A DNA stretch of 64,000 bases. It comes from Brytella acorum. GTDB lineage: Bacteria > Pseudomonadota > Alphaproteobacteria > Acetobacterales > Acetobacteraceae. Each line of letters opens with the position of its first letter. The first letter of the stretch is position 1. The DNA is taken from positions 248,001-312,000 of the forward strand of contig NZ_JARBJP010000001.1 of NCBI RefSeq assembly GCF_029309905.1, given 5' to 3'. Positions 1 through 64,000 of the stretch are shown piece by piece. The notes beneath the pieces are model-generated. The model was not told the origin of the DNA. It saw nothing but the letters and a program-made list of their open reading frames with translations, and searched no databases. A program made the translations under genes and the position numbers.

Positions 1-1
1 G

Positions 2-91
2 AACAAGGGCGATGTCGCCGCACAGCGCCTCGACTATGTCGTGCTTCCGTCGTCGGTCAAGGCGCAGATTCTTTCGCAGTGGCCGCAGTAA
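2..91 (+). CDS. C-terminal end of a phosphate-binding protein (PstS-like), partial
   Basis: Only the last 29 codons lie in the window, read in frame from base 2 to the TAA at 89-91. The tail reads LDYVVLPSSVKAQIL followed by SQWPQ. This resembles the C-terminus of periplasmic phosphate-binding proteins of the PstS family, which usually end with a 'LDY.PLP..V..Q' segment. If so, it binds phosphate in the periplasm for the PstCAB transporter, whose genes would lie outside the window. The family call rests on a short segment and is tentative. Confidence 0.5.
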   Translation, partial: NKGDVAAQRLDYVVLPSSVKAQILSQWPQ

Positions 92-180
92 TCGACACCC
101 GGCTTTCCGACCCGGTTTGCACAGCATAGCGGCTTGCAGCGGGTCTGGTAGATGACTAAGGCGGTTTGCGGAGGGTTCTG

Positions 181-2322
181 ATGACCATACGCAAACCGCT
201 TTTTTTTATGTCCGCTGCGAATCGTTCCGGATTGTTCCCCGATCGCATGGTCGCATGGCTGCTGACGGCGGCGACCGCACTGGCTCCTGCTTCCGGCCTT
301 GCGGCCGCGCCTCTCATGGCTCCGGAATTTCTGACGGAGGTGAACGGCAAGCAGGCTCTGGACTGGGTCCATACGCGTGATGACCGGACACTTGCGGCGT
401 TCCGGAAGAATCCTCTTTTCGGCGAATTCCAGAAGGCGTCCCTCGATATTCTGCAATCGACGGATCGCATTCCGATGCCTTCGCAGCATGGGGCATTCGT
501 CTATAATTTCTGGCGGGATGCGTCGCATATCCGTGGTATCTGGCGCCGGACGGACGTCGCTTCCTATCGGACCGCGTCCCCGAAATGGACGGTCGTGCTG
601 GATCTCGACGCTCTGGCGGCGCGCGAAAAGCGCAACTGGTTTCTGGGAAGCACGACCTGTCAGGAGCCCGGAGGCACACGTTGCCTGATCGGTCTTTCAG
701 AAGGGGGCGAGGACGCCGAAACCTATCGGGAGTTTGACCTCGAAACACGCCAGTTCGTGAAGGGCGGTTTTTTTCTGCCTCACGCGAAGCAGGACGTAAG
801 CTGGCTCGATGCCGATACGCTCCTGGTCAGCCGTCCGTGGACGCCGGATGAGGTCACGACGTCGTCTTATCCTTATATCGTCAAGAAGCTGGGACGTGGG
901 CAGAAACTCGAAGACGCCACGCAGGTTTTCGCGGGTGTGAAGTCGGATATGTCGGTCGGTGGCGCCGTGCTTCACGACAGCGACGGTCATGTGTTGCCGA
1001 TGATCGTCAAGTTGCCGACTTTCTTCACTCGGCAGGTATATCGGCTGGATGGCGACAGGGCCGTCAAACTCGATCTTCCTGAAAAATCCGATAGCGCCGG
1101 TTATGTGCATGGTCGTCTGATTGTGCGTCTGAATCAGGAGTGGCGCGGTTTCGTCGCCGGTTCGGTCGTCGCGGTCGATCCCATGAAAGCGGATCTTGCC
1201 CCCGAACTTGTGGTCGCGCCCACCGCGCGCCAGACGATCGAGGGTGTCGGCGTCAGCCGTGATCGTCTGGTGATCTCGCTATACGACAATGTGCGCGGTC
1301 AGGCCTGGATCTACCGGATTGACGATCGTGGGCATTGGAACGGGCAAAGGCTGACCCTGCCCGAAAACGTATCGGTATCGGTCGTGGATAGCGATCTCGA
1401 GACCGACACGGCCTTCATAAGCGTGACGGGTTTCCTGACGCCGACCACGCTCTGGATGGTCGATACCGCGACCGGAGCCGCCGCGGCGATCAAGCACGCA
1501 CCGGCGCAGTTCGACACGACGGGCCTGATCGTCGAACAGCATGAGGCTCCGTCAACGGACGGGACGCTGATTCCCTATTTTGTCGTGCGTCGCAAGGACG
1601 CGCCGCTGAACGGAAAGAATCCCACGCTGCTTTATGCCTATGGCGGTTTCCAGGCTTCCATGACGCCGTATTATTCGGGGGTTCTGGGCAAGCTCTGGTT
1701 CGAACGTGGCGGCGTTTATGTTCTTGCCAACATTAGGGGCGGCGGTGAATTTGGACCGGCGTGGCATGACGCGGGTCTGAAGACGAAACGTCAGATCGTG
1801 TTCGATGATTTCGCTGCGGTGGGAAAAGACATCGTCGCCTGCCGGATCACGTCGCCGGACTATCTGGCCATCAAGGGTGGCTCCAATGGCGGGTTGCTGA
1901 TGGGTGTGGAGTTCACACAGCATCCCGATATGTGGAAGGCGGCGATCATTCAGGTGCCGTTGTTGGATATGCTCAACTACGAGACCATGTCGGCTGGCGC
2001 TTCGTGGGTCGATGAATATGGCAGCAACGCCATTCCGGCGGAACATGCGTTTCTGACAAAAGTCTCACCCGTGCAGAACCTTCGGGCGGGAGTCAGATAC
2101 CCCGTGCCGCTCATCACGACGACGACGAAGGATGATCGGGTCGGTCCGGTCCATGCCCGACGCTTCGCGGCGCGGATGGAAGCGCTGCATCTTCCCTATT
2201 ATTATTTCGAGGAGACCGAGGGCGGCCACTCCAACGGTGCGAATTTTGCGGAAATCGCGCAGGAACAGGCCCTCGAATACACCTATCTCTGGCAGATCCT
2301 CGGAGCCGCCGGAGTCCGATAA
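181..2322 (+). CDS. Secreted S9A prolyl oligopeptidase-family serine peptidase
   Basis: The 713-aa product has the two-part layout of peptidase family S9A: an N-terminal beta-propeller region (about residues 45-470) and a C-terminal alpha/beta-hydrolase domain. The catalytic triad is visible as Ser568 in GGSNGG, Asp652 in TKDDRV and His683 in EGGHSNG. A hydrophobic stretch, AWLLTAATALAPASGLAAA, about 25-45 residues in looks like a signal peptide, so the enzyme probably acts in the periplasm. I chose the ATG at 181 because a GGAGGG ribosome site sits just upstream; a TTG at 166 would add five residues. Family members cleave short peptides after proline. The gene stands alone and converges with the amino acid permease, with only 13 bases between the two stops. 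Confidence 0.88.
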   Translation: MTIRKPLFFMSAANRSGLFPDRMVAWLLTAATALAPASGLAAAPLMAPEFLTEVNGKQALDWVHTRDDRTLAAFRKNPLFGEFQKASLDILQSTDRIPMPSQHGAFVYNFWRDASHIRGIWRRTDVASYRTASPKWTVVLDLDALAAREKRNWFLGSTTCQEPGGTRCLIGLSEGGEDAETYREFDLETRQFVKGGFFLPHAKQDVSWLDADTLLVSRPWTPDEVTTSSYPYIVKKLGRGQKLEDATQVFAGVKSDMSVGGAVLHDSDGHVLPMIVKLPTFFTRQVYRLDGDRAVKLDLPEKSDSAGYVHGRLIVRLNQEWRGFVAGSVVAVDPMKADLAPELVVAPTARQTIEGVGVSRDRLVISLYDNVRGQAWIYRIDDRGHWNGQRLTLPENVSVSVVDSDLETDTAFISVTGFLTPTTLWMVDTATGAAAAIKHAPAQFDTTGLIVEQHEAPSTDGTLIPYFVVRRKDAPLNGKNPTLLYAYGGFQASMTPYYSGVLGKLWFERGGVYVLANIRGGGEFGPAWHDAGLKTKRQIVFDDFAAVGKDIVACRITSPDYLAIKGGSNGGLLMGVEFTQHPDMWKAAIIQVPLLDMLNYETMSAGASWVDEYGSNAIPAEHAFLTKVSPVQNLRAGVRYPVPLITTTTKDDRVGPVHARRFAARMEALHLPYYYFEETEGGHSNGANFAEIAQEQALEYTYLWQILGAAGVR

Positions 2323-2335
2323 GGGATGCGGGGAG

Positions 2336-3826
2336 TCAGCGCGGATGGCTACGCTGGATGACTCCCCAGCCCATCACGAGGATGGCGGCAATGACCGGGA
2401 TCAGCGCTACGGTGTAAGTGCCTTCCGGGTAATCGAATGCCATCATGACGACGACGAAGGCAAGGAAGCCCAATGTCGCCCAGTTCGTGTAGGGGGCGCC
2501 GGGCATGGGAAAGCTGGTGGGAGCGATATCTCCAGCATTGATCTTCCGTCGCAGCTTGAGCTGGCACAGCAGAATGAACGCCCACGTGCTGACGATGCCC
2601 AGCGCGGACATGTTCAGGACGATCTCGAAGACGCGGGAGGGTATCAGATAGTTCAGACCCACGCCGAGCAGGTAGATCGAAACCGTCGTCAGGATGGCGA
2701 CGTGCGGGACGGACTGGCGGTTCATTCTGGCCAGTGCGCGGGGTGCCGATCCGCCGAGAGCCAGAGCGCGTAGAATGCGACCGGTGGAATAGAGGCCCGA
2801 GTTGAGGCTTGAGAGCGCCGCCGTCAGGACCACGATATTCATGGCGTGATCGACGCCATGAATGCCAAAGGCCGTGAAGAAAGTCACGAACGGACTCTCA
2901 CCTGCGTGATAGGCGCTCCACGGCAGCAGGCAGACCAGCAGGAGCACCGAGCCGACATAAAACAGTCCGATACGCCAGATGACGCTGTTGATGGCGCGGG
3001 GCAGGATCTCACGGGCATCCGCGCATTCGCCAGCAGCCGTGCCGAGAAGTTCGATTCCGGAATAGGCAAAGACGACGCCCTGCAGGAGCAGTAGCGCCGG
3101 CAGAAGGCCATGAGGGAAGACGCCGCCATTATCCGTAATGAGGTGCAGTCCCGTTTCGTGCCCTGCGACCGGAACGCGAAGGCCGAGGATGAGCGTTCCG
3201 GCGATCAGGAAAAGAACGAGAGCGATGACCTTGATCAGCGAAAACCAGAATTCCATCTCGCCGAAATATTTCACGCCGATCATGTTCATCGTGCCGACGA
3301 TACACAGGGCGACCAGCGCGAAGGCCCATTGGGGTACGTGTTCGAAGGTGCCCCAGAAATGCATGTAAAGCGCGACGGCCGTAATATCGACGATGCCTGT
3401 CATGGCCCAGTTGAGAAAGGATAGCCAGCCCGCGACATAGGCGGAACGTTCGCCAAGAAACTCGCGGGCATAGGAAACGAAGCTGCCCGCGGTTGGACGA
3501 TACATCACCAGCTCGCCGAGGGCCCGCAGGATCATGAACGAAAATGCGCCGCAGACGATGTAGATGATGGCGAGCGCCGGCCCAGCCAGTTGCAGACGCG
3601 AGCCAGCGCCGAGAAAAAGCCCCGTGCCGATGGCGCCACCGATGGCGATCATCTGGACCTGACGGCGGCCCAGGCCTTTGTCATAGCCTTCGTCGGCAGA
3701 AATGGGGGCGGTTTGCGCCGCGCGCTGGGCTGTATCCAATATTTCAGTCTTCCTGCGGTCTGCGATAAAGTCGTTTCGTATCGTACGCGTCACTTCCTCG
3801 AAAGCCAATGCCTTCCTTTCTTGCAT
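2336..3826 (-). CDS. ansP: Amino acid permease, L-asparagine permease type (APC family)
   Basis: This 496-aa polytopic inner-membrane protein has about 12 hydrophobic segments. It starts its core with GRRQVQMIAIGGAIGTGLFL, the signature of the amino acid-polyamine-organocation family. From memory the match to Escherichia coli AnsP runs through the whole length, with segments such as NWAMTGIVDITAVALYMH, LITDNGG, GTAAGECAD and SRVFEIVLN. It would import L-asparagine or a related amino acid with protons. An N-terminal tail of about 50 residues precedes the core and is longer than in AnsP. No clear ribosome site precedes the ATG at 3826, so the start is uncertain. Substrate is inferred from similarity. 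The gene is divergent from fliL with 230 bases between. Confidence 0.82.
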   Translation of the reverse strand: MQERKALAFEEVTRTIRNDFIADRRKTEILDTAQRAAQTAPISADEGYDKGLGRRQVQMIAIGGAIGTGLFLGAGSRLQLAGPALAIIYIVCGAFSFMILRALGELVMYRPTAGSFVSYAREFLGERSAYVAGWLSFLNWAMTGIVDITAVALYMHFWGTFEHVPQWAFALVALCIVGTMNMIGVKYFGEMEFWFSLIKVIALVLFLIAGTLILGLRVPVAGHETGLHLITDNGGVFPHGLLPALLLLQGVVFAYSGIELLGTAAGECADAREILPRAINSVIWRIGLFYVGSVLLLVCLLPWSAYHAGESPFVTFFTAFGIHGVDHAMNIVVLTAALSSLNSGLYSTGRILRALALGGSAPRALARMNRQSVPHVAILTTVSIYLLGVGLNYLIPSRVFEIVLNMSALGIVSTWAFILLCQLKLRRKINAGDIAPTSFPMPGAPYTNWATLGFLAFVVVMMAFDYPEGTYTVALIPVIAAILVMGWGVIQRSHPR

Positions 3827-4056
3827 GTCATTCGGTGTGAAAACGATATCGGATGCGGGCCGGGAAGCGGCGGAGCGGCGCGATCGTGAACCACTCTGGA
3901 AAAAAATCCGGCTTTAAATGGTGCTGACAAGCAAATCGGCCAGTGCTTTCCAGACGGTTAAGGTATTTAGGAAGCCTTCGGGCGCTTTTTATCAACCTAT
4001 CGTTAACTACCACTGAGTCATCTTCACCGGACTGTGACACAATCAGGCGGTAGTTC

Positions 4057-4515
4057 ATGCAAGCAGCGGCAGTCAAAGAGGAGGCAGGCGGTTCCGGGCG
4101 CAAGAAAATGCTGCTGACGGCTATCGCCGTTCTTCTGGCGATAGCCATAGGAGGTGGTGCGTATGTCTGGAAAGCGAAGCATCATGGCGCGCCGAAAGTC
4201 GTAGCGGTCGCCTCGCCCTATAACCTGCCGATTCCTCCCATGATGGCCACGCTCGACGGCGACAGCGGGCATGCGTCCTATGTGCGCGTGACGGCGCAAC
4301 TGCAACTCGCCTCGGAGCAGGACGCGGATGCCGTGCGTCGTCGTCTTCCGCAGGTTGAGGATCTCTTCCAGACCTATCTGCATGATACCCGACCGGACGA
4401 GCTTGCGGGCAGCGGAATTTATCGTCTGCGTGAAGCGCTGTTCGCCCAGATCAGTAACGTGCTCGCGCCCATTCCAGTTCGCGACCTCTTTTTTACGGAG
4501 CTTCTCGTTCAATGA
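4057..4515 (+). CDS. fliL: Flagellar basal body-associated protein FliL
   Basis: This 152-aa protein has a single N-terminal membrane span (about residues 18-40, after a lysine pair). The periplasmic domain contains YVRVTAQLQLAS and a C-terminal PIPVRDLFFTELLVQ, typical of FliL. FliL surrounds the stator units next to the MS ring and supports torque generation. The identification is strengthened by position: the stop overlaps the fliM start as ATGA (4512-4515), the usual fliL-fliM pair. No strong ribosome site is visible before the ATG at 4057. This is the first gene of the block; a flagellar promoter should lie in 3827-4056, but I could not identify a convincing one. Confidence 0.9.
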   Translation: MQAAAVKEEAGGSGRKKMLLTAIAVLLAIAIGGGAYVWKAKHHGAPKVVAVASPYNLPIPPMMATLDGDSGHASYVRVTAQLQLASEQDADAVRRRLPQVEDLFQTYLHDTRPDELAGSGIYRLREALFAQISNVLAPIPVRDLFFTELLVQ

Positions 4516-5585
4516 GTTCCGCTGTCAGTGATATCGCTCCGGCATCGGCGCGCCGCTCTCCACCGCTTCCTTTTCGTACGGTCGTCGACGCCGCCGTGAC
4601 GGCGGAACAGAACGCTACGGCGACGCGGCCTCAACGGAAGGGCATCGAGCTTCTGATCGGCACCTCGCACGTCTCGTACGAGCGGTTGCCCATGCTCGAG
4701 ATTGTCTGCGATCGCATGATGCGACTCATGACGACGACGCTCCGCAACATGATGAACGACAATGTGGATGTGTCTCTCGAGTCACTCTCGTCGGAGCGTT
4801 TCGGAGATATTCTGCGCGGCGAGCCCGGTCACGCGATTTTCGCCGTGTTCAAGGCCGAAGAGTGGGAGAATTACGGGGTCGTCATCCTGAGTTCGTCACT
4901 GGTCTACATGTTTGTGGATGCGCTGCTCGGCGGCGGATGTCGGGACACCGACAGCGGTGGGGCGCCCCCGGTCTGGCCGGATCGGCCCCATACGACGATT
5001 GAGCGTAATCTGATGGAGCCGCTCGTCCGGGCCGTTCTTGCCGATCTGTCGCATGCGTTTGGTCCGCTCTGCGCGGTGACATTGCGCTTTGACCGGCTTG
5101 AGTTGAACTCACGTTTCGTGGCCATTTCCCGTGAAACCAATGGCGCTGTCGCGGCACGTTTTCTTGTTTCGATTGGCAACGGTCGGGGAGAAATGACGGT
5201 CGTTCTCCCTCATGCGACGCTTGAGCCGGTACGCGATGTACTGTTGCAGCAGTTCATGGGAGAGAAGTTCGGTCACGATCAGACCTGGGAACAGCATCTG
5301 GCGCAGGAGTTGTGGCAGACGGAACTTGAGCTTGACTGTGTGATTGACGAACAGATGATGAGTCTGTCGGACATCCTCAAGTTGAAACCGGGTCAGAAGC
5401 TCGTGCTTCAGCATCGTGAAGGTGCCTTCGCCCAGTTGCGTTGTGGCGGCACGACGATGTTCTCCGGCCGTATCGGACAATATAAGGGGCGCGTTGCCTT
5501 CAAGATTGAAGGGCCGCCTGTCACCAGCGCACCTTCCGGCGATCTCGACGCCGAAATCGAACAGATGGGTGAAGAAAATGGCTGA
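4512..5585 (+). CDS. fliM: Flagellar motor switch protein FliM
   Basis: The 357-aa product has the FliM layout: a CheC-like middle domain beginning near LIGTSHVSYERLPMLEIV and a C-terminal SpoA (surface presentation of antigens) domain with LSDILKLKPGQKLVL and FSGRIGQYKGRVAFKI. FliM forms the C ring with FliG and FliN and sets rotation direction. The first 50 residues are Ala/Pro-rich and lack the usual N-terminal EIDALL-type peptide that binds phosphorylated CheY. The gene overlaps fliL by four bases and the next gene by eight (5578-5585), so translation is probably coupled. Confidence 0.92.
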   Translation: MSSAVSDIAPASARRSPPLPFRTVVDAAVTAEQNATATRPQRKGIELLIGTSHVSYERLPMLEIVCDRMMRLMTTTLRNMMNDNVDVSLESLSSERFGDILRGEPGHAIFAVFKAEEWENYGVVILSSSLVYMFVDALLGGGCRDTDSGGAPPVWPDRPHTTIERNLMEPLVRAVLADLSHAFGPLCAVTLRFDRLELNSRFVAISRETNGAVAARFLVSIGNGRGEMTVVLPHATLEPVRDVLLQQFMGEKFGHDQTWEQHLAQELWQTELELDCVIDEQMMSLSDILKLKPGQKLVLQHREGAFAQLRCGGTTMFSGRIGQYKGRVAFKIEGPPVTSAPSGDLDAEIEQMGEENG

Positions 5586-6039
5586 CATTCAGCTAGGAAT
5601 TGAAGCGACCCTCTCACTTCTTTTGATTCTGTCGATCTTTTACAGCCTGCATCTCGGGCGCGCGCTGACATCCCTTCGTCGGGATAAGGACGAGCTAGGT
5701 CGGCTGATCCAGAGTCTTGATCGAAGCAGCGGCGATGCCCGTAGCGGCATCGAGCATTTGCGACAGACAACCGAGGTCTCTGCCCGTCAGTTGGGCAAGA
5801 CCGTGGATCAGGGCAAACTGTTGCGTGCGGAACTGGTTGAGCTGTGCAAACTGGGAGAAGATCTCGCGACCCGTCTCGAAGGACGCTCTGTCTACCAGCG
5901 CCCCTCGCTTGTTTCAGATGGTGACGATAACACGCCGTTGATGACCGAGGTTGCGCCTCCCGAGCCGACGCGAAGCGTCGGTGTCAAGAGCGATGCTGAG
6001 CGGGAACTCCTCCGTGCATTGCGTTTGCAGAGAGCCTGA
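5578..6039 (+). CDS. Flagellar operon membrane-anchored coiled-coil protein (DUF6468-like)
   Basis: A 153-aa protein with one N-terminal membrane span (about residues 8-28, LSLLLILSIFYSLHLGRAL). It is followed by a long charged, probably coiled-coil segment (about 30-105) and a short low-complexity tail. The position between fliM and motE matches a small protein found in flagellar operons of Rhodospirillales, which I recall as DUF6468; that name should be checked. Its function is unknown to me. It is plausibly a motor accessory, by context only. The ATG at 5578 overlaps the end of fliM by eight bases. An in-frame upstream extension inside fliM exists but is not expected to be used. Confidence 0.72.
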   Translation: MADIQLGIEATLSLLLILSIFYSLHLGRALTSLRRDKDELGRLIQSLDRSSGDARSGIEHLRQTTEVSARQLGKTVDQGKLLRAELVELCKLGEDLATRLEGRSVYQRPSLVSDGDDNTPLMTEVAPPEPTRSVGVKSDAERELLRALRLQRA

Positions 6040-6041
6040 AA

Positions 6042-6791
6042 ATGGGTCGCACGATAAGTCTTCGTCCTACACTCTCGCGGATCGTGCCGGTTGCAACCGC
6101 GTGCATGCTTCTGTTGCTCGGGCTGAATGTTTACGACATTGCCCAGAATCTGCTGGGGATCGCTCAGGGAGATCCGTCGGACGATCTGCTGATTGCGCAA
6201 GCGCGTGCTGTTCCTCAAAGCGGAAGTGGCCCGGCTTCGGCTAAAGTCAGCGCCGGCGGAACGGGGGAGGCGTCGTCGAGCCAGGCGCCAGTCGTCAAGC
6301 CCGCCGGTTTCGTGGCTAATCGATGCGACGGCGATAAGGCTTGCGCTGGTCAGCCCGTCCCGGTCGCCATTTCGGCCGATCAATCCGCGCTGATCAAGGA
6401 TATTCAGACCCAGGCTCAGAAAGTCGAACGGGAAACGCGCGAACTGGCTGAACGAAAGCAACTTCTCGAAGCGGCCTCCATTGCGCTTGACCGCAAGCTT
6501 TCCAGCCTGACAGTTGATTCCAGTGCAGGAAGCGCGAAACGTACGGCGTCTCTGTCGGATGACGACATGGGGCGTTTGACCGCAATTTATGGCGCGATGA
6601 AGCCGGCGGATGCCGCGGCTATTTTCGATATTCTGGATCTGCATGTCTGCGTCATGCTGTTGCAACATATGACGCCGAGGCGTGCGTCCGCGATCATGGA
6701 AGCAATGTCACCTCAACGCGCGATTCTGGCGACGCAGATGCTTGCCGGTCGTCAGCCGATTTTGATTCCGGTCAGTCACAATGGAGGCTAA
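6042..6791 (+). CDS. motE: MotE-family flagellar motility protein
   Basis: This 249-aa protein has an N-terminal signal or anchor (about residues 12-30, IVPVATACMLLLLGLNVYDI), a central coiled coil (about 125-165) and a C-terminal helical domain. The last contains YGAMKPADAAAIFDIL and MTPRRASAIMEAMSP, repeats like the N-terminal domain of MgtE magnesium transporters. That combination is typical of MotE. In alphaproteobacteria MotE is a periplasmic chaperone for MotC, which stabilises the stator. An internal Gly/Ser/Ala-rich linker lies around residues 55-85. It starts two bases after the upstream stop and overlaps the next gene by 11 bases, so it is one operon with fliL-fliM. Confidence 0.82.
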   Translation: MGRTISLRPTLSRIVPVATACMLLLLGLNVYDIAQNLLGIAQGDPSDDLLIAQARAVPQSGSGPASAKVSAGGTGEASSSQAPVVKPAGFVANRCDGDKACAGQPVPVAISADQSALIKDIQTQAQKVERETRELAERKQLLEAASIALDRKLSSLTVDSSAGSAKRTASLSDDDMGRLTAIYGAMKPADAAAIFDILDLHVCVMLLQHMTPRRASAIMEAMSPQRAILATQMLAGRQPILIPVSHNGG

Positions 6792-9342
6792 GCGAAGCGA
6801 TATCATGCGCTGGCGTTCTATCTTTCTGTTGGCTTCAGCGGCTGGCGTGGTCCCGACTGTCGGCAGAGCGGATGAAGCGACCCGACACTGGACTGTGACG
6901 CCTGTGGCGCGTCTTGTCGTTCAGTCTCTCGGTCAGGACGGAATGCCCGTGCCTCGTCTGCCTTCCGGCTGGGGATTTATCGGTAATCCGAACATATATT
7001 TTAGTCCGAAATCCACGCCGTCCTCGGGCGGGGAAGTCCAGGCGCCGGTTCCTGGAACGCCGGGCCAAGCAGCTGATTTCGGAAATTCGTTGAAAGACGG
7101 GGTGCCGTCTGCTGACTTGACCCCATTGATCACGTCTGTCGACAGGCACAGCCTCTGGATTCCGGTCGCGCAGGACGTTGCCGTCGCAGGCTATCAGAAT
7201 AACGGTCGAGCGACCATCGTGCTTGGCGGCAAGCAGAGTTTGCCCGACTCCCCGTCGGATGTGGCCAACGATATTACCTGGCGCAGTTTCACACGGGGAA
7301 ACGCGACCGTTATCGAGGTCTCCGGGCTGGTTGACGCGCATGTCACGCTAGTGCCTCAGGAGCGCGGCGGTCAGGCGGGATGGATGATCAGTGATGACGT
7401 GTCCGTCCTCCCATCCGAGAACTTCGTCACGCTGAGTCAGAAGGGCGCGACCATCATCTTCTCGCCCGGCAATGCCATGGAGCAGAAGACGGCGCGCACG
7501 ATGGAGTTCTCCGACCCCCAGTCGGGGAGGCGCCTCCTGCTCGGCCTTGTAAGCGGCGCCGACTGGCGTGTTCCCCAGCCTATGCGCGGGCCGGGTTATG
7601 ATATCCGCCGAACATTGGCCGGTGTGGTGGTAGCGGCTGACTCCGACGCCCTCGAGTTGAGAAATGTCGCAAACGGTTTCGCGCTTGATGCGGTGGGTGA
7701 GGAAACCGTTCCCGTACAGTTGCCCCATTCCCGCACTCTCAGCGTCTCTCCAGGCCTTTTGCTGAGTGCGGCCGAGCCGGACATATTGCGCGAAAACTTC
7801 AGGAGAGCCTGGACGGCGGCCGCGCTTGCCGAACCTGCCCAACGGTTTTCCGCTCGAATTCAGGCATCAAGGGCCGCGTTGGCGCTTGGCGACGCAAAGA
7901 ACGCCAAAGCCATCATGGATGTGGCCTTGCAGGACGATCCTCAAGGAGTCGATCGAGAGGGCGTATGGCCGCTTCAGCGTGCGATTGGCGTCCTGCATGG
8001 GCACCTTCCGGATATGGCAGCGAGCGCGGACAATAATACCCCGGAAGACCAGCTCTGGAGAGGGCTGGCCCTCACCGTCCAGCAGCAGCCGCCTTTCGAC
8101 GATGACGGGCAGCGTGCTCATACGGCCGAACTGCTCGTCGCGGGTCTGTCGACGCTTGAGCATTACCCGGCGCCACTCCGTGCCGCCCTGAAGGGACCGG
8201 CGACCGAGTGGATCGCGCGATATGGCAAGGATCTGGCGCCAGATGTATTTGCGGGCCTTCCGGATGATGGCGACAGGCGGCTTGCGTCGGCTCTCGACCT
8301 GTCACGGAGGGATGGTGCCGATGCTCTCCCTGCCCTGGAAGCCGTCAGTCACGATGTGGATCTCGTGCGGGCAGCCAAGGCACGGGAAGCGTTCCTTCTC
8401 TATGCGCACAAGAAAGACCCGGATCCCCTCAAACTCGCAAAAGCACTCGATATTCTGCGGCCTTCCAGTCGTATCGCGGGCCGCGAACCGCAGGTGTTGA
8501 TTGAGCAGATCCATGCCTACATGGATGCGGGACGCTGGACACTGGCCGAGCAGTCTCTGGCGGATCTGGCGCGTGTCAGTTCGGTCTGGAAGGACGAAGC
8601 GGAACGGGTCCGGCAGGATCTTCTCACCCGCATGCAGTCCGCGCGTCAGAATGTTCAGAAATTGACACCGGAAGATGCTTCGGACCTTTTCGTGGCTTTC
8701 AGACAGGCGGCGGATAGCGCCGGGCATGGATCCGAAGAGGCGAGCACTCTTTTGCAGGCCCTGGCCGACTCTTATGGCGCTTTGGGTCTCAGGGATCGGG
8801 AAGTGGCCACATTACATGATCTTCTACCCCAGATTTCCGATCCGACGCGCAAGCAGACGGTTGTCGATCATCTCGCTGCGCTGCTTCTGGCGTCCGGCAA
8901 GCCACAGGACGCTGCGGCATTTCTGAAAGACCAGCCTGCTGACGATCAACTGACCCCCGATCGGCGTGTGTTGCAGGCTCGTATCGAGTTTGCGGCGGGC
9001 AAGGACGATGCAGCGCTCGCACGGCTTGCGGGAGTCGAGACGGATGCGGCCTATGATTTGCGAGCGCGCATCGCGGAAAGCAGGCAGGACTGGCCAGGCG
9101 CCGTGGCGGCGCTCCAGAAGATCAGCACCTATGCGCTTGCGCCGATCGGTCCGTTGGCTCCCGAGCAGCAGGTTTATATGGCGCGTCTCTGCGGAGACGC
9201 GGTCAGGGCCGGAAATGTCGAGGTGGTCGCGCGGGTTCAGCGCGATGCGAGTGGTCGCATCACAGATCCCGAATTGAAGAAGATCATGTCCTATCTCACG
9301 GTTTCCGCCCCGCAATCATCTACGGCATTGTCACGTCGGTAA
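6781..9342 (+). CDS. Large secreted helical-repeat (TPR-like) protein of the flagellar operon, function unknown
   Basis: I do not recognise a named family. From ATG 6781 it is 853 aa; an in-frame ATG at 6805 would start directly with a signal peptide (MRWRSIFLLASAAG, likely cut after GRA). A GGAGG lies at 6784-6788, too far from 6805 to be decisive. Residues about 30-330 look beta-rich. From about 340 to the end the sequence is Ala/Leu-rich and alternates short helices (for example ARIQASRAALALGDAKNAKA and LHDLLPQISDPTRKQTVVDH), as in tetratricopeptide repeats. It is the last gene of the fliL-fliM block and overlaps motE, suggesting a periplasmic flagellar or motor-associated role; this is inference. 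A strong terminator follows directly. Confidence 0.7.
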   Translation: MEAKRSDIMRWRSIFLLASAAGVVPTVGRADEATRHWTVTPVARLVVQSLGQDGMPVPRLPSGWGFIGNPNIYFSPKSTPSSGGEVQAPVPGTPGQAADFGNSLKDGVPSADLTPLITSVDRHSLWIPVAQDVAVAGYQNNGRATIVLGGKQSLPDSPSDVANDITWRSFTRGNATVIEVSGLVDAHVTLVPQERGGQAGWMISDDVSVLPSENFVTLSQKGATIIFSPGNAMEQKTARTMEFSDPQSGRRLLLGLVSGADWRVPQPMRGPGYDIRRTLAGVVVAADSDALELRNVANGFALDAVGEETVPVQLPHSRTLSVSPGLLLSAAEPDILRENFRRAWTAAALAEPAQRFSARIQASRAALALGDAKNAKAIMDVALQDDPQGVDREGVWPLQRAIGVLHGHLPDMAASADNNTPEDQLWRGLALTVQQQPPFDDDGQRAHTAELLVAGLSTLEHYPAPLRAALKGPATEWIARYGKDLAPDVFAGLPDDGDRRLASALDLSRRDGADALPALEAVSHDVDLVRAAKAREAFLLYAHKKDPDPLKLAKALDILRPSSRIAGREPQVLIEQIHAYMDAGRWTLAEQSLADLARVSSVWKDEAERVRQDLLTRMQSARQNVQKLTPEDASDLFVAFRQAADSAGHGSEEASTLLQALADSYGALGLRDREVATLHDLLPQISDPTRKQTVVDHLAALLLASGKPQDAAAFLKDQPADDQLTPDRRVLQARIEFAAGKDDAALARLAGVETDAAYDLRARIAESRQDWPGAVAALQKISTYALAPIGPLAPEQQVYMARLCGDAVRAGNVEVVARVQRDASGRITDPELKKIMSYLTVSAPQSSTALSRR

Positions 9343-9916
9343 GTGAGCTGGTGTGGAGAATTTCCACACCAGCCTTTTGAAGAGAAGTCTGCGTCGCCTC
9401 CCAAATGCGGTGGACCGGGCGGCACGCATCCATGACAACGATCGCTTCGAATCCTGCACGGCGGGCATCAAGAGCGGTGGCCGCGACGCAGAAATCCAGC
9501 GCCAATCCGGCGATGAAGACCCGTCTCACGTCCAGTCCCCCTAAAAGAGCCGCGAGGCCTGTCGTCATCCCACCATCGTCGCAAAACGCCGAATAGGAGT
9601 CGTGGGCGGGACTGGTGCCTTTGCGCACGATATGACGGATGCGTGTCTGATCCAGAGTCTGGGCCAACTCCACGCCAGGCGTGCCGCGCACGCAGTGCGA
9701 AGGCCATGGACCGCCCATGGCGTCGAATGAAATGTGTTCGGGCGGGTGCCAATCCTGCGAGGCGATCACGCACCGGAAAGGTAGACCTGAAAGTCTGTTG
9801 ATGGGCGCAATGACATGATCGCCGTTGGGAACGCCCAAGGCGCCTCCGGGCAGAAAGTCGTTCTGAACGTCAATGATCAGAAGGGCATCATGAATGGCGG
9901 ACGTCATGACGGTCAT
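9320..9916 (-). CDS. pncA: Nicotinamidase PncA
   Basis: The 198-aa protein belongs to the isochorismatase-like cysteine hydrolases and converts nicotinamide to nicotinate for NAD salvage. The triad is visible: Asp16 in DVQNDF, Lys99 in VRKG and Cys143 in LDFCV. The metal-site residues Asp55, His57 and His61 appear in SQDWHPPEH. SYSAF and the GGALGVP loop also match nicotinamidases. The ATG at 9916 has an AGGAG ribosome site nearby. Its stop overlaps the 3' end of the convergent 853-aa gene by 23 bases. The gene lies 67 bases downstream of ligA; pncA beside an NAD-dependent ligase may be chance. Confidence 0.9.
   Translation of the reverse strand: MTVMTSAIHDALLIIDVQNDFLPGGALGVPNGDHVIAPINRLSGLPFRCVIASQDWHPPEHISFDAMGGPWPSHCVRGTPGVELAQTLDQTRIRHIVRKGTSPAHDSYSAFCDDGGMTTGLAALLGGLDVRRVFIAGLALDFCVAATALDARRAGFEAIVVMDACRPVHRIWEATQTSLQKAGVEILHTSSLTDVTMP
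9347..9377 (+). terminator. Rho-independent terminator of the flagellar operon
   Basis: A perfect 11-bp inverted repeat (9347-9357 with 9363-9373, loop GAATT) is followed by CTTTTG. It begins five bases after the stop of the 853-aa gene. The convergent pncA ends at 9320, so the hairpin also lies within the pncA reading frame and encodes residues near its C-terminus. Confidence 0.8.
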
Positions 9917-9983
9917 GGGCGGTCTCCTGGCCGTGTTTTCGTCTTCAGGACGCAGTCAGGAGGAGGCGCTTCCGGATTGCCGG

Positions 9984-13783
<3,800 letters not shown>

Positions 13784-13835
13784 GACGTCAGAACCCTGTC
13801 ACGTTCGGAAATGCCCATCGGGCGAGGCGGCCTGT

Positions 13836-13859
13836 CGGCCCGCGCATGCGTGCGGGCCG
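13836..13859 (-). repeat. GC-rich inverted repeat between bamD and recN
   Basis: The arms CGGCCCGC (13836-13843) and GCGGGCCG (13852-13859) are perfectly complementary, with an 8-base loop. There is no T run on the minus strand, so it is at best a weak or Rho-assisted terminator, or an mRNA-stabilising hairpin between bamD and recN. Confidence 0.5.
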
Positions 13860-13879
13860 GGAAGCGGAAACCCGGAAAA

Positions 13880-14767
13880 TCAGAAAATACTATGCCACAT
13901 GCGTCCGAAGAAGCCGGGCTCGGTTCCGGCTTTTTTGCCTGGCTTCGGCGTATCGTTGGACGCGAGATGGTATTCTTTCAGGTTCGTATAGGCATACCGG
14001 TACCACTTGCTGTCAGGGTAATTATAACCGAGGATGGAAGCCGTGCGGCGGGCCTCATCGCCCAGACCCAGTGAGAGATACACTTCCACCAGACGCTCAA
14101 GCGCTTCGGGCACGTGGTTGGTGGTCTGGAAATCCTGCACGACGCGCTGATAGCGGTTCATGGAGGCTTCATAGTTGCGCTGCTGCTGATAGTAGCGACC
14201 CACCAGCATTTCCTTGCCGGCGAGATGATCGCGGCACAGATCGATCTTCAGGCGAGCGTCGCGGGCGTAATCCGTCTGCGGAAAGCGTGTGACGACCTCT
14301 TCAAGCGCATCCATCGCTTCGATGGTTCCCTGCTGGTCGCGCTGCACGTCGGCGATCTGTTCGTAGTAACAAAGGGCGCGCAGATAGAAGGCATAGGCCG
14401 CGTCAGGGCTTGTGGGATGAAGTTCAAGGTAGCGGTCGAGCTGCTGGACGGAGAGTGCGTATTCGCCCTGGAGATAGTAGGCATAGCCTTCCATCAGTTC
14501 GGCGTTGGCCGTGTATCCTGAATAGGGGTAATTCTGCTGGAGAAGTTCGAATTCACCACTGGCCAATACGTAGCGTTGCGAATGCAGAGCATCCACGCCG
14601 TAATTGTACAAGGATTCGGCGCTTGCCAGCTTGGGCGCCTCCATCTTGTCCTTGTTCGAAAAGTATGAGCACCCGCCGAGCACCAGAACGCTGCCAGCGA
14701 TCATGACGCGGGATGCAGTACGCAGTGTTCCGGACATAAAAGATGTGCGTTCGATGGGGTGTGACAT
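13880..14767 (-). CDS. bamD: Outer membrane assembly lipoprotein BamD
   Basis: A lipoprotein of about 295 aa with lipobox VLGGC and tetratricopeptide repeats. Typical BamD segments are LYNYGVDALHSQRYVLASGEF, then YPYSGY and YALSVQQLDRYLELHP. It is the essential partner of BamA in inserting beta-barrel proteins into the outer membrane. Start choice is open: the ATG at 14767 has a GAAAGAG-like ribosome site; 14782 (five residues longer) and 14737 (ten shorter, starting directly with the signal peptide) are alternatives. It lies 74 bases after lpxC on the same strand, a cell-envelope pairing common in alphaproteobacteria. Confidence 0.93.
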   Translation of the reverse strand: MSHPIERTSFMSGTLRTASRVMIAGSVLVLGGCSYFSNKDKMEAPKLASAESLYNYGVDALHSQRYVLASGEFELLQQNYPYSGYTANAELMEGYAYYLQGEYALSVQQLDRYLELHPTSPDAAYAFYLRALCYYEQIADVQRDQQGTIEAMDALEEVVTRFPQTDYARDARLKIDLCRDHLAGKEMLVGRYYQQQRNYEASMNRYQRVVQDFQTTNHVPEALERLVEVYLSLGLGDEARRTASILGYNYPDSKWYRYAYTNLKEYHLASNDTPKPGKKAGTEPGFFGRMWHSIF

Positions 14768-14841
14768 GCCAGCTCTTTCCATGGTGCTGCGTGTTATATC
14801 ACGCGGCCCAGCGCGGAAAAGCCCATGCGTGAAGATTGCGT

Positions 14842-15852
14842 TCAGGCTGCGTTCAGGCGTGAGCGCGCGGGCGCCTCGCTGACCATACGCCAGTTGGCCG
14901 GGTTCGCGAAGACCGCGCGCAACAGGCGGTTATTGAGACAGTGCCCAGACTTGTGCCCCATGAAGCCCGCCTGAAGCGTGTGACCTGCGAGATAGAGATC
15001 TCCGACCGCGTCCATCAGCTTGTGGCGTACGAATTCGCCTTCGCGACGCAGCCCCGCCGGATTGATGATCGTCGCGCCGTCCACGACAATCGCATTGTCC
15101 AGAGAGCCGCCACGGGCAAGGCCCGCTTCCTGCAGATGCTGGATATCGCGGCGTTCGATGAAGGTACGGCAGTTGGCGACGTCCTGCCGGAAACGGGCTT
15201 CGCTCAGCGGCATCGCATAGCTCTGGCGGCCGATCGCCCTCGCTCCAAAATCGATCGACATGGCGAGAGCGAGTCCCCGGCGGGAAGGACGCAATTCCGC
15301 GAAAGCGCCGTTGTCGCCCTCGACGCGGACGCGCTCAAGTATTTCGATCCGCTCCCGGACCGCGTGTTGTTCCGTCGTGCCGGCGCACTGGATCAGGAAA
15401 ACGAATTCCGCCGCCGAACCGTCGAGAATTGGAATTTCCGGACCATCGACATCGATCATCACATTGTCGATGCCGCAACCATGCAAGGCCGCCATGAGAT
15501 GCTCGATCGTCGCGACGCGAACGTTCGGGGCTTCGGGGTTGGCGATGACCGTGCTCAGACGCGTATCGACGACATGGTCGTAAAGAGCGGGAATGGGAGT
15601 CGCGTTTTCGACGTCGGAGCGCCGAAAGATCACGCCGTGGTCTGCTGCTGCCGGGTGCAGCGTCAGGCGCACATCATTGCCGCTATGCAGACCAACACCC
15701 ACGCACGAGATGGGATGAGCAAGTGTCCGCTGGCGCGCAGTCTGAGGCAGGAGCGAAGCCGACAGCGCCATCTCCATATCCGGCTGTAGGGGAAGGGTGG
15801 CCGCGCGCATCACAGGCGCGTCGCACCTATCGTACACAGCCGCACTTCGCAT
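14842..15852 (-). CDS. lpxC: UDP-3-O-acyl-N-acetylglucosamine deacetylase LpxC
   Basis: This 336-aa zinc enzyme catalyses the committed step of lipid A synthesis. Motifs are RQRTLAHPISCVGVGLHSG near the start, HLMAALHGCGIDN and the C-terminal zinc segment HKLMDAVGDLYLAG followed by GHKSGH. A GAGGAG ribosome site seven bases before the ATG at 15852 supports this start. It gives an N-terminal extension of about 38 residues before the conserved RQRTL. The gene is 149 bases downstream of ftsZ, the usual position at the end of a dcw cluster. Confidence 0.95.
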   Translation of the reverse strand: MRSAAVYDRCDAPVMRAATLPLQPDMEMALSASLLPQTARQRTLAHPISCVGVGLHSGNDVRLTLHPAAADHGVIFRRSDVENATPIPALYDHVVDTRLSTVIANPEAPNVRVATIEHLMAALHGCGIDNVMIDVDGPEIPILDGSAAEFVFLIQCAGTTEQHAVRERIEILERVRVEGDNGAFAELRPSRRGLALAMSIDFGARAIGRQSYAMPLSEARFRQDVANCRTFIERRDIQHLQEAGLARGGSLDNAIVVDGATIINPAGLRREGEFVRHKLMDAVGDLYLAGHTLQAGFMGHKSGHCLNNRLLRAVFANPANWRMVSEAPARSRLNAA

Positions 15853-16001
15853 GGGAGAACTCCTCGGGGTGGAAACAGATGACGCGGTGGGGAAACCGCC
15901 CGTTCTCCTTAACCACTCCCGTCATCCCCTTGCCAGTCAATGTTTATTGCCGAGTATTACTCGTCAACGCCTTGAAAAAAATGACTTTTCCAAGGCGGAA
16001 T

Positions 16002-17459
16002 TTACTGTTGGCGGCGCAGGAACGCCGGAATTTCCAGCGTGTTGTCTTCGTCCTGCGGCTGGGTGGGGGCCGCCTGGGGGGCGGCAGGTCGCATTTCCAC
16101 CGGACCGGCCTCCGCCTGGGGAGGGGAAACAGGCTGCTGCGGCTGAGGCGCCGGACGGCCTCGAAGGGCTCCCGTCACAATTCCAAACAGGCTGCGGGGG
16201 GCAGGTTCGGCCTGACGCTGCGGTTCGGAGAACAGTCCCGACCGGGGCGATGGCGGACGGGCCGCCTGCTGGGGCAGCGCGTTCGGGGAAGGAGCCGGTG
16301 TATGAGTTGCAGGCGCGGCCTGGGATTCGACGGGCTGGTTGAGCGTCGACCGCGGTACGGCCGCGTAAGTGGAACCGGGCTGGAAGGGCGACGGTTGCTG
16401 GGCAGGCGTTTCAGCGGTCTGCCGCTGCGGGTCGACAGCGTCTTCCGCAGCGTGAACGGGGTCATGTGCTTCGTCGATGATCGGACGCACCGTATCGATG
16501 CCGGTCGCCACGACGGACACGCGAACCTTGCCGTTCAAGGCAGGATCGATCGCGGAGCCGAAGATGATGTTCGCATCGTCGGCGACTTCCTCACGCACGC
16601 GGTTCGTGGCCTGATCCACTTCGTACAGCGTGAGATCCTCGCCGCCGGTGATGTTGATCAGCAGGCCACGGGCACCCGCCATCGAGGTGTCTTCGAGGAG
16701 CGGGTTGGAAATCGCGGCATTCGCCGCTTCGAGGGCGCGGTCTTCGCCTTCGGCTTCGCCGGTGCCCATCATGGCCTTGCCCATTTCGGCCATGACGGTG
16801 CGGATATCCGCGAAGTCGAGATTGATGAGGCCAGGAGCCATCATGAGATCGGTCACGCCGCGCACGCCCATGTAAAGAACGTTATCGGCCATCTTGAACG
16901 CGTCTTTCCAGCTCGTGCGCTCATTGGCGAGGCGGAAAAGATTCTGGTTCGGGATGACGATCAGCGTGTCGACATATTGTTGCAGTTCCGCGATGCCCGC
17001 ATCGGCGGAGCGGGCGCGACGCACGCCTTCGAACGAGAACGGCTTGGTGACGACGCCGACCGTGAGGATATTGCGATCGCGCGCCATCTTGGCGATGACG
17101 GGCGCGGCACCCGTTCCCGTGCCGCCGCCCATGCCCGCCGTGATGAAGACCATGTGTGCGCCTTCGATGTGGCGCGCGATTTCGTCGGCGGCCTCCTCGG
17201 CGGCGGCTTTGCCGATCTCAGGCTTGGCACCGGCACCCAGACCCTGCGTCAGGTGCGGACCGAGCTGAACGCGGCGGTCGGCGCGGGAGTGGGAAAGCTG
17301 CTGCGCGTCGGTATTCGCGACGACGAATTCCACGCCCTGCAACTGGAGGGCGATCATGTTGTCAACCGCGTTGGTTCCGCCGCCGCCAACGCCAACGACC
17401 GTAATGCGTGGCGAAAAATCAGAATGCTGGTGCTGCGGAAGTGTCAGGTTGAGCGTCAT
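16002..17459 (-). CDS. ftsZ: Cell division GTPase FtsZ
   Basis: The 485-aa tubulin homologue forms the Z ring. The GTPase domain shows [15 protein letters not shown] and the tubulin signature [14 protein letters not shown]7-loop region includes [11 protein letters not shown]. From about residue 325 an Ala/Pro/Gln-rich disordered linker of roughly 150 residues leads to the conserved C-terminal peptide [10 protein letters not shown], the binding site for FtsA and other partners. The long linker is common in alphaproteobacteria. About 100 bases separate it from ftsA, unlike the overlapping junctions upstream, so it may have its own promoter there. Confidence 0.97.
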
Positions 17460-17560
17460 GAGCGTATCCGGTGGGTCATCGATCGGAGCAGTTCTTTAGT
17501 GTCATAATGAAATCACACGATGAAGGCCATAATAAGATCGTCTTTTTATGGCTTCTTCTT

Positions 17561-18958
17561 TTAAGCGCGATCGCGCAGAAAACCGACGAACCGTCGCAAA
17601 AGGCCGGCCGAACGCATCTCCGGCGTCGCCGCCCCTCGAAACGCGTAATCCGCTCCCGCCGCCCATGCGAGAAGTCCCGCCGCCGTGGAAAAACCGGCCG
17701 ACGCGGCAGTGCCTTCGGGCAATCCCGTGATGTGCAGCGGTCGTCCGAGACGGACGGGGCGCTCAAGAATACGCGCCGCCATCGGGCCGATGCCTTCGAG
17801 CAGGGATGCGCCGCCAGTCAGCACGACGCGTCCGCGTCCCGCGCGGCCCAGACCCGCGCTGTCGAGCCTGTCACGGACCAGTTCCAGCGTTTCCTCGATG
17901 CGAGGACGGATGGCGGAAACCAGCTTGGCGCGCGAAACGCGCGCGATCGCGCTGGCATGATCGCCCGTCATCTGGATCGGCAGGCTTTCCGTTTCGTCCT
18001 CCGACGCCAGCTCCGCCGAGCCGTACACGGTCTTGAGGCGTTCCGCGTCGGCGATATTGGTCGACAGCATGCGCGCCAGATCGCGCGTGACATGCATGCC
18101 ACCGACCGGAATATGCGCCGTGTGGAGCAGGAGACCTTCGCCGAAGACGGCGAGAGAGGTGGTCTCGCCGCCCATTTCGACGACGGTCGCGCCCAGTTCG
18201 CGTTCGTCATCTTCCAGAACCGCGAGACCGGATGCCAGCGGCGCGGAGACCAGGCCGCCGATCTTGAGTTCCGCGCGGCTGACCACGGAATCCAGCGTGC
18301 GCAGGGCCGTCGTGCCCGCGTCGATCATGTGCAGGCGCGCGGTCAGGTGATCGCAGAGATGGGCGCGGGGATCGATGATGCCGCCGGTGTCGTCGACGCT
18401 GTAGCCGATCGGGAAGGTATGGATGATCGAGCGACCTTCGGTGCGCGCGCGGTTCTGTCCTTCCGCGACGACGCGGGCGACGTCCCCATCGGTGATTTCA
18501 CGGCCGCCGATGGGCATGCGGGCATTGAAGACGTGACTCTCGGGATGGCCGCAGGAGAGATTGACGATGACGTTGTCGAGACGCTTGTCCGCCGCGTCCT
18601 CGGCCTGCCCGACGGTGGCGCGGATGGCCTGTTCGGCCTCGTGGATGTCGATGACCGCGCCATTCCGGATTCCCCGCGAACGCCGCCAGCCATAGCCTAG
18701 CACGCGCAGCGACCCGTCGGCCTCGCCCTTGCCGATCAGGCAGGTCATTTTCGTCGAACCGATATCCAGAGCCCCGAACACGCCGCTTTTCCAGTGACGC
18801 GGCGTGGGAGCGGTGTCCGGCGGCGGCAGGGAGAGGATGTCTCCCTCGGACCGCTCACGCGCATGACGTTCGCCACCGATGGGGATCAGCGAGCGGCCGC
18901 GCCCGGCGCGACGTTTGCGTCGAGGGGAGTCCGGGGTGGTGACGACCAGGTCGTTCAT
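17561..18958 (-). CDS. ftsA: Cell division protein FtsA
   Basis: This 465-aa actin-like ATPase tethers FtsZ to the membrane and recruits later divisome proteins. It shows the phosphate-1 segment GALDIGSTKMTCLIG, the 1C domain and the phosphate-2/adenosine region VVLTGGASLLEGI. The C-terminal RLRRFVGFLRDRA-like stretch could be the membrane-targeting amphipathic helix. The first 55 or so residues are basic and Pro-rich and precede the actin fold, making it longer than Escherichia coli FtsA. The start overlaps the ftsQ stop as ATGA (18955-18958). Confidence 0.95.
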   Translation of the reverse strand: MNDLVVTTPDSPRRKRRAGRGRSLIPIGGERHARERSEGDILSLPPPDTAPTPRHWKSGVFGALDIGSTKMTCLIGKGEADGSLRVLGYGWRRSRGIRNGAVIDIHEAEQAIRATVGQAEDAADKRLDNVIVNLSCGHPESHVFNARMPIGGREITDGDVARVVAEGQNRARTEGRSIIHTFPIGYSVDDTGGIIDPRAHLCDHLTARLHMIDAGTTALRTLDSVVSRAELKIGGLVSAPLASGLAVLEDDERELGATVVEMGGETTSLAVFGEGLLLHTAHIPVGGMHVTRDLARMLSTNIADAERLKTVYGSAELASEDETESLPIQMTGDHASAIARVSRAKLVSAIRPRIEETLELVRDRLDSAGLGRAGRGRVVLTGGASLLEGIGPMAARILERPVRLGRPLHITGLPEGTAASAGFSTAAGLLAWAAGADYAFRGAATPEMRSAGLLRRFVGFLRDRA

Positions 18959-19974
18959 GGGTTCGGTCCTTCCCTTTCTGAGGCCGGGTCTGAGGTCTTG
19001 CCCGGTTTCCGATCCCGGGCCGAGTGATCCCCCGGATCCGCGTGACCGGCGGCCGGGCCTTCCGTTGGCGCACCTTCCGTTGCCGCGTCTTTCGGCCTGT
19101 CGGCCGACCTGTCGGCGGCCGGTGGCGTCGCCGCAGGCTGCGCGGACGGATTTTCATGGATGATCAGCCGGTCGGGCAGGCGCATGTCGATCGATACGAC
19201 CGGGCGTTCCAGCAGGCGATGGCTGGCCTGATAGGTCGCAAGCCGTGCAAGCGCGGCGGGTTCCTGTCCTTCGGGCAGCATCACCGTGGTTCCGTCGCGC
19301 AGGGACAGATTCCAGCGGCGTTGCCCGACGCGCACGGCGGCGATGACGAACGTCTTGACGGTCGGCTGCGCATCCAGCGCCTCGATCAGGGATCCGGCTG
19401 CGACGTTTGCGCCGTCGCCTACCACCAGCGGCAGTTTCACGAAGGCCTCCGCGTCCTTGCCTTTCATGCCCTGATCGGGAACGCGTTCGCCACGGGCATT
19501 GATCAGTTCGAACTGGCCATGCGTCTGCCAGACAGCCACGGGGCTGCGTTCGGTCAGGCGCACGATGATGGTATCGGGCAGATGGCGCTCGACGATGGCG
19601 TGGTCCACGAACGGCAGGGCGTCGATGCGTTTGCGGGCGGCCTCAACGGATATGCCGAACATCGGCGCGCCGACATGCGTGCCGAGCGCTTCCATGAGAC
19701 TGTTTTCCGTCGTCAGATGGCGGCCGGAAATCGAAATCTCCCTTACGCGCAGAGGCATCAGCTCGATCAGTTTCGCACGGAGGGGGGCGAAGCGCGCCTC
19801 GGAGTCCGTATCGTGCAGGATGGCCGATACGCCGACTCCCAGCCCGACCAGCATCGCGAGAAAAACGATCAGGGGCAGCGTGCGCCTGTGACGCCGCCAT
19901 AGGATCTTCCAGCGCGAGGGACGATCATTGGCGAAGCTTTCGCGCGGTCGTTGAGAGGTTCGCCGTCCGGTCAT
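18955..19974 (-). CDS. ftsQ: Cell division protein FtsQ
   Basis: A bitopic divisome protein of 339 aa. It has a basic cytoplasmic N-terminus, one membrane span (about residues 33-55, LPLIVFLAMLVGLGVGVSAI), a POTRA domain starting near LRVREISISGRHLTTENSL and the FtsQ beta domain. From about residue 272 there is a charged Pro/Ala/Asp-rich tail that looks disordered. The reading frame stays open far upstream inside ddl, but the real start is the ATG at 19974: it forms a TGATG junction with the ddl stop and begins with the typical basic segment. Confidence 0.93.
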   Translation of the reverse strand: MTGRRTSQRPRESFANDRPSRWKILWRRHRRTLPLIVFLAMLVGLGVGVSAILHDTDSEARFAPLRAKLIELMPLRVREISISGRHLTTENSLMEALGTHVGAPMFGISVEAARKRIDALPFVDHAIVERHLPDTIIVRLTERSPVAVWQTHGQFELINARGERVPDQGMKGKDAEAFVKLPLVVGDGANVAAGSLIEALDAQPTVKTFVIAAVRVGQRRWNLSLRDGTTVMLPEGQEPAALARLATYQASHRLLERPVVSIDMRLPDRLIIHENPSAQPAATPPAADRSADRPKDAATEGAPTEGPAAGHADPGDHSARDRKPGKTSDPASEREGPNP

Positions 19975-20906
19975 CAGCGCGAAAGCGCCTCCTGCACGAT
20001 CCAGTCGCAAAGGGCGGGATAGCTGATGCCCTGATGCGCGGCCTGTTCCGGCAGGAGCGAGGTGGGCGTCATGCCGGGCTGGGTGTTGACTTCGAGGATG
20101 GTGAGACGACCCGGCCCGTCGCCGGAAGTGTCGTCGTAGCGGAAATCCGTGCGCGTCGCGCCCGTGCATCCCAGGGCGCGATGGGCGGCCTCCGCGAGGC
20201 GCAGCGCCTGCTCGAAGGCTTCGGGGTGGATGTCGGCGGGCAGTTGGTGAACGGAACCGCCCGCGACGTATTTGGCGTCGAAATCGTAAAAGCCGTCGGC
20301 GGCGTGTTTCGGGATGATGTCGGTCACGGTCAGGGCGCGACCGCCCATGACGGCGACGGTCAGTTCGCGGCCCGGCACGAATTCCTCGACCAGAGCCGTC
20401 GGCCCGTAGCGCCAGCCGGACGCGATTTCGACGCGACGATTGCTGCCCGTGCGCAGGATCTCGACGCCGACGGACGAGCCTTCCGCCAGCGGCTTGACGA
20501 CATAGGGAAGTGGCAGCGGATCGCTCGCCGCCAGCGTCGGCATATCGACGACCATGCCGCGCGCCACCGGCAGGCCAGCCGCCTGGAGGACCTGTCGCGT
20601 GGCTTCCTTGTCCATGGCGACCGCCGAGGCACGGATGCCGCAATGGGTGTATTTCAGGCCGAGCCATTCCAGCACGCCCTGGATCGCGCCGTCCTCGCCC
20701 AGTCGTCCGTGGAGGGCGTTGAACACGAGGTCCGGGGCGGCGGCGCGCAGGGCCGCGATCGTCGGGACGAGATCTTCGCCCATATCGATCAGCGTGACAT
20801 CGTAGCCGCCCTCGCGAAGCGCGGCTGCGATCGCGCGACCGCTGCTCAGGCTGACGGTGCGTTCGCTCGAAATGCCACCATGCAGAACGGCAACGTGAAG
20901 GCTCAT
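19974..20906 (-). CDS. ddlB: D-alanine--D-alanine ligase
   Basis: The 310-aa ATP-grasp enzyme joins two D-alanines for the peptidoglycan stem peptide. It starts [20 protein letters not shown]. It contains FNALHGRLGEDGAIQGVLE, the ATP-grasp segment PYVVKPLAEGSSVGVEIL and the metal-binding ILEVNTQPGMTPTSL. The ATG at 20906 overlaps the murB stop (ATGA, 20903-20906). The open frame upstream is murB shadow and was excluded. Confidence 0.95.
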   Translation of the reverse strand: MSLHVAVLHGGISSERTVSLSSGRAIAAALREGGYDVTLIDMGEDLVPTIAALRAAAPDLVFNALHGRLGEDGAIQGVLEWLGLKYTHCGIRASAVAMDKEATRQVLQAAGLPVARGMVVDMPTLAASDPLPLPYVVKPLAEGSSVGVEILRTGSNRRVEIASGWRYGPTALVEEFVPGRELTVAVMGGRALTVTDIIPKHAADGFYDFDAKYVAGGSVHQLPADIHPEAFEQALRLAEAAHRALGCTGATRTDFRYDDTSGDGPGRLTILEVNTQPGMTPTSLLPEQAAHQGISYPALCDWIVQEALSR

Positions 20907-21817
20907 GCGGGCTTCCCCAGACGTTTGATTTCCCAATGAAGATCGATGCCCGATCGCGCGCGGACGCGCTCGCGCACCAGATCGCCCAGCGCCTCGAGAT
21001 CCGCGCTGGTGGCTCCGCCGAGATTGAGCAGAAAATTGCAGTGCTTCTCGCTGACCTGCGCCTCGCCGAGCCGCAGGCCGCGGCAACCGGCCTCGTCGAT
21101 CAGCGTCCAGGCCTTGTGACCGTCAGGATTGCGGAAGGTCGATCCGCCGGTGCGCGCCCGGACCGGCTGGGCGGCCTCGCGCGCGGCCCTGATCTCGGCG
21201 ATATGGGCGCGGATGGCGTCCGGATCGCCGCGACGGCCACGCAGGCACGCGCGCAGGACGATCGCGCCGGGCGGGAGGGCGGAGTGGCGATAGGCGAAGC
21301 CCAGAGCCGCGTTGTCGAGGCGCGTGACCTGGCCGTCACGCGTCATGATCTCGGCCCATTCCAGCACGGCGGCGGTGTCCGAGCCGTAGGCGCCCGCGTT
21401 CATGACCACGGCGCCGCCGATGGAGCCGGGAATGCCCGCGAGAAACGACAGGCCGTCGATCCCGGCGCTGGCGGCATGCTCCGCGACGGTCATGTCCAGC
21501 GCCGCCGCGCCCGCGACGATGGCGTCGCCTTCGACAGCGATCGAAGAAAAGCCGCGCGCAAGGCGAATGACCAGCCCTTCGATGCCACCATCGCGAATGA
21601 TGACGTTCGAGCACGCCCCAAGCACCGTCACCGGCACGTCGGAGGGGACGATGCGCAGCGCCGTGGCGAGATCCCCGTCGTCCTCGGGCATGAACAGCGC
21701 TTCGGCGTTGCCGCCCGCGCGGAACCAGGCGCGCGGGCCGAGCGGCGCGTCGTGCAGCAGACGTCCGTGCGTGCCCGGAAGCGTCAGTCGTTCCCTGATG
21801 TCGGGCATGGCGTTCAC
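20903..21817 (-). CDS. murB: UDP-N-acetylenolpyruvoylglucosamine reductase MurB
   Basis: The FAD enzyme (304 aa) reduces UDP-GlcNAc-enolpyruvate to UDP-MurNAc. Seen are [10 protein letters not shown] and [16 protein letters not shown] for FAD binding, [20 protein letters not shown], and a C-terminal GSTFRNP segment with the catalytic Ser position. I chose the GTG at 21817 because it forms a GTGA overlap with the murC stop and has an AAGAAG ribosome site; the ATG three codons later (21808) is the alternative. Confidence 0.93.
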
Positions 21818-23250
21818 GCGGCGACTTCTTTTCCCGCGGGTTTGCCATTGAGGGCAGCGAGCTGACCGGGGAGCGCCTGCGCCCAGTTGGTGATGGTGCC
21901 CGCCCCCAGACACACGACATAATCGCCTGATTTGGCCATGGCGTTGATCATTTCCGGGAGATGCTCCGGCGCGCTCAGCGGCACCACCGAACGATGGCCG
22001 CGCGCGCGCAGCCCTTCGATCAGGCTGTCACGGCTCACGCCTTCGATCGGGTTTTCGCCCGCCGCGTAGACATCCGCGACGATGACCGTGTCGGCGTCGT
22101 TCATGCAGGTGCAGAATTCGTTGAACAGCCCTTCGAGGCGCGAGTAGCGATGCGGCTGCACGACGGCGATGACGTGCTTCGCTCCGGCCTGGCGTGTCGC
22201 GCGCAGCACGGCGGCGATCTCGACGGGATGGTGGCCGTAATCGTCGATGACGGTGACGCCGCCATACTCGCCGGTGCGCGTGAAGCGACGTTTCACGCCG
22301 CGGAAGCCCGCGAGCGCCGAGCGGATGGTGCTGTCGTCGATATCCATTTCCATGGCCACGGCGATCGCCGCGAGCGCGTTGCAGACGTTATGATGGCCGA
22401 GCATCGGCAGGCGGAACGGTCCCGCACGGCGCGTGCTGTTGCGCGTGCGGTCGGTGACGACGACCTCGAAGGTCGCGCCGAGACGGTCCGTGATGACCTT
22501 CTCCGCGCGGATATCGGCCTGCGGGCTGAAGCCATAGGTGATGATGCGATGGTCCGAAAGACGGGGGATCATCTGCTGGACCGACGGGTGGTCGATGCAC
22601 AGTACGGCGAAGCCGTAGAATGGAATGTTGGAGACGAACTGGTCGTAGGCGGCCTGCATGGCCTCTTCGGTGCCCCAGTGGTCGAGATGCTCGGGGTCCA
22701 TGTTCGTCACCACGGCGATGACGGCGGGCAGACGCAGGAAGGAGCCATCGCTCTCATCGGCTTCGACCACCATCCATTCGCCGGAGCCCATGCGCGTATT
22801 GGTGCCGTAAGCCTCGATGATGCCGCCATTGATGACGGTGGGGTCGAGCTTGGCCTGTTCCAGCAGGCAGGCGACGAGGCTGGTCGTCGTCGTCTTGCCA
22901 TGCGTGCCTCCGACCGCGACGGACCAGCGCAGGCGCATGAGTTCGGCCAGCATTTCCGCGCGCCGCACCACGGGGATGAGCTTCGCGCGCGCGGCAACGA
23001 CCTCCGGGTTGTCGCGCCTGACGGCGGTGGACGTCACGACGACCTGCGCGCCGCCGAGATTGGCGGCGTCATGGCCGATATGGATCTCGATCCCCAGCTT
23101 GCGCAGACGCTGCACGTTGCTGCCTTCGCTGATATCCGAACCCTGGACCTTGTAGCCGAGCATGTGCAGCACCTCGGCGATGCCGGACATGCCGATCCCG
23201 CCGATTCCGACGAAGTGGATGGTGCCGATGTTGAGGGGAAGGGCGCGCAT
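21814..23250 (-). CDS. murC: UDP-N-acetylmuramate--L-alanine ligase MurC
   Basis: This 478-aa ATP-dependent ligase adds L-alanine to UDP-MurNAc. It begins [20 protein letters not shown], the UDP-binding Rossmann fold of MurC. The P-loop is [11 protein letters not shown] and the central domain has [22 protein letters not shown] is a MurC signature. Twelve bases separate it from murG upstream and it overlaps murB downstream. Confidence 0.96.
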
Positions 23251-23262
23251 GATTCGGGCCTT

Positions 23263-24423
23263 TCAAGGCGTCAGGGGGGCGGATGCGGAGGCTGCGTAGA
23301 CGGTCTGTGTGGATTCCACCAGATCAGCCAGCAAAATGGCGCTATTGGGGCGCGCGAGCGATCTTGCCGCGCGCGACGCCGCAAGCAGCCGGTCGGGATG
23401 GGGCAGCAGGTCTTCGAGCCGGGCGCGCAGGGCTTCGGGTGTGAAATCCTGCTGCCGGAACATCCAGGCCGCCCCGGCCTCGACGAGGCTGGCGGCATTC
23501 GCGCTCTGCTCGTCCGACGCTGCGATGGGCAGCGGCACCAGAATGGAGGGGCGTCCCGAGAGCGTCAGTTCGGCGACCGACGAGCCGCCCGCGCGACCGA
23601 TGACGATATGGGCGTTCGAGAGCAGTTCGGGGACGTCGTCGAAGAACGGGGCCGTGCGGGCTTCGATCCCGGCGACATCATAGGCGGCGCGGACGCGTTC
23701 GAGGTCTTCGGCCCTGACCTGCTGGGTGACGTAAAGACGGTCACGCAGTGCCGGGGGCAGGCCCGCGAGCGCGGCGGGTGCGACGTCGGAGAAGATGCGC
23801 GCTCCGAGCGAGCCGCCCCAGACGAGAAGATTGAATGTGCCGATATCCGCCGGAGGGGTATCCGTCGGGGACACGTACGGCGCATCGAGCAGGGCCGCGA
23901 TGGCGGGACGCACGGGCATGCCGGTCAGCGCCGTGCGCATCCCTGCCGGAATCTTCGCGACCGTCGGGTAGGAAGTCGCGACCGCGTCCGCGAAACGCGC
24001 CAGCAGGGCATTCGCCTGACCGAGCACCGCGTTGCCTTCATGGATGATAATCTTCGGGCGACGCCCCTTCACGAACCGCGCGCCCAGCAAGGGCGGAATC
24101 GACGGATAGCCGCCAAATCCCACCACGGCGTCGGCGTCGAGCGTGGCCAGGATGCGACGCGCTTCCAGCGTGCCTCTGGCCAGCGCCGCCAGTCCCTTGA
24201 GCTTGCGGACGAGCCCGCCGCCCGCGACGCCCGCGCCGTCCAGCACATATTGCGGCCGGTCGGCGAACACGCCCTGGTCTCGCCGGCCGTGTCGACGATC
24301 GGTCATGAGAACGAGGTCATGGCCGCGCCGGGCGAGTTCCGTCGCCAGGGCCTCGGCCGGGAAAAAGTGACCGCCGGTGCCACCGGCGGCGATGACGATT
24401 TTCATAGCGTGCCTGCCTGTCAT
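23263..24423 (-). CDS. murG: Lipid II synthase MurG
   Basis: UDP-GlcNAc:lipid I N-acetylglucosaminyltransferase (386 aa), which converts lipid I to lipid II on the inner face of the membrane. The glycine-rich motif IAAGGTGGHFFPA opens the N-terminal domain. IIHEGNAVLGQANALLARFA and the nucleotide-binding RAGGSSVAELTLSGRPSILV are clear. The ATG at 24423 overlaps the ftsW stop as ATGA; an ATG six codons later (24405) begins directly at the conserved MKIVIAAGG and is also possible. Confidence 0.95.
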   Translation of the reverse strand: MTGRHAMKIVIAAGGTGGHFFPAEALATELARRGHDLVLMTDRRHGRRDQGVFADRPQYVLDGAGVAGGGLVRKLKGLAALARGTLEARRILATLDADAVVGFGGYPSIPPLLGARFVKGRRPKIIIHEGNAVLGQANALLARFADAVATSYPTVAKIPAGMRTALTGMPVRPAIAALLDAPYVSPTDTPPADIGTFNLLVWGGSLGARIFSDVAPAALAGLPPALRDRLYVTQQVRAEDLERVRAAYDVAGIEARTAPFFDDVPELLSNAHIVIGRAGGSSVAELTLSGRPSILVPLPIAASDEQSANAASLVEAGAAWMFRQQDFTPEALRARLEDLLPHPDRLLAASRAARSLARPNSAILLADLVESTQTVYAASASAPLTP

Positions 24424-25616
24424 GCGGTGCGCCGTGTCCGTGCGCCGCTCTGCCAGTCCTCCGCGTTCCCGAAGCCGCGAGAGATCGTGCCGGACGTGAC
24501 GCGGTGGCGGGTCAGGGCCAGGACCATGCCCATCGTCAGCGCGACCGAAATGGCGGAGGAGCCGCCATAGGAAATGAAGGGAAGCGTCATGCCTTTCGTC
24601 GGGATCAGATGGAGGGTCGAACCCATGTTCACGAAAGCCTGCAATCCGAAACCGGTCACGAGCCCGGCGGCGGCGGCGATGGTGAACGGGTCGTCCTCGC
24701 GCATCAGCTTGAAGAGCGTGCGCACGACGATCGTCAGGAAGACGAGAATGATTCCCCCGCAGATCAGCAGGCCGTATTCCTCACCGGCTACGGCAAAAAC
24801 GAAGTCCGCATGGGCGTCGGGCAGCAGGTCCTTCACGCGGCCCTCGCCGGGACCACGGCCCATGAGGCCGCCATTGCCGAAGGCCCGCAGGGCGGTGTCG
24901 ATCTGATAGTGGTCGCCGACATTGGGGTGGAGAAAGCGTTCGACGCGCGAACGCACATGCGGAAACATCACGAAGGCGAGCATGAACAGCCCGACCATGC
25001 CGCCCACGCCCACGCCCACGAAAATCAGGGGCAGTCCGACGACGAAAAGCTGCGCCATGAAAACGCAGGTGATGACCGAAAGCATGCCGATATCCGGCTG
25101 GGATTTCAGTAGCACGAGAATGACGCCGAACAGCAGCCCGGCCACGCCCAGCCCGGTCAGCGAGACGATGCCGAAGACGCGGCGCCCGCGTGTCCGGGCC
25201 AGCAGCCAGGCGGTGACCACGGCGAAGAACGGCTTGAGGAATTCCGAAGGCTGGACGGACATCAGCGGCAGAGCGATCCAGCGTCGCGCGCCCTTGATCT
25301 CCACACCATGCACGAGCGTCATGACGGTCGCCAGAAGGGCGAGAACGCCGCCGATCGCGGCGAACCTGATGATGCTCTGCCGGGACAGCATCGACACGCC
25401 GGTCACGACAAGCCCAGCAAGGGAAAGGAACACCACCTGCTTGAGAATGAACATCTCGCGTGAAGCGCCGATACGCACAGCTACGGCGGGACTGGCGGCC
25501 AGCATCAGGATGTAGCCGAACGCGATGAGGATCAGCACGCAGCAGAGCGTCACGCGGTCGATATTGCGCCACCAGCGGGCAAAACGGGAGGCGTCGACGC
25601 GTGAAATCGCGGGCAT
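24420..25616 (-). CDS. ftsW: Lipid II polymerase/SEDS protein FtsW
   Basis: A 398-aa inner-membrane protein with about ten spans. It belongs to the SEDS glycosyltransferases that polymerise septal peptidoglycan together with FtsI. Typical segments are KGARRWIALPLMSVQPSEF, GRGPGEGRVKDLLPDAHADF (the catalytic Asp lies earlier in the large loop) and the final PFISYGGSSAISV. Four bases separate it from murD. Confidence 0.94.
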   Translation of the reverse strand: MPAISRVDASRFARWWRNIDRVTLCCVLILIAFGYILMLAASPAVAVRIGASREMFILKQVVFLSLAGLVVTGVSMLSRQSIIRFAAIGGVLALLATVMTLVHGVEIKGARRWIALPLMSVQPSEFLKPFFAVVTAWLLARTRGRRVFGIVSLTGLGVAGLLFGVILVLLKSQPDIGMLSVITCVFMAQLFVVGLPLIFVGVGVGGMVGLFMLAFVMFPHVRSRVERFLHPNVGDHYQIDTALRAFGNGGLMGRGPGEGRVKDLLPDAHADFVFAVAGEEYGLLICGGIILVFLTIVVRTLFKLMREDDPFTIAAAAGLVTGFGLQAFVNMGSTLHLIPTKGMTLPFISYGGSSAISVALTMGMVLALTRHRVTSGTISRGFGNAEDWQSGARTRRTA

Positions 25617-25620
25617 CGTA

Positions 25621-27045
25621 TCAGTCCTCCGTTGCGGCGCCCTTGGGCATGGTGAAGTGTTCTGGCGAAGTCTCTGTTTTTAGAAGATTGCTGAAATCCT
25701 GAATAAACCGTGAACCGCGCTCTTCAAAGCTCGAAAATTGATCGAAACTTGCACAGGCGGGCGAAAGCAGCACGATCGGCACGTTTTCGCGCCGCGCCGC
25801 GTCGAATGCCGCCCCGGTGGCCCGTGTCAGCGTTTCGAGGTTTTCGCAGGGAACGCCATGCGCTTCTAGCGTGCGGGCCAGGAGCGGCGCATCGCGACCA
25901 ATCAGGAAAGCGCGCGCCATGCGCGGAAAAAAGGGAACGAGGCTTTCGATTCCCCCCGCTTTCGCGACCCCGCCTGCGATCCACATGACGCGTTCGTAGC
26001 AGCCCAGCGCCTTTTCGGCGGCTTCGGCGTTGGTGGCCTTGCTGTCGTTGATGAAGGTGACGCCCGCCAGCGTGCCCACGCGTTCCTGACGATGCGCAAG
26101 GCCCGGATAGCCGCGGACGCCTGTCGCGATGACGGCGTCATCCAGTCCGAGATGGTGCGCCATGGCCCAGGCAGCGGCGACATTCTGCGCATTATGCGCG
26201 CCGGGGAGCGTGGAGGCTTCCCGCATGTCGAACAGTTTCGTGCCGTTCCGAAAGAGGGTGTCGCCGCGCAGCGTGAGGTCGGCCGGCTCTCCCGTCACGG
26301 AGATGCGCTCGACGGGAATGCCGTGTGTTTCGATGGTTTCGGCCAGTGTTTTCGAACAGGCGTCGTCCACGCCGAAGACGGCCAGATCGGCCGAGTCCAT
26401 GTGGTCGAAGACGTGCCGTTTGGCGTCCGCGTAGCCCTGCATGTCCCCATGCCGGTCCAGATGATCGGGGGTGAGGTTCAGAAGACAGGCGGTCGCGGCG
26501 TGATAGGTGTCAAGGCGTTCGAGCATGTAGGACGACATCTCGATGACATACACGCCCTCATCGGGCAGCAGGGGGAGTGCGAGCGACGCGGTGCCGAGAT
26601 TGCCGCCCGCGGCATTGGGGATGTCGGCCTGCGTCAGAATATGCGCCAGCAGCGCCGTCGTCGTGGATTTGCCGTTGGTTCCGGTGACCGAGGCGAAGCG
26701 TGCCTTCGATCCGCTGGCACGCACCGCGCGATAGAGAATTTCGGCATCGGACACGATAGGCACGCCCGCGGCTCGCGCCATGGCGGCGACCGGGTGCGGC
26801 GACGGGAGCCGATGCGGGATGCCGGGGGAAAGTATGAGGGCGTCGAAACCCGCGAGATCGGTGATCGGCGCGGCGGTCAGGCCCGGACGCTCCGGTAGCG
26901 CGGCTTGCCGGTCGTCCCAAGCCTGCACGCTGGCGCCCATGCCGAGAAGGGCCTCGACCGCCGCCGTTCCGTTCCGTCCCAGTCCGAGCACGGCGAAACG
27001 CCTGTCGGAAAACAGCGTGGGGGAAAAGGAAAGGCTGTCGGTCAT
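25621..27045 (-). CDS. murD: UDP-N-acetylmuramoylalanine--D-glutamate ligase MurD
   Basis: The 474-aa ligase adds D-glutamate to UDP-MurNAc-L-Ala. The P-loop is [16 protein letters not shown]. Further family segments are [12 protein letters not shown] and [19 protein letters not shown]. The start follows the mraY stop directly with no spacer (27045/27046). The N-terminal Rossmann fold [18 protein letters not shown] is complete. Confidence 0.96.
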
Positions 27046-28137
27046 TCAGCGCAGTTTCAGCGTGGCGAGACCACACAGCCCGAGGATGAGAGATACGATC
27101 CAGAAGCGCACGACGATTTTCGGCTCCTGCCATCCCTTCTTTTCGAAATGATGGTGAAGCGGCGCCATGAGAAACACCCGACGACCGGTGCGCTTGAACC
27201 AGAAGACCTGGATGATGACCGAAAGCGTCTCGGCCACGAAGAGGCCGCCGACGATGCACAGCACCAGTTCATGCTTGGTCGCGACCGCGATGGAGCCCAG
27301 AGCGCCGCCAAGCGACAGGGAGCCGGTATCGCCCATGAAGACTTCGGCGGGAGGCGCGTTGAACCACAGGAAACCCAGGCCCGCGCCGATGAGCGCCGCG
27401 CAGAAAATGGCCAGTTCGCCTGTTCCCGGCACCGGATGAAGCTGGAGGTAGTCGGCGAAGACATGATTGCCCACGAGGTAGGAAATCAGCGCGAAGACGA
27501 GGGCCGCGATGATGACCGGGACGATGGCCAGGCCATCCAGTCCATCCGTGAAATTCACGGCGTTGCCGAAGCCCGTGATGGTGATCATTGCAAAGATCGG
27601 AAAGGCGAAGCCGAGCGGCAGCAGCAGATCCTTCACGAAAGGAAAGGCAACCATGTTGCGCAGTTCCGGCGGCATCAGGCTTTCCAGCCAGTATCCGCCG
27701 ATGAGGGAGGTGACGAATTCGACGCCGAGCCGTGTGCGGCCGGAAATGCCTTTCGTATTGCGACGGGACAGCTTCAGGTAGTCGTCCGCGAAGCCGACCG
27801 CACCGAAAATCAGGGTGATGGCCATGACCGCCCAGACAAAGCCGTTGGTGAGATCGGCCCAGAGCAGGGTCGAGGCGAACAGCGAAATCAGGGTCAGGAG
27901 GCCGCCCATGGTGGGCGTTCCGGCTTTTTCGAGGATGTGCCGTTCCGGACCGTCCGTGCGGATCGGCTGGCCCTCGCGCTGGATGCGCTTGAGTTGCGCG
28001 ATAAACGGGCGGCCGAATACCATGCTGATGACGAGCGCCGTCATGCACGCGCATCCTGCGCGGAACGTCAGGTAGTGGAAGAGGTTGAAGAACCCGCCAT
28101 GGGTTGTGTCATGTGCGGCAACGAGATTGTACAGCAT
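27046..28137 (-). CDS. mraY: Phospho-N-acetylmuramoyl-pentapeptide transferase MraY
   Basis: This 363-aa polytopic membrane enzyme moves phospho-MurNAc-pentapeptide onto undecaprenyl phosphate, forming lipid I. Signature segments are [11 protein letters not shown], the DDYLKL aspartates, [14 protein letters not shown] and [12 protein letters not shown], with a C-terminal [12 protein letters not shown]. The start forms a TGATG junction with the murF stop (28135-28139). Confidence 0.97.
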
Positions 28138-29519
28138 CAGCGCGCGGCCTCCGCGTCGGAGGATTTCAGCGCCGCGACGACATCGCGCATGCGGCTGCCG
28201 AAGCTGCCTTTCACGAGCACCAGATCACCATCCTTGAGGTTCGAGATTACGAGGGGCGCGAGAGATGCCGCATCCGTCGCCCATGCGCCACGTTTTTCTG
28301 GCGGAATGGCGTCGAAAAGCGCGCGCATCGCAGGGCCGCAGCAAAAGAGGAGGTCCGCGCTGCGTGTCACATCCGGCGCCAGCCCGGTATGTTCGGCTTC
28401 TGAGAAGGCGCCGAGTTCGAGCATGTCTCCGAGCACGGCCACGTGGCGCGCGGCGGGCATGAGCGCGAGCGTGTCGAGAGCGGCCCGAACGGAGAGCGAG
28501 GACGCATTATAGCTCTCGTCGAGCAGTTGCGCCCGACCGCCGCGCAGGGGCTGGGTCTGACCGCGTCCCGCGCCCGGTCTGTAGGAAGCCAGCGCTTCCG
28601 CCGCGTGGGGGAGGTCGAGGCCCAGCGCGCCGATGGCGGCCAGCGCGGTGGCGGCGTTGCGCGCGAGATGGCGGCCCGGGGCGTGCAGCGCGACCGCGAC
28701 GGATGTGTCGCCATGAATCAGCGTGAACTGGCTGCCATCCGCCGTGCAGGCCAGATGGCCGATCCGCCATTCAGCGTCGGTGTCGCCCATGCCGACCCGC
28801 TGAAGGGCCGCGCCGGAGCGCGTCACGGCTTGCTTGAAATGCGCCTGTCCTTCGGCATCGACCGGGACGAGCGCGATACCGCCTTTGGGGAGTGCCGCGA
28901 GAAGATCCGACTTTTCGAGAGCGATGGCGTCGATGCTGCCCATCGGGCCGATATGGCTGCCGCCGATCGTTGTGATGACGGCGACATCGGGACGCGCCAT
29001 GGCCGCCAGCGGGGCGATCTCGCCGCGATGGTTCATGCCGATTTCGCTCACGCAGAACGCGGCGTCTCGCGGCAACCGGGCCAGGGTGAGCGGCACGCCC
29101 CAGTGATTGTTATAGGACGCGACCGCCGCATGGGTCGGGCCGAACGCGCAGAGCGCGAGCCGGAGCATGTCCTTGGTCGTGGTCTTGCCGACGCTGCCCG
29201 TGACGGCGATCATCTTGCCGTCAAAGCGCGCCCGGGCGGCCTGTCCGAGGGCCTGCAATCCCCGCATGGTGTCGGGAACGACGAGAAGGCGCGGGTCGTC
29301 GCGGCCGCGCGTGTCATGAACCATGACGGCGGCCGCGCCCTTATCCAGCGCGGTCGCGATATGGGCATGGCCGTCGCTCGTATCGCCGACAAGCGCGATG
29401 AAAAGGTCTCCCGGCGCGAGCGTGCGGGTGTCGATGGAAATGCCGGAAACGCGCACGTCGGCTTCAAGCGTTCCGCCCGTTGCCGCGACGAGTTCGGCGG
29501 TGGTCCAGAGCGTGCTCAT
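28137..29519 (-). CDS. murF: UDP-MurNAc-tripeptide--D-Ala-D-Ala ligase MurF
   Basis: The 460-aa ligase adds the D-Ala-D-Ala dipeptide made by Ddl. The P-loop is [15 protein letters not shown], and [12 protein letters not shown] and [11 protein letters not shown] are MurF-specific. The start is the ATG at 29519, which overlaps the murE stop as ATGA and begins [16 protein letters not shown]. The open frame further upstream is murE shadow. Confidence 0.95.
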
Positions 29520-30976
29520 GCGGGCAGGCCCGCGAGGTCGCGGATGACGGCGCGGTCGTCGAAGGGATGCGTGATCCCCGCGATGATCTGACCCTGTTCG
29601 TGGCCTTTGCCAGCCACGACGAGCACGTCGCCCGCGCGCAGCATGTCGAGCCCGGCGGCAATCGCGGCGCGGCGACCGCCGATTTCCAGCCCATCGGGGC
29701 ATCCGGCCCGCACGTCGGCGCGAATGGCGGCTGGGTCTTCACTGCGCGGATTGTCATCGGTGATGATGGCGATATCCGCGAATTTGGCGGCCACGGCCCC
29801 CATGAGCGGACGTTTGCCCCTGTCGCGATCGCCGCCAGCGCCGAAGATCACGATCAGACGTCCGGTGGCATGCGGACGCAGACTGGTCAGGACGCGTTCG
29901 AGGGCGTCCGGTGTGTGCGCGTAATCCACATAGACCGACGCGCCATCGGGTCGCGAAAGAGCGCGTTCGCACCGGCCGCGCACGCCGCCGATCTCCGGCA
30001 GGCAGTTCACCACGGCGCGGGCCTCGTCATCGCTCTCCCAGGCCATGGCGGCCGCGAGCAGGATGTTGTCGGCCTGGAAACGCCCCGGCAGCGGCAGGAT
30101 CATGTCTTCCAGCCGCTCGCCAAACAGTTCGAGAGACAGCACCTGGCCTTCCGGCAGGGGGCGCGCGGCGATCAGACGCAGGGTTCGGCCCTTTTCGCCC
30201 ACAGTGCGCAGATGGTGATGACGTCTTGCGGCGATTTCGGCGAGCCCTGCGACTGTCACCGGGTCCATATCCGCGTTGACGGCGGCGACATGTCCTGTCG
30301 GCAGAAGATCGGCGAAGAGGCGCAGCTTGGCGTCGCGGTAGGCGTCGATCGTGCCGTGATAATCCAGATGATCCCGTGTGAGGTTGCTGAATCCCGCAAC
30401 GGTCAGCGCCACGCCGTCGAGGCGGTTCTGGTCCAGACCGTGGGACGACGCTTCGAGGGCGATCGCATCGACGCCCGCGCGTCCGAGGGCCGCCAGCGTT
30501 TCGGCCAGGGCGACGGGATCGGGCGTCGTCAGCGCGGGAGGCGGCGGCACCGGACGGTCCGAAATCAGTCCGAGCGTTCCCAGGCTGGCCGAAACATGGC
30601 CGCGCGCATGCCAGATCTGGCGCAGGAATTCGGCGGTGCTGCTTTTGCCGTTCGTGCCGGTGACGGCCGCGATGCGTTTCGGCTGCGGTCCGGCGAAGGC
30701 GGCGGCCATGACGGCCAGCGCATGGCGCGGATTGGGAGCTGTGATGTGGATCGTCCCGACGGGAACCTGAACGTCCGGCGGTGTCAGGATCGCGCTTGCC
30801 CCGCGCATGACGGCGTCCGCGATGAAACGCGCGCCATCCGTCCGGCTTCCGGAGAGAGCGGCGAAAAGGGCTCCCGGAGCGGCGGCGCGGCTGTCGGAGG
30901 TCAGCGCGGTGATGTCCAGGTCCGGCGTGATATCGGCGGGGAGAGAAACGGATGCCAGCAGGGCGGAAAGTTTCAT
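29516..30976 (-). CDS. murE: UDP-MurNAc-L-Ala-D-Glu--meso-diaminopimelate ligase MurE
   Basis: This 486-aa ligase adds the third residue of the stem peptide. The P-loop is [14 protein letters not shown]. The motif DDNPR in ITDDNPRSEDP marks specificity for meso-diaminopimelate rather than lysine, as expected for a Gram-negative. It lies five bases after ftsI and overlaps murF. Confidence 0.96.
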   Translation of the reverse strand: MKLSALLASVSLPADITPDLDITALTSDSRAAAPGALFAALSGSRTDGARFIADAVMRGASAILTPPDVQVPVGTIHITAPNPRHALAVMAAAFAGPQPKRIAAVTGTNGKSSTAEFLRQIWHARGHVSASLGTLGLISDRPVPPPPALTTPDPVALAETLAALGRAGVDAIALEASSHGLDQNRLDGVALTVAGFSNLTRDHLDYHGTIDAYRDAKLRLFADLLPTGHVAAVNADMDPVTVAGLAEIAARRHHHLRTVGEKGRTLRLIAARPLPEGQVLSLELFGERLEDMILPLPGRFQADNILLAAAMAWESDDEARAVVNCLPEIGGVRGRCERALSRPDGASVYVDYAHTPDALERVLTSLRPHATGRLIVIFGAGGDRDRGKRPLMGAVAAKFADIAIITDDNPRSEDPAAIRADVRAGCPDGLEIGGRRAAIAAGLDMLRAGDVLVVAGKGHEQGQIIAGITHPFDDRAVIRDLAGLPA

Positions 30977-30981
30977 GTCTC

Positions 30982-33057
30982 TTATCCCCGCTTGAGGTTT
31001 CTGGCGTGTGCGGCTTCCTGCTTCGCGGCCTTCTCGGCGGATTTCTCACTCGCTTTTGCCGCCGCCTCACGCTGGGCGGCGACGCGCGGATCTCCCGGAT
31101 CGTTGCCGGGGCCGAGCGGGCGGTAGCCGCGCGGGACGGTCGGTTCGAGCGGGATGGCCAGTTCGGCATCAATGGCCGAGGCGTCTTTCGTATTGGGGAA
31201 CATGCCCAGCATCGGCGCGACGCGTGAAATCAGTCTGGCCGTCGTTGGGGCGGCGTTCCATCCGGCCGTGACGAAGCCATGGGTCTTGGATGTCGCCTTT
31301 GGGGCGTCGAGCATCACGTACACGGCATAGCGCGGCGCGTTCATCGGGAAAATGGATGTGAACGCGGAGATATTGACGTGTTTGAGATAGCCGCCATGCG
31401 GGCCGATCTTCTCCGCCGTGCCCGTCTTTCCGCCGACGAAATAGCCCGGAACCTCACCACTTTTACCGGTGCCCTGCGTCACGTCCAGGCGCAGCATCTT
31501 GCGCAGCAGGGCGGAGGTCTTTTCGGAAAGAATGCGCGAGGGTTCCGCGATATCCGATGCCTCTGGCCCCGGCCGCGCGGACGGCGCGGGTGCGGGCGGC
31601 GCGTCGTCCGTCCGATAGGCCACGGGGCGAATTTTGGCGTCGCCGGGCATGGCAGGGTTTTCTGGTGCCGACGCTCCCGCCGGTGCGTCCGAAGCGTCGC
31701 CCTTGTCGGCGTCGGGCGCGGCTGTTTCCACGGCGACGAGCGTCGGCTTGATGAGCAGGCCGCCATTGACGGTGGCCGCGGTGGCGCGAACGATCGCCAG
31801 CGGCGGCTCCGCGACACCGTGACCAAAGCCCACCGTCATGACCGTGGAGATGCCCCAGTTGCGCAGGGCCGGCACGATCGGCCGGCCAGCCTCGGGCAAT
31901 TCCACCGGTACGCGGTCGAAAAAGCCCATGTTGCGCAGCCATTCCTGCTGGCGCTTTGCGCCCACGTCCAGGGCGATATGCGCGGCCGCGGGATTGGAGG
32001 ATTTCGCCAGCACGTCCGGCAACGCCAGATAAGGCTGGAAATGGTCGGTTTTCATATCGGAAATCTTGAACCGTCCGATACGGATCGGAATGGTCGAAAA
32101 CCGGTCCCATAAATGAATGACGCCATATTCGAGGCCCATGGCCGCGGTCTGGAGCTTGAAGGTCGAACCCGGCTCATACATGCCGGTGACGGCGCGGTTG
32201 AAACGCGCATCGCCCGGTGCATGGCCGAAATCATTGGCGTCGTAGTCGGGCAGACTGACCATGGCGATGATCTCGCCGGTGCGGACATCCATGACGATCG
32301 CCGCCGCGCCGATCGCCTGGAATTCGTCCTTAGCATCTGAAAGTACCTCGCGCGCGACGGCCTGGATGCGCACATCGAGCGAGAGTTTGAGCGGCTTGCG
32401 GTCTGAGTTCAGGCGGGCATCGAAATGTCGCTCGACGCCCGCGATGCCGTGGTCGTCGATATCCACGCTTCCGAGAATATGCGCTGCCGTGCGGCCCAGC
32501 GGGTAGTGACGACGCTCGCCCGGTTCAAAATAAATGCCGGGAATGCCGAGATTGTTGATCGCGATTTCCTGCACGGGAGAAATATCGCGCGCGAGATAGA
32601 CGAACTGCTTTTTCAGCGAAAGACGACGCGTCGTCTCGGCCTCGTCGAGCTGGGGCAGAACCGATTTAAGTTTTTTCGCGGCGTCTTCCGGGTCCATCAG
32701 CTCCATCGGATTGGCGTAAACCTGCGCGACCGGGAGCGAGAGCGCCAGCGTCTGGCCGTTTCGGTCGACGATCGTGGCGCGATGGACATCCGGCAGCGCG
32801 AAGTCGCCCGAGAGTTGTCCCTTGGGGTCGCTTTTCGGAATTTCCGGCACCTGCGGCGCGATCTGGCGCTTTTCCGGCGCCATCGGGATCAGGACCGTCG
32901 CGAGGGTCAGCTTGGTGGCGACCGCGCCGAAAAGGACCAGAAAGCCCGCGCCGACGCCCAGCAGCCGCCCGTGAATCTGATCCAGAGCGGCGCGCAGGCG
33001 TTGAGGACTCGGTCGGTTGTCGTTGGGGCTGTTGGACGGGTTGTCGGGCGGGCGCAT
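30982..33057 (-). CDS. ftsI: Septal peptidoglycan transpeptidase FtsI (PBP3)
   Basis: A 691-aa class B penicillin-binding protein. It has one N-terminal span (about residues 33-55), a pedestal domain beginning near HRATIVDRNGQTLALSLPV and a transpeptidase domain. The catalytic Ser298 is in GSTFK, with SSN further on and KTGT near residue 550. It crosslinks septal wall made by FtsW. The C-terminal 40 residues are Lys/Ala-rich. An insert of about 70 Pro/Ala-rich residues lies between the SSN and KTGT motifs, making it longer than Escherichia coli FtsI (588 aa). Confidence 0.95.
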   Translation of the reverse strand: MRPPDNPSNSPNDNRPSPQRLRAALDQIHGRLLGVGAGFLVLFGAVATKLTLATVLIPMAPEKRQIAPQVPEIPKSDPKGQLSGDFALPDVHRATIVDRNGQTLALSLPVAQVYANPMELMDPEDAAKKLKSVLPQLDEAETTRRLSLKKQFVYLARDISPVQEIAINNLGIPGIYFEPGERRHYPLGRTAAHILGSVDIDDHGIAGVERHFDARLNSDRKPLKLSLDVRIQAVAREVLSDAKDEFQAIGAAAIVMDVRTGEIIAMVSLPDYDANDFGHAPGDARFNRAVTGMYEPGSTFKLQTAAMGLEYGVIHLWDRFSTIPIRIGRFKISDMKTDHFQPYLALPDVLAKSSNPAAAHIALDVGAKRQQEWLRNMGFFDRVPVELPEAGRPIVPALRNWGISTVMTVGFGHGVAEPPLAIVRATAATVNGGLLIKPTLVAVETAAPDADKGDASDAPAGASAPENPAMPGDAKIRPVAYRTDDAPPAPAPSARPGPEASDIAEPSRILSEKTSALLRKMLRLDVTQGTGKSGEVPGYFVGGKTGTAEKIGPHGGYLKHVNISAFTSIFPMNAPRYAVYVMLDAPKATSKTHGFVTAGWNAAPTTARLISRVAPMLGMFPNTKDASAIDAELAIPLEPTVPRGYRPLGPGNDPGDPRVAAQREAAAKASEKSAEKAAKQEAAHARNLKRG

Positions 33058-33067
33058 CCTCGGGCGG

Positions 33068-33976
33068 TCAGTTGCTCATGGGTACGGGGGGCGGAAGCGC
33101 ACCGCCGCCGCCGCCCAGCATGGAGCCCATGACTTCAGGGTCACGCCGGGCGATCCGGGCGACGGGCTCCTGACGGGCGGAGGGATGCCATGCGGCAGAC
33201 AGCACCGGCGCTGCATGCGTCGGGCGGGCGCGCGTCGTATTATAGGCGGTTTCGACCACACGTCCTGAACCGCTGTCGTCACTCACGCGCGCAGACGGGC
33301 GCGCATGGACGGCATGACGGGAGGACATCGTCGAAGTCGCCGTCGGCGCGCGCTCGATCTGCGCCAGAAGCCCGTCGTCATGAGCCGGTGCGGGAGCAGG
33401 ACGCGGCAGGGCGCGGGGTGTCGTCGAAGCGGACACGCGCGCCGACGCCATCACCGTGACCGGACGGTCATGGGGCGTGGGCGCGGCAGGACGCGCATCG
33501 ACGTGCGCCGTCACGACCCGAGCCGGTGGCGGCAGGGCGGCGGTCACGTGAGGGGCGGGATCATGCGTGCCGGCCAGAACTTCGGGCGTTGAAGGGATGG
33601 GGTGCTGAGCATGTGTCGCCGCGGCCTGCGCGGCGACGAGCTGCGCGTCCAGCGCTTCACGCGGATCGGCGACCGGAGGCTTCGATCCCGGGGACGGAAG
33701 GCGGTCCATGCCAGCGTCGAGGCGTACGAACTGATCCGGCGCCATCGGATGAAGCTGAGGCACGAAACGGGCGGCGAGGATGGACAGGCGGTCCGGCTGG
33801 TTGAGAAGCGCCCATTCGGTGCGCAGCATGGCTGTCTGCTGACGCACGCGCTCCGTCTGGTCCACGATATGGGTGATGTCCCGGTCGAGAACGGTGGTCT
33901 GGTGTTTCTTCGAATACAGGAAGAGTCCCGAGCCGCCCGCCAGAAGAGCACAGAAAAAGGTGATGGACCTGATCAT
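33068..33976 (-). CDS. ftsL: FtsL-like divisome protein with long low-complexity C-terminal extension
   Basis: The 302-aa product sits exactly where ftsL belongs, between rsmH and ftsI. It starts with a membrane span (residues 4-21, [18 protein letters not shown]), then a coiled-coil segment with [19 protein letters not shown], then [14 protein letters not shown], the typical FtsL end. Normal FtsL is about 100-130 aa. Here some 190 more residues follow, rich in Ala, Pro, His and Arg and probably disordered, ending in Gly5 and PPPVPMSN. FtsL with FtsB and FtsQ activates FtsWI. The extension is open to the stop without frameshift. Start overlaps rsmH as ATGA. Confidence 0.85.
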
Positions 33977-35004
33977 GACGGTTCCCTGATCGAAGCTGAG
34001 GCAGCGGGGATACGAATGAGCGTCCGCAGTTTGGCGCTGCGGGCGCGCGGGTTGATGCGGGACTCTTCGGGGCTCGCCGTGACGGGTCGGGTATGACCGA
34101 GCCGGAAAGGCGAGGACGGTCCTCGTGCATCCAGTATGGGTTCGTAGCGGGACGGGCGGCTGTCCCGCCCGGCCAGATGGGTCATGGCGCGCTTGACGAT
34201 CCGGTCCTCAAGCGAATGGAACGTCACGACGACGAGGGCGCCGCCAGGCGCCAGCATGTCGGGCGCCTGCTCCAGCGCACGCGTCAGGGCGCCGAGTTCA
34301 TCATTCACGGCGATGCGCAGGGCCTGGAAGGTCCGCGTCGCGGGGTCGATCCCCGAGCGGTCCTGACGGACGACGCTGCGAATGATTTCGGCCAGCTGGC
34401 CCGTCGTCTCGATGGGCGCTTCGGCGCGGGCGATGGCGATGGCGCGCGCGATGCGGCGCGACATGCGTTCCTCGCCGTAATGATAGATGATGTTGGCGAG
34501 CTCGGCCTCGTCCGTGCGGTTGACGATGTCCGCCGCATGCGGACCTTCGCGCGACATCCGCATGTCAAGCGGTCCGTCACGACGGAAAGAAAAGCCGCGC
34601 TCGGCCTGGTCGATCTGATACGACGAGACGCCGATATCGAGCACGATACCATCGAAAGGGCCATGTGCGGCGGCAAGAACCTGCATGTCTCCGAAATTTC
34701 CGGCCAGCATATGCAGTCGCGCACGATCGGTCGCGTTCACGGCCGCGGCGAGTTCCGCCCCGCGCGCCAGCGCGTCCGGATCGCGATCGATGCCCCAGAG
34801 GTCGCAATCGGCGCTGCGCAGGATTCCGCGCGCGTAACCGCCGCCGCCGAACGTGCCGTCGAGATAGCGGCCGCCGGCCCGGGGGGCCAGTGCTTCGAGC
34901 ACTTCGGGCAGCATGACCGGAATATGGCCTGCGTCGTGCTGGTCCCGCAGGATGGCCGATACCGGGTTCATGCGCGGCTCTTGTTCAGAAAATGCGGCAC
35001 TCAT
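33973..35004 (-). CDS. rsmH: 16S rRNA (cytosine1402-N4)-methyltransferase RsmH
   Basis: The 343-aa S-adenosylmethionine methyltransferase (MraW) modifies C1402 in the ribosomal P site. Seen are [29 protein letters not shown] for cofactor binding, [14 protein letters not shown] and [16 protein letters not shown]. The ATG at 35004 overlaps the mraZ stop (ATGA). The frame is open 306 bases further upstream inside mraZ, which is shadow. Confidence 0.95.
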
Positions 35005-35465
35005 GCGGCATCCCCGTCTTTTTTCCGGGCCATGAGAGCGCGTGAGCGTGCGCGCGCGTCCTCGCGGCGACGCGCGGCGGCGGCAGGTTCCCAGATCTGA
35101 AACGTGCGACCGGTCCCCATGAAGGCGACTTCGTCCGTCAGTCCGGCATGAACGCGCAGCGCTTCGGGGATGATGATACGGCCTTCCTTGTCGGAATCGA
35201 GCGGATAGGCGTCGGCGTACAGGGTCGTGGCGACGTCGTCGTGATCTTCGGAGAAGATGTCGATTTCGTCGAGCGGCGCGGCCAGTGACGCGAAGGCGCG
35301 GCTGGGCCATGCCTCCACGCAGGGATGGAGATGCGAAGGGCGCAGGATGACGAGGGACTCACCCTCATGGGCCTGGTCACGCAGAACGGAGCGGAATGGC
35401 GCGGGAATGGAAACACGGCCCTTGGCGTCGAAACGGTTCTGATGCGTGCCGAGAAACGCGCTCAT
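35001..35465 (-). CDS. mraZ: Transcriptional regulator MraZ
   Basis: A 154-aa protein with two SpoVT/AbrB-type swapped-hairpin domains: [20 protein letters not shown] at the N-terminus and [18 protein letters not shown] in the second half. MraZ forms a ring that binds TGGGN repeats and regulates its own dcw operon. Three such repeats lie upstream at 35595-35619. A basic tail rich in Arg follows the second domain. It is the first gene of the 16-gene dcw cluster. Confidence 0.95.
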
Positions 35466-35594
35466 GCCGATCGATGCCTCCCCGTTTCAGGCCCTCGCTG
35501 GGGCGTGGATCCATCAGGCCGAGGGACGGTTCCGGCCCGGGGCGCGGGGTGGCGCGTCGAGTCCGGGCGTGCATGTCCCACGCTGTGTTGGATG

Positions 35595-35625
35595 TGGGAT
35601 AACATGGGATTTCGTGGGACGTCAA
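35595..35625 (-). promoter_or_regulatory. Three MraZ boxes overlapping a candidate mra promoter
   Basis: TGGGA occurs three times on the plus strand at 35595-35599, 35605-35609 and 35615-35619, each separated by exactly five bases. This is the known spacing of MraZ operators. On the transcribed (minus) strand a TTGACG at 35625-35620 and TATCCC at 35601-35596, 18 bases apart, form a plausible -35/-10 pair that the boxes cover, fitting repression by MraZ. The promoter assignment is inference; the box pattern is directly visible. Confidence 0.75.
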
Positions 35626-35730
35626 ATAAATCGCGCCCTGTTTTACAGAAAAAACCAATGCTTTTCGATCGCTTAGGAGCAATTGTTAATAAAGCGTCCT
35701 AATAGGCGGAATGATGATGACGACTCCATA

Positions 35731-35763
35731 AATAAGAACGAATGTTTTCTATACGTTCTTATT
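35731..35763. repeat. 10-bp perfect inverted repeat between rnpB and mraZ
   Basis: AATAAGAACG (35731-35740) and CGTTCTTATT (35754-35763) are perfectly complementary around a 13-base loop. It lies 40 bases beyond the 3' end of rnpB and upstream of the mraZ promoter. It could end the rnpB transcript or act as an operator. The stem is AT-rich and there is no clean T run, so a classical terminator is uncertain. Confidence 0.6.
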
Positions 35764-35802
35764 GCGTTCTCATTATCGTGTCTGAAGGGGGCGGGGAGAA
35801 GG

Positions 35803-36197
35803 CCAGACGGTCTGTAAGCCGGGTTCTGTCCATCATTGCTGATGGGGCAGCCATTCCTCTGGGACGAGCCTCGCGGCACGCCTCACGCGACCAACCCGAA
35901 CGACGAGGCGGGAGAGCCTCTGGCCGCGCGCGTGAACGCCGACCGGCCGTTCCTATTCGGTCTTGCTCCCGATGGGGTTTGCCATGCCCTCCCTGTTGCC
36001 AGGGAAGCGGTGCGCTCTTACCGCACCGTTTCATCCTTACCCGCAGCACGAGGCCAGGCGGGCGGTCTGTTTTCTGTGGCACTTTCCCTAGGGTCACCCC
36101 CGCCGGCCGTTAGCCGGCATCGTTCTCCCGTGGAGCCCGGACTTTCCTCCATCGCCGCGATCCGCATCGCGGCGACAGCGGCTGCCCGACCGTCTGG
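35803..36197 (-). ncRNA. rnpB: RNase P RNA (RnpB)
   Basis: Catalytic RNA of ribonuclease P, which matures tRNA 5' ends. On the minus strand the molecule opens with CCAGACGGTC (36197-36188) and closes with GACCGTCTGG (35812-35803), a perfect 10-bp P1 helix. The conserved segment GGAGGAAAGTCCGGGCTCC follows the 5' helices and the 3' side carries AGAACCCGGCTTAC. The length of about 395 nt is normal for a type A bacterial RNA. The ends may be off by a few bases. The position upstream of mraZ is, as I recall, common in alphaproteobacteria. Confidence 0.95.
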
Positions 36198-36205
36198 TGC
36201 GGCGG

Positions 36206-36234
36206 ACACTGGCCTACGACCCTCAAGCGGTCAA
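36206..36234 (-). promoter_or_regulatory. Candidate rnpB promoter
   Basis: Minus-strand TTGACC (36234-36229) and CAGTGT (36211-36206) are separated by 17 bases. The -10 ends eight to nine bases before the predicted 5' end of rnpB, the spacing expected for a housekeeping promoter driving a stable RNA. Not tested; read from sequence only. Confidence 0.6.
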
Positions 36235-36347
36235 GGGCGATTGGCAGCATGAAGTCCGAAGAGAGGTGAGCGCGCGTGGGACGCGCTACGCAAATGGACC
36301 GCCCTGAAGAGTGGACGGCCGGGATCGGGCTGCGTTGGAGCGAAATT

Positions 36348-37676
36348 TCAGGCGGATTGCTGGGTGAACCCGCGCGCTTTCTGGGGCGCTGCCTGTTTCT
36401 CCTGCATTTCGGTATGACGGCGGGCTTCCGGGGAGATCTGAAGGCATAGAGTGAGCACGCCAGCGGCGGCATAGAGTCCGCAGAACGTCCAGATGACGCC
36501 TTCGAGGCTCATGCCCATCCACGATTCACAAAGACCGGCGACGGCGGGTCCCACCCATGTGCTCGCACCGGCGCCAAGGCCGAGGATCGAGAGGGCCGCA
36601 GCCTTTTCTTTCGGGCAGATCAGCGGCATCAGGCCGGACATCGGCACGAAGGCCGACACGGTACCGCCGTAGATGAAGCCCACGAGCGCCGCGAGGCCGA
36701 AATTTCCCGGATACCAGATCGGCGTATAATAAAAGAGCGGGATCGTGACGCAGCAGCCCATGCAGCCGCCGATGGCGACGACGAAGCGGTGCCCGAGGCG
36801 ATCGGCTAGGAAGCCTGCCGCGAGATTGAAAAGAATGTTGCCCAGGAAGATGATCGACAGCAGGTCGAGCCACTGACCCTGCGAAAAATGCAGGTGATCG
36901 ACGAAGAACGCCGGCATGATGGCCAGGAAGGCGTATTCAGAAGAAGTGTTGATCGTGCGGATGATGCCCGCCGCCAGGGTCTTGGGTTCCCGCCAGGTGA
37001 TGCTGATCGAACCGAAAAACGCCGAAGTCTTGCTGACGCCCTTCGGGGCGAGCCGACGGGAACCTGTGGGCTCGCGGTTCAGAAGAAGCGCGATCAGACC
37101 GCCTGCAATGACCAGTCCGAGCGAGGACCAGAAGGTGGCCAACTCGCCGATCTGCGGGATCGTGTATCGGGCGAACTGGGAACCGAGCGTCGGCAGGCCT
37201 GCGGAAAAGGAGAACCAGAACCATCCGGCGGCCGAACCCAGCGCACGCGCGGGCGTCGCCGCGGCGATCCAGACGAGAAAGCCATAAGCGAACAGAGGAT
37301 AGGCGAAACCGCGAAGGGTGTAGAACAGCAGCGTCATCGGAAAGCTGTCCGGTCCGAGGCCGAAAGTCAGAAAACAGACTTCCAGCACGGCCCACATCAC
37401 CAGCCCGACCCACATCGTGCGTCGCGGTCCGTAAAGATCGGAAAGCGGTCCGGCAAGCCACGCGGAGATCATCACGGTCAGGCCATAGGTCGTGAACATG
37501 AGATTCACGTCACCCTGCGTATGACCGTGATGAAGCATGTAGGTATCGAGATACCCGGCTTCCACACCGTCTCCGACCATGAAAAGAAGGAGGCCGACGA
37601 AGCCGAAAAAGAGCGGTCGGGGTATGCCTAGTCGGCTTATGAGGCCTTGCGGGCCGAATGAGGACGTCTCGGACAA
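36348..37676 (-). CDS. MFS polyol permease (RbtT/DalT/CsbX family)
   Basis: A 12-span major facilitator superfamily protein of about 442 aa. Segments such as FMVGDGVEAGYLDTYML, FYTLRGFAYPLFAYGF, RTINTSSEYAFLAIMPAFF and FVPMSGLMPLICPKEKAAA match, from memory, the ribitol and arabinitol permeases RbtT/DalT. It would import a sugar alcohol by proton symport, plausible for an acetic acid bacterium; substrate not proven. I chose the TTG at 37676 because AGGGAGAG sits seven bases upstream and the protein then has the family length. An upstream ATG at 37844 would add 56 non-conserved, basic residues. No polyol dehydrogenase gene is adjacent. Upstream lies an AT-rich island. Confidence 0.82.
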   Translation of the reverse strand: MSETSSFGPQGLISRLGIPRPLFFGFVGLLLFMVGDGVEAGYLDTYMLHHGHTQGDVNLMFTTYGLTVMISAWLAGPLSDLYGPRRTMWVGLVMWAVLEVCFLTFGLGPDSFPMTLLFYTLRGFAYPLFAYGFLVWIAAATPARALGSAAGWFWFSFSAGLPTLGSQFARYTIPQIGELATFWSSLGLVIAGGLIALLLNREPTGSRRLAPKGVSKTSAFFGSISITWREPKTLAAGIIRTINTSSEYAFLAIMPAFFVDHLHFSQGQWLDLLSIIFLGNILFNLAAGFLADRLGHRFVVAIGGCMGCCVTIPLFYYTPIWYPGNFGLAALVGFIYGGTVSAFVPMSGLMPLICPKEKAAALSILGLGAGASTWVGPAVAGLCESWMGMSLEGVIWTFCGLYAAAGVLTLCLQISPEARRHTEMQEKQAAPQKARGFTQQSA

Positions 37677-38300
37677 AAGATCTCTCCCTGGAGAAGTGGC
37701 GTGCCATCCGCGGGAACGTGAAAATCTGACGACCGTGTCGGGTCGTCGTGGATGGCGTCGCACCTGGGGCCCTACGAGAGCGCTTGGACCCATTGAAAAT
37801 GGATTGCGAAATGGAAAGCCCACAGCGCGATGCGCTGGCAGCATAAAAGCGTGTTTCCGGCGCGGTTATGCAGAAAATTACGATGTTTATCAATAATATT
37901 TTTTCAAGAAACAATCCATGTAGAAAGTAAATAAAATAAAATACCATACATATTCTATAAAATATATGATCTATGAGTTTTTAATGTGAAAAATCTATGT
38001 TTGAAGATATTTAATCTATAAAATTATACATATTTTTATTATTTATAATGAAATTTTCTATCGGAAAAATATTCCGAGATCGCCCGACTTTCGATAGGGG
38101 AAATAAGAAGATCCATGAGGCCGATTCGACTTTTTCAGTCTCCCAACCTTGCGGTCTGGTTCAGGCCGCAGGTCACGCGAGCCTGTGTGGTGTTGACGTT
38201 TCTGTCGTGAAGAACTTGATTTGCGATGTCATGACATGGTGCCAAGCGGTCCGAACGAAGTCCGAACCCTCTCGGGTGCCATCATGCTGAAACCGGAGTC
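37677..38300. other. Intergenic region with an AT-rich island (about 37865-38070)
   Basis: The 624 bases between the polyol permease and the esterase, divergently transcribed, hold no convincing gene. About 200 bases (37865-38070) are strikingly AT-rich compared with the GC-rich surroundings, with many A/T runs. At 38061-38077 a perfect TCGGAA/TTCCGA inverted repeat lies at the GC-rich border, nested within CTATCG/CGATAG (38058-38063 with 38092-38097). An 80-codon frame at 38048 lacks a ribosome site and family features. Possible roles are promoter regulation or binding of a nucleoid protein; none is shown. Confidence 0.7.
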
Positions 38301-39347
38301 ATGATGACCGCCTCGCTGCGTCCGACGATTTTCTACCGCATCCTGCTGCAAGCCCTTTCTCTCATGTCCGCCCGCAGGCGCCGTGGCAGCGGTTCATCCC
38401 GTGCGAGTAGCGCGCAGGTCGGACAGATTCTCGCTCCGGTTGTCGATCAGGCCAGCATGCTGGCGGCCCTGCGGCGCATGACGGGTCGACCGAGCTTTCC
38501 GGAAAAACTGTCTTCGATGCAGATCCGCGCATGGTCGGAGATCGAGGTGCCGGGTGGCAAGGTCGGACAGACGCGTCCCGCCCGGCTGTACAGGCCGCGA
38601 GGGCGGATCGGCGGGGTCGTGCTTTTCCTGCATGGCGGCGGGTTCGTGCATTGCGATCTCGTTTCCCATCACGGGATCTGCTGTCGTCTGGCGCGCGAGG
38701 CTGGCGCGATGGTCCTGTCGTTGGATTATCGTCTGGCGCCCGAAAATCCCTTTCCGGCGGCGATCGAAGATAGCTGGGCCGCGCTGCGCTGGCTTGGCGA
38801 TGTCGCGCGGATGTACGGTTTGCCGATGGCTGTCGCAGGGGACAGCGCGGGAGGCAATATCGCGGCTGTGATCGCCCAGCTGGCACGGGATGAAAGGGGA
38901 CCGGAGCTTGCCGCCCAGCTGCTTTTCTATCCGGCGCTGAGCGGCATCGACGAGCCCGAAACGCGTCAACTCTATGCGTCGGGTTATCTTCTGACGCGTC
39001 GGATCATGGAATGGTACGCGCGTCAGTATGTCGCCGACGAGGCTTATCTGACTCATCCGCTCTTCGCGCCCGCCAGTGTCGAGCGTCTCGACGGGCTGCC
39101 TCCCGCGATGATCGTAACGGCCGAATTCGATCCGCTGAGGGGCGACGGGGAAGTCTATGCCCGGAAGCTTGATCTGGCGGGCGTGCCCGTCCGGTTGCGG
39201 CAGATGCGGGGCGCCATTCACGGGTTTCTCAATTTCTACGTGCTGACCCGCGACGGTCGGCGAGCGATTCGCGAAGGAGGAGAGTTTCTGGGACGCGCTT
39301 TTGTGAAAGCTGCTCGGAACGCGGCATCGTTTTCATCTGTAAAGTGA
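38301..39347 (+). CDS. Alpha/beta hydrolase of the hormone-sensitive lipase family (esterase)
   Basis: The 348-aa protein carries the family oxyanion motif HGGG from His111 in LFLHGGGFVHC and the nucleophile Ser182 in VAGDSAGGNIAA. The acid is in TAEFDPLRGDGE and the base His in GAIHGFLNFY. Family members hydrolyse short-chain esters, sometimes lactones or aryl esters; substrate unknown here. The first 15-30 residues are weakly hydrophobic but not a convincing signal peptide. Two adjacent ATGs (38301, 38304) follow a GGAG; either may be used. No operon partner: the next gene starts 164 bases on with its own leader. Confidence 0.85.
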   Translation: MMTASLRPTIFYRILLQALSLMSARRRRGSGSSRASSAQVGQILAPVVDQASMLAALRRMTGRPSFPEKLSSMQIRAWSEIEVPGGKVGQTRPARLYRPRGRIGGVVLFLHGGGFVHCDLVSHHGICCRLAREAGAMVLSLDYRLAPENPFPAAIEDSWAALRWLGDVARMYGLPMAVAGDSAGGNIAAVIAQLARDERGPELAAQLLFYPALSGIDEPETRQLYASGYLLTRRIMEWYARQYVADEAYLTHPLFAPASVERLDGLPPAMIVTAEFDPLRGDGEVYARKLDLAGVPVRLRQMRGAIHGFLNFYVLTRDGRRAIREGGEFLGRAFVKAARNAASFSSVK

Positions 39348-39511
39348 ACCGGCTTGGCGATCAGCCGCTAAGCAAGGGCAGCCGGTGTGTCCGGAGGTGA
39401 GCGAAGTATGAACTTGTGATTGAAAAACAGCATGTGTCCCCGTCGCTGCCTTTCGAGCATTCGATTGCGCGTTATATAAGTGTCTGACGTGATATTCAGT
39501 AGGAAGTGAAC

Positions 39512-40621
39512 ATGCCTGTCCCAGACCCGTCTTCGGTGCGCAAGGCCGCCCATTCGCTTCCGCCCGGCGTCGTGACCGGACGGGATTACATCACACTTCT
39601 CGAAGCCTGTAAGGCCGGTGGCTACGCGCTGCCCGCCGTCAATGTGATTGGCACGAATACCGTCAATGCTGTTCTTGAGGCGGCTGCCAAGAACAAATCG
39701 GACGTTATCATCCAGTGCTCCAACGGAGGAGCACGCTTCTTCGCCGGCGAAGGTCTTGCCGATGCCCATGAGGCCCGCGTTCTGGGGGCCGCGTCCATGG
39801 CGCGGCATGTTCATACACTGGCCAAAGCCTATGGCGTCTGCGTGATTCTTCACACGGATCATGCGGATCGCAAGCTGATTCCCTGGGTGGAAGGACTTCT
39901 GGAACTGAGCGAGGCGGAAGTGGCGTCCGGGCGGCCACCGCTCTTTTCGTCTCACATGATCGATCTGTCCGCAGAGTCGCTGGACGATAATATCGCGGAA
40001 TGCGCGCGCCTTCTGCCCCGCATGGCGAAGATCGGCATCAGCCTCGAGATCGAACTCGGTGTTACAGGTGGCGAGGAAGACGGTGTCGGTCACGATCTCG
40101 ATGACAATGCCGACAATGCCCATCTTTATACCCAGCCCGAGGACGTTCTGCGGGCATGGAACGAGCTTTCCCCACTTGGTCACGTGACGATCGCGGCCTC
40201 TTTCGGGAATGTGCATGGGGTCTACAAGCCCGGCAACGTGCAGCTTCGCCCGGAGATCCTGCTTCACTCCCAGGAGCACGTCGCCAAAGCGCTCGGCAGT
40301 GACGCCAAGCCGCTGAGCCTCGTATTTCACGGTGGCTCGGGTTCCGAAAAAGAGAAGATTCAGGCCGCCGTCGATTACGGCGTTTTCAAGATGAACATCG
40401 ACACCGATGTCCAGTTCGCATTCGCTCATGGTGTTGGCGGTTATGTCGAGGAGCATCCCAAGGCGTTCCGTTACCAGATCGATCCCGAGACCGAGGCGCC
40501 CTACAAGAAGTTCTACGATCCCCGGAAATGGCTGCGCGTGGGCGAAAAGAGCGTCGTGGAACGGCTGGAGGAAGCGTTCGTGGACCTTGGCTGCGCCGGG
40601 AAGTCGATCGCATCCGTCTGA
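39512..40621 (+). CDS. fbaA: Class II fructose-bisphosphate aldolase
   Basis: This 369-aa zinc-dependent aldolase cleaves or forms fructose 1,6-bisphosphate. Landmarks are VILHTDHADRKLIPW (zinc histidine and catalytic Asp region), ELGVTGGEEDG, AASFGNVHGVYKPGNV and LVFHGGSGSEKEKI, the class IIA pattern with length near the 359 aa of Escherichia coli. The ATG at 39512 follows an AGGAAG; a GTG two codons earlier (39506) is in frame. The leader at about 39473 contains TATATA that could be a -10. In acetic acid bacteria glycolysis is usually incomplete, so a gluconeogenic role is likely; that is background knowledge. Confidence 0.95.
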   Translation: MPVPDPSSVRKAAHSLPPGVVTGRDYITLLEACKAGGYALPAVNVIGTNTVNAVLEAAAKNKSDVIIQCSNGGARFFAGEGLADAHEARVLGAASMARHVHTLAKAYGVCVILHTDHADRKLIPWVEGLLELSEAEVASGRPPLFSSHMIDLSAESLDDNIAECARLLPRMAKIGISLEIELGVTGGEEDGVGHDLDDNADNAHLYTQPEDVLRAWNELSPLGHVTIAASFGNVHGVYKPGNVQLRPEILLHSQEHVAKALGSDAKPLSLVFHGGSGSEKEKIQAAVDYGVFKMNIDTDVQFAFAHGVGGYVEEHPKAFRYQIDPETEAPYKKFYDPRKWLRVGEKSVVERLEEAFVDLGCAGKSIASV

Positions 40622-40630
40622 TTTCACACG

Positions 40631-40694
40631 CGGATGCCGCCTCGTTCCGCGATGGGATGACGCGGCATCCGGGTCTATGACCGATCGTTTTTTT
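40631..40694 (+). terminator. Probable terminator after fbaA
   Basis: CGGATGCCGC (40631-40640) pairs perfectly with GCGGCATCCG (40662-40671) around a 21-base loop. Seven Ts follow at 40688-40694. The distance from stem to T run is longer than ideal, so efficiency is uncertain. Confidence 0.5.
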
Positions 40695-40736
40695 GCGACA
40701 TAACGTGGCTGGTTCTCAAAAGCCGGGTGAAAAAAG

Positions 40737-41099
40737 ATGCGTGTTAAGGGATGGGTCGTTGCGTTTGGTCTGCTGGCCCTGACAGCCTGTTCCCGGCAGC
40801 AGATCGATCATGCCCACATGAAGACGATCGGCATGAACACGGCCTGGGAGCAGGAGAAGTTCTCCTATGCCGATGCCCGCAAGCTTGAAAAAGCCAGCAT
40901 TACGCCGGAAGACGCGATGACGTGGCGGGCGATGGGCATGTCCGCCGACGAAACGCTGGCATGGAATGCAGCAGGCTATACGCCCGGAACCGCCCGGCCT
41001 TTCGTGCAGGCTGGGCTCATGACGCCAGAGCGGGTCAAGGCCTGGCAGGCGGTGCATGGCGCCGCGGCCCTGCCGTCCGAACACGCATCGCCTGACTGA
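40737..41099 (+). CDS. Small lipoprotein of unknown function
   Basis: The 120-aa product begins MRVKGWVVAFGLLALTACS, a signal peptide with lipobox LTAC, so the mature form starts at Cys18 and is lipid-anchored. The rest is helical and charged, with repeated elements of the form 'ITPEDAMTWRAMGMSADE' and 'YTPGTARPFVQAGLMTPE'. These look like two or three copies of a short TP-x-A-x-x-(W/F) helix. I do not recognise the family. It stands alone between fbaA and the convergent serB. Confidence 0.65.
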   Translation: MRVKGWVVAFGLLALTACSRQQIDHAHMKTIGMNTAWEQEKFSYADARKLEKASITPEDAMTWRAMGMSADETLAWNAAGYTPGTARPFVQAGLMTPERVKAWQAVHGAAALPSEHASPD

Positions 41100-41121
41100 A
41101 AGAGGGCGGCGTGTCTTTAAA

Positions 41122-42012
41122 TCAGGACACGAAATCGCTCGCCGGATAACCCTGCGCGAACAGAAGTGAGCGCAGACCCGCGAAATTGACCTGTCGGCTG
41201 ACCGCTTCGCGGACGATGGGTTTGCCATGATAGGCAATGCCTAGCCCGGCGGCCTGAAGCATGGGCAGATCGTTGGCGCCGTCACCGGTCGTCAGCGTCG
41301 CTCCGAGTTTCACGCCGCGTTCTTCGGCAATGTTCTCCAGATGGTGCAGCTTGCTTTCCGGCCCGAGCACGTCGGCGGCCAACCTGCCCGTCAGGATGCC
41401 GTCCCGAATTTCCAGCACATTGCCATGGTTTTCGTCGAATCCGCAGATCCCGGCGACATGATCCGTGAAGAAGGTGAAGCCTCCCGAGACGAGCGCCGTA
41501 CGCGCCCGGTGAGCTTTCATGGTGCGGACCAGTGTTGCCGCATCCTCACGGATGACGATTTCCCCCAGAACCTCGTGGAGAACAGCGGCGGGTTTGCCTT
41601 CGAGCAGGGCGACGCGGGCGCGAAGCGCGCTTTCGAAATCGATCTCGCCATTCATGGACGCTTCGGTGATCAGGCGCACTTCCTCGCCTACGCCGAGATG
41701 GGCGGCGATATCGTCCAGCGTTTCGTTGGCGATGATGGTGCTGTCCATGTCCGCGACGAGCACGGCCTTGCGCCGACCGCGTGTCTTGACCAGCAGGGCG
41801 TCGACCTTGTGACGGGCGAAGATTGTGCGCAGCGTCGCGGCCGTCGGAGCGCCCGGCACAGGGCCGGGACAGGGAATATCGACGGCTTCGCCCGGCGACA
41901 GCACGACGGGCGCGCCTCCCTTGAGCATGTGGCACGCGATGTCGATGACTTCATGCGTCAGCGTGGTGGCTGTACGGTCGGCGACGAGAGTGAGGGCGTA
42001 GGGAAAACTCAT
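41122..42012 (-). CDS. serB: Phosphoserine phosphatase SerB
   Basis: The enzyme (about 296 aa) makes serine in the last step of the phosphorylated pathway. The HAD-superfamily motif DMDST is in KAVLVADMDSTIIANETLDD; motif II is in ALVSGGFTFFTDHVAG and motif III in TTGDGANDLPML. An N-terminal domain of about 85 residues precedes the HAD core, as in many SerB proteins. I used the ATG at 42012; an ATG at 42030 adds six residues and neither has a strong ribosome site. It is divergent from miaA with only about 40 bases between starts. Confidence 0.93.
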   Translation of the reverse strand: MSFPYALTLVADRTATTLTHEVIDIACHMLKGGAPVVLSPGEAVDIPCPGPVPGAPTAATLRTIFARHKVDALLVKTRGRRKAVLVADMDSTIIANETLDDIAAHLGVGEEVRLITEASMNGEIDFESALRARVALLEGKPAAVLHEVLGEIVIREDAATLVRTMKAHRARTALVSGGFTFFTDHVAGICGFDENHGNVLEIRDGILTGRLAADVLGPESKLHHLENIAEERGVKLGATLTTGDGANDLPMLQAAGLGIAYHGKPIVREAVSRQVNFAGLRSLLFAQGYPASDFVS

Positions 42013-42054
42013 TGTGGCTCGCAAAGACATGGGCAGTTGTGGCAGGGAGTGCCC

Positions 42055-43026
42055 ATGGCGACGACCCCGATAGGTTTGATTGTGGCGGGACCGACTTGTT
42101 CCGGCAAGTCGGCTCTCGCGCTGGAACTGGCTGTACGATTTGGCGGCCATGTCATCAATGCTGATTCCATGCAGGTCTATCGCGATCTGCGCGTTCTGAC
42201 CGCGCGTCCCACACGAGAAGACGAAAACATCGCACCCCATGCTCTGTATGGCGTGCTGGACGCCGCGATGGCGGGCAGCGTGGCCTGGTGGCGCGAGCAG
42301 GCGCTGGCGGCGATGGAAAAGGCGTGGCGATGCGGGGCTCTGCCGATCCTGTGTGGCGGGACGGGCATGTATATGCGCGCCCTGATCGAAGGGCTGGTCG
42401 AGGTGCCCGATCCCGGCGCGGAGGCGCGCGAGGATGCCCGTGAGCGGCTGGAGCGCGACGGGCCGGAAGCCCTGCATGCGCGCCTGATGGCGGTCGATCC
42501 CGAAACCGCGATCCGTCTGAAGCCCGCCGATGGCCAGCGCATCGCGCGTGGCTGGGAGGTCTGGCGCGGAACCGGACGCGGGCTTTCATGGTGGCGGTGT
42601 CAACCGGGATTGCCGCCCGCGCCCTGCCGGTTTCTCGGATTGCGGCTGTCGCCACCGCGACCGGCCCTGCGCGAAGCGATCCGCACGCGTTTTCATGCCA
42701 TGCTCGAACAGGGCGCGCTGGAGGAAGTCGAGGCTTTGCGGCGACGGGCGTTGTCGCCTGAACTTCCGGCCATGCGCGCGCATGGCGTGCCGGAACTGAT
42801 CGCGCATCTCGACGGGCGGATGACGATCGGGGAGGCGCTGGAGCGCGCCGTCGTCAACACAGGCCAGTATACGCGCCGTCAGGCCACGTGGTTCAACCAC
42901 CATATCTTGTCCGCAGAAGGCGATACGTTTGCGCTCAATGCACGTTTCGACCTATCTGCGCAACTTTCGAAAAGGGAATGGCAGGAAAGCGTAATATTCA
43001 TACAAAACCGGTTGACGCCGCCGTAG
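42055..43026 (+). CDS. miaA: tRNA dimethylallyltransferase MiaA
   Basis: The 323-aa enzyme transfers a dimethylallyl group to A37 of tRNAs reading codons that start with U. The P-loop is GPTCSGKSALALELA, followed by VINADSMQVYRDL and PILCGGTGMYMRALIEGL. The C-terminal RRQATWFNHH matches the family RRQ..WFR element. A GGGAG ribosome site six bases before the ATG at 42055 fixes the start. Upstream in-frame codons overlap serB and are shadow. The insertion domain is somewhat Trp/Arg-rich (EVWRGTGRGLSWW). Confidence 0.94.
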   Translation: MATTPIGLIVAGPTCSGKSALALELAVRFGGHVINADSMQVYRDLRVLTARPTREDENIAPHALYGVLDAAMAGSVAWWREQALAAMEKAWRCGALPILCGGTGMYMRALIEGLVEVPDPGAEAREDARERLERDGPEALHARLMAVDPETAIRLKPADGQRIARGWEVWRGTGRGLSWWRCQPGLPPAPCRFLGLRLSPPRPALREAIRTRFHAMLEQGALEEVEALRRRALSPELPAMRAHGVPELIAHLDGRMTIGEALERAVVNTGQYTRRQATWFNHHILSAEGDTFALNARFDLSAQLSKREWQESVIFIQNRLTPP

Positions 43027-43073
43027 CCACGGCCTAAACCCGCCCGCTCAACAAGCATAGGGATCATACGGCC

Positions 43074-44866
43074 ATGAACTCGGCGGTGTCGCAGGAATTT
43101 CGCAACACGGACGCACTCAACGGTGCGGAGGTGCTCCTGCGCGTTCTCGTCGAGCAGGGTGTCGAGGTCATTTTCGGCTATCCGGGCGGCGCCGTCCTGC
43201 CGATTTACGATGCGCTGTTCAGGCAGGGCACCATCCGCCACATCCTCGTGCGTCACGAACAGGCTGCCGTGCATGCTGCCGAGGCCTATGCCCGCTCCAC
43301 GGGCAAGGTCGGCGTCGTTCTGGTGACGAGCGGGCCGGGGGCGACCAACGCCGTGACCGGGCTGGTCGATGCGTTGATGGACTCGATCCCGGTCGTCTGT
43401 ATTTCAGGTCAGGTTCCGACGGCCCTGATCGGCAACGACGCGTTTCAGGAAGCCGATACGACCGGCATCACGCGCCCCGCGACGAAGCATAATTATCTCG
43501 TCAAGCATGGGGCCGATCTCGCGCCGATCGTGCGTGAGGCGTTTGAAGTGGCGCGCGGCGGCCGTCCCGGTCCGGTGCTGATCGATCTGCCCAAGGATGT
43601 CAGCGTGGCGCGCGCGCCCCTGCCTGAGCCGGGGAACGGACGCCTGCACCGCCTGTACAGCCCGCGCCTGGATGCGGACCGTGAGGCGATCCGCCAGACG
43701 GTCGCGGCCATGAAGCGTGCGAAGCGGCCGCTCTTCTATACAGGGGGCGGCATCATCAATTCCGGCCCGGAAGCCTCTCAAGCGCTGCGGGAACTCGCGC
43801 GCCGGACGAATTTCCCCGTGACCTCGACGCTGATGGGGCTGGGCGCGTTTCCGACGACCGATCGCCAGTTTCTCGGCATGCTGGGCATGCACGGAACCTA
43901 TGAGGCCAATCTCGCGACTCATGGCTGCGATCTGCTGATCGCCCTGGGATCGCGTTTCGACGATCGCGTGACGGGGCGGGTGGATGCGTTCTCGCCGAAC
44001 TCGTTCAAGGTCCATGCCGATATCGATCCGTCGCAGATCAACAAGATCGTGCGGGTGGATGTCGCGTTGCAGGGCGATGTCGGACGCACCATCCGGGCGC
44101 TGCTGGCCGCGTGGGATGACGACGGGCAGGATCTTGGCGAGTGGTGGGCGCAGATCGACGCGTGGCGCGCGCTCGACAGCCTCGGCTTTCAGCAGGACAT
44201 GAAGCCCGATGCGATCATCCGGCCGCAATATGCCGTCCGTCGGCTGTATGAGATGGCGCTCGGCACCGGTCGCGACACCTATGTCAGCACCGAGGTCGGC
44301 CAGCATCAGATGTGGGCAGCGCAGCATTTCCAGTTCGACAAGCCCAATCGCTGGCTGACATCGGGCGGTCTCGGGACGATGGGTTACGGCCTTCCCGCCG
44401 CTGTCGGCGCGCAGGTCGCGCATCCGGATGCGCTGGTGATCGACATCGCGGGCGAGGCGTCGACGCTGATGAACATCCAGGAGCTTGGCACGATCGCGCA
44501 GTATCGCCTGCCGGTGAAGCTGTTCATCCTGAATAACCGCTATATGGGCATGGTGCGTCAGTGGCAGGAGCTGCTGCATGGTTCGCGCTATTCGCAGTCC
44601 TACAGCGAGGCGCTGCCTGATTTCGTCCGCTTGGCCGAAGCCTTCCACGGCACCGGCATGCGTGCGACATGTGTGGGCGAACTCGACGACGTGATCGCGC
44701 GGATGCTGGCTCATGACGGCCCGGTCGTCGCCGATATCTGCGTGGCGCAGGACGAGAACTGCTACCCGATGATCCCCTCGGGCGCGCCGCATAATGAAAT
44801 GCTGCTTGGCCCGGATGCGGAGGCCAATGCGGCGAAGGTGACACAAGAGGGAATGGCGCTGGTCTG

Positions 44867-44867
<1 letters not shown>
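43074..44867 (+). CDS. ilvB: Acetolactate synthase large (catalytic) subunit
   Basis: This 597-aa thiamine-diphosphate and FAD enzyme condenses pyruvate to acetolactate, or with 2-ketobutyrate, for valine, leucine and isoleucine. Landmarks are FGYPGGAVLPIYDAL, the catalytic Glu in LVRHEQAAVHAAEAYAR, SGPGATNAVTGL and the C-terminal FILNNRYMGMVRQWQELL. The cofactor motif reads DIAGEAS rather than the common GDGS; from memory this variant occurs in alphaproteobacterial enzymes. The stop overlaps the ilvN start (TGATG). No leader-peptide attenuator is visible in the 47 bases after miaA. Confidence 0.96.
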
Positions 44868-46413
<1,546 letters not shown>

Positions 46414-46421
46414 CGCTCCGT

Positions 46422-46443
46422 TCCGGAATGCGCGCATTCCGGA
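46422..46443. repeat. Perfect 22-bp palindrome downstream of ilvC
   Basis: TCCGGAATGC (46422-46431) is followed by GC and the exact complement GCATTCCGGA (46434-46443). It begins nine bases after the ilvC stop. There is no T run, so it may stabilise the ilv transcript or act as a Rho-assisted end. Confidence 0.6.
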
Positions 46444-46630
46444 TAGGGAACGCTCATGACCCCGCGTCGTGCATGGCATGGCGCGGGATCATTGCGTTCC
46501 GCCCCTCTTTCCTTGCAACTGTCGTCTTTGGAATGAACGTGGCAGGGCAGGAGGCGCGAAAGCGCCATATCCAGAAGATGAGACCGCTGATGTACAGGCC
46601 CGGATCAGAGCGCAGAGGACCGATCCCGGC

Positions 46631-48598
46631 GTGACACGCGCCATACGCACGCAGGGTTGGATCCAATTCTTTCATCGTGCCGCCAGCGTGACGGGCGCGG
46701 GGTTTCTGACCCTCGCAACGGCGGGTTGTACCAATCCGGTCTGGCTGGAGCGCATGAGCCTGATCGATGCCTATCAAAGTCGCAGCGCCAGCGCCCTGTC
46801 GGGATCAGGATTGAGCAACAGCACGCGCATCGTGCTGGAAAGCCAGAATCTGCGGGGCTTGTGGAGCCGGGCTCCCAGAAGCGCCATTGCGCGCCTGCGG
46901 GTCGCCACGCAGGAGCAGTTCTACACACCGGATCTCAAGAACCAGCTCTTCGCGCTCGCCGAGCTCAGCTATCTCGAAGCGCGTCGTTCTCATGATCGCA
47001 GCATGTTTATGAGCGCGGCGCTTTACGCCTATGCGTTTCTCGCGCCGTTTTCCGATCCGTCCCAGCGCCCCAGCGCTTATGATCCGCATTTCCGGCAGGC
47101 CTGCGATATCTACATGTTTGCCCTGACGGAAGCCTTCGGATCGCCTGTGGACGTGCGCTCACAGCACTGGATTTTACCCTTCGGGAGTCTGGCGCTTACG
47201 TCCAATCCATTAGAGCTTTCCTGGCAGGGACATGTCTTGACGGATTTCCGTCCGACGTCGCGATTGTCGGTCCATGGGATGAATAATGTCTATTCCTCGC
47301 CGGGATTGGGAGAACCCTTGGCGGCGTTGCCGAAAATGGATCGCGAAGAAGAGGGCACGTTCGAACTGTCCCGCAATGAACGGGTACCCTTCAATCTGTT
47401 CCTGAACATCTCTGATCCGCAACGGCAGGTTCTGAGCGATCACATCGAAGGGCAGATTGTGGTGACGCCCATGAACGGCCATCCGCCAATCGACGACAAG
47501 ACGCCGCTTCAATACGATCAAACGGCGGCCCGCGCGATTACGCTGAACGAAACGGATGTATGGTCGAGCGAGTATCGCGGTTTCCTCAACGGGCAGTTTT
47601 TCGAAACGCCCGTTCATGGATTGCAGCTTTCCGCCATGCAGCCCCATCAGGACGGGCACATGCCGGTCATTTTCGTGCACGGGACGGCCTCGAGCCCGGC
47701 GCGCTGGGCGGACATGGTCAACGAGCTCCTCGAAGATCCCGATATCCGGGCGCATTACGAGTTCTGGTTCTTTTCCTACGCGACCGGCAATCCCATCCCC
47801 TATTCAGCGCTCGAACTGCGGCGATCCATAGGCACGGCGATCGCCAATCTCGGCGGTGTCGAGGCCGATCCGGCCCTGGGGCGAATCACGCTGGTCGGTC
47901 ACAGCCAGGGCGGGTTGCTGTCGAAGATGCTGGTCATCGATCCGCGGGACCGTCTGTGGAACGGCATGGTTCACGTGCCGCTCGATCGCCTCCACCTGAC
48001 GCCGGATGCGCGCAGCACCCTGTCGGAGATGCTGTTTCCCACACCGATGCCGCAGATACGCAGTGTCGTTTATATCGCGACGCCGCAGCACGGCAGCTAT
48101 GTCGCAGCCCTGTCGATTTCGAAACTGGTCGGACGGCTCGTCACATTCCCGCTCGGCGTCACCGACGTCGTGCAGCAGGTTCTGACCGGCAACGCGGCGC
48201 TGACCAAGATCAATATGCGTCCCTGGCGGCTGGGGAGCGTGTACGGCATGTCGCCGCGCAGCGCGTTCATTCGCGCGCTTGCGGCAACGCCCATGGTGCC
48301 GGATGTGCAGGCCCATTCGATCATTCCGGTTCTTGGCGACGGGCCGCTGAACCGCGCGGATGACGGGGTGGTGACGTATGAAAGCGCGCATATTCCCGAT
48401 GTCCGGTCCGAGCTCGTCGTGCGGCATTCCGGTCATTCCACGCAGTCCAATCCCGTCACGATCGCTGAAGTCAGGCGCATCCTGCTCGATCAGATCGCGC
48501 AGGTGACGGCTGATCCGGTGGAGCGGGGCGACCGGCGCAAAAGTGGCATCGTGCGTATCGGCGGGCGTTATACGCCGCTTGCGACGTCGTCACCGTGA
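46631..48598 (+). CDS. Large lipid-anchored alpha/beta hydrolase
   Basis: From the GTG at 46631 the product is 655 aa. It opens with a basic segment and a signal sequence ending in lipobox LATAGC, so it is probably a lipoprotein. Residues about 60-330 form a region I do not recognise. The C-terminal half is an alpha/beta hydrolase with MPVIFVHGTASSPARW and the nucleophile Ser428 in VGHSQGG; YIATPQHGSYVA and a late HSGHS could supply oxyanion and His functions. Lipase or esterase activity is inferred. The start is preceded by AGAGGA about ten bases away; earlier in-frame codons lack a ribosome site. Its stop overlaps the next gene as GTGA. Confidence 0.8.
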   Translation: MTRAIRTQGWIQFFHRAASVTGAGFLTLATAGCTNPVWLERMSLIDAYQSRSASALSGSGLSNSTRIVLESQNLRGLWSRAPRSAIARLRVATQEQFYTPDLKNQLFALAELSYLEARRSHDRSMFMSAALYAYAFLAPFSDPSQRPSAYDPHFRQACDIYMFALTEAFGSPVDVRSQHWILPFGSLALTSNPLELSWQGHVLTDFRPTSRLSVHGMNNVYSSPGLGEPLAALPKMDREEEGTFELSRNERVPFNLFLNISDPQRQVLSDHIEGQIVVTPMNGHPPIDDKTPLQYDQTAARAITLNETDVWSSEYRGFLNGQFFETPVHGLQLSAMQPHQDGHMPVIFVHGTASSPARWADMVNELLEDPDIRAHYEFWFFSYATGNPIPYSALELRRSIGTAIANLGGVEADPALGRITLVGHSQGGLLSKMLVIDPRDRLWNGMVHVPLDRLHLTPDARSTLSEMLFPTPMPQIRSVVYIATPQHGSYVAALSISKLVGRLVTFPLGVTDVVQQVLTGNAALTKINMRPWRLGSVYGMSPRSAFIRALAATPMVPDVQAHSIIPVLGDGPLNRADDGVVTYESAHIPDVRSELVVRHSGHSTQSNPVTIAEVRRILLDQIAQVTADPVERGDRRKSGIVRIGGRYTPLATSSP

Positions 48599-49581
48599 GA
48601 CGCGCGCGCCGCACGAAAGGAATGGCGCTCCCGTTCATGCTGATGGCGTGTTTCGGGGCTGCCGCGTTCTGGTATTCGACCATCATGCCTTCCGGTCTGC
48701 GCGTGGTGCTGGCGGTGCTCTTTCCGTCGTTGATGCTCGGCATCGCGTTCGGTGTCCGCCGTTTCCGCGCGCGCGTGGCGATGCTGGCGGTCCTGATCAT
48801 AGGGTTCTGGGGATGGTATCTGTCCGACCCGCCGCGCAACGACCGGGACTGGACGCTCGAATACGCCGTGCCGGCCGACGCGGTTTTCGAGGGGCATGTC
48901 GCGCATATCCGCAACGTGCGCGATATCCGCTATCGGACGGTAAAGGATTACACGCCGCATTATTACGACGCGGATTATGATCTCGACCAACTCGACGGTC
49001 TCGATCTCGTCACCTCCTATTGGGCAGGAGAGACGATCGCACACGTCTTCCTGAGTTTTTCGTTCCGAAACGGTCGGCATCTGGCCATCTCGATCGAAAC
49101 GCGACGGCAGAAGAGATTCGTTTACTCAACGATCGCGGGGTTCTTTCACCATTACGAACTGTTTTATGTCGTGGCCGACGAGCGCGACCTGATCGGTGTG
49201 CGTACGGACGTGCGAAAGGAGCGCGTCTATCTTTATCACGTGAGGGTGTCGCCGGAGGTGCGCCGGAAGCTGTTCGTCAGCTATGTCAACGAGATCCATG
49301 ATCTGGCGCACCGGGCGCAGTGGTACAACACGCTGACGGATAACTGCACGACCGGCATTCTCGCGCGCGCCGGGGCGCGCCTGCGCTACCGCTTCGACTG
49401 GCGCGTGCTGCTGAGCGGGCATACCGCGCGTCTGGCGTATGATCTCGGGCTTCTCGACCAGAACGAGAGTTTCGCTACGCTGAAGCGCGAGAGCCGGATC
49501 GTGCGTCCCGAGGGCGCGGAGCCCGGCCCCGATTATTCGCGCGAGATCCGGGTCGGCAAGATCGGCGAAGCGACGGAATGA
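48595..49581 (+). CDS. DUF4105-like inner-membrane protein
   Basis: A 328-aa protein with about three hydrophobic segments in the first 85 residues (for example LPFMLMACFGAAAFWYSTIM and RVAMLAVLIIGFWGWYLS). A soluble domain follows, with VAHIRNVRDIRYRT, SYWAGETIAHVFLSFSF and WYNTLTDNCTTGI, the pattern I associate with DUF4105. The NC-T segment and the His in TIAHVFLSF suggest a papain-like or NlpC-like fold, but that is speculation. The GTG start overlaps the stop of the upstream hydrolase (48595-48598), so the two are likely to act together at the envelope. Its 3' end overlaps the convergent ribbon-helix-helix gene by 49 bases. Confidence 0.75.
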   Translation: MRRARRTKGMALPFMLMACFGAAAFWYSTIMPSGLRVVLAVLFPSLMLGIAFGVRRFRARVAMLAVLIIGFWGWYLSDPPRNDRDWTLEYAVPADAVFEGHVAHIRNVRDIRYRTVKDYTPHYYDADYDLDQLDGLDLVTSYWAGETIAHVFLSFSFRNGRHLAISIETRRQKRFVYSTIAGFFHHYELFYVVADERDLIGVRTDVRKERVYLYHVRVSPEVRRKLFVSYVNEIHDLAHRAQWYNTLTDNCTTGILARAGARLRYRFDWRVLLSGHTARLAYDLGLLDQNESFATLKRESRIVRPEGAEPGPDYSREIRVGKIGEATE

Positions 49582-49802
49582 CGGTCTTCGGCGGATTGAG
49601 CGCGCATGAAATTCAGGGCGGCCACGCGCAACGCCGACGCGAGCGGTCTCTCCGGTGTGCGTCTCGCGTCGATATCCGCGATCACGGCGGCCAGCGAGCC
49701 CGTCCCGGCCATGCCGAGAAGCACGTTCCAGAATTCCGGCTCCAGCGCGATGCTCGTGCGATGTCCGGAAAGTGAAACGCTGCGTTTGACGAGGTCGCTC
49801 AT
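49533..49802 (-). CDS. Ribbon-helix-helix domain protein
   Basis: This 89-aa protein reads [20 protein letters not shown] followed by WNVLLGMA. It is the small ribbon-helix-helix type often annotated in alphaproteobacteria (RHH_4-like): a beta strand with [11 protein letters not shown], then helices. Such folds usually bind DNA as dimers; a target is not known. The ATG at 49802 overlaps the queG stop as ATGA, so it is the last gene of queA-tgt-queG. The product ends in a disordered tail, and its last 49 bases overlap the convergent DUF4105-like gene. Confidence 0.75.
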
Positions 49803-50845
49803 GGATACTGTTCCACTGCCCATTGCGCGGCTTCGGCCACGACGGCGTCCTGATCGGATGTGAGGTTCGCCGCCACGTCGCGCAGCGCTGGCGTACCGCT
49901 ATTGCCGATGGCGATCAGGACATTGCGCACGAAGCGGTTGCGTCCGATCCGCTTGATGGGTGAGCCGGAGAACAGCGCCCGAAAGGAGGCATCGTCCAGC
50001 CGCGCGAGTTCATCCAGACGGGGCGCGACCAGTTCGGGACGCGCCGCGAGTTTGGCCTGTCGTCCGGCCTGGGCGAAACGGTTCCACGGACAGACGGCCA
50101 GGCAGTCGTCGCAGCCATAGATGTGATTGCCCATCAGCGGCCGGAATTCGTGCGGGATAGGCCCGGCGTGCTCAATGGTGAGGTAGGAGATGCAGCGTCG
50201 CGCGTCGAGCCGGTAGGGGCGCGGGAAGGCGTTGGTCGGGCAGGCGGTAAGGCAGCGCGTGCATGACCCGCATGAACCCGCCCGTGGTTCGGAAGGCGCG
50301 AGATCCAGCGTCGTGTAGATTTCGCCGAGCAGGAGCCATGATCCGTCGGCCCGCGAGACGAGATTGGTATGCTTGCCCTGCCAGCCGAGTTGAGCGGCTT
50401 CGGCCAGAGGCTTTTCCGCGACCGGGGCGGTATCGACGAAGACCTTCACTTCCACCCCGTCACCCTGTTTGACGACGAACTGGGCGAGATGCTTGAGCAT
50501 GCCCTTGATGATGTCGTGATAGTCGCGGTTGCGCGCATAGACCGAGATATTGCCGCGATCCGGCTGTTGCAGCGTTGCGAGCGGATCGCTGTCCGGGGCG
50601 TAGGACAGACCGAGCGAAATGACGCTGCGAACGTCCGGCCAGAGGGCTTGCGGATCGCTGCGCTGGTCGAGCCGCTCCTTCATCCAGCCCATCGTGCCGT
50701 GCCAGCCCTGATCGACGAATTCGCGCAGCCGGGCCTTGTCGTCGTCCGACAGCTCCGCGCGGCAGAAACCCACGGCGTCGAAGCCCAGATGACGCGCATG
50801 CTCGGCGATCCGCACTTCCACGCTGGGTTTCGGTTGGCGACTCAC
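49799..50845 (-). CDS. queG: Epoxyqueuosine reductase QueG
   Basis: The 348-aa cobalamin-dependent enzyme carries out the last step of queuosine synthesis on tRNA. Two [4Fe-4S] motifs are visible: [16 protein letters not shown] and [13 protein letters not shown]. The N-terminal part has [11 protein letters not shown] and [20 protein letters not shown]. The start is a GTG that overlaps the tgt stop (GTGA, 50842-50845). The C-terminal HEAT-like segment with [14 protein letters not shown] is present, as in the full-length family. Confidence 0.94.
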
Positions 50846-52029
50846 GGCACAGGAGGGATTGCAGGCTGGGGCATTTCAGGCTGGGGCATTTCGTCCTCGC
50901 TCCAGTCGCCCGCCGCCCAGTCGGCGCGGAGTTGTGCCGCGACATCGGGGAGGGTTCCCGTCACGATGGCGGCGCGGATCGTGCGCATGAGGCGCTGGTA
51001 ATAGGCGATGTTATGCCATGTCAGCAGCATCGGGCCGAGAATTTCGTTGGCCCGGAACAGATGGTGCAGATAGGCGCGGCTGTGGCGCGCGCAGGCGAGG
51101 CAGTCGCAATCCGGGCTTATGGGACGCAGATCGTCGGCGTGACGGGCGTTGCGCATATTCAGCGTGCCGCGCTCGGTATAGGCGCGCGCGGTGCGCCCCG
51201 CGCGGGTCGGCATGACGCAGTCGAACATGTCCACGCCGCGCTCGACCGCGCCCAGCAGATCGGCGGGGGTGCCGACGCCCATGAGGTAGCGCGCATGGGT
51301 CCGGGGCAGGAGCGGCGTCGTGTAGTCGAGCGTCGCGAACATGAGTTCCTGGCCTTCCCCGACCGCAAGCCCCCCGATGGCGTAGCCCTCGAAGCCGATC
51401 CCGGTCAGCGCCTTGACGGAGCGTTCGCGGAGTTCGCGTTCCGTGCCGCCCTGGACGATGCCGAACTGGCCATAGCCGGGGCGTGGCACGAACGCCTCGC
51501 GCGAGCGCGCGGCCCAGCGCATCGAGAGCGCCATGGACTGCTCGATCCGCTCCGGCGTGGCGGGCAGGGCCGGGCACTCGTCGAAACACATGGTGATGGT
51601 GGCGTCGAGCGCGTTCTGGATGTCGGTGCTGATTTCGGGCGTCAGGCGATGCTTGCTGCCATCGATATGGGAATTGAACGTGACGCCGTCCTGGTCGAGC
51701 TTGCGCAACGCGCCGAGCGACATGACCTGAAACCCGCCCGAATCCGTCAGGATCGGGCCGGGCCAGTCCATCATCCTGTGAAGCCCGCCCATGCGACGCA
51801 CGCGCTCGGCGCCGGGCCGCAGCATGAGATGATAGGTATTGCCCAGAACGATGCCGGCCCCTGTCGAGCGCACGGCGTCCATGGTCATGGCCTTGACCGT
51901 CCCGGCCGTGCCGACCGGCATGAAAGTCGGTGTCGGCACGGTTCCGTGCGCGGTGTGGAGATGGCCCGCACGCGCGTTGCCGCATGTCGCTTCGGACACC
52001 CAGCGCATTTCGGTCGCGGCGTTCGTCAT
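50842..52029 (-). CDS. tgt: tRNA-guanine transglycosylase Tgt
   Basis: The 395-aa enzyme exchanges guanine-34 for preQ1 in tRNAs with GUN anticodons. Seen are the active-site Asp in [19 protein letters not shown], the second Asp region [15 protein letters not shown] and the zinc motif CDCLAC with a later His. The C-terminus ends in a duplicated MPQPEMPQP caused by a 15-bp tandem duplication (50863-50892). The ATG at 52029 overlaps the queA stop as ATGA. Confidence 0.96.
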
Positions 52030-53081
52030 GACGCGCGCTCCAGCAGGCAGGCATCCCCATAGGAATAAAAGCGAAAGCCGTTCGCTATGGCATGGGCGTA
52101 GGCGGCGCGCATCGTGTCGGTTCCGGAAAAGGCACTGACCAGCATGAACAGGGTCGAGCGCGGGAGGTGAAAATTCGTCATCAGGGCATCGACCGCGCGG
52201 AAGCGATAGCCGGGGCGAATGAAGATATCCGTCTCGCCCGACCATGGATGCACGACGCCATGCGCGTCGGCTGCGCTTTCGAGCAGACGCAGGCTTGTGG
52301 TTCCGACCGCGACGATCCGGCCGCCTCGGGCGCGGGTTTCGTTGATGGCGTCGGCGGTTTCCTGGTCGATACGGCCCCATTCAGCGTGCATCTTGTGGGT
52401 CTTGATATCGTCGCGCACGGGAAGGAACGTCCCCGCACCGACATGCAGCGTCAAAGTCCGACGCTGAATTCCGGCGGCGTCCAGTGCCGCGAGCAGATCG
52501 GGCGTGAAATGAAGTCCGGCGGTAGGGGCTGCGACCGCACCCTTGTGACGTGAAAAGATGGTGCGATAATCGACATCATCCTGCGCCGTCGGGCCGAACG
52601 GGCGGTCGATATAGGGCGGCAGGGCAAGTGCTCCGACGCGTTGCAGGAAAGCGTCGAAATCGCCGCCTTCGGCTGAAAAGCGGATCTGGATCGCGCCGTC
52701 GCCTTCGTTGCGAAGGACCTGCGCCGTGACTTTGTCCTCGCCGAAAATGAGGATGTCACTCTCATGCAGCTTGCGGGCGTTGCGGGCGAGCGCGTGCCAC
52801 GAGCCGTCAGGCAGGATGCGGTCGAGCGTGATGCCGATCTTCGCCTCTCCACGGCGCGCGGAGAGCTGGGCGCGGATGACGGCGGTATCATTGGCGATCA
52901 GCAGGTCGCCCGCGCGTAAGAGCAATGGCAGGTCGCGGACCCGGCCTTCCGACAGTGCTCCATCGGGCCGGACATGTAGCAGGCGTGCGCTTTCACGCGG
53001 GCGGGCCGGTTCGAGCGCGATATTGGCGTGCGGCAGATCGAAATCGAACGCCGAGAGGGTCAGGTCGGGAGTGTCAGTCAT
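52026..53081 (-). CDS. queA: S-adenosylmethionine:tRNA ribosyltransferase-isomerase QueA
   Basis: This 351-aa enzyme adds the cyclopentene ring precursor to preQ1-tRNA, forming epoxyqueuosine. It starts [17 protein letters not shown] and continues with [24 protein letters not shown], the segment [13 protein letters not shown] and the C-terminal [15 protein letters not shown]. The ATG at 53081 begins exactly at the family start; an in-frame TTG at 53129 is unlikely. It heads the operon queA-tgt-queG-RHH, in which every junction overlaps by four bases. QueG acts on the QueA product, so the operon is functionally coherent. Confidence 0.95.
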
Positions 53082-53232
53082 GGGAGGCCCGAGTTCTAGG
53101 CCAGAACAGGCGGGTTTTTCCACCCCCAAGATCGCAGCGGATCAATGTGGGGCAGCGTGTTTTCCAAGGCGCGGCTACAGGCGGCCGACGAAAAGAACCG
53201 TGATCCGTGCTGAACCCCTCGCATATCGGGTT

Positions 53233-53260
53233 GTCCGTTGCCATGTAAGGAGCAACGGAC
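53233..53260 (+). repeat. Leader hairpin of the 74-aa gene
   Basis: GTCCGTTGC (53233-53241) and GCAACGGAC (53252-53260) pair perfectly around a 10-base loop containing AAGGA. It lies about 27 bases before the start codon at 53288 and would be in the 5' untranslated leader. It could affect mRNA stability or be an operator. Confidence 0.65.
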
Positions 53261-53287
53261 ATCCAGGAAAACCGGGAAGGAAGAAGA

Positions 53288-53512
53288 ATGTCTTATGCCG
53301 CTCTCGATGCCGCGCGCATCGCCAAGGCTGCCAAATCAGCGCTTTCGGTGCTCGCGCAGGTCAAGGAAGAATCAGAAGCGCATGTGCGCAAGGTCATCAT
53401 GATCGAACGCATCGAGGCGCTGGCCACGGCGGCCGCGGAAACGACGCAGCCCGGCGGCGGCCTGGTGACGCTGACGTCGGAAGAGTTCTGGCTCATCAGC
53501 AAGAACTGGTGA
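53288..53512 (+). CDS. Small protein of unknown function (74 aa)
   Basis: The product is predicted to be largely helical: residues 1-50 are Ala/Glu/Lys/Arg-rich with IAKAAKSALSVLAQVKEESE and VIMIERIEALATAAA, then GGGLVTLTSEEFWLISKNW. There is no signal peptide, Cys or membrane span, so it is probably cytosolic. An AGGAAGAAG precedes the ATG, a good ribosome site. The gene is alone, with a leader hairpin upstream and a very strong terminator seven bases after the stop, which suggests high, independent expression. I do not recognise the family. Confidence 0.72.
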   Translation: MSYAALDAARIAKAAKSALSVLAQVKEESEAHVRKVIMIERIEALATAAAETTQPGGGLVTLTSEEFWLISKNW

Positions 53513-53519
53513 AGCGGCG

Positions 53520-53553
53520 AAGGCCGGTTCTTTCAAGAACCGGCCTTTTTTTT
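53520..53553 (+). terminator. Strong Rho-independent terminator
   Basis: A perfect 12-bp stem (53520-53531 with 53536-53547) with loop TTCA is followed by a run of eight Ts (53546-53553). It ends the 74-aa gene. The convergent porin stop codon begins at 53554-53552, directly against the T run; for the porin only the hairpin, without a T run, is available. Confidence 0.93.
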
Positions 53554-55210
53554 AGAAGAAAATCGCGGCACCCACCGAGATGGTGTTGTCCTTGTTGTGG
53601 TCCGGGCCATGCGCGAGCGAGGTCGTGTGCGCATATTCGGCCATGAGGGTCAGCCAGTCCGTCAGGTTGTAATAGGCCGCGCCGACTTCGGACTCGTTAC
53701 GACGCACGAGCAGTGGCGTGATCTCTCCGGGGGCCTGATACAGGTTGCTCTGCCCGTAGCTGCCCACGAGCTTGAGTTTGGGCAGGATCTTGTAGGCCAT
53801 CTGGACGTAATAGCCTTCCGAATCGCGCTTGCGTCCATTGGCGGCGATGCCGTCGAAGAACAGGCCCGTCGTGCCGAGGCCGTTGCCGTAATAATAATAG
53901 GCGACGCCTTCAAGCGGCCCGTAGGTGACTTTCGTGCCGATATCGGCGGCCGCCGCCGTCTGTCCGCGCTTGGCGCTCGGATTGATCCCGGCTCCCAACA
54001 GCGCCTGCTGATGCTGGACCAGGAAGCTCGACCAGATCCGTGCGGTCACGTCACCAATGTTGAAATCATAAGTGACCTTGCCTTGCACCATGGGCGAGCT
54101 GTGCTGCGTATTGCCAGCGGAATAGCCACCGCCTGCGAAGTTGAACTCGTCCAGCGGCTCGAAGATGCCGATCGTTCCCTGGAGTCCCTTCCATTTCGGA
54201 GACATGTAGGAAATCTGGGGAATCCAGTCGGCATAGACGTAACCCACGCCGATGCGGCCAAGCGATGTATTGGCAGGCGCGGTGTTGCTGCCCGTCGAGC
54301 CGACGCTGAGCAGAGTCGCATCGTTGAGGATGGCGTCGCCACCGAAAAGGGCGAGGTCGCGACCGACCTTGAAAGTGCCGACATCCTTGCGCCCGAACGT
54401 CGCGAAAACCTGACGAACGTCGAGGCCCGCCGTTCCAAGACCCACCGCGCTGCCGCCCGAATTGGCGTTGAAGGCGCCGGGTTTGTTGTTGTTGATGCCG
54501 GGATAGAGGCCGAAATTGGCCGACATATCCCAGCCTTCCTGCGTGGTGGAAACCTTGATGAGCATGCCCGCGGGCAGCAGGCCGTTACGCACGGCCGAAC
54601 TGTCGAAGCCCGAAGCGCCGTTGGCGACGCCGCCGGCCACGGGCGTGCCGCCGCCAGGATTGTTGAATGTGTAGAAGCCGTTGACGAAGCCCGAAAAATT
54701 CAGGTCGATCTGGCCCGCATGGAAGGTGATGCCCTTGCCGGGCACGTAATCGCTGACCCGTACGATGCTGGGGCTGTGATACTCCGCCCGTGCGCTGGCC
54801 AGCGCCTGCTGGGCCGCGTCGGCGCTGGCCTCGGCGCGACGTGCGGCGTCCTGGGCCTGGAACAGGGCGGCGTCACTGTCATTGCCTGCCAGCTCCGTCC
54901 TGTGGCTGGCGCTACGGAGCACATGATGACTGTGCGTGTTGCTGCCCGAAGCGGTCTGCGCGCGTGCCTCCCGTTCCTCGGGTTCCGGGGAAGCATGACG
55001 TGCGGCGGACGCATCGGCACGCATGTGGCGCGTGTGCTTGGTCATCAGCCCGTCGTATTCGGATTTTGTGAGGCTGCCCTTCAGGCGCAGAATGTCGAGA
55101 AGATCGGTATATTCGTCGGCGTGAGCGTGGTGCGTAGCGAGAGCAAGGCTTGTTGTTCCCGTGAGAAGTGCAAGTGCAAACCTGCTCCTGGTCAGCCGGA
55201 GAGCTGGCAT
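53552..55210 (-). CDS. Outer membrane porin
   Basis: A 552-aa protein with signal peptide RFALALLTGTTSLALATHHA cut near AHA-DEY. A periplasmic helical N-terminal region (about residues 33-140) includes an Ala/Glu-rich coiled coil AQDAARRAEASADAAQQALA. A beta-barrel of about 400 residues follows, starting near GITFHAGQIDLNFSGFVNGF and ending in the C-terminal Phe of SVGAAIFF, the signal for BamA-mediated insertion. The layout suggests a trimeric porin with a coiled-coil domain; substrate specificity is not visible. It is convergent with the 74-aa gene. Confidence 0.85.
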   Translation of the reverse strand: MPALRLTRSRFALALLTGTTSLALATHHAHADEYTDLLDILRLKGSLTKSEYDGLMTKHTRHMRADASAARHASPEPEEREARAQTASGSNTHSHHVLRSASHRTELAGNDSDAALFQAQDAARRAEASADAAQQALASARAEYHSPSIVRVSDYVPGKGITFHAGQIDLNFSGFVNGFYTFNNPGGGTPVAGGVANGASGFDSSAVRNGLLPAGMLIKVSTTQEGWDMSANFGLYPGINNNKPGAFNANSGGSAVGLGTAGLDVRQVFATFGRKDVGTFKVGRDLALFGGDAILNDATLLSVGSTGSNTAPANTSLGRIGVGYVYADWIPQISYMSPKWKGLQGTIGIFEPLDEFNFAGGGYSAGNTQHSSPMVQGKVTYDFNIGDVTARIWSSFLVQHQQALLGAGINPSAKRGQTAAAADIGTKVTYGPLEGVAYYYYGNGLGTTGLFFDGIAANGRKRDSEGYYVQMAYKILPKLKLVGSYGQSNLYQAPGEITPLLVRRNESEVGAAYYNLTDWLTLMAEYAHTTSLAHGPDHNKDNTISVGAAIFF

Positions 55211-55378
55211 TCAGTATCCCGCCTTGGTCCTGTTGCCCGTTCCGATTCCTGTTCGTTTCGGATGGGTCGAGTGAATTTCCCTTTATCTAGCAAAGCTATG
55301 TAAAAAAAATATGTCTCCCGCGTTATTAGTTGCGATGGCACGCGCACAATCCCGTGACCGCAACAAACTTTTGCGCGG

Positions 55379-55771
55379 TCAACTCTTGTAAGATGCGATT
55401 TCGATCAGATTGCCGTCGGGATCGTTGACGTAAACGGAGGTCATGGGGCCGAGCGCTCCGATACGCACGACGGGGCCTTCGATCACGATCACGCCGCATT
55501 TCTCGAGATGCCGCAGTATGTTTTCGCTGTCGATGGCGGTCGTGAAGCACAGATCGCTGCCGCCGGGACCCGCATCTCTTGCTGTCGTCCAACCCTCGGA
55601 CTCGATCGGGCGAAGATTGATTTTCTGGCCGCCGAAGCTGAGGGCCACACGATTGTTGCGGCCGTATTCCTCGATATCCATGCCCAGGACGCGCTGGTAC
55701 CATGACGCTGAAATCGAACGGTCGCGGACGGTCAGGACGATATGGTCGAGCCGGTCAACGGTAAAGCGCAT
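55379..55771 (-). CDS. VOC (glyoxalase/dioxygenase) superfamily protein
   Basis: The 130-aa product is a single vicinal-oxygen-chelate domain made of two beta-alpha-beta modules. It starts MRFTVDRLDHIVLTVRD, where His would be a metal ligand, then ASWYQRVLGMDIEEYGRN and the final YVNDPDGNLIEIASYK, where Glu is another ligand. Family members include glyoxalase I, extradiol dioxygenases and antibiotic-resistance proteins. The closest type I recall is the small virulence-type protein with SISASWYQRVLGM. Reaction unknown. The reading frame extends upstream through the repeat region but the ATG at 55771 is the natural start. Confidence 0.82.
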   Translation of the reverse strand: MRFTVDRLDHIVLTVRDRSISASWYQRVLGMDIEEYGRNNRVALSFGGQKINLRPIESEGWTTARDAGPGGSDLCFTTAIDSENILRHLEKCGVIVIEGPVVRIGALGPMTSVYVNDPDGNLIEIASYKS

Positions 55772-55850
55772 GCGGGGTCGTGCCTCCAGATCGGGAGTTG
55801 TCAGGTTACAGGATGTCGGGTGGTTTTGACCATTGGGTAAGGGTTGTCGT

Positions 55851-55892
55851 GCCGCCCGTGTCTGGCCGCCCGTGTCTGGCCGCCCGTGTCTG
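55851..55892. repeat. Three perfect tandem copies of a 14-bp unit
   Basis: The unit GCCGCCCGTGTCTG occurs at 55851-55864, 55865-55878 and 55879-55892, without any mismatch, in the 142-base gap between the VOC gene and the AbrB-type transporter. Confidence 0.85.
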
Positions 55893-55913
55893 GCGCGCGG
55901 GGTGCGGCCTCTG

Positions 55914-56990
55914 TCATGGGCGATCCAAATGCCGTGCCCGATGGGCCAGCCATGTCGCAAGGGTCGGCCCGACCGCGAGAAGAATGATAAAACGGGCGAT
56001 CTGCATGGTCATGACGAAGGCCATATCGACCGGGCTGGAGGCCGCGATTATGGCCAGCGAGTCGGCGCCACCGGGACTGGTCGCGAGATAGGCGCTCAGC
56101 CAGTCGGTATGGGCGATACGTGCGACCGGTATGGCCAGGGCAGCGCATGCGCCGATCAGGATGAGGCTCGAGCACAGGACCGCGGGCAACGCTCGCGCGG
56201 CATGGTGGACGACATCCATCGTAAAGCGCAGGCCTATGACCCAGCCCACGACGAAGTAGGCCGGAGCCAGAAGCCAGATTGACGGCGCCAGCGCGGCGGA
56301 TGTCAACATATGGGCCAGAATGCCGGAGGCGAGGCCAAGCAGCATCGCCGCTGCGGGGAAGTTTATGAACGACGCGGCAAGCGTGATGGCCAGCACGACG
56401 GGGACGACGAGAGCGTCGGCGTGGGGCAGTCGCTCGGGCATGCCTCCCAACGGATGAAAATGCGCCGGATGCAGTGCGAAACGGGCGACGACCGAGGTGC
56501 CGATCACCACCAGAACGACCCGCAGATAGAGCATGAAGGCGACGAGACGTGTGTCCGCGCCAAAAGCTGACGAGAGAAGTGTCATGGCGCTGGCCGCGCC
56601 CGGAGACGAACCCCATAGCGCGGTGCTGCCGGGCATGATGCGCAGACGCATCAAAATCCAGCCCAATGAGAAGCTCAGCGCGATGACCGCAAAAACGCTC
56701 AGAAGATAAATCGGCCAGCGCAGCGTGATTTCATGTAGAACCGGCAGTGTCAGCGACTGCGCCATGAGCAGCCCGATCGTGGCCTGGGCGCCAGCGAAGA
56801 GGCTGTTATGGACGCGGGTTTGCCACCCCCGGACGGCCATATAAGCCGCGAGGACCAGGGGGGCGACGAGCAGCCCCGCGGTAAAGTGCAGCTTCGCAAG
56901 GAGAAAAGCGGCGGCAGCGGAACACAGGACCAGGATGAACCAGCGTACGAGGTCGGATGAAGCCGGATGCGGTCGTTTCTCGTCGGTCAC
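55914..56990 (-). CDS. AbrB-family membrane protein (putative transporter)
   Basis: A 358-aa protein with about ten hydrophobic segments in two similar halves. The half-repeats read GSSPGAASAMTLLSSAFGAD with FMLYLRV, and ATSPGGADSLAIIAASSPVD with MTMQIARF. That duplicated 'SPGGA...' pattern is typical of the family called AbrB or 'ammonia monooxygenase regulator', thought to be transporters of unknown substrate. The start is a GTG at 56990. It lies 39 bases downstream of sspB on the same strand. Confidence 0.78.
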   Translation of the reverse strand: MTDEKRPHPASSDLVRWFILVLCSAAAAFLLAKLHFTAGLLVAPLVLAAYMAVRGWQTRVHNSLFAGAQATIGLLMAQSLTLPVLHEITLRWPIYLLSVFAVIALSFSLGWILMRLRIMPGSTALWGSSPGAASAMTLLSSAFGADTRLVAFMLYLRVVLVVIGTSVVARFALHPAHFHPLGGMPERLPHADALVVPVVLAITLAASFINFPAAAMLLGLASGILAHMLTSAALAPSIWLLAPAYFVVGWVIGLRFTMDVVHHAARALPAVLCSSLILIGACAALAIPVARIAHTDWLSAYLATSPGGADSLAIIAASSPVDMAFVMTMQIARFIILLAVGPTLATWLAHRARHLDRP

Positions 56991-57029
56991 GGGCGCGGCA
57001 CTACGACGTTCTGACGGCGGAATCCTTCG

Positions 57030-57572
57030 TCAGTTGCGTTCATCCTGCGGAGGGCGGCGACGGAACGCGTCAAGACTCACCACCTGAGCGTCCTGCTGCG
57101 GTGCTTCCTTCTCAGGTTCGTCCGCAGTGATACCGGTCTCGGCGGGCGGCGGGATCTCTTCAGCGGCATCGGAAACCGCGACGCTGAAGCGCAAGGCCAT
57201 GCGGACATGAGGGTCCGCGAAAGCCGTGATGGCCGCGAACGGAATGACGAGCGTACTCCCGATCCCACCGAATGACAGCCCGACGGATACCTCGTTGAGA
57301 CGGCGGTCGACCGTGAGATCCCAGAACTGATGCTGTAGCACGATGGTCATTTCGTGAGGGTACTGGGCCCGAAGTCGATCTGGAATTCTTACACCGGGAT
57401 AGTCGGTCTGAAACGTCAGATAGAAGTGGTGGTCGCCCGGCATGCCCTCGAGCGCGGCATGTTCAAGGGCGCGGAGCATCACTTCGCGGTAGGCATCTTC
57501 CACCCATTCGTCATAGGGCAGCAGGCTTTCGGGCAGGTCGCCTTCGAAACCACCGTCGTGATCGTCGCTCAT
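57030..57572 (-). CDS. sspB: ClpXP adaptor SspB (alphaproteobacterial type)
   Basis: The 180-aa adaptor binds the SsrA tag and delivers tagged proteins to ClpXP. The N-terminal substrate-binding domain (about residues 18-130) has LPYDEWVEDAYREVMLRAL, HHFYLTFQTDYPGV and a FGGIGSTLVIPFAAITAFAD strand set. A Pro/Glu-rich linker leads to a C-terminal ClpX-docking tail with VVSLDAFRRR. The tag-encoding ssrA gene lies about 75 bases upstream on the same strand, so the adaptor and the tag RNA are neighbours. The ribosome site before the ATG at 57572 is weak. Confidence 0.9.
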   Translation of the reverse strand: MSDDHDGGFEGDLPESLLPYDEWVEDAYREVMLRALEHAALEGMPGDHHFYLTFQTDYPGVRIPDRLRAQYPHEMTIVLQHQFWDLTVDRRLNEVSVGLSFGGIGSTLVIPFAAITAFADPHVRMALRFSVAVSDAAEEIPPPAETGITADEPEKEAPQQDAQVVSLDAFRRRPPQDERN

Positions 57573-57645
57573 AGGGATACGTCCACCAAATCAGATATCT
57601 GAGGGCAGGGATGCGACAGATCGCACGTCAAGGCAAGTCTGGGGA

Positions 57646-57942
57646 AAGTGGGAGGGCTTCTGTTGCCCGGTGCCCTCCCGAACCGCGCTTATCGCTTATG
57701 CAGCGACAGCGAGCACCTTCGTGTTATCGTTGGCACTTCTGAGTTTAGCCCGATGACGGCGGTACAATGCCGGGCAAAAGACTGGTCTTTACCACGCGTG
57801 TCGATCCTGTTTCGTCCCCATCGTCTCCGCCGTTGCCGGGTAGGAGAGTATTATGGTGGAGACGCCGGGCACTGCCCCCGGGTCCACAACGATTATTCCA
57901 CGAGCCGTTTATCGCCATAGCCAAGTGCGTGAGCACGACGGC
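57646..57942 (-). ncRNA. ssrA: Transfer-messenger RNA, circularly permuted two-piece form (SsrA)
   Basis: tmRNA rescues stalled ribosomes and tags the nascent protein. Reading the minus strand, the acceptor piece comes first and ends in the T arm with loop GGCAGTG and acceptor strand CGTCTCC-A-CCA (CCA end at 57854). After a 34-nt intervening segment the coding piece starts with GGGGACG at 57819. This pairs with CGTCTCC and places the G3-U70 wobble needed by alanyl-tRNA synthetase. The tag frame is at 57734-57696: ANDNTKVLAVAA, then TAA. A hairpin (57672-57679 with 57650-57657) ends the gene. Both outer ends are approximate. This permuted layout is known from alphaproteobacteria. Confidence 0.92.
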
Positions 57943-57948
57943 GACTCT

Positions 57949-57977
57949 GATATAGGGGCGGTGGCATCGCCATGCAA
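57949..57977 (-). promoter_or_regulatory. Candidate ssrA promoter
   Basis: On the minus strand TTGCAT (57977-57972) and TATATC (57954-57949) are 17 bases apart. This predicts a transcript starting near 57942, at the beginning of the acceptor piece. It lies between ssrA and the divergent thyX. Confidence 0.55.
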
Positions 57978-58050
57978 GGCCGGGATAAGCGAGGCTCAGC
58001 CGGGCAAAGGTCGACTGGGCAAACCGCGCTCTGCGTGCTAATCGCGCCTT

Positions 58051-58971
58051 ATGCCCCTGACAGACGAACAACGCGCCGAGATCGAGGCTTCACGCCGTTC
58101 TCCCACGACCACGAGCCGCCCGACCGTGCCCGCGCTCGAGGCCCTTCTTTTTACGCCGATCGAACGGCTGGATCACGGGTTTATCCGCGTGGTCGATTAC
58201 ATGGGAGATGACGGCGCGGTCGTGCAGGCGGCGCGCGTGTCGTATGGGCGTGGAACCAAGAAAGTGTCTGAAGACACAGGTCTGATCCGCTATCTCATGC
58301 GTCATCGTCATTCGACGCCGTTCGAGATGTGCGAAATCAAGTTTCACGTCAAACTGCCGGTTTTCGTGGCGCGACAGTGGATCCGTCATCGCATGGCGAA
58401 TGTGAATGAATATTCGGCGCGCTATTCCATCCTGGACCGCGAATTCTATCTGCCCACGCCCGAGCAGATCTCGGCCCAGAGCCAGTCCAATCGTCAGGGA
58501 CGTGCCGAAGTGCTGTCGCCCGACAAGGCTGCCGAGGTGCTCGCGCTGCTGCGCCGTGATGCGACCCAGTGCTACGATGCATACGAACGGCTGCTCGATC
58601 CGGACCAATATGGTCTGGCGCGTGAGCTGGCGCGCATGAATCTCACGCTGAATACCTACACCCAGTGGTATTGGAAGATTGACCTGCACAACCTGCTGCA
58701 CTTCGTCAGTCTCCGTGCCGATCCTCACGCGCAATATGAGATCCGCGTGTATGCGGAAGCGATTCTGGACGTGCTCCGGGCCTGGGTGCCCGTGACCTGC
58801 GCGGCTTTCGAGGAATATCGTCTGGGGGCCTTCACTTTCTCAGCGGGGATGATCCGGGTTTTACAGCGTCAACTGGCGGGAGAAGCCGTGACACAGCCTG
58901 AATCGGGGCTCAGTCGGCGTGAATGGGACGAGATGCAGGCGGCTTTGAGAGCGCCGACGCCGGCCCCGTGA
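58051..58971 (+). CDS. thyX: Flavin-dependent thymidylate synthase ThyX
   Basis: The 306-aa enzyme methylates dUMP with FAD and methylene-tetrahydrofolate. The ThyX motif is [14 protein letters not shown] (about residues 111-124). [15 protein letters not shown] and [16 protein letters not shown] also match the family. The ATG at 58051 is divergent from ssrA. The stop overlaps a small membrane-protein frame as GTGA. No thyA gene is seen in this window. Confidence 0.94.
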
Positions 58972-59147
58972 CCGACCTTGACCGGATCATGAGGCAGGGG
59001 AGCCCGCAAGTTACCCCTGATCGGGCGCCGGACGAAAAACCGGCCGCCCATCGCACACCATCAATGACATTGTTCGTGACGACTGCCGTCGTGCTGGTTC
59101 TGATTTCCATCGGCATCGAGGTGTTCTGGCCGTTGCCGTCCCGTTAG
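58968..59147 (+). CDS. Small single-span membrane protein
   Basis: From the GTG that overlaps the thyX stop (GTGA at 58968-58971) the product is 59 aa. About 33 polar residues are followed by one strong membrane span, [20 protein letters not shown], and a short WPLPSR tail. No ribosome site is obvious apart from translational coupling to thyX. An in-frame ATG at 58923 inside thyX would add 15 residues. I know no family; it may be real because of the overlap and the clean span. Confidence 0.5.
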
Positions 59148-59160
59148 AGCGTCAAAGCGC

Positions 59161-59523
59161 TCAAGTCTTTTGCACAGGCTCCTTATGGGGAGGCCCCATC
59201 CAGGCCGGATGCTTGCGTTGGATCCATTGCAGCATGCGGTGGCTTGCACGTCGGAGCGGAGGAATATCCTCCGCCAGCAGCAGGATGCCCAGAGGCAGCA
59301 TCCATAAGCCCAGGACCGGCAGGAAACTCAGGCATCCACCGAGAATGAGAAGAAGACCGGCCGGAATGCGAACCCATCGGTGACGCGGCACGAGAAGCCA
59401 CGTCAGGGGGCGTTGCATGGCGTCGGGAAGGCGTTCCAGCAGTCTGTTCCGCAATTCGACACGTTCGGTCTCCAGGGCGTCGGAGGGGGGCAGTCGGGTC
59501 GACGGAACAGGGTGGTGGGTCAA
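59161..59523 (-). CDS. Small membrane protein with two spans
   Basis: The 120-aa product has a charged N-terminal part (ERVELRNRLLERLPDAMQRP), then two adjacent hydrophobic segments (RIPAGLLLILGGCLSFLPVL and LWMLPLGILLLAEDI) and a basic tail. The 'G.SFLPVLGLWMLPLG..LLA.DIP.LRR' pattern is widespread in alphaproteobacterial small membrane proteins of unknown role, some mislabelled as tryptophan synthase-related. It is convergent with the small span protein after thyX. Function unknown. Confidence 0.7.
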   Translation of the reverse strand: MTHHPVPSTRLPPSDALETERVELRNRLLERLPDAMQRPLTWLLVPRHRWVRIPAGLLLILGGCLSFLPVLGLWMLPLGILLLAEDIPPLRRASHRMLQWIQRKHPAWMGPPHKEPVQKT

Positions 59524-59938
59524 TGCGACCTCTCAGCTTATCAGGGTTACCCACAGATTCCGTGGAGAGCATCGTGGGCAACATTGTGGACGAATCGTTC
59601 ATCCGTTGTGAGTCAGGTTAACACCATGGGCATTGATCCGGTTGCGTTCGTCACGGGACAGCGGCATTTTCGAAACTGATACCGTTACGACAAGAATACG
59701 ACGTATTTTGTCAGGTTGATCAATCCAGAAGGCGAGTTTTATTGCCATCATGCTTGCGTATGGAAAGATCATAACGCCGTTTATAAAGTATCATAGACAG
59801 TCATTGTGGTGACTTATTTAAATTGAATATTTTCGCGGTCTTTTCCGAAAAACCTCGCATAAATCTCGTAATGGCTGCTTTTGTGGCGCATTGCAGACAC
59901 ATTTCGACGTAAATCTTTGCCGAAACGGAGGTCACGCC
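59524..59938. other. Intergenic region with DnaA-box-like sites
   Basis: The 415 bases between the two-span membrane protein and the 27-aa gene hold no convincing long gene. Near the start are TTACCCACA (59547-59555) and TGTGGACGA (59585-59593), each close to the DnaA box or its complement. The stretch 59690-59840 is AT-richer than the surroundings. A 96-codon minus-strand frame at 59814-60104 has no ribosome site or family features and overlaps the 27-aa gene. Confidence 0.6.
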
Positions 59939-60022
59939 ATGCGTCACGAACTGCCAATGGAACACGCACTCTATCTGAGTGTGGCCGCATTATTCCTTGC
60001 AGGTGCCTGTCTCGGCTTTTGA
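59939..60022 (+). CDS. Very small hydrophobic protein (27 aa)
   Basis: ATG at 59939 follows GGAGGT with six bases between, an almost ideal ribosome site, and the frame closes with TGA at 60020-60022. The peptide starts MRHELPMEHALYLSVAALF and ends in a small hydrophobic stretch with AGACLGF; it could be a single short membrane span. I do not know a family. The strong ribosome site is the main evidence that it is translated. Confidence 0.5.
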   Translation: MRHELPMEHALYLSVAALFLAGACLGF

Positions 60023-60189
60023 GTGCGTAAGCAACTTCTGTAAAAGCTGATCTTACCGTCACCCTGGAAATCGGTGCGTGCGAGTCACAGTCATAGCTGA
60101 CCACGAACGTGCCTACGTCACTGGAACAGTTCCCTGGCGCCTTCTTTCTGCGCTTTTGCAGATATGGACAACGCGCATAGCAGGAATGC

Positions 60190-60264
60190 TGGTGCCGGGT
60201 GAGGGATTTGAACCCCCGACCTTCGGTTTACAAAACCGCTGCACTACCACTGTGCTAACCCGGC
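60190..60264 (-). tRNA. tRNA-Thr (anticodon TGT)
   Basis: On the minus strand the acceptor stem GCCGGGT (60264-60258) pairs with ACCCGGC near the 3' end, followed by A and an encoded CCA (60192-60190). The D loop, the anticodon loop TTTGTAA with anticodon TGT, and the T arm with GGTTCAAATCC are all in place. It reads ACA codons. The length is 75 nt with CCA. Confidence 0.95.
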
Positions 60265-60455
60265 ATAAGGCGTTTTTCCGCCATTTGTCGATCAGGCTGC
60301 TTTCATAACATCAAGCGCTTTCCGAAGAACGCTCGATCTGTCGCCGCGACGGCTTTCTTTTGGCGCTTGTTTTGATCGTCGTCAATCGGGGCTTGCTATG
60401 GAAATGCGTGACAGGTCTGTGCCCTTCTCCCACGCGGATCATGGGGGGGGCAGCC

Positions 60456-61082
60456 TTATTCAGCGTTCTCCGCAGGGCCGTTTTCGTCGCCAATATAGGT
60501 GAGTTCAATCGAAGAGCCGCTGTCGACGGGGGCCTGCTGACATAATGTCGCAATCTGCGTGGCCACATTCTGACGGGAGGCATTGAGGTTGAAGCCGTTG
60601 ATGTTCACATGATCAGCATCTAGGCCATCGGCGAAGGCAGGACACGCATCGAGCGGAATGCCGGTCCAGCTGGCGATCCAGGCGTGGCTTGCTCCGCTCG
60701 GGCGCAGAAGCACTCGCGATTCGGGCCAGGGGCCGCGAATGGTTTCGCCGTCGCCCGTCAGCATGGCGCTGGGGATCGCATGTTTTTCAATGGCTGTCCT
60801 GTTGTTCAACCAGTAAAAATCAAATCCTTGAACGGAGTCATCGTGTGCGACGCTTATGGCCTGCGCCATGGATGTCTGCTCCGAGGCCGCCATGGCGGAC
60901 TGACCCGATTCGGGATCCTGCATGAGGCCGACTGTCGCGCCGAAAAGTCCCACGCAGCAAAGCGCACCTGTCAGGGGAACGAAAATCTTCAGCGACGACG
61001 AAAGAGGCTGTGCGTTGTGCAGGAGAGGTGCGTGCGACTTATGAGAACTCGAAACCTTCCAGTTCTCCCTGACGTCCGGCAT
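60456..61082 (-). CDS. Membrane-anchored pilin-like protein (type IVb/PilS-like), tentative
   Basis: From the ATG at 61082, which has a GAGGAG nine bases upstream, the product is 208 aa. A membrane span lies about residues 33-54 (FVPLTGALCCVGLFGATVGL) after a 30-residue polar N-terminus. The periplasmic part has WIASWTGIPLDACPAFADGL and a later ATLCQQ, two Cys that could form the C-terminal disulfide of type IVb pilins, and ends in IELTYIGDENG. It resembles the PilS/bundlin C-terminal domain by eye, but lacks the classical prepilin G-F-T-L-E start and no pilus assembly genes are near. Function unknown. Confidence 0.5.
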   Translation of the reverse strand: MPDVRENWKVSSSHKSHAPLLHNAQPLSSSLKIFVPLTGALCCVGLFGATVGLMQDPESGQSAMAASEQTSMAQAISVAHDDSVQGFDFYWLNNRTAIEKHAIPSAMLTGDGETIRGPWPESRVLLRPSGASHAWIASWTGIPLDACPAFADGLDADHVNINGFNLNASRQNVATQIATLCQQAPVDSGSSIELTYIGDENGPAENAE

Positions 61083-61302
61083 CGAAATCAACTCCTCATC
61101 GAAGGCTCGAAGCCATGGCAGGATTTACGAAGCGACTCTTCGATATGTGCAGTTTCAGCCAGTGTAAGGTCTGGACGAGTTAAAAAAGTGTGTAGGCTGT
61201 TCCTTCGAGAAAGCACTTCCGTAAAGCCGCCCTACCTCCCATGGCAGGAGCATGACCGCCGATTTTGAAAGTCAGCCACTCACCGACGAAAGTGTCGCAC
61301 GC

Positions 61303-61500
61303 TTATTTCGACGGCGTGGTCGGCGTTGCCGTCTGCGCGGGCTGCATCAGGTGCGGTGGGGGCGGCAGATGGGGTGAATTGTCGATCACGCCGTAACCAT
61401 CGGCTGCGTAGCCATGATGAACGACTTGTTTTGGGGTCGCGCAGCCGGACAGCAGGAGGCTGACGGTGATTACGAGTATGGGTGCTGATGTTCTTTTCAT
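61303..61500 (-). CDS. Small lipoprotein
   Basis: A 65-aa product with signal peptide MKRTSAPILVITVSLLLSGC; the lipobox Cys is residue 20. The mature part is Pro/His-rich (HLPPPPHLMQPAQ) and probably disordered. The ATG overlaps the mrp stop (ATGA, 61497-61500), so it is co-translated with mrp. Function unknown. Confidence 0.72.
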   Translation of the reverse strand: MKRTSAPILVITVSLLLSGCATPKQVVHHGYAADGYGVIDNSPHLPPPPHLMQPAQTATPTTPSK

Positions 61501-62648
61501 GCAGCGGGTCCCAGACGCAGCGAATCCGCGACCGCGCGAGCGACCGCCGTGTAGGCCCGGGCGGCCTCGCTTTCGGGTTCCGAGAGAATCACGGGCGCGC
61601 CCGCGTCGCCACTGGCGCGTATGTTGGCGAGCAGGGGAATCTCGCCAAGGAACGGCACACCGGCCGCTTCGGCTTCCTGACGCGCGCCGCCATGACCGAA
61701 GAGCTCCGTGCGATGATCGCAGTTTGGACAGCAGAAATAGGACATGTTCTCGACGATGCCGAGGACGGGCACGTGCATCTTTTCGAACATCGCGAGGCCA
61801 CGTCGTGCGTCCAGAAGCGCGATATCCTGCGGCGTCGAAACAATGATGGCGCCGCGCAGGCTAAGTTTCTGGGCGATGGTCAATTGCGCGTCTCCCGTGC
61901 CAGGCGGCATGTCGATGACCAGAACGTCCAGATCCGGCCACGCCACGTCTCCGAGAAACTGCCCGATCGCTCCCATGACCATCGGACCCCGCCAGATCAT
62001 CGCCTGACGCTCGTCGACCAGGAAGCCGATGGACATGGCATGCATGCCCCATGCCTCGATGGGGATAAGTTTTCCGTTCTCCACGAACGGTTTGGCGTGC
62101 TGTCCCAGCATGCGAGGCAGAGACGGGCCGTAAATATCGGCATCGAGCATACCGGTGCGCAGCCCAAGCCGGGCAAGACCGGCCGCGACGTTGACGGCGG
62201 TAGTCGACTTTCCGACACCGCCTTTGCCGGACGCGACGGCGATGATGGCGCGCACCTGCGGCAGTAGCTTCCCACCCGGGCGCGCTTCCGGCGTGCCGGG
62301 ATTGTTGGCGGGGGCATCCAGTCGGAAGGGGCGATGGCCGCCTCCGATCGGCGGCTGGCCCGGCGCACGATGAGCGGTCAGGATGATGGTCGCCTTGTCG
62401 ATCCCCGGTAACTGAGCGATCGCGGCTTCGGCCCTGGGACGGAGGGGTTCGAGTTTCTCGACGTCGGCGCGCGATGTCGACAATGAGATATGAGCATGCC
62501 CGTCATGCACCGCGACGCCTTCGAGGGAAGCGAAGGACAGAACATTGGAAGCGCCGCTTTCATCCTTCACGAGGCGCAGCGTCTCAAGGATACGTCCTGA
62601 ATCTGCTCCGTTTTCAGGGCCGTTTTCGGGAATGTTGGAAGAAGTCAT
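61497..62648 (-). CDS. mrp: Iron-sulfur cluster carrier ATPase Mrp/ApbC
   Basis: The 383-aa protein has an N-terminal MIP18/DUF59-like domain (about residues 20-90), then a P-loop ATPase with the deviant Walker A GKGGVGKST. Downstream are MLDADIYGPSLPRMLG, VIDMPPGTGDAQLTI and the CPNC pair in MSYFCCPNCDHRTELFG. It carries [4Fe-4S] clusters to target enzymes. I use the ATG at 62648, preceded by AAGGA; an ATG at 62696 would add 16 residues. The stop overlaps the small lipoprotein. Confidence 0.93.
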   Translation of the reverse strand: MTSSNIPENGPENGADSGRILETLRLVKDESGASNVLSFASLEGVAVHDGHAHISLSTSRADVEKLEPLRPRAEAAIAQLPGIDKATIILTAHRAPGQPPIGGGHRPFRLDAPANNPGTPEARPGGKLLPQVRAIIAVASGKGGVGKSTTAVNVAAGLARLGLRTGMLDADIYGPSLPRMLGQHAKPFVENGKLIPIEAWGMHAMSIGFLVDERQAMIWRGPMVMGAIGQFLGDVAWPDLDVLVIDMPPGTGDAQLTIAQKLSLRGAIIVSTPQDIALLDARRGLAMFEKMHVPVLGIVENMSYFCCPNCDHRTELFGHGGARQEAEAAGVPFLGEIPLLANIRASGDAGAPVILSEPESEAARAYTAVARAVADSLRLGPAA

Positions 62649-62939
62649 GACGGTCCTTCGATTATGCCGGGGGGACGGAGGTGCGGCTTTCGTCAAACAG
62701 GATGGTCTAGGCAGGATGGTCCAGGCGGGATAGCTCGGACGATCTGGTCCGGACCGAGCGGCCTGGACTGGGGTGGCAATCCGCAGTCTATCACGCGTAG
62801 CCGCGCGCAGGGAGTGGAACCCGACGTCATCGTTGCGTATGAACGCAGTCCCGTGGAGAGATTGACAGGATCGTGACCATCGGGACCGGGGTGGCGTGAA
62901 TCACGGACCGGGTCATACCAGCATGCAGGGGAAGAACTG

Positions 62940-64000
62940 ATGGGTCAGGGCGCGCCACAGGGCCATAATGCCGCCACTCCGCGAAAGCGCCGCGACCATC
63001 GTGTTGACGCCCTCCGCGGCCTCGCGCTGCTGATGATGCTGTGTGACCATGCCCCGCAGGACGTGCTCAATCGTTTCACGATGCGTAATTTCGGCTTTGC
63101 GGATGCCGCCGAAATCTTCGTACTTCTGGCGGGCTATGCGTCGTGGCTCGCCTATGGCCGCCGCATTCTGCGCGGGCCGCCGGAGGGCGGATGGCTTTAC
63201 ACTGTGGAGCGGATCCTGAGGCGCTGCTGGCGCCTTTATCTATTCCAGATGATCATGCTGTTCGTCTCGATTCTCACGATTCGGCGCTGGCGCCATTATG
63301 ACCCCGTGCCCGTCGATTTCCTGGAGCCGGAGCTGGCTCATGGTTCGGGATGGGTCTGGCATGTGCTCACATTAGAGGCGCTACCCAACAATCTGAATAT
63401 TCTACCGCTTTATATCGTACTGCTTTTCAGCATTCCGCTGATGGTCTGGCTGTGGTCGCGTTCGCCCTGGCTGCTGCTGGGCGTGAGTTTCGTGTTGTGG
63501 GTGGTGGCCAATTTCAATCCATCCATCAATTTCCCGAACTGGCTGGACCCCGATGGCTGGTATTTCGATCCGTTGGCATGGCAGTTCATTTTCGTGCTCG
63601 GCATGCTTTCCGCATGGGTCGCGGGCAGGAACGACGGCAACCTGCCGATTCCGCGCTGGCTGCGATGGACATGCGTGGGGCTTCTGATTTTCGGCGCCTT
63701 CGAACGTTTCCCTTATGCCCAGTGGGGGCTTCCTGATCTGACGCCGATCACCCCGCCTTCAGCCGATAAATCCATCCTCGCGTTTCCGCGCTGGACGGAA
63801 GCCATGGCCATCCTCTTCGTCGTGCAGTCGTCTGTGACGGCTATCAGGGTGTCGGAAACGAAAATCGGGCAGGCTTTTGCCCTGCTTGGACGTCATTCGC
63901 TCGAAGTCTTCAGTCTCGGCACGGTTCTGGATCTTTTTGCCCGTCTTTTCATGAATAGCGCGGGAGACGGTTGGTGGGTGCAGGTGGTCGTGAACGTGAC
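62940..64000 (+). CDS. OpgC-type membrane protein (truncated at the window end)
   Basis: The frame starts at the ATG 62940 after AGGGGAAG and stays open to the last base. It gives at least 353 residues with about eight membrane segments so far. RDHRVDALRGLALLMMLCDH near the N-terminus is typical of OpgC, the enzyme that succinylates osmoregulated periplasmic glucans, and of related acyltransferases. FADAAEIFVLLAGYASWLAYG and LPLYIVLLFSIP fit the same family. The C-terminus is outside the window, so domain completeness cannot be judged. No glucan synthesis genes are next to it here. Confidence 0.82.
   Translation, partial: MGQGAPQGHNAATPRKRRDHRVDALRGLALLMMLCDHAPQDVLNRFTMRNFGFADAAEIFVLLAGYASWLAYGRRILRGPPEGGWLYTVERILRRCWRLYLFQMIMLFVSILTIRRWRHYDPVPVDFLEPELAHGSGWVWHVLTLEALPNNLNILPLYIVLLFSIPLMVWLWSRSPWLLLGVSFVLWVVANFNPSINFPNWLDPDGWYFDPLAWQFIFVLGMLSAWVAGRNDGNLPIPRWLRWTCVGLLIFGAFERFPYAQWGLPDLTPITPPSADKSILAFPRWTEAMAILFVVQSSVTAIRVSETKIGQAFALLGRHSLEVFSLGTVLDLFARLFMNSAGDGWWVQVVVNV

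Follow-up and report, generated by a model that had tools for sequence, protein, structure and literature searches.

A TPR protein encoded behind motE in the flagellar operon of Brytella acorum, a probable Acetobacteraceae form of the MotK/FssB motor spoke

The first observation of the E-ring of the flagellar motor, in Caulobacter, dates from 1979, and MotE-like proteins together with TPR partners have lately been proposed to build this ring and its spokes (PMC13023049). In Cereibacter, mutants in motK and in motE are reported to carry filaments and not to swim. Both proteins are described as periplasmic and localised to the flagellated pole; MotK binds MotE and MotB2, and its localisation requires MotA2/MotB2 (PMC10954123). 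Deletion of fssB (CC_2058) in Caulobacter is likewise described as leaving filaments on non-motile cells, like a deletion of motB (PMC7885107). According to a review and a preprint MotE forms the E-ring, while MotC, MotK and CC_2058 resemble PflA (PMC13023049, PMC11870540). The PflA spokes of C. jejuni are reported to carry the PflB rim and to help in placing the stators (PMC12222027), and cryo-ET is reported to show PflA as spokes in contact with the E-ring (PMC12222027, PMC13023049). The AMIN domain is stated to be required for the function of C. jejuni PflA (PMC11870540), and an AMIN-like N-terminal domain has been reported for MotK, CC_2058 and Dshi_3259. The preprint further describes PflA as unconserved in sequence across taxa, candidates in most taxa having been picked by TPR matches near flagellar genes (PMC11870540). 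Our literature search returned no paper combining Acetobacteraceae, flagellar and MotE, and MotK, MotE and FssB are all absent from the main text of a Phaeobacter preprint (PMC11974857).

The locus and the predicted protein

The following features are found in the window, by which we mean the whole stretch of 64,000 nucleotides that was analysed.

4057..4515, + strand: fliL (Pfam FliL, 1.1e-13)
4512..5585, + strand: fliM (Pfam FliM, 2.5e-45; NCBIfam fliM_switch, 218.6 bits, cut-off 219.6)
5578..6039, + strand: DUF6468 gene (Pfam DUF6468, 6.4e-17)
6042..6791, + strand: motE, for the proposed E-ring protein and partner (MgtE_N, 2.9e-5; position in 15/15 named loci)
6781..9342, + strand: candidate TPR spoke protein of the MotK/FssB type, 853 aa (ORF list, homologues, AlphaFold2, Foldseek)
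6781..6870, + strand: putative signal peptide, residues 1-30 (judged by eye from the sequence)
7132..7392, + strand: predicted eight-stranded beta domain, residues 118-204 (AlphaFold2, pLDDT ~60-73)
7429..7692, + strand: second predicted beta region, residues 217-304, low confidence (AlphaFold2, pLDDT mostly <50)
7777..9300, + strand: predicted TPR-like superhelix, residues 333-840 (AlphaFold2; VIA-align matches to TPR proteins)
9347..9373, + strand: terminator-like hairpin with a short T run (z -5.5; absent from the terminator scan list)

The 853-aa reading frame at 6781-9342 on the forward strand begins with ATG and is the last gene of the order fliL-fliM-DUF6468-motE-TPR. It is a real gene and more than a chance frame, because homologues occur in >100 genomes. 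As claimed by the first-pass annotation it overlaps motE by 11 bases, motE ending at 6791 and the frame starting at 6781. An alternative in-frame ATG at 6805, equally possible, would remove this overlap; the start at 6781 is mildly favoured because in Acidomonas the ATG of the TPR gene also lies 11 bases inside motE (8989 vs 8999). The first 30 residues, judged by eye, carry KR..R-W-R, SIFLLASAAGVVPTV and G-R-A at positions 28-30 and look Sec-like, in line with the signal peptide suggested earlier.

The placement of the gene in a flagellar operon holds as well, since it stands on the same strand behind the genes for FliL, FliM, the DUF6468 protein and a MotE of the MgtE_N type. The protein in the MotE position matches Pfam MgtE_N with 24.9 bits, just below the cut-off of 25.9. 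The DUF6468 gene was searched from 5572, its first in-frame ATG being at 5578; it occupies the place of Cereibacter pflI in the gene order described in PMC10954123, and from this position the two may be equivalent.

The statement that an operon terminator closes the gene stands in part. A strong hairpin is found at about 9347-9373 (-21.2 kcal/mol for 9340-9385, z -5.5), but its T run consists of four T only, which is why it is missing from the terminator scan list, and it sits inside the coding part of a convergent gene (9320-9916, minus strand). By eye this gene resembles a nicotinamidase gene; it shares 23 bases with the 3' end of the TPR gene. Just downstream (9984-15852 of the window, minus strand) lie genes which by eye resemble ligA, recN, bamD and lpxC, and therefore the five-gene operon has no flagellar neighbours on that side.

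Searches of Pfam, NCBIfam and PHROGs gave no match above cut-off for the 853-aa protein, TPR families included; sub-threshold matches to methylmalonyl-CoA mutase and to tape-measure proteins were taken as chance. With phmmer the protein matched nothing among the PDB sequences, and profile searches of the same sequences listed generic TPR proteins and, weakly, PilQ, with no flagellar motor chain listed.

AlphaFold2 was run on 16 sequences, the window protein and 15 relatives. For the window protein strands are predicted within residues 118-304 and a superhelix at 333-840, with pLDDT mostly ~85-95 in the helical half and <50 for residues 1-62, 69-114 and 209-324. The model thus agrees with the beta-rich N-terminal and TPR-like C-terminal halves that had been read from the sequence. 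Folded alone, the beta part (residues 108-330) reached a mean pLDDT of 53, and this poorly modelled query had no fold match <0.001 in the PDB. Foldseek against 350,542 PDB chains placed 9hmf_K of the C. jejuni motor scaffold on top (E 1.6e-6, 832 columns); with its length of 773 this chain is taken to be PflA. This match supports a likeness to PflA but falls short of proof, because the TM is 0.18 and the rmsd 29 A, without rigid superposition, and unrelated TPR proteins come next (1.9e-5). In VIA-align general TPR proteins reach Z scores up to 13.7 among the 50 matches listed, and 9hmf is absent among these 50.

Proposed role at the motor

The window protein is almost certainly part of the flagellar motor, and very probably it represents the Acetobacteraceae form of MotK/FssB (CC_2058), a PflA-type periplasmic spoke which would connect the ring of MotE with the stator. 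The earlier proposal of a periplasmic motor or stator-ring component is well borne out, as the presence of the gene follows that of FliM across the class, and as it lies behind motE in 15/15 named loci and has counterparts which are needed for rotation. By analogy with these counterparts the same role, the formation of spokes, may be assigned to the window protein. After export by Sec its TPR superhelix would dock on MotE, which would form the E-ring round the MS-ring, and the N-terminal beta part would reach outward and hold or activate the MotA/MotB stator. A cell without the protein would be expected to build a flagellum which is unable to turn. The window genome has one MotB_plug match, on contig C2 with a MotA-type match adjoining, and this pair is presumably the stator that the TPR protein would serve.

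We regard it as improbable that the protein is instead a soluble, MotC-like client and stabiliser of MotE, one that acts as a regulator of the stator and is not built into the motor as a fixed spoke. In S. meliloti MotE, first called a chaperone of MotC, is reported to protect it, and in Cereibacter MotE is described as unstable without MotK (PMC10954123), which together with the dependence of MotK on MotA2/MotB2 would suit such a client. The polar position reported for MotK and MotE (PMC10954123), the contact of PflA spokes with the E-ring in cryo-ET (PMC12222027, PMC13023049) and the long superhelix predicted by AlphaFold2 for the window protein argue for the fixed spoke.

Spread with the flagellum and gene order in relatives

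A single-sequence search found the family in 105/150 genomes of the Acetobacteraceae sample. Profile A1 was built from 28 sequences, the window being locus L001, and loci L011 (a fragment) and L019 (at a contig end) were left out. It matched 118 of the same 150 genomes, 115 of them at E<=1e-10, and 156 of 289 genomes across the class, 151 of them at E<=1e-10. Because the single-sequence search found 105/150 and the profile 115/150, profile counts are used; weaker matches stay outside the family count (G053, G121, G143) and outside the class count (G121, G165, G171, G262, G407). Judged by these sequence matches the protein is a member of a family spread across the alphaproteobacterial class.

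The presence of the family follows the flagellum. In the class sample (n=289) the TPR protein is present in 143/160 genomes with FliM vs 8/129 without (both 143, TPR only 8, FliM only 17, neither 121; Fisher p 2.7e-51, where genomes are treated as independent although they are related). The corresponding numbers in the family sample (n=150) are 104 with both, 11 with TPR only, 10 with FliM only and 25 with neither. Wide occurrence in non-flagellated relatives, which the first-pass annotation held to speak against a motor function, is not seen: both samples pooled contain 19 genomes with the TPR protein and no FliM match, and most of these are probably gapped assemblies because 14 have FlgI. 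Of the 17 class genomes with FliM only, 8 are also without DUF6468 and so lack more of the module than the TPR gene.

Five genomes (G030, G116, G069, G364, G370) have the TPR protein without FliM and FlgI. G030 (L077) and G116 (L076), both ~99% complete, belong to one genus and carry the TPR gene without the other four operon genes nearby; in G116 the orphan copy is intact and full-length, and none of the other four genes is on its contig. Such an orphan is either a relic or has a second role. By eye, its neighbours in G116 are metal transporter-like and homocysteinase-like genes. The G116 copy would fit a general envelope or peptidoglycan-linked TPR protein which is merely co-transcribed with motor genes, as would the fact that AMIN-like domains, present in relatives, are found in pilus and wall proteins too. 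We consider this very improbable in view of the distribution over genomes with and without FliM, the conserved place in the operon and the paralysis reported for mutants of the counterparts MotK and CC_2058.

The order FliL-FliM-DUF6468-MotE-TPR is kept in 15/15 named Acetobacteraceae loci (Acidomonas methanolica and 14 Gluconobacter). FliM-DUF6468-MotE-TPR was found in 12/12 class regions examined and FliL in 11/12 of them, these regions being a subset of the 29 class loci chosen among those with fliM on the same contig. In the class regions a gap separates motE from the TPR gene. Four gaps were read, and five ORFs from two of them were searched, which gave two MotB-like proteins each in L086 and L093 and CheZ in L086. 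The first MotB-like protein of each pair matches MotB_plug above cut-off and carries an Asp in the membrane helix, a residue that the second, with a sub-threshold match, seems to lack. Similar ORFs lie, by eye, between motE and the TPR gene in L087 and L088, and paired MotB proteins are possible in some alphaproteobacteria.

The distance of the TPR gene from fliM in the first family search was <=8 kb in 71/94 genomes and 10-51 kb on the same contig in 6/94; in 17/94 the two lay on different contigs. Among named relatives from other orders, that in Azospirillum lipoferum adjoins motA-motB and that in Erythrobacter aureus follows close behind MotE, each in a flagellar cluster; the E. aureus gene (L080:7911-9557) codes for a 548-aa form matching the TPR part of the family only. 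Plasmids of Acetobacter, Komagataeibacter and Aristophania also carry the gene (L078, L079; H2, H4, H5), and in the two that were opened (Acetobacter, Komagataeibacter) it is surrounded by other flagellar genes. In Acetobacter pasteurianus it stands by fliE and flgB/flgC, with no motE seen in the stretch around it, and this neighbourhood could point to a factor for flagellar assembly, acting on rod, P-ring or export, in place of a motor part, a reading to which we give next to no chance as CC_2058 deletion mutants and motK disruption mutants are reported to keep their filaments.

AMIN domains and comparison with known counterparts

In the class relatives AMIN-like domains precede the central beta region, with two in 23/29 loci and one in 6/29, counts which are partly circular because the 37 segments that seeded our AMIN model came from 22 of these same loci. 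Independent of this model, Pfam gave sub-threshold AMIN-like matches in 7/8 class proteins and 5/6 Acetobacteraceae relatives scanned, and the class profile has a weak match to PilQ (E 0.0025). In the family alignment (n=28) seven sequences have one AMIN domain and 21, the window protein included, have none; the model found AMIN in 0/17 named loci, and neither it nor Pfam detected an AMIN-like domain in the window protein. A quick tree, from which 11/17 named rows were left out, places the window in a branch of 22 rows without detectable AMIN (support 99), nested in a branch of 26 rows in which one row has one copy. Residues 118-204 align (alignment A4, 20/29 class loci) with the region where class relatives show a weak third AMIN-like match, itself present in 17/29 of them.

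New here is this gradation, with two or one AMIN domains in the class, one in some Acetobacteraceae and none detectable in the branch of the window. We tentatively suggest, while holding it somewhat doubtful, that the spoke of acetic acid bacteria no longer has any of its wall-binding AMIN domains, their number having fallen from two to one to none. Loss is the simpler story because the outer relatives have AMIN domains, and divergent copies below detection are possible, for example in L006, L018, L021 and L024. With AMIN, the proposed wall holder, gone, anchoring would therefore fall to the remaining beta domain, to other proteins or to MotE. If the loss is true, wall anchoring of the spoke would be dispensable for torque, which would contradict the proposed MotK model and the AMIN requirement of C. 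jejuni PflA, and acetic acid bacteria would be a natural domain-deletion test of spoke function. The missing domains make the need for wall binding in stator holding testable. Furthermore, one profile recovers the family in most flagellated class members although the window protein has no TPR match above cut-off, and profile A1 is thus a usable family model.

Against the spoke function that we prefer speak the missing AMIN domain, the poorly modelled N-terminus, the orphan copies in G030 and G116, and the A. pasteurianus locus without a seen motE. The first-pass annotation knew of no standard flagellar protein of this design, which has to be corrected, as MotK, FssB and PflA share it. MotK of the Cereibacter sphaeroides Fla2 system has a beta N-terminus followed by TPRs and an operon with fliL, pflI and motE (PMC10954123); compared by its description it differs in its 652 aa, its AMIN domain and a motA between motE and motK, whereas the window operon has no motA and its TPR protein no detected AMIN. 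CC_2058/FssB of Caulobacter crescentus is described as an exported TPR protein whose gene adjoins that of the MotE homologue CC_2059 (PMC7885107, PMC11870540); by description it is unlike the window protein in its AMIN-like N-terminus (PMC10954123). C. jejuni PflA is likewise reported to be exported, with a beta-sandwich and 16-17 TPR (PMC12222027, PMC11870540), and to contact the MotE-like E-ring protein FlgY (PMC13023049); set beside the window protein by description, it differs in the AMIN-like nature of the sandwich and in a linker wrapping PflB. MotC of Sinorhizobium meliloti is a TPR-rich periplasmic partner of MotE (PMC13023049), described without AMIN and, again compared by description, encoded next to or downstream of motB, whereas the TPR gene of the window lies behind motE, and the one MotB_plug match of the genome is on contig C2.

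Kinship with MotK, CC_2058, MotC and PflA is suggested by locus, design and the literature. Because the AMIN-like N-terminal domain of MotK/FssB was not detected, the protein is filed as a variant in the profile A1 family and not as a standard MotK, with which it appears to share the export signal (by eye), the beta N-terminus, the TPR superhelix and the fliL-fliM-DUF6468-motE neighbourhood.
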